A stretch of DNA of 64,000 bases, taken from positions 1 through 64,000 of the forward strand of contig ML769683.1 of NCBI GenBank assembly GCA_009733575.1, read 5' to 3'. The position numbers were made by a program, and so were the translations under genes. Shown piece after piece: positions 1 through 64,000 of the stretch (position 1 is the first letter of the stretch; every line of letters begins with the position of its first letter). The notes under the pieces are model-generated. The model saw only the letters and a list, made by a program, of their open reading frames with translations. It did no database searches and was not told where the DNA came from. The DNA comes from Gymnopus androsaceus JB14 (taxonomy: Eukaryota; Basidiomycota; Agaricomycetes; Agaricales; Omphalotaceae).

Positions 1-110
1 CATGGAATCCATGGCCAAGGGGTGTCAGAGGTCCTAGTCCTATGGAATCCAGGGCCCTGGATTTCCTGTGGATTTACTTCTTATTAGATAGTGGATTGTT
101 ACACTTTGGT

Positions 111-462
111 CTAACTAAGAAGATAGAAATTGGGGCTGCCTGAAGTGGCAATAGTGAGTAAAAGAATATGTACCTTAGCCCTGTTTGCTTTCACCTGTGT
201 ATGGTGTTCTTCACACCTATTAACTAGAGTCTGTTGGTCTTTGTCTGAGAGAGTTGTCGAGTTCCCTGTCTCAGATGACGTGTTCACAGGTTCAATGCCA
301 CCAGCTTCACTGCCTAGAACTGCAAATTCCTCCGGTTCTTCTCCAGTGTGCCAGGGCCACTTGGTAAACCATTGGTCCACAAATTTTGATAACCACTTGC
401 TTTTATCTCCTCTTGAAGTGATAGTGGCATACTCCTGCAGATGTTTCTTGAGGTAGTCCAGC
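111..462 (-). pseudogene. C-terminal exon of a transposon-associated protein, broken
   Basis: An open frame on the minus strand starts after a plausible acceptor (ctttag near 462) and ends at a stop at 111. The protein is hydrophilic, with a Lys/Trp-rich start (KSKWLSKFVDQWFTKWPW) and a Ser/Thr/Glu-rich tail. I do not recognise a named domain; the style resembles N-terminal regions of proteins linked to basidiomycete DNA transposons, which is an impression only. The minus-strand fragment at 1021-1248 is probably its 5' end, and the foldback element at 498-998 lies between the two. The overlapping plus-strand frame has no supporting feature. Confidence 0.35.
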
Positions 463-497
463 TAAAGACCATGGAAAGTACCCTGATTCAGCTGTAG

Positions 498-998
498 CTG
501 TGAGATTACCGCATAACAGACCAATAAGTCTTGGGCTGGATTAATGCATAACTAACCAATAATAATCAGAAGTTCTTATGCATAATTTGGATTTCACATT
601 TCATTTTCCTTTTTTGATCATATATCAAGCCTCTGAGCCCTAACCCAACCCCTAACCAGCCCCTAACCTAACCCTAACCTACCCTAACCCTCTCCTAACC
701 ACCCTAACCCTAACCTAACCCGGTCCGGGTATGGACCGCTTTCTAACCCTAATCTAACCCTTAACCCCTAACCCCTAACCTAACCCGACCCCTAACCTAC
801 CCTAACCCTAACCCTAACCTCCTGTGCAAAAATTACGTCAATCCATTCAAAAATGGCTTCAAAAACAGCAAAATACACTAAAATTTGGACTTAGAAATTG
901 AAAAAGTTGACCAAAATGGCAGGGAAACCAGCTTATCGGTTAGTTATGCATTAATCCAGCCCGAGACTTTTCGGATTTTATGCGTAAATCTCACAGCA
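498..998. mobile_element. Foldback/MITE-like element with telomere-like core
   Basis: The arms form a long inverted repeat. Positions 533-557 and 938-962 are perfect 25-bp reverse complements, and weaker complementarity continues outward to about 498 and 998. The inner 380 bp carry degenerate CCCTAA repeats and no gene. Perfect inner arms with poorer outer arms suit a foldback or MITE element. No target duplication could be fixed. It separates two fragments that look like one minus-strand gene. Confidence 0.6.
637..823 (+). repeat. Degenerate interstitial telomere-like repeats
   Basis: About 25 imperfect copies of ccctaa, cctaacc and related forms on the plus strand, that is TTAGGG on the minus strand, broken by a unique stretch near 721-745 (cggtccgggtatggaccg, itself a hairpin). 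The block lies inside the foldback element and is flanked by ordinary sequence on both sides, so it is interstitial and not a chromosome end. Confidence 0.75.
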
Positions 999-1020
999 AC
1001 TGGTGCCTGATTACCGCATT

Positions 1021-1248
1021 TCTTTCTACCCTTTGTGTGCTCCTCATTGTTCTCTGGAGAGAGTGGCGTATTGTGAGTATCTATGCTTGGAGTCGTGGAC
1101 GAAGGTTCTTTGAGTGGATTAGACAATGCAGAAGCATTTTTGGATTTTTTAGATGATTTTTTGGAAGTGGCTTCAGACGGAGAGGCAGTAGAAGTGGCTG
1201 TAGGAGTGGAAGTGGATCCTGACTTCCGATTGTTTTGCGTTTGCCCAT
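1021..1248 (-). pseudogene. N-terminal fragment of the interrupted 5' gene, frameshifted
   Basis: A start codon at 1248 opens with MGKRK. After about ten codons the reading that looks protein-like lies in another frame: a Ser/Thr/Lys-rich stretch (EATSKKSSKKSKNAS) running to a Lys/Arg cluster near 1025. This implies one frameshift. The low-complexity basic sequence could be a nuclear-localisation or DNA-binding tail. It sits directly upstream of the foldback element and is probably the 5' part of the gene ending at 111. No function is assigned. Confidence 0.35.
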
Positions 1249-1249
1249 G

Positions 1250-1714
1250 GTGCAGAAGGAAACTACGCGTAATAAAAAATGAGAGTAAGAGTGATGCATT
1301 AGATCAACAAAAACAAAACTCAACAAACTCAAACAACTATGCATAACGCATAAGGATTGAGAATTAATTCAGAGATTTATAGATCTATAAAACTCAAACT
1401 CAAAATAAATTTAGGCGCCTGCCTATAACATGTTACATACCATCTTCCACGTGTGCATCTACAGCCAACAAATCTACGCTAATCCTGAGATTCAGTTCTT
1501 TAGAAATGACAAAGATGATTGTACAATTAAATCAAGCAAGCAACTAAAAAACATAGAAATCCACACCCTTGACAAAGACTTCACTCCTGTTCCTCTGCCC
1601 AATGCTCATACTCCAGTTATAATTTGTACCGACAGTAGTGTGCCTCAAAGTAACCTATAAACATCCCTCCTTTATTTTTGTATCAACCCACTGAATCCAG
1701 AGTGCGCTTCTCAT
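1250..1714. other. Intergenic, no supported gene
   Basis: AT-rich sequence. One plus-strand frame (1430-1660, 76 codons) is open but has no recognisable motif or splice context; it may be chance or a remnant of the internal region of the retroelement whose LTR fragment follows at 1715. Confidence 0.4.
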
Positions 1715-1882
1715 TGATACGCCTATTTTTTGAATAGGCTCATAAAGCCTATAAAACAAGAATTACAATACTATACGGAATAGAATACATATTAGTATAC
1801 CACACTAGTGTTTGGTTGGAATGTACTAGTAAGACAAAGGATACCAAAATCAAGTTTGGCTATTGGACTAAAATTGAGATCT
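1715..1882 (+). repeat. LTR fragment, same family as 29885-30579
   Basis: This stretch is a close reverse complement of the right part of the LTR ending at 30579. It begins TGATACGCC, matching the start of that LTR read on the minus strand. After about 168 bp the match stops abruptly at clathrin-derived sequence, so it is a truncated LTR. Confidence 0.7.
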
Positions 1883-2291
1883 AGGAATGTCATTGCATGA
1901 ACAATAACACGCTTGATGTCTGCCAAATCCTCATAGTGCTCAAGAGCCTGCACAATAGTTAGAATAACAGTCACAAGCTAAGACTAAAATACATACCCTC
2001 TGCATCAATCCAAGGTTGGTGATCCGTGGATGGTTGTAGTGTGTGAACATCTCATTGCCAAGGATAGCATCCGCGACTTGTGGGGCATGCATGAGATTCA
2101 TCTCCAGCACACAGGTTTGGAGTAGGCCTTGCTCGGGTTTGTTGTCCTTTAATGCATCGAGGAGGAAAGACGTCGCAGGCTGAATCATGTTTTGGGACAT
2201 GAAGATATCAACAACGCGTTCTACATCAACCATAGGTCCCGCTTCGTCATTGACAAGCTGCGAGGCGAATTTGGCACCCTTCTTGGGGTTG
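1883..2291 (-). pseudogene. Clathrin heavy chain fragment, copy 1 part a
   Basis: Minus-strand translation gives the strongly conserved clathrin heavy chain block around [20 protein letters not shown] and [20 protein letters not shown]. Clathrin heavy chain forms the triskelion leg of coated vesicles. Only a short slice of the roughly 1,680-residue protein is present. A spliceosomal intron remnant is kept (about 1940-1995), so the piece was copied as DNA rather than mRNA. It is cut on the left by an LTR fragment and on the right by the LTR element at 2292; the matching remainder resumes at 6076. It shares its intron with the longer copy at 43905-46192. Confidence 0.9.
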
Positions 2292-2498
2292 TGTAACGGC
2301 TCCTAAGTGGAGCCTAGAGCCTTAATATCACGCCAACGAGTACTACTGGATTTATTTCAGGTATACTTGCGAGGTGATGGTTTAAAGCTAAGGTTAGTCT
2401 ACTATATAATTATTATAATATAGAATATTGGCAGGTGTGGGAATGCGCCACCACCTGTAGAGACTGAGGTCCTGCCGATCAGGGATCGGGGCGTTACA
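2292..2498 (-). repeat. LTR of hairpin-dense element (3' in element sense)
   Basis: 207 bp, TGTAACG...CGTTACA. It contains hairpins at 2298-2314 and 2475-2489. It differs from the other LTR at eight sites, seven of them transitions at CpG. Confidence 0.95.
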
Positions 2499-2691
2499 CC
2501 CTCCCAAGCCAGATTGAGCCTACAGTTCAATCGAAAAGGAAAGGGGCCCCCAACTGGTTTGATAGCGTGTCAACCCAGCTGGAGCATATTTGTGAGAACT
2601 TCAGCTTGATAGTTGAAGTTGGGAACATATTCACAATAGCGTGTCGTGAATATGTCCTGGGATTTTGAATGCATGGTAGCGTGCCATGTAT

Positions 2692-5600
2692 TCAGAAACG
2701 GGAGTGAAGAACATGGTCATGTGTTGCACATAACTCGCATCCAAGACTAGGGTCCATTGTATGGAACATAGTCAACCACTGAAAGGCAAAGACAGTTATG
2801 TCTTTTCCCATTTCAATGGTAATGCCTTGGGAGGCGTAAAACAAGGCTACATCATTCAATGTAGCATTATCAATTTCACCTGTATATGGTGATGTTGAAA
2901 TATTTGAGACAATATTTGTCTCGTCACATCCAGTAATAGATGCATAAAGTCCCGGAGTTGTGAATAACTCCGCTGTTCGTAAGGTGAAGCGATTCTGCTT
3001 CACCTTGGAAGTGCCCGCTGCTATAACTGGGGCATGGTTACTTACTAGTAACCATCCACGTACATTACGGGTAAGAGTATGATCATTATGATCATACTTC
3101 ATGCCAGTAGGTCATTGGTTGGGGTACATCTGGATGTACCGTACCCAATCCTCTGGCGAATCATGTTTCAAGGGATTTTTAATCCCACGTACTTGAGATG
3201 TAGAGTGAGCTAGTGTATTTCTACACTGGCCCTCCCCCTCTTGAAGAGAAAAGAAGCTTGCTCGTGAATGTTGTACACGTTTTGAGCTTGCTCCGTGAGT
3301 TTCAGAAATCTGTCGTAGTTTACGACGGATTTGCCCCCCACAATTTCTGGATGGTGGGTCTTTCCCACTGTCCAGGAGTCTATCAACGGGGTACCCATCG
3401 ATATTAAAAATAATTCCCTGGTCAGGGAATTGTGAATCTCCAATTTCTTGGAGATCTTGGTCACGGAGTCGCTGGACAGCAACTCGGTCCATCCAGTCCC
3501 TTTTCGAGGGCCTGGCTGTCCCAAAACGTGAATTTGCAGTGGTACCATGTACCACTGTCAATTTGGAAGGTATGGCCTTTCGAGGGGTGAACCTCTCCTC
3601 TTGAATCGATTCGGGATGCGGATCGACATAAGGGGGAGGAACCGGGGTGGGAGGGGGAGATGAGGACATGGGAAGTGTCAGAGAGACATCTGGCGGTGAA
3701 ATTTCACTGTCAGATGAGCGGGGATGACAGGAAGGCCTTAGGCCTGTCTGAGCAATGTCAGCCCATTGGTCTCCATCAGTATCTCTGACGTTCTCGCGTG
3801 GATCATCTCCGCAAGGAGATTGTCCTCCTGAGTTGATCCTAGCCCGAATCCGTTCAGGGGATGTGTTTTGTTTGAACAAAACGCCAGGTTCTGGGTATGA
3901 ATACATACCCAATCTCGTCATATGACAAGATGTTACAGTCACCGTGGATGTAAATTTTACATCCGGTTCATTGCAACTACCAGGATTAAATCCTGGCATG
4001 TTAGCTTTCACTAATGTGTCCGTGAACTGTCAAAGCTCACAGAGAGCCCGTTGGCTCGCAGCTTGTGCTTCTGCACATTGCTGTAGAAAAATATCGGTTT
4101 GGGTTAACCCAAACGGTGATGCAGGTGTAGCTGAAGCCACACCTATGCGTTCAGTATGAACGTAGAAGGGTCCAGCTTGGCTATAGTCGAGCTGGAATTG
4201 GTTTTGCACAATGCGGGGAGCATCGTGGGTCACCGAGTCGTTTTCACAACTTGATGACTGCCCGAATTGGGTATTTGACCCAATTTGGGAATTTGGTGCA
4301 GCAGGAGCTGCACCAAAACGTTCAGTTTGAACGTATTGAGGATCAGCTTGACTATGATCAAGCTGCAGTGAGTTTTTCACAATGTGGAATACATCATGCC
4401 AGCTCAAATCGTGTGCAGAACCACATGATCGAGAAGAATTCCCGAATTGGGTGTTTAATCCAATCTGGGAATTTGGCGAGGCTAGAACCATGCCAGAACG
4501 TTCCGGGGGAACGTGAGGACGTTCAGCTCGGACGAGTTCTTCATGACGTGAGGAACGTGAAGGCTCATTTTATGTGCAAAAGCACACAATCGAGAAGAAT
4601 TCCCAAATTGGGTTTTTAATCCAATCCAGGAATTTGGCGGGGCTATAGCCACGCCAGAACGTTCCGGGGGAACGTCAGGATGTTCAGCTCGACTCCTGTC
4701 GAGCTGGGATGAGTTCTTCATGATGTGAGAGACATCATGAAGGCTCGTTTCATGTGCAGAAGCACACAATTGAGATGAATTCCCAAATTGAGGTTTTAAT
4801 CGAATTTGGGAATTATGCGTAACCGGAGTCACGCCAAAACGTTCAGCATGAACGTATTGAGTGTCAGCTCGACTGCAGTCGAGCTGGAGTGTGTTTTCCA
4901 CAATGCCGGATGCATCATGGGGCACCAAGTCATGAAAATGACTTGGTGTCTTCCCAAATTGGGTTTTTAAACCAATTTGGGAATAAGGCGCAACGGGAGC
5001 TGCACCAAAACGTTCGGAATGAACGTATGGACATTCAGCTTGACTAGAGTCAAGCTGGGGTATGATACGGGACGCATCCTGGGGCACCGAATCATGAAAA
5101 TGACTCGGTTTGACAATATTATAAACATTAACATTGTTTCCAGCCCGATTTTTAATTCCCTGGTCAGGGAATTGGGTATTTCCAATTTCTTGGACACGAG
5201 GGGAAGGTGTGGGAGACAAAGGGAGATGAGGAAGAGGAGTGGGAGTGGGAGACGAGAACACCAGAGGTGTCAGAGAGTCACCTGGAGGTGAATATTCACC
5301 CCCAGGTGTGCAGGGATAACTGCAAGGCTTTGTGCCTGTCCAGCTGTAGCTGGGCTGCCAATCGCCGTCAATATCTCTAATGTTCCGGTATGGAACATCT
5401 CTCGGAGGAGTGGACCGTGTTATGTTAGCATTTGCTAACATTTCCCTGAGCTTCGAAATCTCATGGAGAGCCTTTTGGCTCGTGGACTGTGCTGTTGCAC
5501 ATAATTGAAAGAAATCACCAGATTGGGATGACCCAGTCGGTGATTCAAGCGTGGTCGAGGCCACATTTGAACATTCAAACTGAACGTTATTATTTCCAGC

Positions 5601-5858
5601 CCAACGCGAGTCGGGCTTAAAATCATTTGTGCCCGTGCATGCGCTGGCACCAGTGACGCAAAAACGGTCACTGTTGTAAGATTCACTGCCGTGAATCTTT
5701 TTTGAACGGTTGACGATGTTAAAAACATTGTCGTTGCTGGAATTGCCGTAGCAATTCCAATAATGGTTATTGGCAACGTTTACCACATCACCGTAACCTG
5801 AGTCGTCGTAACGACTCGGCATCTCGCGGGGATCGCTGAAGAGTACACAGGTACTCAA
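2692..5858 (-). pseudogene. Decayed single reading frame of the LTR element
   Basis: Four open segments, 5858-4482, 4491-4030, 4011-3112 and 3102-2692, look like one original reading frame of about 1,050 codons. The last three share a frame and are separated by stop codons; the first is joined by one frameshift near 4480-4560. The start at 5858 lies just inside the right-hand LTR, where a Gag would be. The protein has an Asn/Tyr-rich N-terminus, a Pro/Ser/Thr-rich linker (about residues 165-215 and again further on), and between them tandem modules containing SQIGLKTQFG-like and ERFGVAP-like segments. No zinc knuckle or enzymatic motif is visible. A Gag-like structural role is likely by position only. 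Confidence 0.55.
4060..5110 (-). repeat. Tandem coding modules, about 160-190 bp
   Basis: At least five diverged modules repeat in order. Each carries a hairpin with caaattggg arms, a second with gcacc/ggtgc-type arms, one with acgttc/gaacgt arms and one with cagctyga arms. Each module encodes roughly 55-60 residues. Arms co-vary between modules (for example gtcgagctgg versus gatcaagctg), keeping the fold while the sequence changes. Confidence 0.7.
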
Positions 5859-5863
5859 AAAAG

Positions 5864-6070
5864 TGTAACGGCTCCTAAGTGGAGCCTAGAGCCTTAATAT
5901 CATGCCAACGAGTACTACTGGATTTATTTGAGGTATACTCGCGAGGTGATGGTTTAAAGCTAAGGTTAGTCTACTATATAATTATTATAATATAGAATAT
6001 TGGCAGGCGCGGGAACGCGCCGCCACCTGTAGAGACTGAGGTCCTGCCGATCAGGGATCGGGGCATTACA
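5864..6070 (-). repeat. LTR of hairpin-dense element (5' in element sense)
   Basis: 207 bp, the partner of 2292-2498, with ggttg duplicated immediately outside. The reading frame starts six bases inside its border. Confidence 0.95.
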
Positions 6071-6075
6071 GGTTG

Positions 6076-6237
6076 ACACGCATAACATGCTGCAGGAGAG
6101 CAACATAGTCCAGACTGTAGCCAACTTTTTTGGCGTGTAAAACAATCTTCTTGATTTGCCCAGTCTCAGCAAAGCAGAAGGCGTCCTGGACAAAGTAAAG
6201 AGAAAGCAGCCCGTTGATAGATCCTGCAAGTTGCTTT
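6076..6237 (-). pseudogene. Clathrin heavy chain fragment, copy 1 part b
   Basis: Continuation of the 1883-2291 fragment beyond the LTR element. It encodes the slice around [20 protein letters not shown] and matches 46026-46192. Removing the element with one ggttg copy rejoins the two parts without loss. The upstream edge, near 6237, changes directly into hairpin-array sequence exactly as in the other copy at 46192, so the join predates duplication. Confidence 0.85.
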
Positions 6238-6453
6238 GAAACAGAAGACGTGGAATTCAGCTGAGTACAGCCTGAAATTGGCGCGATAGCAAAAATGCTG
6301 AGCTATAGATTCCACTAAGAAACTGTCGATCATTGTGGCTGAATACAGCCTGCAATTTGAGTCGAAAACAAAAAAGATTTGGCTGAGTGCAGCCAGAATT
6401 CGGTGTGGCAAGAAAAGACGATCATTGTTACATGATGGAGGAACAAAAGACAG
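6238..6453 (+). repeat. GGCTGnnnnCAGCC hairpin cluster (left part)
   Basis: Motif copies at 6259-6272, 6337-6350 and 6381-6394, with loops AGTA, AATA and AGTG. The cluster lies immediately 5' of the minus-strand clathrin fragment. It is cut at 6453 by the MULE insertion and resumes at 15807. Confidence 0.85.
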
Positions 6454-6519
6454 AAAACCAAGTCCGTGCCAAGATTTGTAAGTAGCTTAGTAATAAGGGA
6501 GCGCTTTTTGAGCGCTTTT
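6454..6519 (+). repeat. Left TIR of the MULE
   Basis: Reverse complement of 15739-15806 over its inner 58 bp. It includes a hairpin, agcgctttttgagcgct, at its inner edge. Confidence 0.92.
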
Positions 6520-6905
6520 ATCTCAAAACGGCAGCCAGCGTCTATATTTCTTAAAAGGCGGGCGTCGGATCCCGCCCTTCCCTAAACAGATTAAACCCAC
6601 ATCAATCCCTCAAGGCTTCTCTAGTGACACCGTCAGAGCTTGTCAGAGCTCGATCTAGTCACGATCATCTTCTGTGAAGAGATTGTGATATGATTTCTCA
6701 AACCAGCTCCCTCTCGAACCAGCTCAGCACCCTTTGGGCTTTGATATAAGACAGGTTCAAAGCGCGATTTATCTTTCCTCCCTTTCCTCATCACTCTCTC
6801 TCCTCTCGCTTGCTTTCACTGCCTACACGCGTCGTTTACATGGATTTTCGCGGTCTGCAGATTCAACAGCGCTGGTATACGTATTTTCTCCCACTTTCAT
6901 GAACC

Positions 6906-7847
6906 TTGCTGACCGCCACTCTGACTAGGCCTCGACGAGGCAACGGAACGCCTCATCATCCTCTCCAGGTCGGGCGTATGGTACAAGATGGTGTCATACC
7001 CGGTATTGGCTGCGATTGCTCTCCCTCGCCAACTTTGAGAGCGTGGAGCGACCGAGGCCGTCTGAGCAACACGTTTGGCGATTATTTCATCGGTTGTGGC
7101 CATGCATCGCGTCGTGCACGATGCTCATTCTCAAGTAAGTTTTATACTTTCGTCAACGTTGTATGTTCTCATACTTTATCAGTCAATCTGTCTCGTCTTC
7201 ATGAAGCCGTTGTCGTTGCCGATAATCCTCCTCCACCAGCCTATCGCTACCCATCTCCACCTCCTACTCATTTCACGACTCCGGCTACTCCTCCATCCAA
7301 GCAGCAAGAAGCAGCATTTGAACGCGATATGCAGCGTGCCATTGAGCTCTCTCGTGTCGCGGAAGAGCAACGTCAACTTGAGAGAACTCTCAAAACCACG
7401 CGTGCTCAGGCAAAGCACTGTAAGTGATTTTTATGTGTTCTATTTCCTCTTCGCTGATATACCTTTCAAGTGCGTCGCCTTCGTCATGAGCAAGAGGCTC
7501 TTAACCGATACGTTGAGACCTGCTTGACTTATACTACTGCTGCTCCTGCTCCTACGTTTCCTGGTACGTTGTTTTCTAGCGTTTTGTCTAGAGTATCGCT
7601 CAATTGAAAGCCTTTTTTAGATGTGGTCGCAACTTTCTGGACCAATTCCGATACTCACATCCTTCCTAACGGCGTAATCGTTTTCGACCCCAAGACAGAG
7701 AACCGTAAGTAATAGTTTTGTTTCATCCCGAGGCTGTTAAGCTCATGATTTTTTGGTGTAGCTGGCACATCCAAGGTTGTTATTGAGCTCTGCGATCACT
7801 GCGGTGAGGACCTCGCAGAACATGGACAGGCCTGTCTGCATGATTAA
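6906..7847 (+). CDS. Small cargo protein with UIM-like helix and Cys/His cluster
   Basis: Four well-defined exons on the plus strand: about 7189-7419, 7471-7563, 7621-7704 and 7762-7847, all with GT-AG borders and a continuous frame. The second exon segment encodes a Pro-rich stretch followed by FERDMQRAIELSRVAEEQ, which fits the ubiquitin-interacting motif pattern (acidic, A-x3-S). The last exon ends in CDHCGEDLAEHGQACLHD, a likely zinc ligand set. The first exon is uncertain: a frame open from 6906 can splice at 7135 to keep phase, but another start is possible. It sits next to the left TIR, divergent from nothing recognisable, and convergent with the dioxygenase gene. I do not know the family; a ubiquitin-linked role is inference from the UIM alone. 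Confidence 0.6.
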
Positions 7848-8073
7848 TGATACATTTTTTTATATTCCTCGATTTGCATGGTTCGCTTCTCTGCCTGATA
7901 GTTATGCCATTGTTGTTACTTATTGTATGTATGGAATCACCTTTAGTACCTTACATTCTGTATTTCTGTAATGTTCTCAATTGAATTCATATTCGCTGCT
8001 TCATGCGAACACATAAACAAGTTTATAATACTGAACTTTGAAAGCAGAACAAATGCTAAGAGTACAAAAAGTA

Positions 8074-10085
8074 TCAAAAATGCGTTCGTTTTGTGGGACG
8101 TTCCGATCCCTCCTCCAGTTCCGTCAAGTCAACCTCAGAACCCGATTTAACATCTGTCGATCCCCGCCAACTCCCAGCTAATAAATCTTTCCATCTCGTA
8201 AAGGAATCCAATGCCTTGATCCAACGGACCCTCTGTTCTTCTTCTCGAGCAGCCTTTTCCTTTGCGGTAGCCTTAGAAAGCCACAGCTTGTCCGACTGGT
8301 ACCTGTTATAACGCCAGCGAAAAAGTGCACCAGCCGTGTACTGGATCAACGAGTAGCGAAACTTGTGTGGTTGAATCGGTACGTTCGAATGTACAATTTG
8401 ACCAGACGGGAACAGCATCGATGATCCTGAAGGAAAACGTATAACAAGACGGATACCTTGATTCCAAAAGACCATCTGGCCACCCTTGTCAGCATTGAAG
8501 GATCCCAAAGCTGTTGAGGTACACCATCCGTCGACTGAATTTCCAGGATCAATATGAGGAGGAGAAAACGATTGAGGCCCCATGTTGATTGTCAGACCTG
8601 CGAAAGCAGTTTTGGGTACGTTTCGCTTCAGATGAGGGTGCTGGTGTTCAAGGTCGTCAAGGAGGTCGGAGTAGTGTGAGTAACGCTGGTTTGAGAAGAC
8701 TTTGAACAACGCTGGACGTAAGGTCAGAATAATCAAATAACAAGGTCAAACGGGAGCTTACAGTTTGTGAAACCAACGATTCGTTGGATTGCAGGGTTTT
8801 GAAGCAACTGCTTCATCGCGTTGACATTTTTTTTACCACTAATCTTCATCATCCCAACGACTTGACGACCTCCTCCAAACCCTATACCAGTACAACGAGC
8901 AGTGAATTTTCCCCGGCGGTGGATCTGCTCCTTCGCAGAGAAGGTGGACGTGTCAAAACACACTTTAACAGCGGCAGCAGCTTGTTGCGCAACGTTCTGC
9001 CATTCGGGACCAGCGGAGCCCCGCGGGACACCTCCTAGTACACCGAAGATACGGTCCTCTCCATCAACAAGCACAATGCAAGTTCTACAAGAAGGAGTGG
9101 TCAGCACAGAATTTAAACGGAACACCAGTACTTACAGCCCATCCCAATTGATGTATGTCATATCCCCGTCCCTTAGAAGTTTATCGAGATCCTTCCAGTG
9201 CTCCTGAAAGTCAGCAGCTGCTGCAGTTTTGCTAGTACTACCAGACCAACCAGTGGAAGCAACAGGGAGTGATGCTGCGTCAAAGGAGGGAAGATGGAGA
9301 TGGTCAGAGCTCTGAGCATGGGCTAGCGAGACGAGCTTGATCCCATGTTCGGATTCGCGCTTTGCAGCTCCTTTCCGGCGTTTCTGGCGGTACCGCTCGG
9401 TGGTGTTCTTCTTCTTCTTATTCTTTCCGGTCAACGCGGGCCCGGGGGACGGTGAGACGTCAACGTTGCCACCAGCTTCTTCATCTCCATCTTCATCTCC
9501 ACCTTCATCTCCACCAGCCTGCTCACCCTCGCTCTCTATCTCGACGTCCGAATCGTCCTGGTAGTCGCCCTGGTCTTCGCGTTGAATGCGTGCGGCGTAA
9601 TTCTGCTGGAGGTTGAGGCGGAGGTTGAAACCGGGGCAGCGGAGGATGAAGGCCGGGGTTTTGGGGGTCTGGGAAGAGCCTGGACGCGGAACAAACAGGT
9701 CAGCACGCCATCAAGGTAAGAGGAATAAACAGGAAAGAAGAAAGGTATTAAAAGCGCGCCCTGCACCCTCCCTGTCCCAATGTTAGGACTAGAAGAACTC
9801 GGACGCGTCGCGACGCGTGAAGAACAACATAGTTTGCTCCTCCGGACCCCTTGTTAGGTCCAGAAGACACTATTTTCCCCCAAGGAAAGAAAACAACATA
9901 AAAGTAAAAGGTTAACACTGACCAGAGGCGTTATTTTGACGCGTAGGTAACACTTGCTTTGTGCGGTAGTCGAAAAACTCGTATTCAACGGGATGGTAGC
10001 CCCGCCCAGAGCGAAGGCCACCGCCTAAAAGATAAGAGTGAGTGAGACCGTGTCAAAAAAACGGGCCCCACGTACCAGCAGGCAT
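8074..10085 (-). CDS. TET/JBP-like 2OG-Fe(II) dioxygenase, transposon cargo
   Basis: Five exons (10085-10076, 10024-9923, 9679-9136, 9084-8762, 8711-8074) with GT-AG introns join into 538 codons without a stop. The N-terminal half has an acidic stretch and a basic KNKKKK run that may target the nucleus. The C-terminal domain shows the iron ligands H-I-D (8548-8556) and a distal His (8389-8391), with an Arg eleven residues on (8356-8358) that would bind 2-oxoglutarate. The GGQMVFW and HSNVPIQPHKFRYSL segments fit the fungal TET/JBP branch, whose members oxidise 5-methylcytosine or thymine in DNA. Such genes are known to be amplified with DNA transposons in basidiomycetes. Lying inside a MULE, it could act on methylated element DNA. 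The substrate is inferred; another dioxygenase subfamily is possible. Confidence 0.82.
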
Positions 10086-10235
10086 TGGCAAAGAAGGTGC
10101 GTTTTTGCGACCGTAATTTGTAAAGCGGTAGGTGGTGGTCTAGAAGAGGTTTGTTTATTGGTTGATGGTGGCGCATTTGGGCGCGTTTGGGCTTGTGGGC
10201 GTGAGGCGCATGCTAATGGCGCGTGCTAACGGCGC
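10086..10235. promoter_or_regulatory. GC-rich intergenic spacer, possible promoter
   Basis: Lies upstream of the minus-strand dioxygenase. It has short direct repeats of ggcgc-type words (10178-10242) and an in-frame stop just upstream of the chosen start at 10085. No TATA box is obvious. Promoter activity is inferred from position. Confidence 0.35.
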
Positions 10236-10516
10236 TTGTGGCGCCTAGACCTCTTTCCCTTCGCCGTTCATCTCTCCCATGCTCACCCCTCTAGGCAGAC
10301 CGCAATTTCGAAACGTATCTTTTATCCGGATGCTGGGGATCACGCACCGGCTATTCGGAGAATGTATGAGCAAGTAGGTAGCGGGAACGGAGACGGTTGG
10401 GCCCGTGCAGGTACGAATCCGTCCGTTAATCCACGGTTTGAAGCTCATTGCGTGGCAACTGTAACTTTTAAAAGGCAAAGCGCTGCATTTATCGGAGATG
10501 AACAGGTAACGGTCGT

Positions 10517-11299
10517 TTGGAGTGGTTATACCTATCTGCCAGGATCTCGACGACAGGTTGTTTAAACTACAATGGAGGACGAAACAGCCTGGTCATGCAA
10601 ACAATCATCAAACGAACTTGGTACGGCGCAAAGCGTACCGTGTCTGCTCCAGCTTCCTCTTCCGTGGAACCCCCTCGCAAACTCGCATTGTATGTGCCAA
10701 TCTACAACGGCGGTCTCGCTTTAGTCTTTATCGGCAACGGTGTAAAAAATCTCGACCGTGAGTTCCTACTCACTTACCCAGTTGCCGACAGTCCTGCCCC
10801 CGAACCTGCTGGTGCTTCCCGCTATCTCCGTTTCGTCTTGGCCGCGACGCTCCCATTCCTCTACTGCGTCTCCCTTTTCTTCACACTCCAAATCATCCAA
10901 AATATTACCATGGCTTTGGGACCAATCACGCACTATCACGAAAATTCACGGTTTTATTCTGCTGTTCCTACTCCTGCGTCTGCAGATCAGCAGGAAGTTC
11001 TTCCACATATAACAATTCGGATGCATGTTTACCGCGAGAGTCTGGAGACCGTGTTGGCGCCTTCCATCTCGTCATTGAAGCGTGCTATGCAGACGTACGC
11101 TAGGCAGGGTGGGACCTCGTCGATCTTTGTGTGTGACGACGGATTGCGAACGAGTGGCATGACACGCGCTGATCAAGATGAGAGGATCAGGTATTATCGA
11201 AGTAGTGTTGCGTGGGTCGCTAGACCGAGGGATGGGTGTCCTGCCGGAGGTGTCGAAGAGCTGGGATTGGATGGGGATCCAGAGAAGGGAACACGGTAG
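10517..11299 (+). pseudogene. Captured glycosyltransferase family 2 N-terminal fragment
   Basis: The open frame has a hydrophobic helix (about residues 103-130, RFVLAATLPFLYCVSLFF) and then a block resembling fungal family 2 glycosyltransferases: PHITIRMHVYRESLETVLAP, QTYARQGGTSSIFVCDDGL and WVARP. The DDG motif fits the nucleotide-sugar site. The expected catalytic D, QxxRW region and C-terminal membrane helices are absent, and similarity is lost after WVARP at about 11220. It looks like a host gene 5' fragment picked up by the MULE (Pack-MULE behaviour). The start at 10517 is simply the first Met; a later one near 10595 is equally possible. A function is unlikely. Confidence 0.65.
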
Positions 11300-11543
11300 T
11301 CGTCCAGGGGTGTACGGTTCATATGGTACCACCCTACCTTTTACCCTTTACCATCTACTACCTGTGTACGTTTGATGTCATGCTATTTGAGTTGTTCAGA
11401 AAAATACAGAGCAATGGAAATTCAAAATATAGCTAAGCTGCTGCAGCGACAGACCACGCAAAACGCTTTACTACTCATGGTGCAAACCGCTTCACCCAAC
11501 AGCTATTTCTGCAACAGCAACAGCAACTAACCGTCCTTATCTG
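11300..11543. other. Intergenic spacer inside MULE
   Basis: 244 bp between the convergent glycosyltransferase fragment and the transposase 3' end. It includes short CAG-type runs (11436-11530). No gene is seen. Confidence 0.5.
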
Positions 11544-14500
11544 CTATAACGTCCCGTTGGAATTCATTCTTGACTGCTTTGCCTCTGGTGAAGGAGCTTG
11601 TAGAGTAGGACCCGATCGTTGACGCTTCGTTTTGCGAGGTAGGTCCTCAGACACGGTACGACGGAAGGTCCGTGTTGGTTTAGGAGGCGAAGGAGGAGCA
11701 GAAGGAGGAATAGCAGGGGGATTATGCATGAATGATAGTTCAGAGATGCGAGAGGCAAGAGAGTCGAGAACGTTTTGAAGATCAGAAAGTTCTGGGGATT
11801 TAGGCAAGGAAGAAGCCCCTAATAGGATGCTTTCGAGGCCATAGAGCCGAGGTAGTAGAGCTGAGGCCTCATTTGTGATTTTATGATGGATTTGAGTGTC
11901 TACAGCTGCTCGTTGTGCATCAAAAAATTCCCTGGGCAGCTAAGAACAGCAACATCAAGATAAATAAACACAAAAGAATAAAGATCTTACTTGGAAAGGC
12001 ATTTCAACATCAGGCTTCTCCAGATCACAACTAGACATGTCCGAATCGCTATCGGTTTCGGGCTGTTTTTCAGGAGCCTCGTCGTTATCAAGATCTCCTC
12101 CTAGGACAGTGTGATCCTGCCCAAGATCCTGAAGCGTACTCCAGTCAATCGAGCCCGAAGTTTGCATGGGGCAAGAAGATGGGAGCGATGGAGAAGCTAA
12201 ACCGGAGGACTGAGAAGACAACTCAGCTGGAGTAGTCCGTTGTTTGATTCCCTGAGCAATGGAAAGAGTAGGAGGATAGTACAACTGGGCATAGTAGCCT
12301 TGAGCAATCCAACCGTTCAGCACCATTCGAAACGCACGGAGATGCTTGCATGCACCCCCATGGTTGTAGAAATCGGGACAGGTACAGGAACCTTCCCCGT
12401 TGCGACAGAGTTTAAGCTGGTAGAGAGATCTATCCTGGCTCGAAGGAAGGCAGGAAGCGAGAAAGGTGTCAGGGCTGGAACCAAAGGTCACTTGTTGAAG
12501 TTTGTTAGCGCGTAGGAGTTCATGAGCATGAGTTTCACGCGTTGCATCAACAGGCCACCAGCAAACACTTCTGAGAGCTCGAGCACGCTCCTGGTCAGAT
12601 TGGCAAAGCTTCTGCTGTAGCTCAGAGAGGTTCTGACCTCCTGCAGCTGCATAAAACCGCCTATTTAACCATAGGTAGTGTTCATGAATTGATCGACGGC
12701 GGTTGTAGACTTGAGGGAGAATTTCGGTGATGAGAAGAAAGATGAGGATATCGAAACAAATTCGATGGCCCGAGTGGAGGTACTTTTCGATGTATTTCCG
12801 TTTAAGAATTGCATTGAACGACTCCAGGTGGTTAGTGGTTGGAATGATACCATCGACTGGAATTCCAATAGCAGCAGCAGCAGCTATACGTCCCCACTCT
12901 GACCAGCTCTGCCAGAGTGAGAGGCTCATCCAGTTTACCTCAATATACTTGAGATGTGTCAAGCCTGCTTGTGCTGGATGCTTTGCTTCTACGTCTTGAT
13001 GCTCTAACAAGCCCGTGAAGTAGGCACGCTGATGGGCAATAAGCTCAAGTGCATTTGCATGCTCGACAGTAGCGATGAGCCTTGAGGAAAGAAAAATAAG
13101 CTTCAAAACAGGGAAAAATAACGAAGGAGACCTACTGGACCTCAAATGAGTAGAGAGCATTGCGAACGTGATTTTTCCAGAAATCTGAGCCACCTTTAAA
13201 GTTGAGTAACTTCTTGCGGTAGTTGGTCCAGCATTGGCGAAGATGAAATTTGCAGAGAAGTAAGATAATGGATGGCCAGACACGAAGGAGTGCTCCGCGT
13301 TCCTTTGTATCAGTGTCGGTGATACAAGAACGAGGTTCAAAGGCACCAAACTTCTTCATCAGATGGTTCTTCCACGCAGAAAGCAGACGTGTAAGTATGT
13401 CGGTATTGTATGATGCGTGTGTTGCTTTTGCTCCAGTTGCAGCTGAGAATAAGAAGAGAGCAATGGGTAAACCTTTCCGATCTTCATCGATGGCCATGGC
13501 TATAAAGAGGAGAAGACGGGAGCTGCAGACACCAAAAGTGCCATCCAAAATCAACTGAGATTTATGAGCAAACTTGTGAGCAGCTTCGTCCATTTCTGGA
13601 GTTGCTAGACACAGTTCAAATCGATCACCAGCTTCAGCGCGTGCAGAGTAATGAAAAACTGCTTCTGCAATTTCCCGTTTGAATTCGCTACTTTCAGGGT
13701 TTAACCAATTATCAATGTTGTATTGAGGAAGCTCCGTTGCGTCAACACCTATGCCTCTCGCAGCTTTTTGGTAGAGGGCAGTATGGTCAGTTGGAAGGAA
13801 GATATACCAAATATTTGCTGTATCAGAGTCCCACGTATCCATTCCACGGTAAGAATGAGCTTGTATCATTTCGCGATTCTTCTGTTGGATAGATGTAATG
13901 CTAGATACGGATGTTAATTTAGAATAAAAGCAAGGAGTATATATTCTACCTGGCTCCGTTTCGAAGCTGTTCCAGTGCAACTTCATAGACATGTTCATGC
14001 AGAGGCACCGGAGGAAGACGTTCAAGAACGGCAGAGCTACAGGCTGTGTTGTGTTCTGTAATACCAGTGATTCGAGAGATAGAACCATTGGCCCCTTCGA
14101 ATACTTCTACATGCGCGAGACAGCCTGTGAAAGGGAACGGTACACGTCGTCTCCAGTCTTCCTCTTTACGATTTCGTCCTTTGGTCTGCTCCAGTAGTTG
14201 ACAAAAGTGTGAATCGTATCCGCATTTACTAGAAAAAAAAATGTAAGGTTTAAATGAGCCCCATGAAGTGAATTCTACCATTGGTATAAAGTGCGCCTGG
14301 TTCCCTTCTGAAGGCCCCAAGTGGTAGACGTTCTGATACTCCAGCGACTTTCAAGTTGTGATCGCGAAGGTTTGTCGAGGCCCAACTCAAGGAGTTTTGC
14401 AGATGCTTGTTCCTGGTCTAGCCCGCTGTTTGAATATTCCCATCTGCTGCTAGAAGAGGACCCGTATATTGAATCGATAACGCCTCGTTGGTCTGCAGTA

Positions 14501-15197
14501 ATGCATAGACTTTGTATCTTAACCTGTGGAAGTATTCAGTTTCATGTTCCTCCACGATTGTATCGCCGTAACCTGTGTTTGATGCTTGTGGACTAGAGCT
14601 GGCAAAGATGCTGCAGCCTTGACCCACCCAGATCCTCCGATTTCAGGAATAAACTAGAAGGTGAGGTTTAAATTAGTAAATACAGCAGACTATCCACTTG
14701 CCTGTAGATTCGAGCTTGAGTTTGGATGAAAAAAATAATCTTTTGGAACCTTTTCCAATTATAATCAACATTGTAGAAACGCGTCGAATAAGTAGAAGCC
14801 AACCTTCGGAGCCACTGGGTCGTATATTAGCCCTCCTGAGGTTGCTGTCATCGGAGCCGCAACTTTTGTTTGATATTCATGCTTCCGCAGAACGTAAGAT
14901 ACATATTCTGAAATACAAAATCATTATAAGCTTACACTACTGGAGACTTGAGGTTGTTCGTTGGTATTCTATGAAAACGTATCAAATTGCGTGTCAATAA
15001 GAGCAGGAAACGTTTGAAAATACCTGTTTTGGCTTCCTTTTCCTGATAGGTCCTATAAGCGGCGGCAGTTTATTTGAGAGGCTTATCCAGCTTTCTCCAG
15101 GACCAGGGGCCAACGGAGGTGAATTCATAGTCAAGTTGGAGTTCTTCAGAACGCTTCGCTGCTCTGCAACAACGCAGATCTCATTTGTGAAGCTCAA
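11544..15197 (-). CDS. MULE transposase with SWIM zinc finger
   Basis: Multi-exon minus-strand gene. Clear introns lie near 13081-13134 and 11941-11990, with others upstream of 13940. The catalytic core shows LILDGTFGVCSSRL (first Asp near 13545), a second acidic block CITDTDTKERG followed by LCKFHLRQCW (about 13220-13320), and NHLESFNAILKRKY (Glu at 12822-12824), which fits the DDE triad of MULE transposases. A SWIM finger, CTCPDFYNHGGACKH, lies at about 12345-12390. A Pro-rich, basic tail ends at 11544. The 5' end is less certain: exons between 14250 and 15197 include a GC donor candidate and two competing frames, so the first exons may be decayed. It would bind the element TIRs and cut and paste the element. 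Confidence 0.85.
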
Positions 15198-15738
15198 TGC
15201 AATCTAATCGCTGTCTCGAACGGCACAAACCAGTTCGTTCAAACACTACATGTTGGACCAACTCGGAAAAGGATACAAGACTCACTTCGTCATAGAAAAA
15301 CTGAACCGGAGCTCCATAAGAAGAGCATTGTCGGGACATCGGTGCATTTTGCAAGGACAGGCTTCTCTTTGTTCACACCTCACGCATATATCAAATTAAA
15401 TGACAGCGAAGCCAGTGTATAGGGAGTGCTACAAAATGCAACAATAGCTAAAGGCAGCAATGCTTAACCTGAACAGCTGGTGGTGTTGGATAATCCCTAG
15501 TACATACTGACTAGATCCTCATGATTGCGCAGGGATATGCTCGACGCGCTAGGTTGGGACCAGTAGTAGAAGTCTTCCGAGTTTTTTGATGGTTACTTGA
15601 CAGATTTGCGAAGATCTTCGGTTTACGAGCCGGATCCAAGTCTTTTCCGATGGTTTCGCATTAGGCACGCATTGAAAGAAGCAAGGGCGGGATGCGTGCA
15701 AGCACCTACCGAAGAAGGAAACGGCGCGATCGCACGAG
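15198..15738. other. Right subterminal region of MULE, no gene
   Basis: 541 bp between the transposase 5' end and the right TIR. One short plus-strand frame (15597-15833) runs into the TIR and has no motif. It probably contains the transposase promoter. Confidence 0.5.
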
Positions 15739-15806
15739 AAAAGCGCTCAAAAAGCGCTCCCTTATTACTAAGCTACTTACAAATCTTGGCGCGGACACGA
15801 CGTCCC
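15739..15806 (-). repeat. Right TIR of the MULE
   Basis: Partner of 6454-6519; the element ends at 15806, followed by the second aaaagacag. Confidence 0.92.
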
Positions 15807-16790
15807 AAAAGACAGTCCGAGAAGTGGATTTAGATGATGTGAAGTACGATTTCACTCATGAGATAGTATGATACTATATACCGAAAGATGGTCACAATAA
15901 GGATGATTCAACTGAAAAAAAATTAGCGTCAGTAAAGACGATCACCGTCACATGGTGGAAGAACAAAAGACAGTCTGAGAAGTGGATTTGGACGACATGA
16001 AGTACGGTTTCACTCATGAGATGGTATGATACCGTATACCGAGAGACAGTCGCAATAAGGAAATAAGGATCGATGTAACTGAAAAAAAAAGTAGTGTCAG
16101 TAAAGCTTCAAACCAGAAAATGTTTCATGAGCGTACCAATGCAAGAGGATGCATATTGGATGATTTCGAGCAGCTGAGTACAGCCTGCAAGAACATTCAA
16201 CGAATCCACTTGAACGGGAAGCTGCATTTTCCAAACTGTGCAAGTGAGACTTGAAAAAGATGCTTGAGTATATGAGATGATTTTTGCACTTGGGTTTGGC
16301 TCGCTGCATTGCGATGCAATCTATGTATAAGATAACATTAAGTTCAACACCTAACCAACTTTGTTGTAGACACTTACTGAGCAATATAGACAGCAGAAAG
16401 CGCTTCAGCTGGGCAATCATTCTATCGCTGGAAAGGCGGCTGAGGACAGCCTGCAAGTTGAGTCAAAGATGAGCTTGGGATGGGGCTGAGTATAGCCTAA
16501 ATGAGATTGGAGTCGATACTCAATTGTAAGATGGTATTTGAAGCAAATGTGAGGAATATCTGAAGGCATCCTGGACATAACAAGGAGAAAGCAGCCTGTT
16601 GATAAAGGCTAAATACAGCCTGCAAGTTTCGAAACAAAAGGAATTTGGCTGAGTACAGCCTGAAATTGGTGCCAATAGCAAAGACACTGCAGTATGAATT
16701 CCACTGAGAGGCTGTCGTTTGTTGAAAAATTACTAGCGGCTAAATACAGCCTGCATGTCAGGTTAAAAAAGAAAAGACTTGTAATTTGGC
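15807..16790 (+). repeat. Hairpin-motif array continuing from 6453
   Basis: Motif copies at 16172-16185, 16438-16451, 16484-16497, 16607-16620, 16647-16660 and 16738-16751, interleaved with a 100-bp repeat (deer-style phrase gacagtccgagaagtgg, at 15812 and 15970) and with a 45-bp shred of clathrin coding sequence at about 16562-16607. Together with 6238-6453 it parallels 46193-47030, so both are copies of one duplicated block. No gene. Confidence 0.8.
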
Positions 16791-17064
16791 CACCTAGCAC
16801 ACGGGCTTTCACCCGGGAAGTCATTTTGATCTCGCCCAACCAAATTGTAGTAAGTCAATTTCTTTTTGCATATGTATCAGAATCAGTTCGCACACTAAGA
16901 TTTCTCTTCGGCAGTTGCTCTTGAGTGATTGCATTATAACCTGGAGAGCTTGGGTCATATGGCCTGGCCAAAGATATGTACATTAGCCGTAACTAAGGCT
17001 AACGGAACGTTCTCAAATATACCGTAGCTATGTACCGTAATTACGTCCGTATTTAGATATCCGA

Positions 17065-17081
17065 GCTGCTATAAAAGCAGC
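17065..17081 (+). promoter_or_regulatory. TATA box inside a hairpin
   Basis: TATAAAA forms the loop side of gctgct...agcagc. It is a likely LTR promoter upstream of gypsy gag. Confidence 0.45.
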
Positions 17082-17286
17082 GGGAACTGGGCTCTCTGAC
17101 CCCAGTTCTACTATTTTTGCTTATTTACCGTCTCGCTACATATCTCATCTTTCTCGTTAAATTCCGTTTACTTACACGTAGAGCGTCCTCGACGCTCCGT
17201 AACTACGCTTTGACGTCGATCAATATAACTCATTGATCCATTAAATCCGATCTTGATTGCGTCCCGCAATCAACGTGCCTAATTAC

Positions 17287-18026
17287 GGATAAAACTATTG
17301 AGAAACCCCGTTTTCGCCAGGAACCCTAGGTTTCTCGCGAAACCCTATGCAAATGTCATTGTAGGGTTTCTGTTGATTTGGCCGCTGCCTGGCCGGACGC
17401 TCCATTTTCATGGGCGCTTCCTGGGCGCTTTGACACTTTTGCTAAGAAGCACTTTACCTTTCCTCATCATTGGGTCAGCGCTGGCCATAGACTCTATCGT
17501 GCTTACCACCTCACCATTGTAATAAATTCACTTTATTTTATTTATCACCATGTTTTCGGCTCAGAGAGCTCTCACTGTTCACCATCTTAGATGCCGATTC
17601 TCAGCGAATTTTGAAGTAGGAGGTCTTAAAGGCAGATATAAAGTAAGAACCATTCAAAGGTCATCTTGACCTGTTCTTTTTTCCCTTCATGGCTAATAAA
17701 TCAGAGACATTGCATCTCAAACTTGCCGATACGCGTCAAGTTCCAATGTAACAACACTCTGAAATATTCCGGTGATGAGAGGGATAGACTCATTATCGTG
17801 TACCAAGCGTCAACCAAGCGTAGTCCCTATTTCATCTGTTATTTGGGCAAGATAAGGAATAATTGGCCATGAGTCATGTCTACACGGTACGCGACGCGCG
17901 TTGGCCCAGACCGGAAAATGTAGGGGTCGGGATTAGCTAATCCGGCCCAAGGCCGTGGCATACACGGGTTCCCCCATAGTCATCGGGGGTTTCTGCAAAA
18001 ATCAGGGTTTCTCAATAGTTTTATCC
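17287..18026. mobile_element. 740-bp non-autonomous MULE-type element
   Basis: Terminal repeats are perfect over 22 bp, starting GGATAAAACTATTGAG, with weaker similarity inward. It is flanked by a perfect 9-bp duplication, cctaattac (17278-17286 and 18027-18035). A short frame (17298-17522) overlaps the left TIR and has no recognisable domain. Element size, TIRs and TSD fit a MULE-derived MITE. Confidence 0.85.
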
Positions 18027-18051
18027 CCTAATTACTAATTTTCGTAACACT

Positions 18052-18415
18052 AATCTAACTCGGTTTACACCGTTAGATTTGGACGACGTATCAACAACTC
18101 CTTTGCTTATAGCTATCATCGACGTTGCTCTCAAGCAACCTACAGACGACTCGTCATTCTCAGCACGACTAGTAGACTACTAATCGTCTCGTCGCTAACC
18201 GTTAGTACATCGCATAATTACGGCAATACGTAATTTACGTATCCAACGACATCAACTAATCTAAACCGGCCAATACCGTTCAATTTAGACGTCGTTTCGA
18301 CGAATCCTTTGCTTGCAGATACCATCTACGTTGCTCTCGAGCAACCTACAGAAGACTCATCGTCTTCAGCACGGTTAGTAGACGACTAACCGTCTCGTCG
18401 TTAACCTTTAATGTC
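18052..18415 (+). repeat. Two diverged tandem copies, period about 206 bp
   Basis: Units start at about 18051 and 18257 and share blocks such as cctttgctt, cgttgctctc and gcaacctacag. Stems are preserved in both while bases change. Confidence 0.65.
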
Positions 18416-18960
18416 ACTAATATACACCAATCCGGCCTTGTGTATACGGCCCACTAAGAACGTCGTCCCAACGTTCCTTTTTGTCCATATTAATCTTTCG
18501 ACTGTCCATAACTTCCCAGTTACGCATACACGCGATACGCACTCGTTCTCACATTTATTAAGAATCACCACCGGTAATTCCTCCTGTTTACATCGACAGC
18601 GTGCATAAGCGCATATAAGCTGTCCTATAGCGTTCGACACCTCGGCACGTGACCGAAACTCGACGATTTGCTCCGTTAACACTACTCGTACACCGTACAA
18701 CCGCATATAGGTGCATATACTCACTATTATTGTATCAATTGCAATAGTAGCTGTTTATTATCTAATCCCCGAGCCCTATATAAGCTCAACAGGTTACCAT
18801 TCGAGGTCTGCACACAACGGTACACTCTCAACATTGTCTATTAACTGAACAGGCAATCTAATACATTCTATCAATCACTATAAGTACTACTTATAGTAAC
18901 TAGTATTCTAAACTAGCACGGTTCTAACATAATAGTAGAACTTCGTACTGTCCAGACCTA

Positions 18961-21900
18961 ATGGCAACCACTACTGAAACCAAGGCCTCACGAACAAACA
19001 CTAATAATATTAACAATATCAATACACCCTCGTCTGCTCATCATGTACATTGCCCTGATGGTTCGTGGCAATGGAGTATGAGTGAGGCTGACATGCCAAC
19101 CCAAACTAATATATCTCCCACTACGGCAAATGACCAAACCGTGGGAGGAAACTCTACTAACAGGAATGTTGAGCAGACTCCAGCCCAAGGGTTGCCCACA
19201 CCTCCTAATACTCAACCACGAGTAGTGGCTGATAATGGACAACAGTTTAATACACCACAAGTTCCAGAACTACCAAATCCACACACACATTAGCAAATGA
19301 ATTGCAACAAGCTAATAATAATCAACTACCTGAATTTAGTGGACCAATAAATTCATGGACAGACTCAATACGGAGAGACGCTGGATGACCAAATTGTTCT
19401 GCATCATGGACTAACACTCCCAGTAATAGAGGTAGGTCGTGTAGGCGGAATAATGTCCAAAATGGACATTTGGGGTCCCGACGGTCAAGCCATGACAGTA
19501 CCTATTCAGTACAGTCAATGCCTGCTCATACTCAAGGATTATCAAGCCGGGTGCATTTCAATCCAAATTCCCCTGATGTAAACCGTCCTGCATCTAGCAT
19601 GGGTATTGAATCAACCCCTCATCCACGAAATAATCACATCCTTAATAGCATCCAAAATATTGTAAATGACAGAACTCATAATATGGCAGATGTATCTGAA
19701 CAAAATGCTGCTTCCCGAGCGCAATGGAATGTCTATAGAGAACAGCAAAATCGACAAGCTGTAAATGCCATGGCAGAATGGGCAATGATTTTTGTTGAAT
19801 CTATGGGATTGAATACCACATACCCCAGTAGTAAGGGGTCTGGATAGACTAAATTTTAACAATATGCCTGCATACCTTGTACAAAGGTTGCAAGATCCCA
19901 ATTTATTGCAGGAATTTGATGCTCTCAGACAGGCAGTAAATCAGGATGGAGTATATGCACTCTATCCTGATGCTGATTTAAATCCAGGCAATGTTAGCAC
20001 AGCTGAACAGATGAGGTTAGGATTACCATACAGACAATATCGACTAATACAAGAGCCCCCAAGCAGTGGTTCCTCCCATAGATCTGATGAGAACCATAAT
20101 TCATTAATTGACCAGGCACCTGATCAAGCAAGGGAAACTATAGACCAATTAAGTATTCAGGAGCAAAGAACAATTCTAGAAGGGCTGCTTAGAGAAGAAT
20201 TGCAATCTACACAAAATAGCCCCATGGGGTCTATTCGGAGGCAATCAGTGGTTGAATCCATTCAAAGTTCAGGATCCAACCCATTTTTGGGGAATAATAC
20301 ACCCTCCAACAACGAGTGGAACAAGGGAGGAGTACAATTCCTTCAGAACCTGATTTGCGAACACACATGAATCAACCTAGAGATTTACCTCCAATAGATT
20401 TAGCTTCTTTAACAGATGCTGATATCAATTACATTACAGCAACAAATGCATATGATCCCACTCTTCAACCTCAAATTCTTGCAGAATATAACCGCCGGCA
20501 GTTAGGAGATCATTACAATCGGGATACATTATCAGCTACAACACTAGGAATGACACTCCTAGGCCATCACCTCACACACAGGTAGTACTGTTGGATTTGA
20601 TTTTGCCGAGTGCCGTTGCTCGCCACGGCTTCTGATTGGAAATTGATATTTTACCATATATATTCCCCTGTAGTGGTTAGATCCCCATTCGTTTGCCTTC
20701 CGACTCCCACTACGAGGCTCAAACGGAATATATCGTTTGACTCCCCCTTTTCTCGAGTGACGCCGTACCTGTGTATCCCAACACAAACGGATCCTGGCTA
20801 GTCTAGCGAGCCAGTAAATAGCGCTACGAGGATCTTTGGGTTGAGCCCCTATCCTCACCGTTGTCACTCGAGACATTGTCCGTTCTCTCGACTCTATTCA
20901 AGTCGCCTGGCGAGGCGCAACCGATGATATTCTGCCCCCCCCTTAATGTGTTTGCTACCACTCAATGAATCCCGATTCTCTTTCCCAGCATCGATGATTG
21001 CTGTAGATGATGCCGAGTCACGACGACGGCTCAGAAGAACCCCTGTTGATTTGTGCAGCTACGACGAATGCTGTGCACACCGTTATTGTGCCGATGAAGA
21101 AGAACTTGAAGACCTTGCAGCCGCCGTCTATGATGAACGACGATGTCCTGTTTCCGAAACCGAAGATGATCCCCCACCGACTACGATGAACGCTGACCTG
21201 TTTGTTCCCATTCCCGCCGAAGATTTTCCTCCCCGCTTTTCACTTTCCGAGGGTGCATTGAGCTTGAGAGGCTCACACGGCACTCGCGAGGGTGTGTTGG
21301 ATTTGATTTTGCCGAGTGCCGTTGCTCGCCACAGCTTCCGATTGGAAATTGATATTTTACCATATATATTCCCCTGTAGTGGTTAGATCCCCATCCGTTT
21401 GCCTCCCGACTCCCACTACGAGGCTCAAACGGAATATATCGTTTGACTCCCCCTTTTCTCAAGTGACACCGTACCTGTGTATCCCAACAAGTACCTCAAT
21501 TTGTTCCTGTGACGGGACCAAATTCACGACAACCAGGAGCCATGCTCCAACGAGCAAGAGAGCAAAGGCCATTTCTCCGCCCACAGGGACCCAGAGCACA
21601 ATTACCCCGCACAAGCAATCTTTCTGAGATTGTGGAAGTAACTGAGGAGGAGAGTAGAAGGGAAACAGAATTAAACTCAATCTCCCCTCATCCAGAACAT
21701 GAGAAAGAGAGAACGGAATTACCATTGAATTCCAATCAGTCACAAGTGCCATATGGGGCATTTAATATTTCCCCTCAGAACAATAGCACTCTAGCCTCCA
21801 GACAAAACTCCAATTTGATCAGAGATGTACCTCCACATATCTCAAATAACAACATTTCGGACAACTCTATAAATAATATTAGGCACAATAACATGGAAAC

Positions 21901-23404
21901 CAAAGGTAAGCGGAAGGAAGGCACGAACCTTGCATCAGGTTTTTATCAAATCCCTATTGGAGTTGATAATACCAACCAGGTGGATGATGGAGAATCTTTC
22001 CATTCTGCAAATTCAAGATTGGAGGGAACAGATCAAAATGGTGATTATGAAAATTTTGAGCTGCCTCCCCCTCCACCACCTCCATCTCTCCCACCATCCA
22101 GGAATTCCAATCACACAAACAACTCTCAGGGAGAAAATCACCAAAGGGGAGGAGGACCTCCGGGACCACCTGGGCCACCTGGACCATTTGGACCTCCAGG
22201 GCCACAGGGAAACATGGGTTACCCTGGACCACCAGGCCCACCTGGCCCTCCAGGGCCTACAGGACCACCAGGAGGAAATGGAAATGGAAATGCAGATGCA
22301 GGAAGGATGGAACGAGAAGCCATAGCACGTGAATCCAAACTGGAAATTCGAAAGCCTGATCATTTTGACGGGACAAATCAACGTCTTTGGAGAACATTTG
22401 TATCTGATTGCTACCGGATTTTCACAGCAAAACCTACCATTTACTCCACTACAGAGTCTAAGGTCCAACATGCCTCCTCCTGGCTTACTGGAGCAGCATC
22501 AAGATATTACCAAAATATGGTGGATAAGGAAATTGGTTTAGGTGTAGGAGCTTACCTACCAGCCTTACATGAGTGGGAGGCATTTTTACAACTATTTGGC
22601 AAAATGTTTGGACTTCATGATGAGCAGTTAGCATCACAAGCTGCTCTTGACAATGTTATTCAAAAGACTGGAGAGTCATTTGCAGACTTCCTAGTCCGAT
22701 TTGATGATGCCTCGCTTAAAGCAGAATATAACGAGCAGGCATTGCGCTTCCAATTACTTAAGCAAATCCGTAGAGATCTCAGAAATTGTCTCACTAATGT
22801 GGGACGGATTCCTGAAGGATATGATGATGTTGTTGACAGGTTACTGGATCTTGATGGAGCACGTGAGGCATTTGAGGAAGCTAGATTGCCCACTCCATAC
22901 ACACAGTATGCCAGTACAGGAGGAGAAGCAAACAAAAACTCCACCGAATCCACTCCAGCAGCAGCAGGACCAGGACCACAAACTCAAAATAATTACAATA
23001 ACCAGTATAACAGATACAATAATGTCAACCGTAATCCCAATGCACCAAGAGCCCAAGCAAAGCTTGCAAAAGTAGATCCTGTTGACCCTCAGCAGGATCA
23101 ATTACCAATATCCAAGGAAGAGAGAAATTGTAGAATGAGAGAGGGATTATGTATCTGGTGTGGGAAACCTGGACATTATGGACGAGACCATGACAAAAGC
23201 AAAGGTGCATCACTCCGAGGAGCATCAATAGATCTCTGCTCCTGTGAGGACTGTGATGAAGAATGCACTTGCTGTAATGGATCAATTGATAATGATGAAT
23301 CAATTGAAGCCAAAGCAGCTTTCACAATGATTGATAATGATGAGGATATCTCACTCATCCTTGAATTGGAACAGTTGGAGTTACAAACTCAACAGGGAAA
23401 CTGA
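18961..23404 (+). pseudogene. Ty3/gypsy gag, decayed, with collagen-like tract
   Basis: Broken open segments at 18961-19293, 19470-19847, 19864-20370 and 20316-20585, then a long one at 21509-23404. The last part has, in order, a Pro run, about fifteen Gly-Pro-X triplets (22159-22285), a retrotransposon Gag domain (about 22330-22880, ...[13 protein letters not shown]..., ...[12 protein letters not shown]...) and a zinc knuckle variant [14 protein letters not shown] (C-x2-C-x4-H-x4-H in place of CCHC). Gag would form the particle that packages the RNA. A TRIM insertion at 20589-21489 splits the N-terminal part. Several stops and frameshifts make it non-functional. The collagen-like block is unusual for a Gag. 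Confidence 0.85.
20589..21489 (+). mobile_element. TRIM: short LTR element nested in gag
   Basis: Two 195-bp LTRs (20589-20783 and 21295-21489), TGTTGG...CCAACA, flanked by agtac at 20584-20588 and 21490-21494. The 511-bp interior has one modest open frame (20946-21295 and into the LTR) rich in Asp/Glu/Arg/Cys, without any retrotransposon enzyme motif. The size and structure fit a terminal-repeat retrotransposon in miniature. Removing it restores a contiguous Pro/Gln-rich gag stretch. Confidence 0.9.
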
Positions 23405-23427
23405 TGGGAGATTCAGGCCGAGGACTG

Positions 23428-25740
23428 AATCAAGTACCAAATCCCTCGGAATACACATTATGCTCAACACTGGACTCCAGCTCAGCTATTATACCCTCCA
23501 CATCAAAAATGCTTTTATCACTGAAACTCACTTAATAAATCCCTCATCTGAACCCCTCTTGACATTAATTGATTCTGGGGCATCCAGAAATTTTATAGAC
23601 CAGCAATTAGCTAGGCTATTCCCAAAATATATACATCATCTGCACAGACCCATACCATTGACATTATTTGATGGTAGTGCATCATCTGCTGGGCAAATCA
23701 CCCAGGCACTTAAAGCACCCATATTTTTCCAAGACAACACAACTCATGAGGAAACCTTCCTCCTGACTAAGCTGCACTCATCTGCACAACTTGTACTAGG
23801 TTTACCATGGTTGAAAAAGTCCCAACCATAAATTGGAAAGACCTTACATTTTCATTTGAAAATGGTATCCCACTAATGGCCACATGGGCAGAGGATTCAT
23901 CACAATACCATCAGAGCAAATCACTACAGCATGTAGTTTCTGTTGAGGAAGTAGCAGAGGAAGAGAGCAAGTTACCAACTCTACCCTTAACTGGGCTTGT
24001 ATTAATTTCTGAGAAGGAATACCAGCAGCACCTCAAAGGGAGGAACTGGGTAGACTTTGAGAAAAGCAATATCTCAATCCTAGCTGCACAACCCTTCTAT
24101 AACTTGATAAAAGAGGGCTGCGAGCTATTCTTAATTTACATACAACCTTTTCAAGAACACCCAGGAGCCCTGGAGGAAGTACTCCTGCAGTCATGTGTGG
24201 GTCCTAATGAACCTCCCAGGGAACCTAGTATCTCAGGGGTAGGGACAAAGGATGATACTCATGAGGCCATGAGAAAGCATGTGCCAGAGGAATATCATGG
24301 CTTTGTAAAAGTCTTTTCAGCTGGGGAAGCTCTGAAATTAGCAGAGCATAGGCCATATGATATCAAAATTGAGACTGAAAATAATCAGTTACCCCCAATA
24401 GGGAAATTATACAATATGTCAGAAGTGGAATTGAAGGCTCTGAAAACATACATTGATGACATGTTGTCAAAGGGATTTATACAGTCATCAAATTCACCTG
24501 TTGGAGCACCTGTATTGTTTGCAAAGAAGAAAGGAGGGGGATTACACCTCTGTGTGGATTATAGAACCCTGAACAAATTGACTCGCAAAGATAGATACCC
24601 CCTGCCCCTCATTGGGAATTTGATAGACCAACTTCGAGAAGCTAAAATATATTCAAAAATAGATTTGTGGGATGGATACTACAATGTTCGCATTGCTGAA
24701 GGGCATGAATGGAAGACAGCATTCAGAACACAATATGGTTCATTCGAATATCTGGTCATGCCATTTGGCCTAACCAATGCCCCTTCTGTGTTCCAGCATT
24801 TCATGAATGACTTATTTCATGATATGGTGGATATATTTGTAATAGTATATCTTGATGATATACTGATCTTCTCAGAATCAGAAGAACAGCATCATGAACA
24901 TGTATGAAGGGTGCTGACCCGCTTGCAAGAAAATAACCTCCATGCAAAGCCTGAGAAATGCGAATTCCATACTCACTCGACTGAGTATCTGGGTGTTATA
25001 ATAACACCTGATGGTGTAACAATGGACCCCAAGAAGGTTCAAACAATTCTTGATTGGCCAAAGCCACGAAATCTGAAGGAGCTGCAATCCTTTTTGGGAT
25101 TTGCAAATTTCTATCGACGCTTTATTGATAATTACTCAGGCATAGTGAAGCCCCTGACACGGTTAACAGGAAAAAATAACCTCTGGCACTGGACAGAAGA
25201 GTGCCAATCTGTATTTGACTTACTAAAAGCAGCATTCACAAATGCTCCTATTTTACGCCACTTTGATCCTATACTACCGATCATTGTTGAGTCAGACGCA
25301 TCTGACTATGCAATTGCTGCGATCATCTCACAGCCACACCTGGAGACAGGTGAAATTCATCCTGTTGCCTTTTTTTGCACGATCGATGATCAGTGCTGAA
25401 CTAAATTATGACATCTATGATAAAGAAATGCTTGCCATTGTTGAATCATTCAAACAGTGGCGTGCTTATCTTGAAGGGTCAACATACACCATCCAGGTGT
25501 ACACTGACCATAATAATTTGCAATTTTTTACAACTACTAAACAACTCAGTTGTTGTCAGGCGCGATGGTCTGAATTCCTTTCTGGGTTTGATTTTATAAT
25601 CAATTACCGCCCTGGCAGACTTGGTGGGAAACCAGACACTTTGACTCAACGATCTGATGTATACCCAAAAAAAGGAACAGCAAGCTATTGCCAATGCATC
25701 CAACTTGAAGGCATTGTTGCAGCCAGAGCAGCTCCTGCGC
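23428..25740 (+). pseudogene. Ty3/gypsy pol: protease, RT, RNase H; truncated
   Basis: In order: aspartic protease with DSGAS (about 23571), reverse transcriptase from about 24290 with YRTLNKLTRKDRYPLP, SKIDLWDGYYNVRI and the YLDD active site (24848-24859), then RNase H ([13 protein letters not shown] at about 25290; VYTDHNNL). The frame changes near 23820, a stop lies at 24905-24907 and another frameshift near 25395. The body ends just after RNase H at about 25740, where minisatellite sequence begins; integrase and 3' LTR are absent. The order protease-RT-RH is that of Ty3/gypsy pol. Confidence 0.93.
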
Positions 25741-25970
25741 ATCAGCAAAAATGCTCTGGGCCTGAGATAGCCTAGGTAGCCTGGGTGACCTGAGATTACC
25801 CTATAGATCAACCTCAGGTAGCCTGGGCAACCTGGGTGACCAGGGCAACTCAGGTTAATGGAGACTACCCTCTAGGGTACCCTGAAGTCACCCCATAGGG
25901 CTAACCTGGGTGAACCTGAGGAAGCCTGAGGAAACCTGAGCAACCTGAGGCAACCTGAGACACTCTTCTT
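25741..25970 (+). repeat. Minisatellite of gcctgggtagcctgag-type words, copy 1
   Basis: About 220 bp of degenerate words such as agcctgggtgacctgag and aacctgaggca. It starts with a 20-bp sequence (25740-25759) also found at 39694-39713, where the same minisatellite begins. Confidence 0.75.
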
Positions 25971-26400
25971 TGCCTATAACTCAAATAATTCCCCTTCATT
26001 GGCTTGCTATCAAATCTCCTTCTTTATTCTCAATAATACTCCTCTTACAACACCAAAGATCAGCTAATTTGTCATCTTTCCTCCTTCAATCCAAATTCAC
26101 CCAAGTCTATGGGATACTAGGTACCTTGGTGAACTCGAGCTAAAATATGCCATCTCTGTGCTGCAATTGTTTTCTCCTGTACTGCATTTTTCCTCTGCGT
26201 CACCAGAAGAGTTCCGAGGGCCAGCTCTGATACACCTAGATCCCACGACGTTGATGACAATGGCTCCCAAGAAATTCAAGTACATAACGGGTTTGTAATA
26301 AATTCACAAACTAAACTGGGAAGGGGATGAACAACTAACAGTGCGCCCTTTGATTGGTTTTCCCTCTATGTTCTTTTTCCCGAAATAACACTAACTGTAC
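25971..26400. other. No gene recognised
   Basis: AT-rich sequence between the minisatellite and captured exons. I saw no motif, repeat or convincing open frame. Confidence 0.4.
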
Positions 26401-26835
26401 ATGTTGTTTACAGGTGCATCTTCCTCTGTTTGCGCCTCTACATCTGAACCTGGTGATGGATCTGAGTACTGGCATGTTCTTGTCAATGAAGATGGTCATG
26501 CCAACCTTCATCAAACTCCTCCGCTCCCAACTCCTGTGGTTTCAAGCAGAAGTGCTGCATTGTTGCCTGCCAATGGCAAAGGTTTTGAACGTTCTCACTC
26601 TTGGACGTGCTGCAAGTGGCCCTGTCAAGTACAACCTCAGTGTCTGAATTTCATGATGTCTCGATATACCGTGCTGGACAATGATGGGTCAGCCTTGACA
26701 GAGCTTAGGTGTATGAAGGGCCTTCAGATATGGTACGTCGCTGTAATTCCCTTCTGGTATCTACTAATGTCAACTCCTAGTCTCTGTTGTCATGCCATGC
26801 GTTTTCTCACTGCGTGTACAAGTGGCAGACTGACT
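26401..26835 (+). pseudogene. Unrecognised captured exon-like sequence
   Basis: An acceptor-like tttacag at 26407-26413 opens into a frame rich in Ser/Pro (about 26414-26660) with ordinary coding character, then decays. It precedes the HSP90 fragment and may come from a different host gene. I cannot identify it. Confidence 0.3.
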
Positions 26836-26840
26836 TTTTT

Positions 26841-26990
26841 CAGACACTTTCTACTCCAACAAGGAGATATTCCTTCATGCACTCATCTCAAATGCCTCCG
26901 ACCAAATCCCATCTGCATCTTTGATTGACTTTTCCATGCTCAAGACTGGAAAGGACTGGAAGCAAAAATCCATTATTGTTACTGGTATTT
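26841..26990 (+). pseudogene. HSP90 N-terminal domain fragment
   Basis: After an acceptor (tttttcag, ending 26842) the frame reads TFYSNKEIFLHALISNASDQ and then a diverged LIDFSMLKTGKD. This is the highly conserved ATP-binding N-terminal block of the HSP90 chaperone, in which SNKEIFLRELISNASDA is nearly invariant. Only about 48 residues are present and Arg/Glu of the conserved helix are changed, so it is dead. A donor-like gt follows at about 26983. It is a captured genomic piece with its intron border. Confidence 0.85.
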
Positions 26991-27219
26991 GGTTTTCCTC
27001 ATTCTTGTTTTTCTAACATATATTTTTTTGCTAATTTTACCAACAACAACAATGCTACCAGAGTCTCCTCTCCATCTCTACTCTGAGGCCATTGTTCATC
27101 AAGATCGTAGCAAATGGTGTGACAACACATCTTTGTCATACCCTTCACTGGACCAACTCTCTTTTGACTCAATCCGTACACTTGGGTCTTCAACTGGTAT
27201 CAGTATGCCCTTGGGTTCA

Positions 27220-28140
27220 ACACCCACCACTTCATGTCCATCTTGGCTCAAGTCTGTTACATTGGAGGAGTCTCCCTGCCCTACAATGAATGGTATGACT
27301 ACTACTGCTATGGTTGGAGGGCCCGTGGACATCCCACCCAAAACCCTCCCAATAACCTGGTCATGGATGGAACACTCAATGCCTGTTACAACTGCATAAA
27401 ATGTGTTTGCAGATCTGAACAAGGTAGTGATTATATATGAAGCTGATGAGCCTGGTGAACATCAGTGAGTCCAAATACAATTCTATATTATTTTCTACTT
27501 CTCTAGAATGTACATTTGATGCTAACCCTTTGTTGTGCAAATACATAACCTATGGTCAACTCCTCAATGAAACATGTTGTGTCACGAATGTTTTGAAAGG
27601 TATGGGTGTTAAGGTATGTGATGGTCGACCTCCCTTGCTGCTTTGCCAACGTTCTGAAGGTGACACTGTAACCCAATGACCTGGCCAGCTGTCATTACAT
27701 TTCTCACGTGTGCACATATTGGCGCTATCCATTCAGTGATCTTTGCAGGGTTTAGTGCAGAGAGTTTGAGGGATCAGTGAGTACCATTTGTCTTTCTTTC
27801 TGCACAATAGTGGTGTTTATGGGGATGTATCTGAGTTAACAATTTTTTTCACTATCCTATCTCCCTCACGCACAGAATCCTTGCCTGCTCCTCCCGCATC
27901 CTTATCACAGCCGACAAAGGTTATTGCGGATGTTGTTCGGTCACAACAAAGGTTATTGCTGATCAGGCGTTGAATGAGCAAGGCAATGGTTAGTAACGCA
28001 CCCTTTGTTTTGGTTCGCTCCTGCACTTCCGCCATTGGCTCCATTTGCTTTGTGCAGTTGCTGATGCTTCCTTCATTTGCCAGGCCACACCTACATCATC
28101 TATGTGCCCCTCACACTTGGCACCACCTGTGTATCCTAAT
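27220..28140 (+). pseudogene. Acetyl-CoA synthetase fragment with introns
   Basis: Pieces of acetyl-CoA synthetase appear in correct order in changing frames: LNACYNC (about 27378), VVIIYEADEPGEH (about 27425-27465), YITYGQLLNETCCVTNVLKG (27541-27600), [20 protein letters not shown] (27715-27780), ILITADKGY and IADQALN (27897-27975), and GHTYIIYVPLTLGTT (28082-28127). The parent enzyme makes acetyl-CoA from acetate, CoA and ATP. Intron remnants separate the blocks, so DNA was captured. Stops and frameshifts are many; the ATP-binding TSGSTGxPKG loop is absent. Confidence 0.85.
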
Positions 28141-28243
28141 CCTAAAGTATGCTTATGTCTAGTGTGCAATAATGCTGGCTACATGACCCAGCGTAGAAGC
28201 TACATAATTGATTTAGTGCATTAATTTAAATCATTTGCATGAA

Positions 28244-28330
28244 CAAGTGGTTAGTGTGCACCATGAGCGTTAATCGGACTGATTAGGCACTGGAATATTT
28301 GTGAAGTGCAGGGTTCGATTCCTATTGGCA
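28244..28330 (+). repeat. tRNA-derived SINE-like sequence
   Basis: An A-box-like tggttagtgtgca (28248-28260) is followed 52 nt later by a canonical B box ggttcgattcc (28312-28322). The rest does not fold into a convincing tRNA, so a tRNA-derived SINE head is more likely than a working tRNA. Confidence 0.5.
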
Positions 28331-29236
28331 ACATTTTAGTACTGCTTCATATTGGTCCGGTGAATGCTTTTGGTGTCTCCATTGCTCTCATCTTTCTTGG
28401 TGACTCATCATCCTGACGCTATGTGCACTGGCAATACTGGTGTATGGGATATATCCCTTGGTCATGGTAGGTACTAGGGATTTATCCCATAGCAGCCTTG
28501 GCTCTTTCATGGTTGTATCCCTACTGAAGCATTTGCAAAGTAGGGATATAGCCCAATGTCAAGCCTTCAGGATAACAGTTACAGGTGCATTTTGATGATG
28601 CATAAGTTTGTTGTAATCTCATGTGTACATCAAGTGTTGTCACACGAGAATGGAAATTCTTCCTTGGCATTTGCATTGGGTCAAAAATGAGAGCATTCTG
28701 AAATTGGAAGGTCAAATGAATAGACAATTTCCACTTTGACAAATGAGGAACTTTGAGAAGTGACAACCATTGACTAGAGTGTTTGAATAAAAGGCTAGAG
28801 TTGTTCCAGTGAAAAGGGCCATTCCTAGAAATAAAAATATGTGCGTATCTGCTGCAAATCCAAATTGCAGCAGACACAGTCATTGACAGAAGGTTGAAGC
28901 TGAAAATACATCACCACGTGATATTAGTGCCTTTTCAACCATTTTTGTTCCGGACCTCTTGTCAACAACCTCAATGGACTTTCTTTCTTAAACTTATGTT
29001 GCCCTTAGATGGCTGACTGGGGCACCCCAGACAGCAACCAATACCATAGGAAGGCTCAGTGACCAACTTTAGCCTGCCAAAATGTAGGAACAACCTTTAA
29101 GTGTTATGTCATTTTAGGATAGTGTTGTGCATCTGTAGAGTATGTCAATGTATTTAGGTAGCTGTTACTTAGGTAGTTTATGCTTGTATGAATATATTTG
29201 AATTGTAATTATCAATGTATTGTGATCTACTAAGTA
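28331..29236. other. No supported gene; short inverted words
   Basis: Contains gggata/tatccc words around 28446-28555 and an open minus-strand frame of 120 codons (28521-28883) with no recognised motif. Possibly an old transposon. Confidence 0.35.
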
Positions 29237-29375
29237 AGGTGGGCAGCTGCCCCATATACCAACTTGAGTAGGCAGCTGCCCCATATACCAACTTGAGTGG
29301 GCAGCTGCCCCATATACCAACTTGAGTGGGTAGCTGCCCCATACACCAGCTTGAGTGGGCAGCTGCCCTAGATAA
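29237..29375 (+). repeat. 30-bp minisatellite with palindromic core
   Basis: Five tandem units of about 30 bp (gggcagctgccccatatacc...). Each contains GGGCAGCTGCCC or a one-base variant, a perfect palindrome. Further copies of ggcagctgcc are scattered to 29780. Confidence 0.9.
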
Positions 29376-29499
29376 TGTATATACTTATCTGTTGGTATCT
29401 TTGGTAATATAAACATTATGTATACATATATTGTGGCACTAACTAAGGTGAGCAATAGGCAATAAGGTCATCAATGGTCAGATCCATGGCCAGCAACAT

Positions 29500-29785
29500 A
29501 GGCAGCTGCCCTGAAATATCAGGTAGTATTGTGTCAGTAAGATAATGTATCTACTCATGAAATTAATGAAAAAATATTTAAAAGATGGGAGGAACCCAGG
29601 ATCAAATTGGTGAAAAATGGCAGGCAGAGGGACCCCGGACACCTGTGACATGTGACAAGTTGGGCAGCTGCCCAGCCCTGACCAGGCAGCTGCCTGGTAG
29701 GCAGGGCAGTGATTTTGATCAAGACAGGGTTGGTGGGCTGCTGCCTGGAAAAATTGAGCACAGGTGGGCAGCTGCCTCACTGAAA
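29500..29785 (+). repeat. Dispersed GGCAGCTGCC copies
   Basis: At least five more palindromic copies or near copies (29501, 29663, 29684, 29732, 29766) without regular spacing, downstream of the tandem block. Confidence 0.75.
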
Positions 29786-29884
29786 TATTGGCTGGGCAGA
29801 ATGCCCAAAAAAGTAACCTCTTAGGATAGTTTAGGTACATCAGTTTTCTATCCTAACTAGGTCATATATAGTGGTTGCCTGAAG

Positions 29885-30579
29885 TGATCAGACCGGTGCT
29901 CGCCGGCTGACAACCTTTATCACTTGGGTGAGGGGGAAACAAACTTGTATTTGCAAACCACTAGATCGCTACTTATACCATGGCAACTAATTAAATGTGG
30001 CTAAAGGAATATCCCTACTTAAATGTACAATTAACAATTATTATTACTTGTTACAGTAAAGTTCTCATCCAATAATCCATATAAATATTCAATTACATAA
30101 TCATCCTGCGCATATACCCATATATAGCCGTCTCCTCGATTGTTACTTACATTGGTCCTTCAAGTACAACCGTTTCATCCTGAACGGCCACCAACTTTAC
30201 TTCCGGTGAGTTCTTCCTAATATTACTACCCAATCATTAATTTTTGTATTGTCCTCTTTCTTAGCTATTCTTCATCCCATTACGTGAACGCTCACTAGCT
30301 AATTCTCATATATCCTAGCTTTCGAATGGTATGCATATGCCTGTTTGATACTTTTTGTCTAACATGGTTTTGAGTCCTTGTTTCATTTACTCGATCTTAC
30401 TCTATGAATTCCAATCTCGATTTTAGTCCAATAGCCAAACTTGATTTTGGTATCCTTTGTCTTACTAGTACATTCCAACCAAACACTAGTTTGGTATACT
30501 AATCTGTATTCTATTCCATATAGTACTGTAATTCTTGTTTTATATGCTTTATGAGCCTATTTGAAAAATAGGTGTATCA
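29885..30579 (-). repeat. 3' LTR of a minus-strand retroelement
   Basis: On the minus strand it begins TGATACACC at 30579, directly after a purine tract (TAGTTTGGGGGAG, 30593-30581). The right part matches 1715-1882 in inverse orientation, showing a dispersed repeat. The left border (tgatca at 29885) is a guess from TG...CA ends; the partner LTR is not in the window. Confidence 0.6.
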
Positions 30580-30580
30580 T

Positions 30581-30593
30581 CTCCCCCAAACTA
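30581..30593 (-). promoter_or_regulatory. Polypurine tract next to LTR
   Basis: CTCCCCCAAACTA on the plus strand. On the minus strand it is a purine-rich primer site abutting the LTR. The identical 13-mer recurs at 34155-34167 and 37458-37470. Confidence 0.65.
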
Positions 30594-30999
30594 AAAGTCC
30601 CAACTGCCCCCGGTTGTTCATTTACTTTCCGTTCGTTAGAGCCAACATCATCCTTTTCTTGAATATGACAAATACTTCTGTAGTATCCATTTTCAAAATT
30701 CGCCACCAAGATGTGATCTCGACAACATATTATCTGTTGGTACCTAGTCCTTGATCAAATCCAATTTTCTATTTTAAAATCATATTTGAGAATCCCAGCG
30801 CTTAAAACTTCCAATGAAATACTCTGCGCCACGTTAAGGCTATGTCAATACAATTGAAATAGGAAACACAAATTCCTCTTTGATTACCTCTTTCACAATC
30901 ACACTTTCAGAAAATTCTGCAGATTTTCCGCCATACCATGTCTTATAAGTTCGTTGATTCAATAAAATTTCCCCAAGTATCTTCTTTCTTCTCGCCACA

Positions 31000-33786
31000 A
31001 TGCACTCACCACTCCTCAACAAGAATTTCTATTCCGAAAAATCCTCCGGTACACTATTCCTACCATGCTCTGTGACTGAGTCCATCATTCTGCTTGGTAC
31101 CTTTCCAACTCATCTCGCGACTCTTATTACCGCCTTCGAAAAGGACGAGTATTACGTTCCCGACGAGGACGACCCCATCCCACAATACCAACTGTTTCCA
31201 TAGGCTTGAAATGATGGTCCACCACCTACTACTTTCTATCCAGTGCTTCTATCTTGGCTATATCCCATTGTTACTCAGCCACTGTCTCATGCGGAGGGTC
31301 GTCAGCTATATCTCGCTATTTCCTATGTCCAAGAGATGATGATCCGTTATTTCTGTCCTTACACAGAATTGCCCATCATCAAACTTGACGATGACAAGGC
31401 GCGCACCCTATTCCATCAATGCCTCGCTCATATCAAGTTGTCTTTGATGAGTTTCTCTTACTATTATATCTTTATGAGGCGTTCAACACTTCATAAAGTC
31501 TTTTGTATTCACCTGTTAATTATTCCCTTTTCTTATAGGTTTATTACCAAGAGTGCTGGCACAGCTCTTCCAATTGTCCTGAGTTCGCCACCATGTTTGT
31601 CGGCTCCTTCCAGAGCGAAGTATATAGGATCGCGGACAAGGGTGGGATCCCCGGACACGTCCTTCAGATGTTGACCAAGGACTGGCTCCTGCCTTTGGAT
31701 GAAATTACCGCCATTCTTGTACGTGGTCAATTCTATTCTGTATATTACCTTTCTCCTGATTTTGAAGTTCTTGTACTTGTACAGAAATATGCTGGTAGTC
31801 AAAGGATTAAATGTTACGAGATGGATGTACCAATCCCTTTCGACCCCGATACTTGTGCAGGTGAGATACTCTTGCTATATGCCCCTAACAAAACTCTCGA
31901 CAATTTTGCACCTCCCGTGAATGCCGAATCTTCCTCCAAAGTCAAGTCCTCCATCAAGGGTATCTCTGAGAGGCCCAAACCTAAGGCTGGATCTTCCTCC
32001 AATGCTAAGTCCGCTCAGGCTCCTCCTTCTCCCAAAAAGCCTGCCCTTCCAAAGACTAAAGAGACTTCTCCTGTGGTTCTGACTATTCCCAAAAAGCGCA
32101 AAGCCACTCCCTCCAACAAGGGCTAGATGGTTGAGCCAGACCTTCCCAAGAAGAAGGTTCGGACTCCATTTTTGTTCTAATTTCTTTGTAACTTACTTTT
32201 TCTCCCTTTTAGCAGACTTGAAGGCTGCCAGAGAGGAGAAGATTTCTCAGATTCCTAAGGTAAGTATTTCATCCTGTCTGTCGTTATTAATTCTTATCGT
32301 TAACTGATGTGTTTTTTCCAACTTAGAACGTTCCGGCTAAGGGCAAGGCCATGCCTAAAACAAAGGCCAAGGACAAGTCAGCATCCATTGCTTCCTCTCA
32401 GTCCTCCGCAAGTGTTTCCGTTGCTGAATCTGTTCAGCCTGGTAAGCCTCAGATATATTCTTGCTTATTTTTATCATATTTAATTCTCACTCGAATTCCT
32501 CTTTTTATTTTTAGGTTGTATTACTCGCAGCAAGCCAGCTCCTTCTTCTGCTTCCAATGAAGTGGAGGTTACAGAGTCTCCGTCTAAGATGCTTCCTGGA
32601 AAACTCTCCGTGAAGAACACGAAGAAGATCCCGGTCATCGATCCCCAGAGTCATGTCACTGAATTTGCTAAGGGACTTCCGAAGGCCAAGCCTGAGGAAC
32701 TTTCAACCCTTATCAATCCGGAATTTTCATTGGGACAACCTTCAGGCTTATATTTGTCTGCGGATAAACCTAGTAAGGCTTCTGTATGTGTTTTATTTGT
32801 TTTTATATCTATTACTATTTACTAATCTTTTATCTTTCTAGCATATTCACTGTCTCTTTCGCCTTCCTGACTGGGAGATTGCTCCTGACTTGGAGAATCT
32901 CGGTCCATTTGTCGAGGCCAGTGGCATTCATTATAACATTGAGGATCTACAGTGTTTTACTCATAGTCTTCCCAATGTCAGTCTTATTTTGGTCTAATGT
33001 CTATCTTTATTAACTGATCATTCACAGTATACCAATAAAGTCTATGGCGCTTGCCTTGCGTGCGTAGCCATTGGCAAAGGCAACGAGTGTACACCTTGTC
33101 TCAATGACAAAGGTCGTTTTGGAGGCAAGTGTGGCTCTTGTCAGAACAGGGCTTGTACTTGTTCTCACAATTCCGAACTCTCCGACTATCATTGCTTGCT
33201 CAATGCAACTTACGCTACCGCTAATCATGGTCCCCTCAGTATGCAGATTACTTTTATCATCTTTTGACTGCCTCTTTTTTTTTCTTTTTTCTTCTCATTC
33301 ACATTCATAATATTAGGTTGTCAAACTCTCTTGGACACTCTCGGTCACTCTCGTGAACATCTCAATGCTGCCCATGACAATTTGTGCTGTGCAGTCAAAC
33401 TCGCCGAACAAGCCCGTCACCGTGTCGTTGATGACTTTGTGTCCTTTTGTAATGCCAACATGGATCCCAATCTGTTCTTTTAGTATCTCATTCGTGGTTG
33501 TGGGGAGAAGGATGAGCCGCTTGAGCTCGATTTCAACTCCGTCTCTTTCTATGCCACTGTCTTTGGTTGGGATTCCTCTCTGAACTTCAATTCCGTCATT
33601 GAAGATCGGTCGAAGGTTTCTGAGTGGTTGACTAAACATTCCATTGATCTTGTATACTACGAGGGACGTTTCCATCTTCCTTCCGCAATTCCTACTGCCG
33701 AAGTTCCTGAGTCCACTCTCGAGGCTTGTGGCAACGAGGACAATGGAAAATCAGCTGCCGAGGTCAAAATCACTCTTGCCACTTAG
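31000..33786 (+). CDS. Unrecognised multi-exon gene A, antisense to retroelement
   Basis: A chain of plus-strand exons with short introns: 31000-31203, about 31250-31470, about 31540-31720, 31784-32126, then around 32213-32261, 32329-32441, 32516-32775, 32841-32975, 33029-33238 and 33317-33786. Products in order: an N-terminal domain (ITAFEKDEYYVPDEDD, RIADKGGIPGHVLQML), a Lys/Ser/Pro-rich linker with nuclear signal-like PKKRKA, a segment with DWEIAPDLENLGPF, a Cys cluster (CLACVAIGKGNECTPC... CGSCQNRACTC) and a coiled-coil-like end. In-frame stops near 31201-31210 and 33481 suggest decay. The Cys cluster could bind zinc. I do not recognise the family; its place between pol and the LTR, on the opposite strand, suggests an accessory gene of that element. 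Confidence 0.5.
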
Positions 33787-34301
33787 ATAGTTCTTTGTAT
33801 CACTAGTTGTCTATCTCTACGAACTTTTGTTGTTGTTACATGTCTTAAGTCCAAATGTGTAATTAGTATCTACTCGTTTGTTTTATTTTGCCAAAATACA
33901 TTTTGGTTTTGTACATGCTTTTAACTTGTCTGGCTAAATCCATTAAGTCCCTAAGCTCTGTTTTGAATTCTTTGTAGTCAATTTTAATCTGAAAATGACT
34001 TCAGACAATCCTTTTATTTTATTTGAAATAAAATAATATTTTTGCCTGTATCCATGATCTTGACAAATTGCTTCCTTCTCGGAAGTGTCATGTTTAGTTT
34101 TGAATTGCGGGTATGTTTTTCTCTGGTAACTGGTTGTGGATAACAGAGGTAACCCTCCCCCAAACTAAAAAATTTCAACTCCCAGTTGAAACACTTCAGG
34201 ATGGTACTTAAAGGTCCCTACTGTCATTGTGTTCTACCTCCTACAAACAATCACCCTAGAGCATACTATCCACATTCAAAACACAAGTTGAAGAATCCAC
34301 T
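33787..34301. other. AT-rich spacer between genes A and B
   Basis: Probable 3' UTR of gene A, then a second copy of the polypurine 13-mer at 34155-34167 and the upstream region of gene B. Confidence 0.5.
34155..34167 (-). promoter_or_regulatory. Second copy of polypurine motif
   Basis: Exact copy of 30581-30593, lying 135 bp upstream of gene B. Confidence 0.6.
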
Positions 34302-37033
34302 ATGGCCTTTTATTCCATCAAGGAACAAGACAATCTGCCTGGTACAGAGGCTAGCGTTCATGCACCTCAAGCCAGCGAGGAACCAGTCATATTTCAATCC
34401 CGGGTCACATCTGTGTCAGGCCTTGGCTATTTCTCATCCGCTATCCACCCGCTGATGTTTCCCACGCTTCCTGGCCATCCGCGGATACTTCCCACGCTTC
34501 CTGACCGTCCGCGGATACTTCCCGCACTCATTACCTACATTGCGGGCGCTTTCCATGCTTATTTACCATTTATCCTGCCTGCCGGGCACTTTCTACATGT
34601 GATTACCACTTATCCTGCCTCCCGGGTGCCTCCCGCACTTGATAACTATCCATCAGGCCCTCCCAACGACTTACACAGCCACCCTACAGTATATAAGTAG
34701 ACACCCCGAGTCCATGCACCCTAGCCTGTTATTACCATTGTTACCGAATCGATCCCGTTTTGCTCTGTCTCTGTCTCTGTCTCTCTATTTCTATCTGTTC
34801 TACCCAGCTGTGCCTTCCGAGCTCCGTTCAAAGGCCCACTGTCATCTGCATTAACTGCGAGGCTCTGTCCGTAGATACCAAATCTACGTCCAGAGCTCAC
34901 TGTCTTCTATCTCTGTTTACAACTTTACAACCAAAGCTCCTCGGGAGCTTCCTATTTGGGTTTTGCTACCTCTAGAACCTCTGGGACCGTCCGCTTTCAC
35001 TCAATTCCGTCCGCTCCCACGCTATTTCCATCCGCTCTCACGCTATTCCGTCCGCTCTCACACTATTCCCATCCACTTTCACCCTATTCCATCCACTCCC
35101 ACGCTATTTCTGTCCGCTTTTGCACTATTCCGTCCGCTCCCACGCTATTTCCGCCCGCTTTCACCCTATTCCACCCGCTCTCACGCTATTTCCGTCCGCA
35201 TTTGCTGTATTCCATCCGCATTATCCATATTTGGACTTATTACACCTTTTTGGCCCACCCCTTCACCCATATTCCATCCGCTCCCACTCATTTCTGGTCG
35301 TCGGACCACAATACCACCCGCTTCCTCCTGATTACGTCAGCGGGTGGCCCGTACACTGTTCCTTGCACCTCTGAGGCTTGTACTGTTCCGTACAACACTC
35401 ACACTACTGTCCAGACCCACCTTACAGCACGGTTACCCCGGGTGGTCGCATTTGGTCTCCACCTACATCTAGGTGCGAGACATTCGGGATACGTTGGTCC
35501 GAGATCCGTTTCGTGCACCGGGTCTCACAATCTGGCCAATACCACATTCCCACTTGGCTACACTATGCCGACGGCGCAATCACTGAACTGAAGCAGGTCA
35601 TCAAGACAGTTAAGGACTTTCTCAGTGTCCATCCCGAACTTGATCTGAATGTCAAGGATCAGATTTTCAAGACCGCTGCCTGGACTCACGACCTTCTTGT
35701 AAGTTCCTTTTTCTACAATCCCAAAATTGATTCTCATGAACACATCCAGGCCATTCAAGTATCTGTTCACAAGGTGGTGGACAATCCTTTGTATATTCCC
35801 AAATATACTGTGATTGCCCAGTACCTTCATGCGCTCAAACCCTACCATCTTCAAGTTCGAGAGTTGGAGTCTCAGGCACTTCCCTAACAGGAAGTGCACT
35901 ATTGACCGCTTCCTTGACAAGTTGCACGCCACCAAGGTGTGTCAAACTTGATTTTAATACAGTTCCCTTACATACTTACTTCATTTCCTTAACAGGCTGA
36001 GCACAGTGTCATCATCAATTGTGTCCACACTGTCTTTCCACCTCTCTCCAGTGCTCCCGCTCCTCAAGTTCCCCACATGTTCCCCGAGATCAGCGTTCAT
36101 CAGCTCAATCAGCGACGGGCACAGAGCATGACAAGCATGACCACCACTGCCAACACACCACACAAGGTTATTATCCCCGGTTTACCCACTCTTCCTGGCT
36201 ATCAACGCACCAGACCCAAAGCCGAAGTTGCTTCAGCCTCAACTGCCGCTGAATCAATGACCATTAAGGCCAACCTTCTTCAAGGCACCTCTGACAAGGT
36301 GAGAGTCTGTTTTCATAATTTCAATTGCCTCATATCAACTTAGGCAAATTTCAGATGGACATTGACAACCAAGGCACGCCGTCTCAAATGGGCCATTCTT
36401 CGTTGTCCACAACAACCAAGTCTCAGAAATGTCACCTTTGTTGTTCCAAAAATGAACATCCACTTTCCTTTGTATGTGTACCATATTCTCCTTCCTCATT
36501 GATTCCTCATGCTCAATTTTTGACAACAGGAGTCTGACCGTACTGACATGTTCAATGCCCAGAGCAAGAGAACCAAGGTCAATAATTTTGACAACGAACC
36601 TTGAGTTCCCAGCAAACGTGAGCAATCTTCTGTCCATGCCAGAATCAATTTACAATCTGGTTTCGAACAACTGTCTCTTAATCGTACTAGTACCCCTAGT
36701 ACTGTTTTTCCTAAAAATACCTTTTAATACTGTCTTTGAATCTTGTACTGAATTGCAAACTTCATTTGTGTTAATACAGACAAGAAAGCTCAGCTTCGCG
36801 GCCTGATGTTCAACAATTTCCTTCAGGCCATTGATGTCCCATCTTTGGCCAATTTTGAAGGTCAGCCACCTAGTGCAATACTTGCCGTGTCAAACTATCA
36901 CACTATCAAGTATCTGGACAGCTTTCGAAGGCCTGTCTCCATTCAAATTGTGCAGAACAGAGCCGTCACATTGCCGAGTGTGCCTTTACAGCTCTTGCAG
37001 CCAAGCGTGCTGATGACATCCGAACTCCAGTGA
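34302..37033 (+). pseudogene. Unrecognised gene B, split by a solo LTR
   Basis: Starts at 34302 (MAFYSIKEQDNLPGTEAS) and runs to the LTR at 34414. Removing the LTR and one atctg copy joins in frame to a helical stretch after 35535 (GAITELKQVIKTVKDFLSVH), then exons near 35700-35890, 36000-36300, 36354-36540 and 36783-37033. Later parts are Ser/Thr/Pro-rich, with a short CHLCC cluster and a Leu/Ser-rich end. Stops at 35885 and elsewhere may be introns or decay. No domain is recognised. It follows gene A in the same orientation and shares the upstream polypurine motif, so A and B look like successive modules of one element. Confidence 0.45.
34409..35534 (+). mobile_element. Solo LTR 1 (family S) with TSD atctg
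   Basis: LTR 34414-35529 (1,116 bp), TGTCAGG...CTCACA, flanked by atctg on both sides. It has a TATATAAG box at 34690-34697 and a block of 17-21-bp words (ccgctcycacgctatt) at about 34990-35290. Its two siblings lie at 51484 and 55551. Confidence 0.95.
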
Positions 37034-37718
37034 CCAACAAGGAATGCATCTTCATGGCCCGATACTGAGAGGTTCATTGTCTGAACACCGAGAACAAAGC
37101 TGCAGCCAAGTTGGCCACTGCCGCTAGTTCCTCAGCTGCTCCATCTGGCACTTCAGAAGCTCACGTTACACATCCTGCCCTGACTCCCGCGAAGTTCCTG
37201 TTCAAACTTCTACAGTCATGGTGGGCACAATCCCAATCACTGTTACTGCTCCTGGTGTCGTTCCAGAAGGCCCCAAGGAGGACATGCAGTCCACTTTCTG
37301 TGCCTAGGCTTTCAACACCAGCCCACAATCTGGTCTGTTCCTGTTAGATTACATCGCTTCTTTCTGTATTCATGTCTATACCTTGCATCTCATCGAGACT
37401 CAAGTTTGTAGGGTAGTTTTAGTTTAAAGAAATTGAAGCTCGTTTATAATAGAGTGTCTCCCCCAAACTAATGAGATGAAACCGCCAAAACAAAGCTTGA
37501 CTATGACTTCTTCCTCATTGCCCTAGTGTGAACTCCCTGCTCTTCGACCAGACTTTGTTGATCCTCAATGAGGTCTTTGTCTTCCTCATCCTCTTGAATC
37601 TCAACATCTTCTTTGTCCAGTTCATCTCTAACAGCTTATTCTAGAGGATTGTCATCAGGCGCTAACCTTAGGTTCAGAGATACATCTTTCTGTCCAAGTC
37701 CTTCTCAATTGAAGTATG
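37034..37718. other. Spacer between gene B and minus-strand integrase
   Basis: Carries the third copy of the polypurine 13-mer (37458-37470) and a Ser/Ala-rich open stretch (37111-37347) that may be a last exon of gene B. No other feature. Confidence 0.4.
37458..37470 (-). promoter_or_regulatory. Third copy of polypurine motif
   Basis: Exact CTCCCCCAAACTA again, just downstream (in pol sense) of the integrase region, where a retroelement 3' polypurine tract would be expected. Confidence 0.6.
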
Positions 37719-39690
37719 TCACACCTGTACCAACGTTCCTGGCTTAAAGTCCCAATCTTTAATTGTATGTTCATATTTCCTCTCATACTCTTTCAGTTCT
37801 CTTCTCTTGTTCTCATCAATTCTATTCCTCATACGCTCAACGAAGCTTCTATGCTTCAACAACGCTTGAGCTCTGAAGCCAATTAATTCTTCTTGTGTCA
37901 AAACCCTGTTTGGCGGATTAACCAAACAGGTTGACTCAACAATATCAAACAGCAACATAGGTTCAGCACCAGTGACAATGAAGTATGGCAAACAACCAAA
38001 TCCACGCCTGGCTGTTATACGGTCTGCCCAAAGTATGTGTTTGAGAAAGAAAGACCACTTTCCAACGTCGCCACCAGTTGCTTTCACCAATGCTTGACGT
38101 ATGTCAAAGTGGGCCCTCTCAATCTTACCATTTCCTTGAGAGTTATATGGAGAGATTCTAATGCCTCTGATCCCGTACTTGCTTTCCAGCCACTTTAGCA
38201 TTTTCTTCATCTGTGGTGCATTATCTGTAACAACTTCCTGTGGACATCCCCATCTACAGATGACGTCCTCAAAAAACCATTCGCCTAGGTTCTTAGCATT
38301 ATCCTGGCACATAGCTCTCCCTTCGGACCAAGATGAAAGTGAGTCACGGCCATGCACAATATACCTGCAACCAAGGGGTGTTCAAAAAAATAAGCGCTGA
38401 CATGACCTTGGGGGGGGGGGGGGTCTGAGAATTCCTTATGGCCGAAAAAATTTTCATACTATTGAGGCTCTGGGGGGCATTTTAGGTTAATTCAACTACT
38501 GAAATAAGGCTATAAAAACTATTTAAAGCACTCAACATCTCAAATCTCCCTGAAAAACATGGATTCTATAGGATATGATGCATTTTTGTACCAATTTAGC
38601 ACCTCCATCAAAAAATATTGTCAATGCAAGCGCACTTACACTAGGTTGAATTGAACTTAGATGATCTGCTGTGTATTAATTGCCTCTGAAAATGTTGTTT
38701 AAAGGTGCAAAGGAGAAAAAATTGTTATGTAATACAAATTTGAAGGTGGAAATCCTATGAAGTGTGGGAAAATTTTACTATATATAGGCAGTGGAGGGGG
38801 GGGGGGGCTTCATGAATCCTTATGACCCAAAAACAAGGTCATGTTGGGACTTAGTGGGTTGAACACCCCTTGCCTGCAACCATTACTTTTCAGCAACATC
38901 AGCATCACATCTACATGCACTTTCTGAAATAGCAACGGAGTGTATGTGACCAACGGTGGGATTTGAACATCCTCAATTGCCAATTCTGACATGCAACACA
39001 GAAACTGACATACCAATTTACATCTTTCTCCAGGTCTAGCCACCAAAATTGTTTTTCAATAAAATCCAATGTTGCATAGACACCTTTATGACCAAGGCTG
39101 TCATGCGCGCAATGCAAAATATACATCCTTTCTCTCTCTCAATGACTAACTGAGGTAGATCAGGCATTTCCTTTCTTTGCTGATACAGTCTGTCCTTATC
39201 ATCTAACTTGAATGCTTCTGCTGACTTGTTCAAGAATTCAATTTCCTTTTCCATAAGATCAGCATATGCCTCATCCAATTTTAGAGCAAGCTTAAGTTTG
39301 ATGCTTGGCAAAAGCTGATCTAACCTGTTCCCAGCCTCTGTACGATGCTTGTCTGCATAAGGGTTCTTGTTGTTCCACTGCTCATCTGCCATTGGAATCA
39401 TTACTTCCTGCTGAAAGAGCAAGAAAAGAACTTTGCCCTCATCAAGTTTAACATCCCTCCTAAACTCAAACTGCCTTTCTTCATCAATGTAACTCTGCAG
39501 ATCATCTTTGATATCTAAAGCATCTAAGGCAACCTCAGAAAAGTATCCACTTCTTGGATCAATATCATGTTTAAAATCTTCAAAATCCAGTGGGGCACCT
39601 TCAGCACCTTCTGCTATACTGAATTCCAAAGGATCACCATTGTCGATGTCTACATAGTCTTCAGGATTAATCGGTGGTCTTGGCAGTTGC
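37719..39690 (-). pseudogene. Ty3/gypsy integrase region, truncated and interrupted
   Basis: Reading right to left: an acidic linker (39629 on), the H-H-C-C zinc domain (HCAHDSLGHKGVYATLD ... FCVACQ, about 39000-39125), the catalytic core with HVDVM, VVTDNAPQM and KIERAHFD as the D, D, E positions, and a basic end (WDFKPGTLVQV). Integrase inserts the DNA copy into the genome. A 501-bp hAT-type MITE lies between the first Asp segment and HGRDSLSSWSEG; frameshifts occur near 39040 and 39120. Gag and RT are absent on the right, where the minisatellite starts at 39694. It is not the missing part of the plus-strand gypsy, judging from its different linker, but I cannot exclude that. Confidence 0.88.
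38364..38880. mobile_element. 501-bp hAT-type MITE in integrase
   Basis: Element 38372-38872 with 14-bp TIRs CAAGGGGTGTTCAA (last base imperfect) and an 8-bp duplication cctgcaac (38364-38371 and 38873-38880), as expected for hAT. Poly-G runs lie near both ends (38411-38422 and 38797-38807). No coding capacity. Confidence 0.88.
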
Positions 39691-39693
39691 CAA

Positions 39694-39905
39694 CATCAGC
39701 AAAAATGCTCTGGACCTGCATTAGCCTGGGAAAACTGAGGCTACCCCTAGAGGCTGACCTGAGATAGCCTGAGATAGCCTGGGTAGCCTGGGTAGCCTGT
39801 GTGACCCAGGGTACCCAGGGTACCTGAGGTTAGTCTAGATTAGCCTCTAGGGTTAATCTAGGCTATCCAGTAGGGCTAATCTAGGCTACCCCTGGTTAGA
39901 TATAT
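39694..39905 (+). repeat. Minisatellite, copy 2
   Basis: Same start and same word family as 25741-25970, here following a minus-strand gypsy remnant. Longer copies contain ctaggctaccc-type words. Confidence 0.75.
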
Positions 39906-40104
39906 TATCAGGCTCATTTTAGGCACTTTTTGTAGTCATCTCTTTTGCACAGACTTCAATGAATACTAGTAGTAATATTGCATCTACTCTACTACTGGCA
40001 ACACTAGTACTAAATAGTCAAAGCAAAACCCAAATTTGCATTGATGCTGCCACATTCGCAGTCCCACCATTCACTTTTAATGCCACAAAAGAGTAGAAAA
40101 ATAA
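39906..40104. other. No gene recognised
   Basis: AT-rich spacer between the minisatellite and the tRNA-like sequence. Confidence 0.4.
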
Positions 40105-40205
40105 TGCCTCAGAAGGGAATCAAACCCATGTCACCTGCTCTCACATTCGACAGTGTTGACAGTAATTAATTGAACCAGGTATGATAACCTCTACACCACT
40201 GAGGC
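40105..40205 (-). tRNA. tRNA-like sequence with intron-like insert, probable pseudogene
   Basis: On the minus strand a perfect 7-bp acceptor stem (GCCTCAG/CTGAGGC), a tRNA-like D arm (TGGTGTAGAGGTTATCAT) and a T arm with GGTTTGATTCC (one base off the B-box consensus GGTTCGATTCC, a CpG-type change) surround an anticodon arm (ACCTG/CAGGT) enlarged by about 28 nt, an intron-sized insert. The anticodon is ambiguous (TCA or CAA by alternative pairing). A tRNA pseudogene or a SINE head is more likely than an active gene. Confidence 0.5.
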
Positions 40206-40214
40206 ACGTTTAGG

Positions 40215-42345
40215 AGTAGTGACATTAGCGCTACATATCTTGACCCTTGAGACGTTCATCATGGTCTGCAGCACGACCAGCTCTCCAGTGAATATGTATT
40301 GTTGTCCCTGTAATAAATAAGTAAGAAAATGGCAACAGAAAAATAGACCACATACCTCAACATTAGTTAACAATCTCCAAAAGAGTTCCTGTGAGCTGAG
40401 AAATAGTATCAACTACCTCTCTCAAAGCAGCATCAAAGCTCTTGGAGATTAGGCTCGGATTGACTGCGCACATAGCGTAGTTGGAACAGTTTTCCAAATC
40501 ACGTTCGACAGCGCGCTGCATCGTAATTCCACGATAAAAGACGATATCAACAAGAGCAGATATGGCAAGAACATTGGTGATAGACGCCAAAGCAGAATAT
40601 TCACCAAGGGAGTGACCAGCAAATGCACAGTTGGTCTGGACAAACCCTTTGGCCCGCATGTCTTCGAACGCCACCTTCTCAGTAACAACGAGTGCAATCT
40701 GAGCAAAGAGTACACCATTACGGTGGTTGAAGGTGTACTTGGGAGTACGAATGACAATGTCTGCGAAGAGGGGGAGGGTCTTGACGTGCCCGTTCCTTAT
40801 CAGTATCGTAGGACATCTCCATGTAGCATTGGCAGATGGCCTGCCCTTTGATACCACTGAAATGGATAGTCTTGTCCTTCGGGTTGTCCTTGACATTTTT
40901 AATGATGGAGAATCCATATACCACACGACAATGTTCGTCAGCACCGTCCCAGACAGCACGAGCAGTAGGAGAGGTGTTGTAGAGATCCATACCCATACCA
41001 GGCTCCTGCAATCCTTGTCCGTTAAAGACATAGGAAGTTGTAGTTTGAGAAACCTCCACTGAACCCTCCAAGATCTTCTCGCCGGAAGAATTTACAGTCT
41101 TGACCTTGACAACAATGCTGCCATCTCGCATACCAAGATAGCATACGTTGACCGTAAACTCCTCTCGGGGAAGAACCATTCTGACAAAGGAAACATCATA
41201 CCTAAAGAAAAAAGGTGATATTCAGCGTCGAATACATGGAAAAAGACTTGAGACTCACGAAAGTACACGTTCCGGATGTTCCTTTGCAACAACGTTCTAA
41301 ACGTATCGACAGGTAGCAGCACTGGACCATAAGCCATGCGTAATCGTACCAGGCAGACCCGCATAGTAGGAGAAGTATGGGTTGATGTGGATTGGGTTGG
41401 AATTGCCCAAAACGCCAGAGTAGGGTTCGTTAGTGAGAAGCATGGAGAAAGAAGTAGAACCCTCCGTGCTGGTGAGGGTATAGCCTTCATTGGCGAGGGA
41501 GACAGTAAGACCTTGAACAACACCGTGCCTCTGAAGGTAAGAAACAATGGGATTTCCATGCGCATCGTCCGCCTGGAAGTCAACAGATCCAACCTTGTGG
41601 AAATTGTTCAACTGATCTTGGATGAAGATGTTGCCAGTAACCAAAAGCTCGCAGAAGGAGACCTGATCCTTGAACAAAACCTTTGACTGCAATCAGAAGA
41701 CAAGGGAAAGTCCAGGGGTGAGAGATCGGGACTCATCTTCCCACTCAAACCAAGTGACGATGTAGTCCGGTTCCTCAGTCAACTCGAAGGTGTTTTGGAA
41801 GTCGGTGAAGAAAGGAACGCAGAAACAACTTTGACAACGAGCTTTCCATCGCAATAGACATGGCCCTTAACCTTGACGACTTTCCCAGGCACAACCAACT
41901 CGGACTTGTTGCCGATACCGTCGATCTCGCGGCCGTTCTCTGGAATTCCGGCAAAGGGAAGAATGAAGTCGAGATCCATTCCGAGAGTGGTGTGAATGAA
42001 GTCAAAGAGGGCTCTTTGAGCCCTGGTTGAAAGGTACAACAGTAAGAGCAGATCCATGACTTTCAAAGGTCTGGGAAATCAACTGGTGGTATTCAACCGG
42101 GGAGTGGTCGTAGCGGGAGGTGGTGATGACAATGTGCGCGCCACCAGAGACCAAACCCTCGACGATTTTGACACCAATTGAGCTTTTACCAGCTCTGATG
42201 AGCAAGATATTCTTATGCTTGACAGTCGTTCCTGCCTTGAGGGCTTACAATTGCTATTCGAGTTCATTTTGCGAACTAGTAGCATTGAGAAACAAGTTGG
42301 TATAACCGTATAAAGTTAAGAGATGAAAACGCGAAAACTCACTGT
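40215..42345 (-). pseudogene. Fatty acid synthase fragments in rearranged order
   Basis: Right to left: ketoreductase sequence ([41 protein letters not shown], 41905-42290), then abruptly dehydratase-region sequence ([33 protein letters not shown], about 41690-41890), then the hot-dog and malonyl/palmitoyl transferase part (VFNGQGLQEPGMGMDLY; FAGHSLGEYSALASI with the active-site Ser in GHSLG, about 40600-41180), ending at 40215. In fungal FAS the ketoreductase belongs to the alpha part and the others to beta, which precedes alpha when the two are fused. So the order here is not that of a native gene. Introns (for example 41207-41260) are kept. Several frameshifts; dead. Confidence 0.88.
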
Positions 42346-42658
42346 AGCCATGAACAATCTTCTCTTTCTAATTCCTTATGCTTCTGCCGGTTTTTGCTCC
42401 CCTGCTTCTTTACTTGAGTTCCTTTTCCATCGATTGCTGGCGTTCTAAAGAGAGTAGAGCCGGAATGATATGACAGTTGCGGACAAAACGTGGGCGCTTA
42501 TGATTCGGAACATAGTACTATAACATTGAATGATTCCAAGCTACTTCACAATAATTAATAGCAGAAAATTGAAAATGCATGAAAGTTCCGGATGCCTGGC
42601 AGATAGAAATCAGGAACAAAAGCATTGGATACCAGCAAAAGCACTGACTGATACATGA

Positions 42659-43108
42659 TCAAAGATACACTACTCCAGCAAGACGGGGCTTGTAAAAGCG
42701 GAAGTCCTTCTTGAAACGTGCAGTCCTGAAAAGCTCTGTCTTCCTGTCGCCATAGAAATGAACTGTAAAGACAGCATCTTCTCCATATTTTTTACGGAAG
42801 ACTTGAATCGTAAAATGATTGTGGTTGCGAGTCTCAGCAGCACTGAAAAGTTCCATTAATGATATGAATTGAACACAATGAAAGGAAGACATGCACGAAT
42901 ACCCAATGAAAATCATTGTACAATTTTAATCCCGTCTGCGACGCCACTCGACGTATGATGCATTAAAGACATAGCGGGTGAAGAACTTTAGCCTTGGCTT
43001 TCCTGGACCAATATACAAAGGCCTGAAGATAAAAGAGAGCTCAGTTGAGCAGCAGATTTCCGGGGCATTGACTAACTTTTGAGACCACAGCAAGATTATC
43101 TTTGTCAC
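42659..43108 (-). pseudogene. Unrecognised short gene fragment
   Basis: Two adjacent minus-strand frames with coding-like composition: one ending in RRRRD (43108-42926; includes YIGPGKPRLKFFTRYVFN) and one with FTIQVFRKKYGEDAVFTVHF (42916-42659). They may be exons of one gene. No family recognised. They lie between the FAS and clathrin fragments in the same orientation. Confidence 0.3.
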
Positions 43109-43904
43109 TCATCATTTAATAGGCTCAGCTGAATATTTGAGAAAGAGAGTTGGGCTAAGTAGTTCAGAAGGAGCCTGGTGAGTGACTAAGAAATTGGCGC
43201 TGTAATCCTTATCTGCACTCACCGTGACTCACAACTAATCCTTTCTCAGCAAACACTTCCAGCCTGGCTGAATAGCATAATTGTTGAGAGGGGCAAAGGG
43301 GTACCAGGAGCTGCTCCTGTCAATTCGTAGTAGCAGTCCGAGTAAACACACGGTATGATTCGACACAAATTGAAAAATGACCATAACCCAGTACTTGGCC
43401 AACAAGAATTATCCCTCTCCTCCATTGACGCATCCCGGTCACAAATACTGCGACTTCAAATCACAATTAGGACGACTTCTTTGTTTTCAAAGTGTAGGCG
43501 TCAATGGCTGTTTCCCCCAGAGTCAAGAGACATTTCCTGGTGATGATGAGACTGAGAAAATCTCAATTTCAAAGGGGGTTCCATATGTTCGAATTCGGCC
43601 TTTACTTCACGGTATTGCTCCTGCAGATGCAGACGTCAGCTCCATTGCCTACATCTCTGTACCTTTCCACTCCTGCCATCTCATTGTTCCTCTCCCTCCC
43701 CCAATCCATCTCTTGTTCAATCCTCAAAAACAACCGCTACTTCAACGGCCTCAATGTGCTACTGTGTCCTGCGTACATCTTCTTATTCTCTTTTCCTTTT
43801 GCATTCTCTTCCCTGCTTGGCTTTCTACCTCTCCTTCTCCAATTCCTCCCCAGATTTAACCACTGTCCGATGTGTATCAACACTCTTCTTCTCATTCTTC
43901 ACAC
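43109..43904. other. No supported gene
   Basis: A plus-strand frame (43377-43859) contains FPGDDETEKISISKGVPYV, which could be a real exon, but there is no matching start or splice context. Confidence 0.35.
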
Positions 43905-46192
43905 CAGGCATCCCCGGAGCCCGCGACAATGACTTCGAGGAAAGTAGAAGCATCTTCTGCCTTGATGTAAGAGTCGATGGAATCCTTGATACAAAGACCG
44001 TCCAGCTGAGCCTTGGCAAGTCAGCTCCAAACCTCAGGCAGGTTGACCTGGATCGCGTACTTGACACCGCGATCCAGAGAAACAATGTGTTCAACAAGAA
44101 CCATAATAGCCATCGTGTGCTGGTCATACTTCTTGTAGACTGTAAGAGCCTCTTCAAACAATTTGTGCTTGGTTGCGATCTTAGCAATCTCCATATAGTC
44201 ATAGTTTTGGAGTTTGTTGATATAACCAACAACTTTGCCCTTGTCTGCACTAATGGCAGTCAAAGGAAGGAGGTTCTGCAGGTTCTTGTTATGGCTGAAC
44301 GGAGACAGCTCAATGATGATCTTTTCCAGTAGCTCAATGAGCTTGATGGGGAGGTTGGCAATCAAAAAGGCCTTGACAGTGACTGATACATTGTCTGGAT
44401 CTGTAGACTCAGGCAGCGCAGTGGCCACAATCTATCGTAGCATGAGCGGTATGTAAGAGATGAGTGAATATGCAACTTACTTGGTCAATCAAGGCGCGGT
44501 GGTGGAGATTATCGGAAACAAGAACTTGGGCCCAAAGCTCAGGTTGGCGACGCTTCACGAGATAACGGGCCTGCTGCTTGAGCATTGTGTTGTCGTTGGT
44601 GATGGCAATCAGTTCATCATTGCAGAATCCTTTTGCGTATGCAATATAAGCAAAGTATGGATCCCGCTTCTCACAGAAATTTCCGACAACAAGAGGTTTG
44701 TAGAGCTAAAGGTATAGTTGCATTAGTATATGAGCAAAGAGAGGCAAAAGGGATGCACATTGTTATCTTTCAGGAAGGCTTCCGGGTTGTTGTTACTGTT
44801 GATGTAAATCTTCGCAATTGCATTGTAAAGAGCCGCGTCCTGGCTCCCAGCCTGAACTCTCACCTCAAGCCAAGGAAGAATCAACTTCAATCGGTTGCAT
44901 TGCTTGACTTCATGTAAGAGCTTGTCGAGGGAGAAGTTGCCAGTGAAAGAGGCAAGGAGAGCCTTATAGTGTTCTCATTGCAGTCGACATCCAACAAACT
45001 GCCAACCACCTGGGGTGTGCGGGTGAAGTTGACCCTCTGGACATACACCTCGGTGAAGTTGGTGAGGTTGTTTTGGTAGAGATAAAGAACAAGGTCATGG
45101 ACAAAGTTGAAATGGTCGCAAACAATGATGAGGGGAAGCTGATCTCCGAGCTTGTCTTCCTTGAGGAAATTTTTGACCTTCTCTGGGTTATAGTAATTGC
45201 TTTCTTGACAGATGCGCTTGACTTTGCGAATCTGACCGGTCCTTGTGGCAGCTTGGATATACTTGAAATGTACCTCGGGATCAGTGCTAAGATTGGCGAT
45301 TGAGCCAAGGTAGTAGTAGACCTAATAAGAGTAAATGTCAATATAGAACACAGGGACAACCAGGAAACACACCCTCGAATGTCTTGTAGCTCTCAAACAT
45401 CTCGATTAATTTAACAGGACCAAGAATATCAGAATATTTGGTGGCAATCTGGATGACCACTTGAAGGTTCTGGCATATATTGACATGGAGCATTTCCTGA
45501 AGGCATGACATTGACTGCTCAGTGGTCAAGCGACTGAAGTAGTTGGTAAGCCACTAGGAATAATCATTAGTATCAGAAACCAATTGTGAATTGAGATAAC
45601 CTACCTCAACCGGGAATGTTGTTGCATGAACAATAACACACTTGATGTCTGCCAAATCCTCATAGTGCTCAAGAGCCTGCACAATAGTTAGAATAATGGT
45701 CACAAGCTATGACTAAAATACATACCCTCTGCATCAATCCAGCTTTCTTGTAAAGGTTGGCGATCCATGGACAGTCGTAGTGCGTGAACATCTCATTTCC
45801 AAGGATAGCATCCGCAGCTTGTGGGGCGTGCATGAGATTCATCTCCAGCACACGGGTTTGGAGTGGGCCTTGCTCGGGTTTGTTGTCCTTTAATGCATCG
45901 AGGAAAGACGTCGCAGGCTGAATCATGTTTTGGGACATGAAGATATCGGCAACGCATTCTACATCAACCATAGGTCCCGCTTTGTTGTTGACAAGCTGCA
46001 AGGCAAATTTGGCACCCTTCTCGGGGTTGACAAGCATAACATGCTGCAAGAGAGCAACATAGTCCGGACTGTAGCCAACTTTTTTGGTGTGCAAAACAAT
46101 CTTCTCAATTTGCCCAGTCTCAGCAAAGCAGAAGACGTCCTGGACAAAGTAAAGAGAAAGCAGCCCATTGATAGATCCTGCAAGTTGCTTTG
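43905..46192 (-). pseudogene. Clathrin heavy chain fragment, copy 2 (longest)
   Basis: Minus-strand exons cover a long stretch of the clathrin leg in correct order: [14 protein letters not shown] (46180), [16 protein letters not shown] (about 45950), LQEMLHVNICQNLQVVIQIATKYSDI (45500), [20 protein letters not shown] and the YNPEKV-type segment (about 45300-45170), then GKVVGYINKLQNYDYMEIAKIA (about 44210) to RGVKYAIQVNLPEVWS (about 44025). Introns at about 45664-45735, 45545-45605, 44707-44760 and 44434-44480 remain. Several frameshifts and a premature stop show it is dead; the N-terminal propeller and the C-terminus are missing. It is the best template for copies 1 and 3. Its 5' edge abuts a hairpin array. 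Confidence 0.92.
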
Positions 46193-47095
46193 AAACAGAA
46201 GACGTGGTATTCAGCTGAGTACAGCCTGAAATTGGCGCAATAGCAAAGATGCTGAGCTATAGATTCCACTGAGAAACTGTCAATCATTCCAGCTGAATAC
46301 AGCTTGCACTTCAAGTCGAAAAAGAAAAAGATTCGGCTGAGTGCAGCCAGAATTCAGTGTGGCAAGAAAAGACTATAATTGTTACATGATGGAAGAACAA
46401 AAGACAGTCCGAGAAGTGGATTTGGACGACGTGAAGTACGATTTCACTCATGAGATGGTATGATACTGTATACTGAGAGACAGTCGCAATAAGGAATTAA
46501 GGACCGATGTAACTGAAAAAAAAGTAGCGTCAGTAAAGCTTTAAACCAGAAAATGTTTCATGAGCGTACCAATGCAAGAGGATGCATATTGAATGATTTC
46601 GAGTGGCTGAGTACAACCTGATTGAAATTGAAATTGATAGTTGATGGTAGGAAGGCAAAGTGAATGTGTGGACAATCTGAAGGCATCCTGGACAAAGCAA
46701 AGAGAAAGCAGCCCGTTGACAGATCCTGCAAGTTGCTTTGAAACAGAAGATGTGGAATTCGGCTGAGTACAGCCTGAAATTGGTGTGATAGCAAAGATGC
46801 TGAGCTATGGATTCCACTGAGAAACTGTCGATCGTTGCAGCTGAATACAGCCTGCAATTCGAGTCGGAAACAAAAAGAATTTGGCTGAGTGCAGCCAGAA
46901 TTCGGTGTGGCAAGAAAAGACAATCATTGTTACATGATGGAAGAACAAAAGACAGTCCGAGAAGTGGATTTGGATGACATGAAGTAAGATTTCACTCATG
47001 AGATGGTATGATACCGTATACCAAAAGACAGTTGCAATAAGGATGATGATAATCATTACATGATGGAACAAAAGAACTATGCCGGCGCCTAAAAC
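46193..47095 (+). repeat. Hairpin array with terminal inverted repeat
   Basis: Motif copies at 46213-46226, 46290-46303, 46335-46348, 46605-46618 (weak), 46761-46774, 46839-46852 and 46883-46896. A block of about 540 bp including a 70-bp clathrin shred (46134 and 46676) is tandemly repeated. The last 46 bp, 47050-47095, are an inverted copy of 58048-58093 (three mismatches) and look like an element end. Confidence 0.85.
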
Positions 47096-47323
47096 GGCTC
47101 CAACCCTAGGAGTCAACCCGCCTCCATAAAAGGCAAAAACAATGCTAACCTCTACAGCACTGAGACATATGTTGCGAGCAATGATAAGCCTAGATAGTGA
47201 AGCTACTCATATTCCACTTTCTGTCTCTACTCAAATATACTCCAATATACTATCCAATAAAAACACAAATTGTTGTACAATAATTTCCAAGATAATGTTA
47301 GATTATATACTACGCTGTCCAAT
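47096..47323. other. Spacer, possible 3' UTR
   Basis: AT-rich, no gene; it separates the element end from the minus-strand gene that ends at 47324. Confidence 0.4.
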
Positions 47324-50005
47324 CTAAAATCTCCTGGTTGGTCCTTTTCTCTCTGTCCAGTATCTATCGTGATCTCTCCCGTCGTTGTAATATCTGTCGC
47401 AGTTGTAGTCTCTCCTGCTAGCATATCTGTGGACATGTCCCTTGGCCCTCCTATCCCACTCTTGTTTTTTCGCCGTAATTTTCCTTCCCGCATGATGCCT
47501 GAGTGTGGTCTGGTGGCGAGAACGTGGAGGTTGCGGGGTGATTGCATACCAGTCAACATCCATGGCAGATTTCTCTACTTCCACGTTGGGATATAGTCCA
47601 TGCCAATCTAATGTTGAGGATAAACCGCACCTGGCATTTTTGTGTATTTCGGTAATCGGAAAGACATCTTTTCACTGCTTCCGCGGCCTTGGGAGTACTG
47701 GTCTTGATGAAGAACAAATTGGCATTTGTTAAGTGAACAAGGCGTATGCGCTGGACTTGGGAAACAGAGGCATATTGCTCAATGAATTGGATGAAGCTGG
47801 GGATAGTCTGTTCATTCCTTCCTCTGATGACCAAGAAAGTGGTGGGATGGTCAGAGACGTTCAACATGAGAGGGGGTTGACTTGAATGAACATTGGGATT
47901 CGTCAAAGCGCAGGCGCTTGGGCTCTTCAAAATTCTGTGATTCTGCTGGCTGCTTTGAGGTAGTCACTGCAGTAGTAAGAGAGACAGAGGCATTGCTCAA
48001 CTGAGAAACCATTTCATCTTCAGCTGATAGTTGTTCTGCAAAAGCACCTTCATTGATTGATGTGAGATCTACCCCGGCACAGAGCAGTCCATGGGATCTG
48101 ACTGAGAAAGAGCATGATCCTCAACTGTCTCTGGCCATTCTGCAATGACCTCATCCACATTCGACTCAGAGCAGTCCATGTGATCTGACTCAGAAAGAGC
48201 GCGATCCTCAACTGCCTCTGATACGTGAGCTTTGACTGTCTCTAGTGTCAAGCTGGGATCTTGGAGTTGTTCTGTAACACTCTGGGCAGCTTCTCCATTG
48301 ATAGAAGTTACAATGGCCGCCCCAGAGCAATCCACAGTGTCACTGAGTTCTGATCCCGGAGCCTGGACCTCTGTCTCCTCCTCCTTCACCTTCCATTGCT
48401 CCTCCTCTTTTGCTTTCCGTTCCTCCTCCGTCGCTTTCCGTTCCTCCTCTTCCTTCTTTATCCGTTCCACCTCCTGCTTCGCTTTCTGTTCCTCTTCCTC
48501 CTGCGCTTTCTGTGCCTATTCAGGTCAATGAAAATAGTAAGCAACAAGGAACAAGGAACAGCAACACTTAAAATTGTACATACCTTCTTGACAGGACCAG
48601 ATACTATTTCAATCTCGTCTTCATCCTCATCATCAATGTCCAGAACAATCTTTTTCACTCCCAGTCCAAGCGCACTCATGTAGTGAGAAAGGTCCATCAT
48701 CCTGGATTCCTGAGCATTTGTTGCATGAACAGGACCAGACACAGTGAGCAAAGGTTCTGGGGATGGGAAAGACCGTGTATTGCTATTTCCTGTGTTTCTT
48801 GGGTTCATGCACCGCTACAAACTTGGTCTTAAAAAATCCTTCAGTACCAGCGGCATCCATTGTTCTCCAAGCTTGGGCATTCGCGAGATATGATGACATT
48901 GCTGTGCCTTCAATCAAGTTCACAAACTTTGGCATGTCTGATGGGAGCGTTAGTTCTTCAGGTGGCACTGACCGGTGAAGGCAGAAGATTGGCACCTGAG
49001 CAACATAAAGGTACCACTTGAGCTTTTGGGGGTCCATCCCATTGCCCCAGATGCCCAAGAACCAGCCATCCTGCAATTTGCTTCGAGCAACTGAGAGATG
49101 CCGACTAGCATCCACCCGCTTTTCAATCAATATTTCAGACATCGTGTTCCACGATTCCGCAATTTTGAATCGGCGCTGTATCGCTGCCATTTTTGGGACA
49201 TAAATGAGGAATGACATGGGGGTGCCAAGGGTCTCAATCTCCTGATAGCTAGGCAGGAGAGACTCCCAAGATTCTACCAGGTTCGGCCATCTTTTGAGGA
49301 CAGAGCTGTTCGACCAAAACATATTGACCTCATATTGACTCTCCAGACTGTCCCGCCCATCCATGAGGGCAAGAAGATACTGTGCCTACACGTAACCAAC
49401 ATGGTGAATCCAATCGAGATTATCTGATTGCCAGCCATCATAGAGATTTTCGTATTCTGGACATTTTAGCAAGTCCTTCTGGGCATACTTTAAGAGGCAG
49501 ACGAAGGGGAGACTTGGGAAATGCTGGTCGTAGAACAGTGGCATCAGTGTTGGGTCTGATTTACCCATTGACCCATCTGTGAAGATTGGGTTTGTGAATG
49601 GCTTCCGATAATCTTCGGGCACACGCCTGCCTCCATAATACGGGTTCTGCAGGGAGTTGTACGAGAAAACCTCGAATGCCATTTTGTTCCTGTCTCCAGG
49701 GTCGCTGGGCTTTATTGCATCAGGGAAGCAATTGCCTGTAAACAGTCTTCTGCGGTACTGCTCACAAGTGCCGCGAGGAATCTCTTCAGAGAACGAACAA
49801 TCAATGCCCGTCAAGGTTAGAAACGCAGCGCCTACTTGGACTGGCTCGTCTTCCCAATGGCAAAGGTCCTCTCCTGCATTGGAAGGAAGATGTCTATATG
49901 ACAATAGCTGTGTTCATAGATTGGCAAATGTTATCATCTATGGGTCAAATACGCACCACTCTGGTGGTCTCTTGCTCAATACCACTATGTGGCGTCGGAT
50001 ATGAA
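47324..50005 (-). CDS. Unrecognised multi-exon gene, 5' end truncated
   Basis: Five or more minus-strand exons: about 50005-49966, 49911-49388, 49364-48815, 48780-48590, 48517-48085, 47900-47553 and 47584-47324. The first part (EEIPRGTCEQYRRRLFTG, MSFLIYVPKMAAIQRRFKIAESWNT, LQDGWFLGIWGNGMDPQKLKWYLYV) is long and coding-like. A middle segment is acidic (DIDDEDEDEIEIVSG) and Lys/Glu-rich coiled coil (EEEERKATEEERKAKEEE). The C-terminal part (TTFLVIRGRNEQTIPSFIQF ... RLVHLTNANLFFIKTS) could be an RRM-like fold, followed by an Arg/Tyr/Asp tail. No frame break is obvious in the long exons, so it may be recent. No start codon is clear; sequence stops at the hairpin array near 50010. Nuclear RNA-related function is speculation. 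Confidence 0.55.
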
Positions 50006-50418
50006 AAGATTGGCATGTTGAGGTGTGGCTAAGTACAGCCTACCAATTTGTGGAATTTTATGAAGCTTGAATGAGAGCGGCTGAGTAAAGCCTGCAATAC
50101 AGAGTGTCAAGCAAAAAGATGAAGTTAGAGATGAAAGTTTTGACTGCCATGTGACCCAAACTTTTTTGTTTTTTTTGAAGTCTTTTGACTAGAATCTATC
50201 ACTTGATTGCAGGCTTGTCCTATCGAGTTCTCTTCTCCAATTCTCAACTTAGATTGCAGGCTATATTTAGCCGCTGCGTGCTCTTCTTCAAATCTCTACT
50301 TGTCACCTTTTTAATCGGACTGCAGCTTGTACTCAGCCGCCGGGTCCCTTTTCCTCACATCAAAACCTTGTAAATCATGTACTTCAATCTTGTGCATTAT
50401 GACAATTAACAGATTTAC
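50006..50418. repeat. Opposed hairpin clusters
   Basis: Two motifs in one orientation (50027-50040, 50079-50092) face two in the other (50259-50272, 50325-50339). The first pair lies 5' of the minus-strand gene and the second 5' of the plus-strand Ulp1 gene, so two element ends probably meet near 50100-50250. Confidence 0.8.
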
Positions 50419-52925
50419 TTGTCCAGACTAATGGATTTAGGATGGGCTCATCCTTGCGATTCATCTTGTGAATCCGTATCCGAGTTGACTTCACTTGGCA
50501 GTTATCCATTGTGCATGGTCGGGTCAGTAAACGTGGTCTTCAACACCATACAGGGACTTGCAGAATATAATCCTGCTATACAGGAGCTTTTTGAATGCCC
50601 AGTGCAGATAAACATCAAGTTAGATCTGGATTATCAGGCCAAGCAGCAGTGGGACTTTGTTTCCCCGAAAAATGGAGAGTCTCTTAGTTCCTTCTTCAAT
50701 GTCTCTTTCCTTCCCAGAGTCAGAGATGCATCAGAGTGTCTTTGGTTGATTGAAACAGCTGTGGATCTTGGTAGCGTATTACACAGCGCGGCAGACAAGC
50801 ACGAAGTTTCAACACCCAAGGTCTTTGTCACTCTTCAGCAAACGCTTGTACTCAAAAGGAGTTTGCTTTTAATTTTGAAAAACTTGTTCATTTTAGGCAC
50901 TTCCGTCATCCAGCCGGACGTTGCCAAAGATTCGTTACGCCGCATCAGTGAACCAGTGAGTGTACAGTAGCTTGATCTTTTGAACCTCTGCCACTCAACT
51001 TGCTACTCTTAGCTCCGAACTTTGATGGCATTTGACATCGATTTCGACAGGATAAAAGAGGTCAAACTAAAAGATTTCCTCTATCTCGATCAGAAAAGGT
51101 GCATAAATGATGAAGTAATGAACTACTTCTGTTCCAAGTGGACGAGAATGTGGCCTACGAAACAAGTCATCGCATTGACTACCTTCTTTTCTGCAAAGGC
51201 TCTATTCGAACATGGAAAGCCAAGAGAGCAGGTATGTGATAGGCTTTGGGAAGTTACCCTGACGTATGGCGAGACTGCCAAGGTATGGCGATCCCGGTAA
51301 GTTTAGTAAAGTGTTGCTAATGCAGCTCTTTGTGTAGCGGTGCACAGGTTTTTCTCGTTTCGACAAAGCCTTTGTGCCAATCCATGAACCAGGCAGTCAC
51401 TGGTTCTCAGCATTGATTGATTATGAAGAGAAAAAAATAGAAATCTATGGCAGCTGGGGACCAACGTACGAGCAAAATTCTGGTGTGAGACCCGGTGCAC
51501 AAAACAAATCTGGAACCAACGTATCCCGAATGTCTTGCACCTAGATGTAGGTGGAGACCAAATGCGACCACCCGGGGTAACCGTGCCGTAAGGTGGGTCT
51601 GGACAGTAGTATGAGTGTTGTACGGAACAGTACAAGCCTCAGAGGTGCAAGGAACAGTGTACGGGCCACCCGCTGACGTAATCAGGAGGATGCGGGTGGT
51701 ATTGTGGTCCGACGACCAGAAATGAGTGGGAGCGGAAGGAATATGGGTGAAGGGGTGGTCCAAAAAGGTGTAATAAGTCCAAATATGGATAATGCGGATG
51801 GAATACAGCAGATGCGGACGGAAATAGCGTGAGAGCGGGTGGAATAGGGTGAAAGCGGGCGGAAATAGCGTGGGAGCGGACGGAAATAGCGTGGGAGTGG
51901 ATGGAATAGGGTGAAAGCAGATGGGAATAGTGTGAGAGTGGACGGAATAGCGTGAGAGCGGATGGAAATAGCGTGGGAGCGGACGGAATTGAGCGAAAGC
52001 GGATGGTTCCAGAGGTTCTAGAGGTAGCAAAACCCAAATAGGAAGCTCCTGAGGAGCTTTGGTTGTAAAGTTGTAAACAGAGATAGAAGACAGTGAGCTC
52101 TGGATGTAGATTTGGTATTTACAGACAGAGCCTCGCAGTTGATGCAGATGACAATGAGCCTTCGAACGGAGCTCGGAAGGCACAACTGGTTAGAACAGAT
52201 AGAAATAGAGAGACAGAGACAGAGACAGGAGCAAAACGGGATTGATTTGGTAACAATGGTAATAACAGACTAGGGTCCATGGACTCGGGGTGTCTACTTA
52301 TATACTGTAGGGTGGCTGTGTAAGTCGTCGGGAGGGCCTGATGGATGGTTATCAAGTGCGGGAGGCACCCGGGAAGCAGGATAAGTGGTAATCACATGTA
52401 GAAAGTGCCTGGCAGGCAGGATAAATGGTAAATAAGCATGGAAAGTGCCCGCAATGTAGGTAATGAGTGTGGGAAGTATCCGCGGACGGTCAGGAAGCGT
52501 GTGAAACATCAGTGGGTGGATAGCGGATGAGAAATGAGCCAAAGCCTGACATCTGGGCAAAACGTAAAAGACCAGGTGCATGCACCACTCATGTTGGTAG
52601 GTAGATTGTATTTTCTAGTATTACTTCACTTATACTTCTCTAACAGGTTTTGATGTGGGCAGCAGAGCTGTGGAGTTCGATTCGCGGTATTGAAGATGAG
52701 CCAACCTTCAAGCTCGGGGGCGATAAGGACTCTGGATGGACGTATGATCCACATGCACTAGTACATATGAATGAGACGGTCAGTGTGATACGACAATAAC
52801 CTCACATTTTTCCTAGGTTGACTTTCAGGACAATGATTTCGACTGCAGGATTCATGTTCTTGACCATCTGAATAGAATCCTGCAAGGAAAGAACTTGAAC
52901 TGCAAAGACAAACTGACGTAGAAAT
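50419..52925 (+). pseudogene. Ulp1-type cysteine protease gene 1, split by solo LTR
   Basis: N-terminal part (50419-50970), then a protease-like domain: LKDFLYLDQKRCINDEVMNYFC (51076-51140), an intron (about 51283-51338), FVPIHEPGSHWFSALIDYEEKKIEIYGSW (His at 51398-51400) and, beyond the LTR, VDFQDNDFDCRIHVLDHLN (Gln, then Cys at 52844-52846). This His ... Gln-x6-Cys arrangement is that of Ulp1/SENP peptidases (family C48), which cleave SUMO-like tags and are often carried by DNA transposons. A solo LTR (51484-52553) sits between the His and Cys parts. Without it the frame appears to resume after tctgg. A further intron lies at about 52779-52816. The product is inactive as it stands. Confidence 0.82.
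51479..52558 (-). mobile_element. Solo LTR 2 (family S) with TSD tctgg
   Basis: LTR 51484-52553 (1,070 bp) in reverse orientation, with tctgg on both sides. It shares TATA box, repeat block and ends with the copies at 34414 and 55551. Confidence 0.95.
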
Positions 52926-53160
52926 ATCGTCAGCGATCATTTCATCTTAAGCGGATTTTGCTTGCACATGAGCTTTATGATGATGCCAAGTGCCCCATTG
53001 TTTAGTATATACCTTACTGTAGAATGAAATTCAATTCATTCATTCTGCAGTATGTTGTTCGACCCTGGCCTGTAGCCGCACTTTATGTTATGTATTTATC
53101 TCTTTCTCTATTCCGAACCAATCTCTCTATCCATCCTCACTCTATTGTCATCACGCCAAT
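52926..53160. other. Spacer, no gene
   Basis: Sequence after the Ulp1 stop, AT-rich, without motif. Confidence 0.4.
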
Positions 53161-53535
53161 TTCAGACTGCACTCAGCAGAATTCCAAGTCTTTTTGTTTT
53201 TGACACACAACTTGCCGGCTGTAATCAGCCACTATACATTGGCACCATACCCTTGAAGATTTTTGCTCCACATTCACTTTGACTTCAGTCAATGTCTTGA
53301 AACTCGGATCAGCTATCGAAACCTGAATTCACAATGCTTTCTTCGTAGATTGAAACACGATGCCATTCGAGCCAAATCAAAGTGTGCACCCAAGGGTTCA
53401 CTCAAATTGTTTTTGAATATCCTTGACCAACTTCAAACTTGACTTGGCCAAAAGCGGCCGAATTCCAAATTTTGTTTTCAGCTTTTGACACAACTTGCAG
53501 ACTATATTCAGCCGCTATGCAACTGTCAAATGATT
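53161..53535 (-). repeat. Hairpin-motif cluster
   Basis: Diverged copies at 53165-53178, 53217-53230 and 53499-53513, oriented as the clusters upstream of other plus-strand genes. Confidence 0.7.
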
Positions 53536-54074
53536 GCCAATCTCTTTCTCTAAAGAGCTATTTTGACGGCCATGGATATGAGCTTGAGCAACTGTACTTG
53601 GATTGATGCTGTTTTTCAGAGCAGTGCATCTGTGCTTGGGACCTCAAACGACACTATGCTGGAATGACTTTGGTGTGTTTTATCAATATATCTGTATTTC
53701 ATTGCACGTATATTGACTCTTGAATGCAGACTCTTCCCCGTTGCTGCTCTTGCTATGGAGATACTTTGTTCCTTCGGGCAACGTTCAATGACGAGCCAAT
53801 TTCATGCAATTTACTGCTATATTGGAGTCCGGAGCTTCAACTATAGTTTGTGTGTTACCTTTGATAACTTACACCTTTTACCAATGTAGTTCTGTGTTTT
53901 CTCTGTTGTGAACCATTTTTACACCATGTGCATGGCGCATCATCAGTATGCCTCATGTTCATGGTAGCGCCGTTGTGGTACAAGCAAAAGCATGCTATAT
54001 AAATGCTGTGGGTCAACTTTAACATCTCAATCTTGTATGTGATGGTTTCTCGCTCATACAGAGCGATGATTAAA
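53536..54074. other. No supported gene
   Basis: AT-rich; a 112-codon minus-strand frame (53855-54193) runs into the MITE and shows no domain. Confidence 0.4.
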
Positions 54075-54680
54075 ATTAGACATGGGCATGAATGCCGAAT
54101 GTTTGCGAATATTTGTGAATATATTCGCATTCGGCATTCAAATGTTGAATGTTTGATGGGCAAACATTCACATTCGCACAAATGGACATTCAAATGTGAA
54201 TGTCTGGTTTCGGAATGGCGAATGTTTTCAACATTTGTGACCTTATTTCACCTCATTAATTAATTTTCACATATAGTACTATAATTATGATTTGTATACC
54301 TTAAGCAAAACCAGATGGCATACCTGTTTATTGTTCCCCTTGCGTGTGATGTAACCGAGGCCCTGATTTACACTGAAACCATCTGTCCATTAGAGTTCAA
54401 ACCTTGGCATGGTCACTTTAAAAGTTAGCACTTGAACTTATATGTTTAGATAGTAGTAGTGTTTTATATTACATATAATAATGTATGTATTTATTTATTA
54501 TGACATTCATGAATACATTCAAAAACTCGCCTAAAATATTCATATTCACAAATGTTTTGTATAAAAACATTCGCATTTGCTCGAATGTGCACTCAAATGT
54601 GAATGTCCAGATTTGGAGCACGAATATTCGCATCACGAATGTTGAATGCATTCGAATGGGCATTCATGACCATGTCTAAT
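54075..54680. mobile_element. 606-bp MITE with TIR attagacatgg
   Basis: Near-perfect inverted ends (attagacatgggcatgaatg at 54075 versus the reverse complement of 54660-54680, one mismatch). The interior is rich in gaatgt/acattc words that form many further small inverted repeats. The TSD is not clear. Confidence 0.7.
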
Positions 54681-54684
54681 TCAA

Positions 54685-57175
54685 ATGCGGAAAACGGTAT
54701 CATGCACAGGTCTTGTCACCATCGTCTGTCCGCCATTCGGTCAATCCTGTATCTGCATGGGTGCTTCTCTCTCCAACCTCCACGCTAGTATGACTTTGCT
54801 CGAATCAATCCTTCCAGGATCTTTGGATCTAATGAGCAAAAATAGACCCACGTTTTCTGATTGCGAGTGTTTGTTTAATGCTACTTCAAATGAAGGTCTT
54901 GCCGCTCAGACTCTCAATGAAGAATTGTACTACACATTCACCTCTCAAATTTTCTTTCTTGGTCAGTGTATCGATGTGCTAAAAGAAGCCCGGAAGCCGT
55001 GATCCAAAATTCTTCATCATCTTCAACGTCATGCTGCTGTCTCATCCAGTGCTTTGATTCGTATTGTGGCTAATAACCTGAATAAATTGCTGGAGGTGGC
55101 CTTGAGCATTCAGAGAACAACCCAGTTTGGGTTTTGGCGAATGCTCGATGCCCATCCTGACGCTAGTAGGGAAAAGCTTGCGAGCTTCCTTAACTTGGTA
55201 AGTGACGCCTCTGTATTGATCATGGCTCCTTCTGAATGTCACAGTAGTCCCGAATGTGTTCAGACAAGATCACAAAGTTTGTGTCATGGAAACATTTTGC
55301 GTCGTTGGGAGTTGGTCAGTGGGTAGGCGACAAGATTATCAACCACTTTGTCAACAAATGGTGCACCCAGTCTCGCGCAACCCTGGGCCTCAATTCTTTC
55401 TTTCCAAACAACTTTCTATTCCAAGATCATGGCAATTGTAACATGGCTTATACTATTGACCAGTTGGCTGGGGACAATGTGCTCAGACATTGCTTATTGA
55501 GATGGGCGGGTAGAGCCCAGGTAAGCCTTGTTCTCTTTAAGGTCAATATTTGTCAGGACTTGGCTCATTTCTCATCCGCTATCCACCCGCTGATGTTTCC
55601 CACGCTTCCTGGCCGTCCGCGGATACTTCCCACGCTTCCTGACCGTCCGCGGATACTTCCCGCACTCATTACCTACATTGCGGGCGCTTTCCATGCTTAT
55701 TTACCATTTATCCTGCCTGCCGGGCACTTTCTACATGTGATTACCACTTATCCTGCCTCCCGGGTGCCTCCCGCACTTGATAACCATCCATCAGGTCCTC
55801 CCGACGACTTACACAGCCACCCTACAGTATATAAGTAGACACCCCGAGTCCATGGACCCTAGTCTGTTATTACCATTGTTACCGAATCAATCCTGTTTTG
55901 CTCTGTCTCTGTCTCTGTCTCTCTATTTCTATCTGTTCTAACCAGCTGTGCCTTCCGAGCTCTGTTCGAAGGCCCACTGTCATCTGCATTAACTGCGAGG
56001 CTCTGTCCGTAGATACCAAATCTACGTCCAGAGCTCACTGTCTTCTATCTCTGTTTACAACTTTACAACCAAAGCTCCTCGGGAGCTTCCTATTTGGGTT
56101 TTGCTACCTCTAGAACCTCTGGGACCGTCCGCTTTCACTCAATTCCATCCGCTCCCACGCTATTTCCATCCGCTCTCACGCTATTCCGTCCGCTCTCACA
56201 CTATTCCCATCCGCTTTCACTCTATTCCATCCACTCCCACGCTATTTCCGTCCGCTTTTGCACTATTCCGTCCGCTCCCACGCTATTTCCGCCCGCTTTC
56301 ACCCTATTCCACCCGCTCTCACGCTATTTCCGTCCGCATTTGCTGTATTCCATCCGCATTATCCATATTTGGACTTATTACACCTTTTTGGACCACCCCT
56401 TCACCCATATTCCTTCCGCTCCCACTCATTTCTGGTCGTCGGACCACAATACCACCCGCTTCCTCCTGATTACGTCAGCGGGTAGCCCGTACACTGTTCC
56501 TTGCACCTTTGAGGCTTGTACTGTTCCGTACAACACTCATACTACTGTCCAGACCCACCTTACGGCACGGTTACCCCGGGTGGTCGCATTTGGTCTCCAC
56601 CTACATCTAGGTCCGAGATCCATTTTGTGTACTGGGTCTCACAATATTGAGTCTGACATCTTCACTTCAGCAAAAGCAAAAACTCAACACATTTGATCCA
56701 GTTTTTATCCCTATCAATGGCAACAGGAATCATTGGTATTCAGCTTGTATCGACTACAAGCAAAAATCCATCAACATATATGACAGTCTCCGAGACTTGT
56801 GTGTAGCGAATCACTGCAAACCTCCAGAACAATGCAAAAACAAGAAATTAATGATGGTGCTTCTGTTGAACATGACAGCGCGTGCAACGGCTAATGTGTT
56901 TTAGGCTCTGATGTGGCTTGTGGAGACCTTGGCAACTATTCATTGCAATAACAAAGAAGTCCATATCAGAGGTGACTTGGCCAACTGGAAGTACAACCCC
57001 CATGCCAAAGTACATCATCTCCAATTGCTCTGCCTGTGGTCTTTCACTAATTGCTTACCTTAGGTGCCATTCCCGCCTAATATGTATGATTGTGGTGTTC
57101 ATACGCTTTGGCACCTCAAACATAACATTGAGCTTGGCGTTGTGCATGAAAGCTTGGACTCGGTGCACGAGTTAT
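54685..57175 (+). pseudogene. Ulp1-type cysteine protease gene 2, split by solo LTR
   Basis: Parallel in layout to the gene at 50419. An N-terminal region with several frames (54685-55320), GVGQWVGDKIINHFVNKWC (about 55310-55365, the segment before the catalytic domain), the solo LTR at 55551-56643, then FIPINGNRNHWYSACIDYKQKSINIYDSL (His at 56731-56733) and VPFPPNMYDCGVHTLWHLK (Cys at 57091-57093). Introns near 56840-56904 and 57010-57062. In this copy the LTR lies before the His rather than between His and Cys. Its sequence differs from gene 1, so it is a separate, diverged paralogue. Dead because of the insertion and a stop near 54999. Confidence 0.82.
55546..56648 (+). mobile_element. Solo LTR 3 (family S) with TSD atatt
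   Basis: LTR 55551-56643 (1,093 bp), flanked by atatt on each side, very similar to 34414-35529. Confidence 0.95.
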
Positions 57176-57560
57176 GATTCACTGATGATATGGTTGGTAA
57201 GTGTTTGAGACTGGCTCAAGAACTGTTGGACAAAAGGGTGCTCTAATCTTGCGATGATATTATATGATAACAAAGCTTGTTGTACACATGTTATATCTGT
57301 TTTTTCCTTATCCACAACATGCGTCCTCTTGTAGTTTTGCTCATGCCAAGCGCTTTGACACATTCTACTAACGAGGTTGGTTTTCTTGCCTGTGTTGCGT
57401 CTTTTCTCAGTGCTGAAGATGTTATCAATACCTACCGTATTTGATCAGTAATATTTTGGGTGGGGTCATTGAACAAGGTTTGTACACCGTCGACAAACCG
57501 CAGCGTCCAATGTCATCTCTCTCTCTTCGACTGTCTAGAGCCTTTCCTGTAACAAGCTAA
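57176..57560. other. Spacer, no gene
   Basis: Nothing recognised after the Ulp1 stop. Confidence 0.4.
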
Positions 57561-58300
57561 CTTTGGGCTGCACTCCCATGTCTTGCCTTTAACTTCGACC
57601 AACTTGCAGGCTGTATTCAGCTGCTATTGATGAATTGCAGAGACTGCTTCCAGCAAGCCTTCAGCTGATACCTTGCGCAACCACTGTTACCTATCTACGG
57701 TGGCATGTTCATTTCAACTTTCTGCTTCTTTGAAGCCCTTAATCCTTGTCCATCCTAAAACGTAGGCTATCAGCGGTGGTGAGCCATGCAATTGGACTTT
57801 CATGGGGATATTGACGTGGCTGCTGTGGGCTGAAGGAAAAGAAACAGCACAACCAGACAAAAATTTGACAATTCCAAGCTCACACATAGTTTGACAATTG
57901 TAGACTTTAAATTTGTAAATATTCAGTGGTCTGTATGTTAACACAATTGCTTGATTTGAGGTAGTAAGAATCAAAAAAGTAGTAGCAGGATTTAAGTTCG
58001 AGTAGCTAGTGCATGTACGCTAGGCCTAAAGCAGTCCCCTCCGTAAAGGTTTTAGGCACCAGCATAGTTCTTTCGTTCCATCATGTAATGATTATTGTCT
58101 TTTGTTGCCACACCAATTTCTGGCTGCACTCAGCCAAATCCTTTTTGTTTCCGACTCGAATTGCAGGCTGTATTCACCTGCGACAATCGACAGTTTCTCA
58201 GTGGAATCTATAGTTCAGCATCTTTGCTATCGCACCAATTTCAGGCTGCACTCAGCTGAATCCTTTTCATTTTTGACTCGAATTGCAGGCTGATCCGATG
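57561..58300 (-). repeat. Hairpin-motif array and inverted element end
   Basis: Motifs at 57566 (degenerate), 57609-57622, 58122-58135, 58166-58179, 58244-58257 and 58288 (truncated). Pairs are 44 bp apart with a similar spacer in both. The stretch 58048-58093 is the inverted partner of 47050-47095. Confidence 0.85.
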
Positions 58301-58329
58301 TACATACACTGATTATTTTCTATGTATAG

Positions 58330-58743
58330 GCTTCTCACATTGAAGGTGTTGATCTTGAACATCCGCCTCCTGGAAATGAATTCAAAGCCAGAGATGATAG
58401 TGATATTGCTTGGCTTGCAACCCATTGTCTTAACTCGAGCCAACCAAACATCATAGTCAATCTTGGTGGCCTTGAAGCAATCATTCCTCAACCAGGTCCT
58501 AAGCCTATTCATGCTCCAGCTCCTCCTGTACCTGCGAAGCTTCCGCTCCATGACTTCTGTGATAAATACAACCTTTTGCCAGAGATCTTTGCCAAACTAA
58601 GTGCAGTTGACATTGAAGGCCCTCATACCTTCCGCTTCTTTACGGATGCAGAGCTCATGAATACAGCGAACTTGACATTGGGCCAGCATGGAAGTGTTTG
58701 TGATGCAGTTGAACATTGGTTGTTGGATTCGGCACCTGCATAG
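58330..58743 (+). pseudogene. Captured 3' exon, helical C-terminal domain
   Basis: Begins right after an acceptor (tatgtatag, 58321-58329) and runs 138 codons to a stop at 58741-58743. The product has a Pro-rich linker (GPKPIHAPAPPVPAKLPLHD) and a helical C-terminus (FCDKYNLLPEIFAKLSAVDIEG ... DAVEHWLLDS) that resembles a SAM-like helical bundle. It lacks a start and is preceded by half an intron and a hairpin array, so it is a captured last exon. Similar C-terminal domains occur in transposon-linked fungal proteins, but I cannot name it. Confidence 0.5.
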
Positions 58744-58926
58744 CTTTCGGGACCCAGGTTTCATTTTGGACTCCTTTTTTGCTGTCTGTCTGTTGGAGCG
58801 CACTGTATTGCATCACATTCTACTTGTTATCGGGTTTGCTATCTGTGTACTATTGCTACTCTGGTTTGAAATCAAAGTGTTATCTGTTGATATTATTCAT
58901 TCCCAGTGCAAGAAACTTGTATATAG
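58744..58926. other. Spacer, no gene
   Basis: T-rich sequence; the open plus-strand frames have no motif. Confidence 0.4.
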
Positions 58927-60050
58927 CTAAAGGTAACTACAGTGTCGCCAAAATCCCCAAGTCATCTCTGGACTGATAATTCTACAAGCATTGTAAAGTT
59001 CATAAAATATCTGATGTTCATCAAAGAAGCCTAGACCAACTCGTTTGAGATGTGCTTTGATAGCAGAGAACACCAGCTCGATAGGTTGAAAATCTGGCAA
59101 ATATGGTGAAAGGAATTCAATACGGCATCCTAACAGGCACTTGGATGGATTCAGACCTGGGATTAGCAATAAACACTCACCAAACTCCTCGACAAGATCT
59201 AATACTTCCGGCGAATGATGGATCTGTGCATTATCAATGAGAATGACACTGTTGGGCCCTGGGTATGGATTCATGGTAGGAAGCTATTGTATATCAAACT
59301 GATCAGCATCTTGGTAATGGAGTAAAGAGATATGAGCACACCAAGTCTTCACGGAGGAACTTCACAAATATGTCATGGTTGAATGAGCCTTCAACTACCA
59401 TTGAAGTGATATTCCCTGATCCAAAGCCATAGCAGCAAGCATTGACAGACATCTCTTTCGAACAAATGGAGACTGAACTTCAACCCTCTGCCCTCGCAGA
59501 GCCCTTCCCCATAACCTAGCATATGTCCTGTCATCCTTTGAGACCTCATCAACCAAAACAAGACAGTTTGCTGGGTATTGCAAGATCCAACGGATAAAGG
59601 CTGCCCATTTCTGAGGTGAACGCTCGCGGGCCATTTTCTGAACATGTTTGATGTTGAGTCCAACACGTTTGAAAGCAAGATGAATGGAGGAGAGGGATAA
59701 GTTCAAGAGACAATATTCACTGAGTTTTTTCTGGTACTCATCAAGGAATAAGACAGGAGTGTGTCAAGCAAGGCTAATCAGGAATGCAGCATCTACATCC
59801 TGAAGAATCCAAGGCCTCCTGCGACCAATTGCTTTTGCTTTTGCTACACTCCCTGATTCTTGGTATCTTTTCTGTGTGTGATAGAAAGTCTTCTTTGACA
59901 TCCCACAGATCTAGAGAATCTCATCTTTCTCCAGCGGCTGAGTAGCATTGCAGTGCCAGAGCTTGATAGCAATTGCTTTAGAGGCATCTGGGATTTGTCG
60001 GTTGACCATAATGAATGTGAACGAGGATGCAAGCGCTTGAGCGCTTGTGA
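58927..60050 (-). pseudogene. Tc1/mariner-type transposase, dead
   Basis: Right to left: a helix-turn-helix-like N-terminus (DASKAIAIKLWH ... LEKDEIL), LSLSSIHLAFKRVGLNIKHV, then LVLVDEVSKDDRTYARLWG (first Asp; about 59560) and NSVILIDNAQIHHSPEVLDL (second Asp; about 59240), FLSPYLPDFQPIELVFSAIKAHL (third acid; about 59090). This is the DDE core of Tc1/mariner/IS630. Stops near 59910 and 59765 and frame breaks near 59395 inactivate it. It appears inserted beside the clathrin copy at 60118. TIRs were not found. Confidence 0.85.
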
Positions 60051-60117
60051 GGATCATGTGTTTCAAATTTGAAAAATATTTTTTATGAAAACCCATTATT
60101 TTTAGAAATTGCAATAA

Positions 60118-60725
60118 TTGAGATGTTTGAGAGCTACAAGACATTTGAGGGTGTGTTTCCTGGTTGTCCCTGTGTTCTATATTGACATTTACTCTTATTA
60201 GGTCTACTACTACCTTGGCTCATTCGTCAATCTTAGCACTGACCCCGAGGTACATTTCAAGTATATCCAAGCTGTCACAAGGACCGGTCAGATTCGCAAA
60301 GTCAAGCACATCTGTCGAGAAAGCAATTACTATAACCCAGAGAAGGTCAAAAATTTCCTCAAGGAAGCCAAGCTCAGAGATCAGCTTTCCCTTATCACTG
60401 TTTGCGACCGTTTCAACTTTGTCCATGACCTTGTTCTTTATCTCTACCAAAACAACCTCACCAACTTCACCGAGGTGTATGTCCAGAGGGTCAACTCCAT
60501 CCGCACACCCCAGGTGGTTGGCAGTTTGTTGGATGTTGACTGCGATGAGAACACTATCAAGGCTCTCCTCGCCTCTGTCACTGGCAACTTCCTGTTGCCG
60601 AGCTCGTGCATGAAGTCAAGCAACACAACCAATTGAAGTTGATTCTTCCTTGGCTGAAGGCGAGAGTTCAGGCTGGGAGCCAGGATGCAGCTCTTTACAA
60701 CGCAATTGCGACTTCATTGCCACCA
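60118..60725 (+). pseudogene. Clathrin heavy chain fragment, copy 3
   Basis: Plus-strand sequence encoding EMFESYKTFEG (60120), then after an intron [61 protein letters not shown] and [20 protein letters not shown] (60224-60580), then frameshifted [18 protein letters not shown] (60628-60690). Corresponds to 44820-45410 of copy 2, in the opposite orientation. An intron at about 60152-60205 is kept. Mutated and truncated at both ends. Confidence 0.9.
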
Positions 60726-60782
60726 AGCAAAAAACTCCCTACATCCCAAACATTCTCACACTGTGCCACGTTTAACGTTCTC

Positions 60783-60900
60783 AGATTGCTGGCCGTACTC
60801 AGCCGCAAGTCCGCATTCTACATTGTGCCAGCAACTCTCCTTCTCTTCACTTCAGCCATCAATTCCCCCTCACCACTGGTTGTAGGCTGCACTCAGCTAT
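60783..60900 (-). repeat. Hairpin motifs upstream of the transposase
   Basis: Copies at 60791-60804 and 60885-60898, 161 bp before the transposase start, in the orientation seen before other plus-strand genes. Confidence 0.75.
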
Positions 60901-61058
60901 CATAAATGCTTATCGATCCGTGTGCTACTCTTCATCAATTGTGCAAGTTTACCACACGCAACGTGTCTACTCTCTGGCACTCATGTCTCATTTTCCATTG
61001 GCTAACTCGTGCCCCATCCTGATATATATATATATCTCTTCTTATCTTCCACCTTGTA

Positions 61059-64000
61059 ATGGATCCTTTTTCATGTCTAGTCAATGGCTGCCCCAAAAGT
61101 TTTCCGATATTGAGCGCGCTGCAGAGACATATGCGCATGACTTTGGATCCTGCGCACCACAAAGCTTACCATTCACAATATTCTGATTTAAGCTTTGTTC
61201 TACCTGCCACATCCGAACCACAGCATTCTGCTTCACATTCCTCATCTTCCTCCGTGATCTCCCACATGGAATCAGTTGAAGAAGTCCTTGATAATCACAA
61301 CTATCCCACTTATATTGAAGTCAACGACAACAATAATCATGACTTTGCAATCAACAATAACGACAGCAAAAATGATGATGCAGCCTCTACCTTTTCTGAT
61401 GAAAGCGACGTTGCTTCACTGGAGATCAATGAAGTGGTCAACGTCGATATGGTTGATGTTGATGTCGATGAGATGGTTGACGTCTATGAGATGGTTGATG
61501 TCAATGAGATGGTTGACGTCAATGAGATGGTCAACATCAATGAGATGGCTGCCATAGACACAATTATGGCAGATGCTTCAGGCAAGCAAGACTTGCTGCA
61601 TGAAGATAACATCGATTATTATTGGCCTTCCTCCCCTGGATCTGACTCTGATCCCCCTGATGCCCCTATTCGCCAGCTCGATGATATCCCCAAAGCAAGA
61701 GTAATCGATTGGCATCCAACTGCTGGCGCTGTCATCCCCAGCGGTTTAGAGCAGAATGTATATGAAAGATGGGACAGATTGTTTGGTGCAAAGACAGACA
61801 TAGCTGATTCAGGCTACAAGCCATTTTCCTCTTGGCTTGATTGGGAAATAGCTCAATGGGCTGTCAAAGAGAAAATTGGTCATGGGTCGCTTAATCGTTT
61901 ACTGGCTATACCTGAGGTGAGGGTAATATCAGTGTTTCCTTTTCACCTTGCTAAAAAAAACTTCAGTTAAAAGATTGACTGGGACTCTCCTTCAAGGACA
62001 CACGTACCATGTTCAACATAATTGACAAACTCCCCGAATGTTGTGGAACCTGGAAAACCAAACAGTTTACTTTCAAAGATCAGCCTAATGAGCATTTCAT
62101 TGTCCACCATCTGAGATCCTATTAGAAGCAATTTATAGTATCTGGGGTGACCCTGCCTTTGCTGATTACTTGGTCTACAAACCTGGCAAATTTTTTGCTT
62201 CCAAAAGTTGTCGTCGTGAGGAGCGTATTTTCCATGAGATGTGGTCTGTGAATGAGTGGCATGCTATCCAGGTACAGTAAGCCCAAATCCAATTTTTAGT
62301 TCAACATCTCACCGACCATATCAGGACCTGCTACCAGTGGTGCTACCATGGCTCCTGTAATCATTGCATCGGACAAGACTCAATTAACCAATTTCAGTGG
62401 AGGGAAAGCAGCCTACCCAGTCTACCTTAGCATAGGCAACCTTCCGAAAGCAATTAGGCAGGAAACCGAGTGCACACAGCCTGCGTACTCCTTGCGTATC
62501 TATCTGTTAATAAACTGGTCACGAAAAGGCAAGGTATCTTCGAAGAAAATGTTACGCCTCCAAAACTATCAGCTCTTTCATCAGTCAATGGCAGAGGTTC
62601 TCGCACCTCTGAAGACCATGGGCCTGCAAGGGCATTGTGATGGTCAGCGGTAATGGACAAAAACGCAAGGTTCACCCAATTCTTTCCTCATACGTGGCCG
62701 ACTATCCTGAGCAATGCTTAGTTACGTGCACCAAGTATGGAACGTGCCCCAAGTGCCGTCGAAAAGCAACTGAACTCGAGAATCAGACTCTTGGTGAAGA
62801 GCGCACCCAGCTCTGGACTGAAGGAGTAATCAGGAAAGCTAGATCGAAGGGTAAAACTCCCAGTGCCATTCATTCGCTTGCAATGGAAGACAATGTTGCT
62901 GGTGGGGACTATGATCCTTTCTGGAAAGGATTTCCCTACTGTGATATCCATGATGCAATAACGCCAGATGTTTTGCATCAACTATACCAGGGGGTTATCA
63001 AACACTTAATCTCCTGGATTCAGTCATTGATGACTAAGGACAAGTTTGATTCTCGACTACGGTCCCTTCCTCCTGCATTCGGTGTTCATCATTTCAAGGA
63101 CGGTATATCTAACCTAAGCCAAGTCACTGGGCCAGAGAGAAAAACGCTATCGAAGATCCTCATTGCCTGTCTTGTTGGCAAGATAGATTCCCACAGTATT
63201 ATTGCAGCCCGCAGTCTCTTGGATTTCATCCATCTTGTACAATACCCTTCTCATGATGGTAGGACCCTACGGTATGCAGAGGAGGCGCTGGACTCCTGGC
63301 ATGCTAATAGGGCTTACTTCAAGGAAAAGGAAGTTCGTGACCACTTCAATATTCCCAAATTTCACTCTCTCTTACACTACATCCCTTTGATTAAGCTCAA
63401 AGCGACAACAGACAATGGCAATACAGAAGCATTCGAGCACCTTCACATCACCTTTGCTAAATATGGCTGGCGAGCAAGTAATAAGAGGGATGCCTTCCCA
63501 CAGATGATTACTTGGCTCTCTCGACAGGAGAAGGTGGCCTCCTACGATTTCTTCAGGCAATGGAAAAGCCGCACTAAATTGGAGGAAGGTGGTCTTAAAG
63601 ATGATGTTGAAGATGATGCAATGCCAGTCACTGACCCTGGTGAGGCTGAGGTTGTGGTTGCTCTAGACAACTTGAAGAAGAAATTTGGTGTCCAATTAGC
63701 CAAGCGCGCACCAGAGCCAAACAAAACCCTTGAAAAAATTTCTTGTGATCATAATGCGCCTATGTTCATTGATGCTTTGAAGCATTTTATCAATGGACTT
63801 TGTAAAGAGCCATTGCCACAAAAGAAGTTACTCACAACCCCACTTCCTTTTGCTAGATTTGATGTGTGGCACCAGGTCAAAATCGCTCTGTTGGGTCTAT
63901 TTGAAGATGAAGAATTGTCAGAAACTGTGAAGGCGGTGCCCATATGGAGACGTTCAGATATTAGCCGTTTCGATACCATCATTGTCTTGCAAGATGAACA
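61059..64000 (+). pseudogene. Plavaka-like transposase, continues beyond window
   Basis: Start at 61059 with a C2H2-like finger (CLVNGCPKSF ... H-x5-H), an acidic Asn/Asp-rich linker with short tandem repeats (VDVNEMVD-like units, 61460-61560), then the conserved region of fungal Plavaka-type transposases: YKPFSSWLDWEIAQWAVKE, SIWGDPAFADYLVYKPGKFF, MAPVIIASDKTQLTNFSGGK, AAYPVYLSIGNLPKAIR, YCDIHDAITPDVLHQLYQGV and NTEAFEHLHITFAKYGWR. Candidate acidic catalytic residues lie in ASDKTQ, HDAITPD and NTEAFE. Introns at about 61917-61970 and 62271-62326. Frameshifts near 62115 and 62630 break it; from about 62640 one frame is open to the window edge. Plavaka elements are CACTA-related cut-and-paste transposons of basidiomycetes. 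Confidence 0.85.

Follow-up and report, generated by a model that had tools for sequence, protein, structure and literature searches.

Does the agaric Gymnopus androsaceus JB14 harbour a complete MULE that carries an intact TET/JBP-like dioxygenase, as the preliminary description of this DNA proposed, and if so, from where did the MULE obtain the gene and what might it do there? The window analysed here is a stretch of 64,000 nucleotides that forms part of contig C301 (82,809 bases), in a genome of 83.3 Mb and 934 contigs; the host belongs to the Omphalotaceae.

Borders and contents of the MULE

The features discussed below are, with positions in the window:

6454..15806, no strand: complete MULE, 9.35 kb, from TIRs, TSD, empty paralogous sites and transposase
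6444..6453, no strand: left TSD CAAAAGACAG, 9 or 10 nt, directly before 6454
15806..15815, no strand: right TSD CAAAAGACAG, direct repeat of the left copy
6462..6522, plus strand: left TIR, 61 nt, 97% complementary to the right TIR
15736..15796, minus strand: right TIR, 61 nt
6840..7847, plus strand: intact six-exon gene, 238 aa, with Cys/His clusters that look zinc-finger-like by eye
8074..10085, minus strand: TET/JBP-like 2OG-Fe(II) dioxygenase, five exons, 538 aa, from gene model, conservation and homologue fold
10085-10076, 10024-9923, 9679-9136, 9084-8762 and 8711-8074, minus strand: dioxygenase exons, with GT-AG borders
10469..11290, plus strand: captured gene fragment, matching C4:122116-123053 at 94% in DNA (715 columns) and 78% (139 columns)
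11544..15339, minus strand: MULE transposase gene with a DDE domain and a SWIM motif, in about ten exons, those for the N-terminus being uncertain
15931-16058: empty paralogous site, 85.2% to the joined flanks over 128 nt
46335-46492: empty paralogous site, 91.1% to the joined flanks
46882-47040: empty paralogous site, 91.2% to the joined flanks

When the two flanks of the MULE were joined into a 159-nt query, matches spanning the junction were found at three further sites in the window with 85-91% identity, identifying a dispersed repeat that holds the MULE in one copy and is empty in the others. These three empty paralogous sites are the strongest evidence for precise insertion of the MULE. 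The direct repeat CAAAAGACAG confirms the TSD that had been described as 9 bp, although its length can be read as 9 or 10 nt; in a composition shuffle, the odds of a 9-mer match anywhere in a search space of equal size were 0.8%. The TIRs, given earlier as 58 bp, are likewise present but measure 61 nt and leave the outermost tips unmatched. The exact tips of the MULE are unsure because the outermost 8-10 nt differ between its two ends, and because a solo end on C200, the one such end recovered by a genome search with the MULE ends, clearly agrees with the window copy only inward of about 8-10 nt from the tip. No second complete copy was found in the genome by searching with the ends and the conserved transposase exon.

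Between the arms lie, in order, the six-exon gene, the dioxygenase (minus strand), the gene fragment (plus strand) and the transposase (minus strand). One transposase ORF matches PF10551 with 31.6 bits (cut-off 27.6). The SWIM motif claimed beside the DDE domain is visible by eye in another ORF as CxC..CxH, but its profile score of 15 bits falls below the cut-off of 19.6. Eight exons (14907-11544) join in one open frame, save at the chosen exon 2/3 junction, which is out of frame and leaves the N-terminus unsure. The protein is 97% identical to a database entry from the same strain, BT96DRAFT_834462, and has 288 relatives at E <= 0.001, of which the best 120 listed come mostly from Agaricomycetes such as Lentinula; among 23 aligned relatives, PF10551 was detected in 20 and SWIM in 15 (E <= 0.01). 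Three marks of a MULE, a PF10551 DDE domain, a TSD of about 9 bp and TIRs, are present, and the described MULE is confirmed. Elsewhere in the genome the conserved transposase exon matches remote fragments only, on C213 and C426, and neither contig has a dioxygenase match at the genome-search threshold used.

The captured fragment is partial and has suffered deletions since capture. The ORF overlapping its counterpart on C4 encodes a DUF7928 domain (E 1.2e-40, within C4:121700-123300), and over 243 codons the two differ by 12 synonymous and 17 nonsynonymous single changes (Ks 0.076). To judge from the sequence, the fragment is a recent copy of the C4 gene, with C4 as the presumed site of the original host gene, and its 94% identity to C4 suggests that this MULE captures genes. 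The 238-aa protein, which may serve the MULE as an accessory factor, matched no Pfam family above cut-off, and a genome search with the ORF at 6903-7427 of its gene gave no match elsewhere.

For CpG, the observed/expected ratio of the MULE (0.91) exceeds that of the window sequence preceding it (0.65) and following it (0.56), but the 4-kb bin at 16,000-20,000 also reaches 0.90; the medians are 0.46 for 19 other PF10551 loci (three of them at least 0.85) and 0.65 for 29 other dioxygenase loci. We rejected this ratio as evidence of past low methylation, since youth would explain the value of the MULE equally well. Matches to the C5-methylase family occur at four places in the genome.

Catalytic residues and predicted fold of the dioxygenase

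The dioxygenase gene sits between the MULE termini together with the transposase, which is the arrangement that defines a TET+ DNA transposon. The earlier reading of an intact-looking five-exon gene with HxD, H and R ligands holds: the frame runs through 538 aa without a stop, and the HxD (here H-I-D), the distal H and the 2OG-binding R are all present. Across 79 relatives, the D and R columns are invariant and both H columns are conserved in at least 90%.

Assignment to TET/JBP is less direct, and it draws on the predicted fold and the catalytic residues, not on a sequence profile. The window protein matched neither the 2OG Pfam models nor Tet_JBP (PF12851), the latter not even at E <= 10. 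PF12851 was detected in 23 of the 79 relatives at E <= 0.1, with a best match of 9.5e-7 and 28.6 bits (cut-off 34.9), and among the 120 relatives listed of 888, precomputed domains include PF12851 in two and a KDZ domain in four. Searches of the PDB with phmmer and with the family profile found no TET by sequence; CcTET, which is in the PDB, was missed by the profile of the 79 relatives at E <= 10. Most members of this dioxygenase family score below the Tet_JBP cut-off, and in sequence the family may form a type distinct from both CcTET and the PE type. The sole PF12851 match in the genome at E <= 0.001, itself below cut-off, is at C425:9685-9906, outside the list of the family and about 9 kb from a Plavaka match.

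A fold was predicted for the homologue P0001, which is 49% identical to the window protein (pLDDT 91.4). TET structures head both the Foldseek and the VIA comparisons of this model: CcTET comes nearest, NgTET1 and TET2 follow, and in VIA PHD2 ranks clearly below them. The TM-scores are moderate (best 0.54 by query, Foldseek), and the structural alignment with CcTET has about 15% identity. CMD1 was listed by Foldseek and is absent among the best 50 VIA rows. A prediction for P0003 was poor (pLDDT 55) because its gene model has no HxD segment. The TET/JBP identity put forward earlier is therefore upheld in part: a TET-type fold is predicted for a homologue, but sequence profiles do not place the protein there. 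As for membership in a TET/JBP clade, profiles alone are insufficient, although phylogenetic trees place the protein within a large dioxygenase family that has more than half of its loci in this genome near KDZ matches.

Transposon neighbours, trees and origin of the gene

Searching the genome with the HxD exon gave 96 matches including the window copy, which collapse to 90 loci. A KDZ match stands within 15 kb of 49 of them, when about 4.5 would be expected from the 138 merged KDZ loci; the corresponding numbers are 5 for Plavaka, 6 for the integrase of rva_4 elements (which we take to be IS3EU) and 2 for PF10551, while 30 of the 90 have no match to any of the four within that distance. Such a neighbourhood records proximity and not membership, as borders are known for the window MULE only. 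One of the two loci near PF10551 is this MULE; the other has its PF10551 match at 12 kb and also a KDZ match at 4 kb, and the window copy is the only dioxygenase locus within 8 kb of a MULE match. With about 60 of the 90 loci within 15 kb of one of the four transposase families, we rejected the possibility of a lone host gene. Plavaka transposase matches are also present at 62327-63020, near the end of the window.

The trees comprise the window copy, the best-ranking 29 of the 89 other genomic copies and 83 relatives from the database; of these 113 rows, one was removed on account of its length. The window dioxygenase groups with copies on C611 and C77 (support 1.0 and 100), and the next node defines a clade of 13 members around it (0.996 and 100). 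This clade contains the rva_4-near copies on C741 and C193 (both 3.3 kb), C82 (1.1 kb) and C124 (7 kb), along with copies that have no assigned carrier and with Lentinula proteins; none of the KDZ-linked copies included in the trees falls within it. Support is weak (0.57 and 62) where C741, C193 and P0001 join the window copy.

DNA homology to C611 and C77 amounts to 74% over 8163-9795 and runs through the introns, spanning introns 3 and 4, which indicates transfer of the dioxygenase at the DNA level and led us to reject retroposition. Apart from a repeated intron piece, no other homology to the MULE was found at the compared C611 and C77 loci. These two loci (C611:11174-14193 and C77:200743-203787) are 96% identical to each other over some 3 kb or more, as far as an assembly gap in C77. 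No rva_4, KDZ, Plavaka or MULE match is within 15 kb of either among the matches listed, and the flanking ORFs scanned on C611 contain no Pfam transposase; one transposase-like ORF there did not match the MULE profile. An ORF on the opposite strand near the C611/C77 dioxygenase repeat looks transposase-like by eye and has no Pfam match. A KDZ element nested in the MULE was also considered and rejected, since no listed KDZ match is inside and the nearest clade has no KDZ-linked copies.

Taken together, 49 dioxygenase loci within 15 kb of a KDZ match against a single one within 8 kb of a MULE match, and a clade with rva_4-near copies, argue that the MULE was the recipient of the gene, which was probably borne by a transposable element before. 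Between the window dioxygenase and its nearest copies, Ks is about 1.0-1.25 and Ka/Ks 0.11-0.18; at a Ks near 1, the direct donor cannot be read from the nearest genomic copies. The window branch carries 116 synonymous to 42 nonsynonymous changes, and the two stop-bearing relatives on C611 and C77 carry 11 to 15. These estimates from codon changes show past purifying selection on the lineage of the window dioxygenase, within the limits set by the high Ks and by a branch that covers time outside the MULE and may in part precede arrival there; recurrence, or selection inside the MULE, is beyond what a single copy can demonstrate.

Proposed role and relation to known systems

Our favoured explanation, which we hold to be somewhat the better bet, is that a complete MULE with an intact-looking dioxygenase of predicted TET/JBP type, probably acquired from another transposon, would likely oxidise methylcytosine on the element and so reduce its silencing. 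The gene would have been acquired with its introns, probably from a transposon of the clade with rva_4-near copies and not from KDZ. From what is known of the family, transposition of the MULE would depend on the DDE/SWIM transposase that it encodes, working on the TIRs. The dioxygenase would act on 5mC (or on 6mA, as CcTET also does), either in cis or genome-wide, and may thereby lessen methylation-based silencing of the MULE by the host. Passages of published work report oxidised methylcytosine on transposons of other agarics (PMC12730594; PMC8889193).

The chief competitor, to which we give perhaps one chance in three, is that the dioxygenase is a passenger, captured by the MULE or dropped there by another transposable element and of no use to it. 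The truncated fragment, 94% identical in DNA to its source and scarred by deletions, attests that the MULE takes up other DNA, no other MULE match has a dioxygenase within 8 kb, and 0.23 chance inclusions are expected from 90 dioxygenase loci and 23 MULE matches taken as 9.35-kb elements. Against a passenger, no KDZ, Plavaka or rva_4 match lies inside the MULE among the matches listed, and the two sides of the gene (7847-8073 and 10086-10470) share no direct repeat of at least 8 nt or inverted repeat of at least 9 nt. The intact frame, on a branch under purifying selection unlike its two nearest relatives, also speaks against a passenger.

We consider it unlikely that the protein, while having a TET fold, is not mainly a 5mC eraser and has another main substrate (6mA, thymine, RNA or a CMD1-like glyceryl transfer). 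According to passages of PMC12730594, 5mC and 6mA are both substrates of CcTET, and 5gmC is the product of CMD1; identity between the homologue model and CcTET is also low, at about 15%. Yet the solved structures closest to that model are enzymes acting on 5mC in DNA. That the whole is an artefact, due to repeats that happen to pair or to a join made in assembly, is very improbable. The unmatched tips outside the 61-nt core and the single copy would suit such an origin, but the TSD, the three empty sites, the 97% TIRs and the transposase between them would not.

The preliminary description held that TET/JBP genes in basidiomycetes travel chiefly with KDZ-type transposons and that a MULE would be a different association. 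KDZ (Kyakuja) is indeed the commonest published TET carrier in agarics, but passages of the survey by Kojima 2025 (PMC12730594) name ten fungal DNA transposon lineages with TET genes, including, in Agaricus bisporus, Plavaka, EnSpm, Zisupton and Helitron, so that the MULE would be one more carrier and not the second. Those passages name no MULE among the TET carriers, MuDR appearing only in the introduction, and the literature searched, these passages included, reports no TET-carrying MULE. The MULE is a new carrier of the known TET+ kind of transposon, seen once. Like the TET+ transposons of that survey, as its passages present them, it combines an intact TET/JBP-type gene with a transposase in a DNA transposon; theirs are reconstructed multi-copy families, whereas this is a single copy. 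In Lentinula the MULE/dioxygenase pairing was not seen when contigs were compared by eye for 7 listed dioxygenases and 23 MULE transposases (among the best 120 of 288).

The same passages (PMC12730594) describe related TET genes as common to several transposon superfamilies, and gene capture beside TET carriage bears on how TET genes pass between unrelated transposons, a question that the survey leaves open. We would venture, as a long shot, that gene-capturing MULEs shuttle TET-type anti-silencing genes between superfamilies, this one being caught with an intact dioxygenase and a fresh fragment; if so, they would supply a vehicle for that passage which is invisible in the published picture as those passages give it. 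Should the enzyme prove active, one more superfamily of transposons would be armed with a DNA-base oxidase against methylation, strengthening the view of TET-type genes as shared anti-silencing tools of fungal mobile DNA.

With respect to the published TET types, the dioxygenase is not of the PE type, in which HxE replaces HxD (passages of PMC12730594), because HxD is present; the agaric host argues against the PU type; and it is not plainly of the AG type because its family has no sequence link to CcTET, though many of its loci are near KDZ. From CcTET, the Coprinopsis cinerea TET dioxygenase (7vpn, 7w5p, 8jkk), the P0001 model differs by its 15% identity, and the family by a sequence profile that does not find it.

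The Pack-MULEs of plants hold captured gene fragments between MULE ends and have no transposase. A captured fragment is common to both, but the window MULE retains its transposase, and so it is not a Pack-MULE and is potentially autonomous. The plant Vandal families, and Phytophthora MuDR elements with SET genes, are examples of epigenetic cargo in the MULE class, as here (passages of PMC12730594); the cargo of the Gymnopus androsaceus MULE differs from theirs in being a predicted DNA-base dioxygenase.
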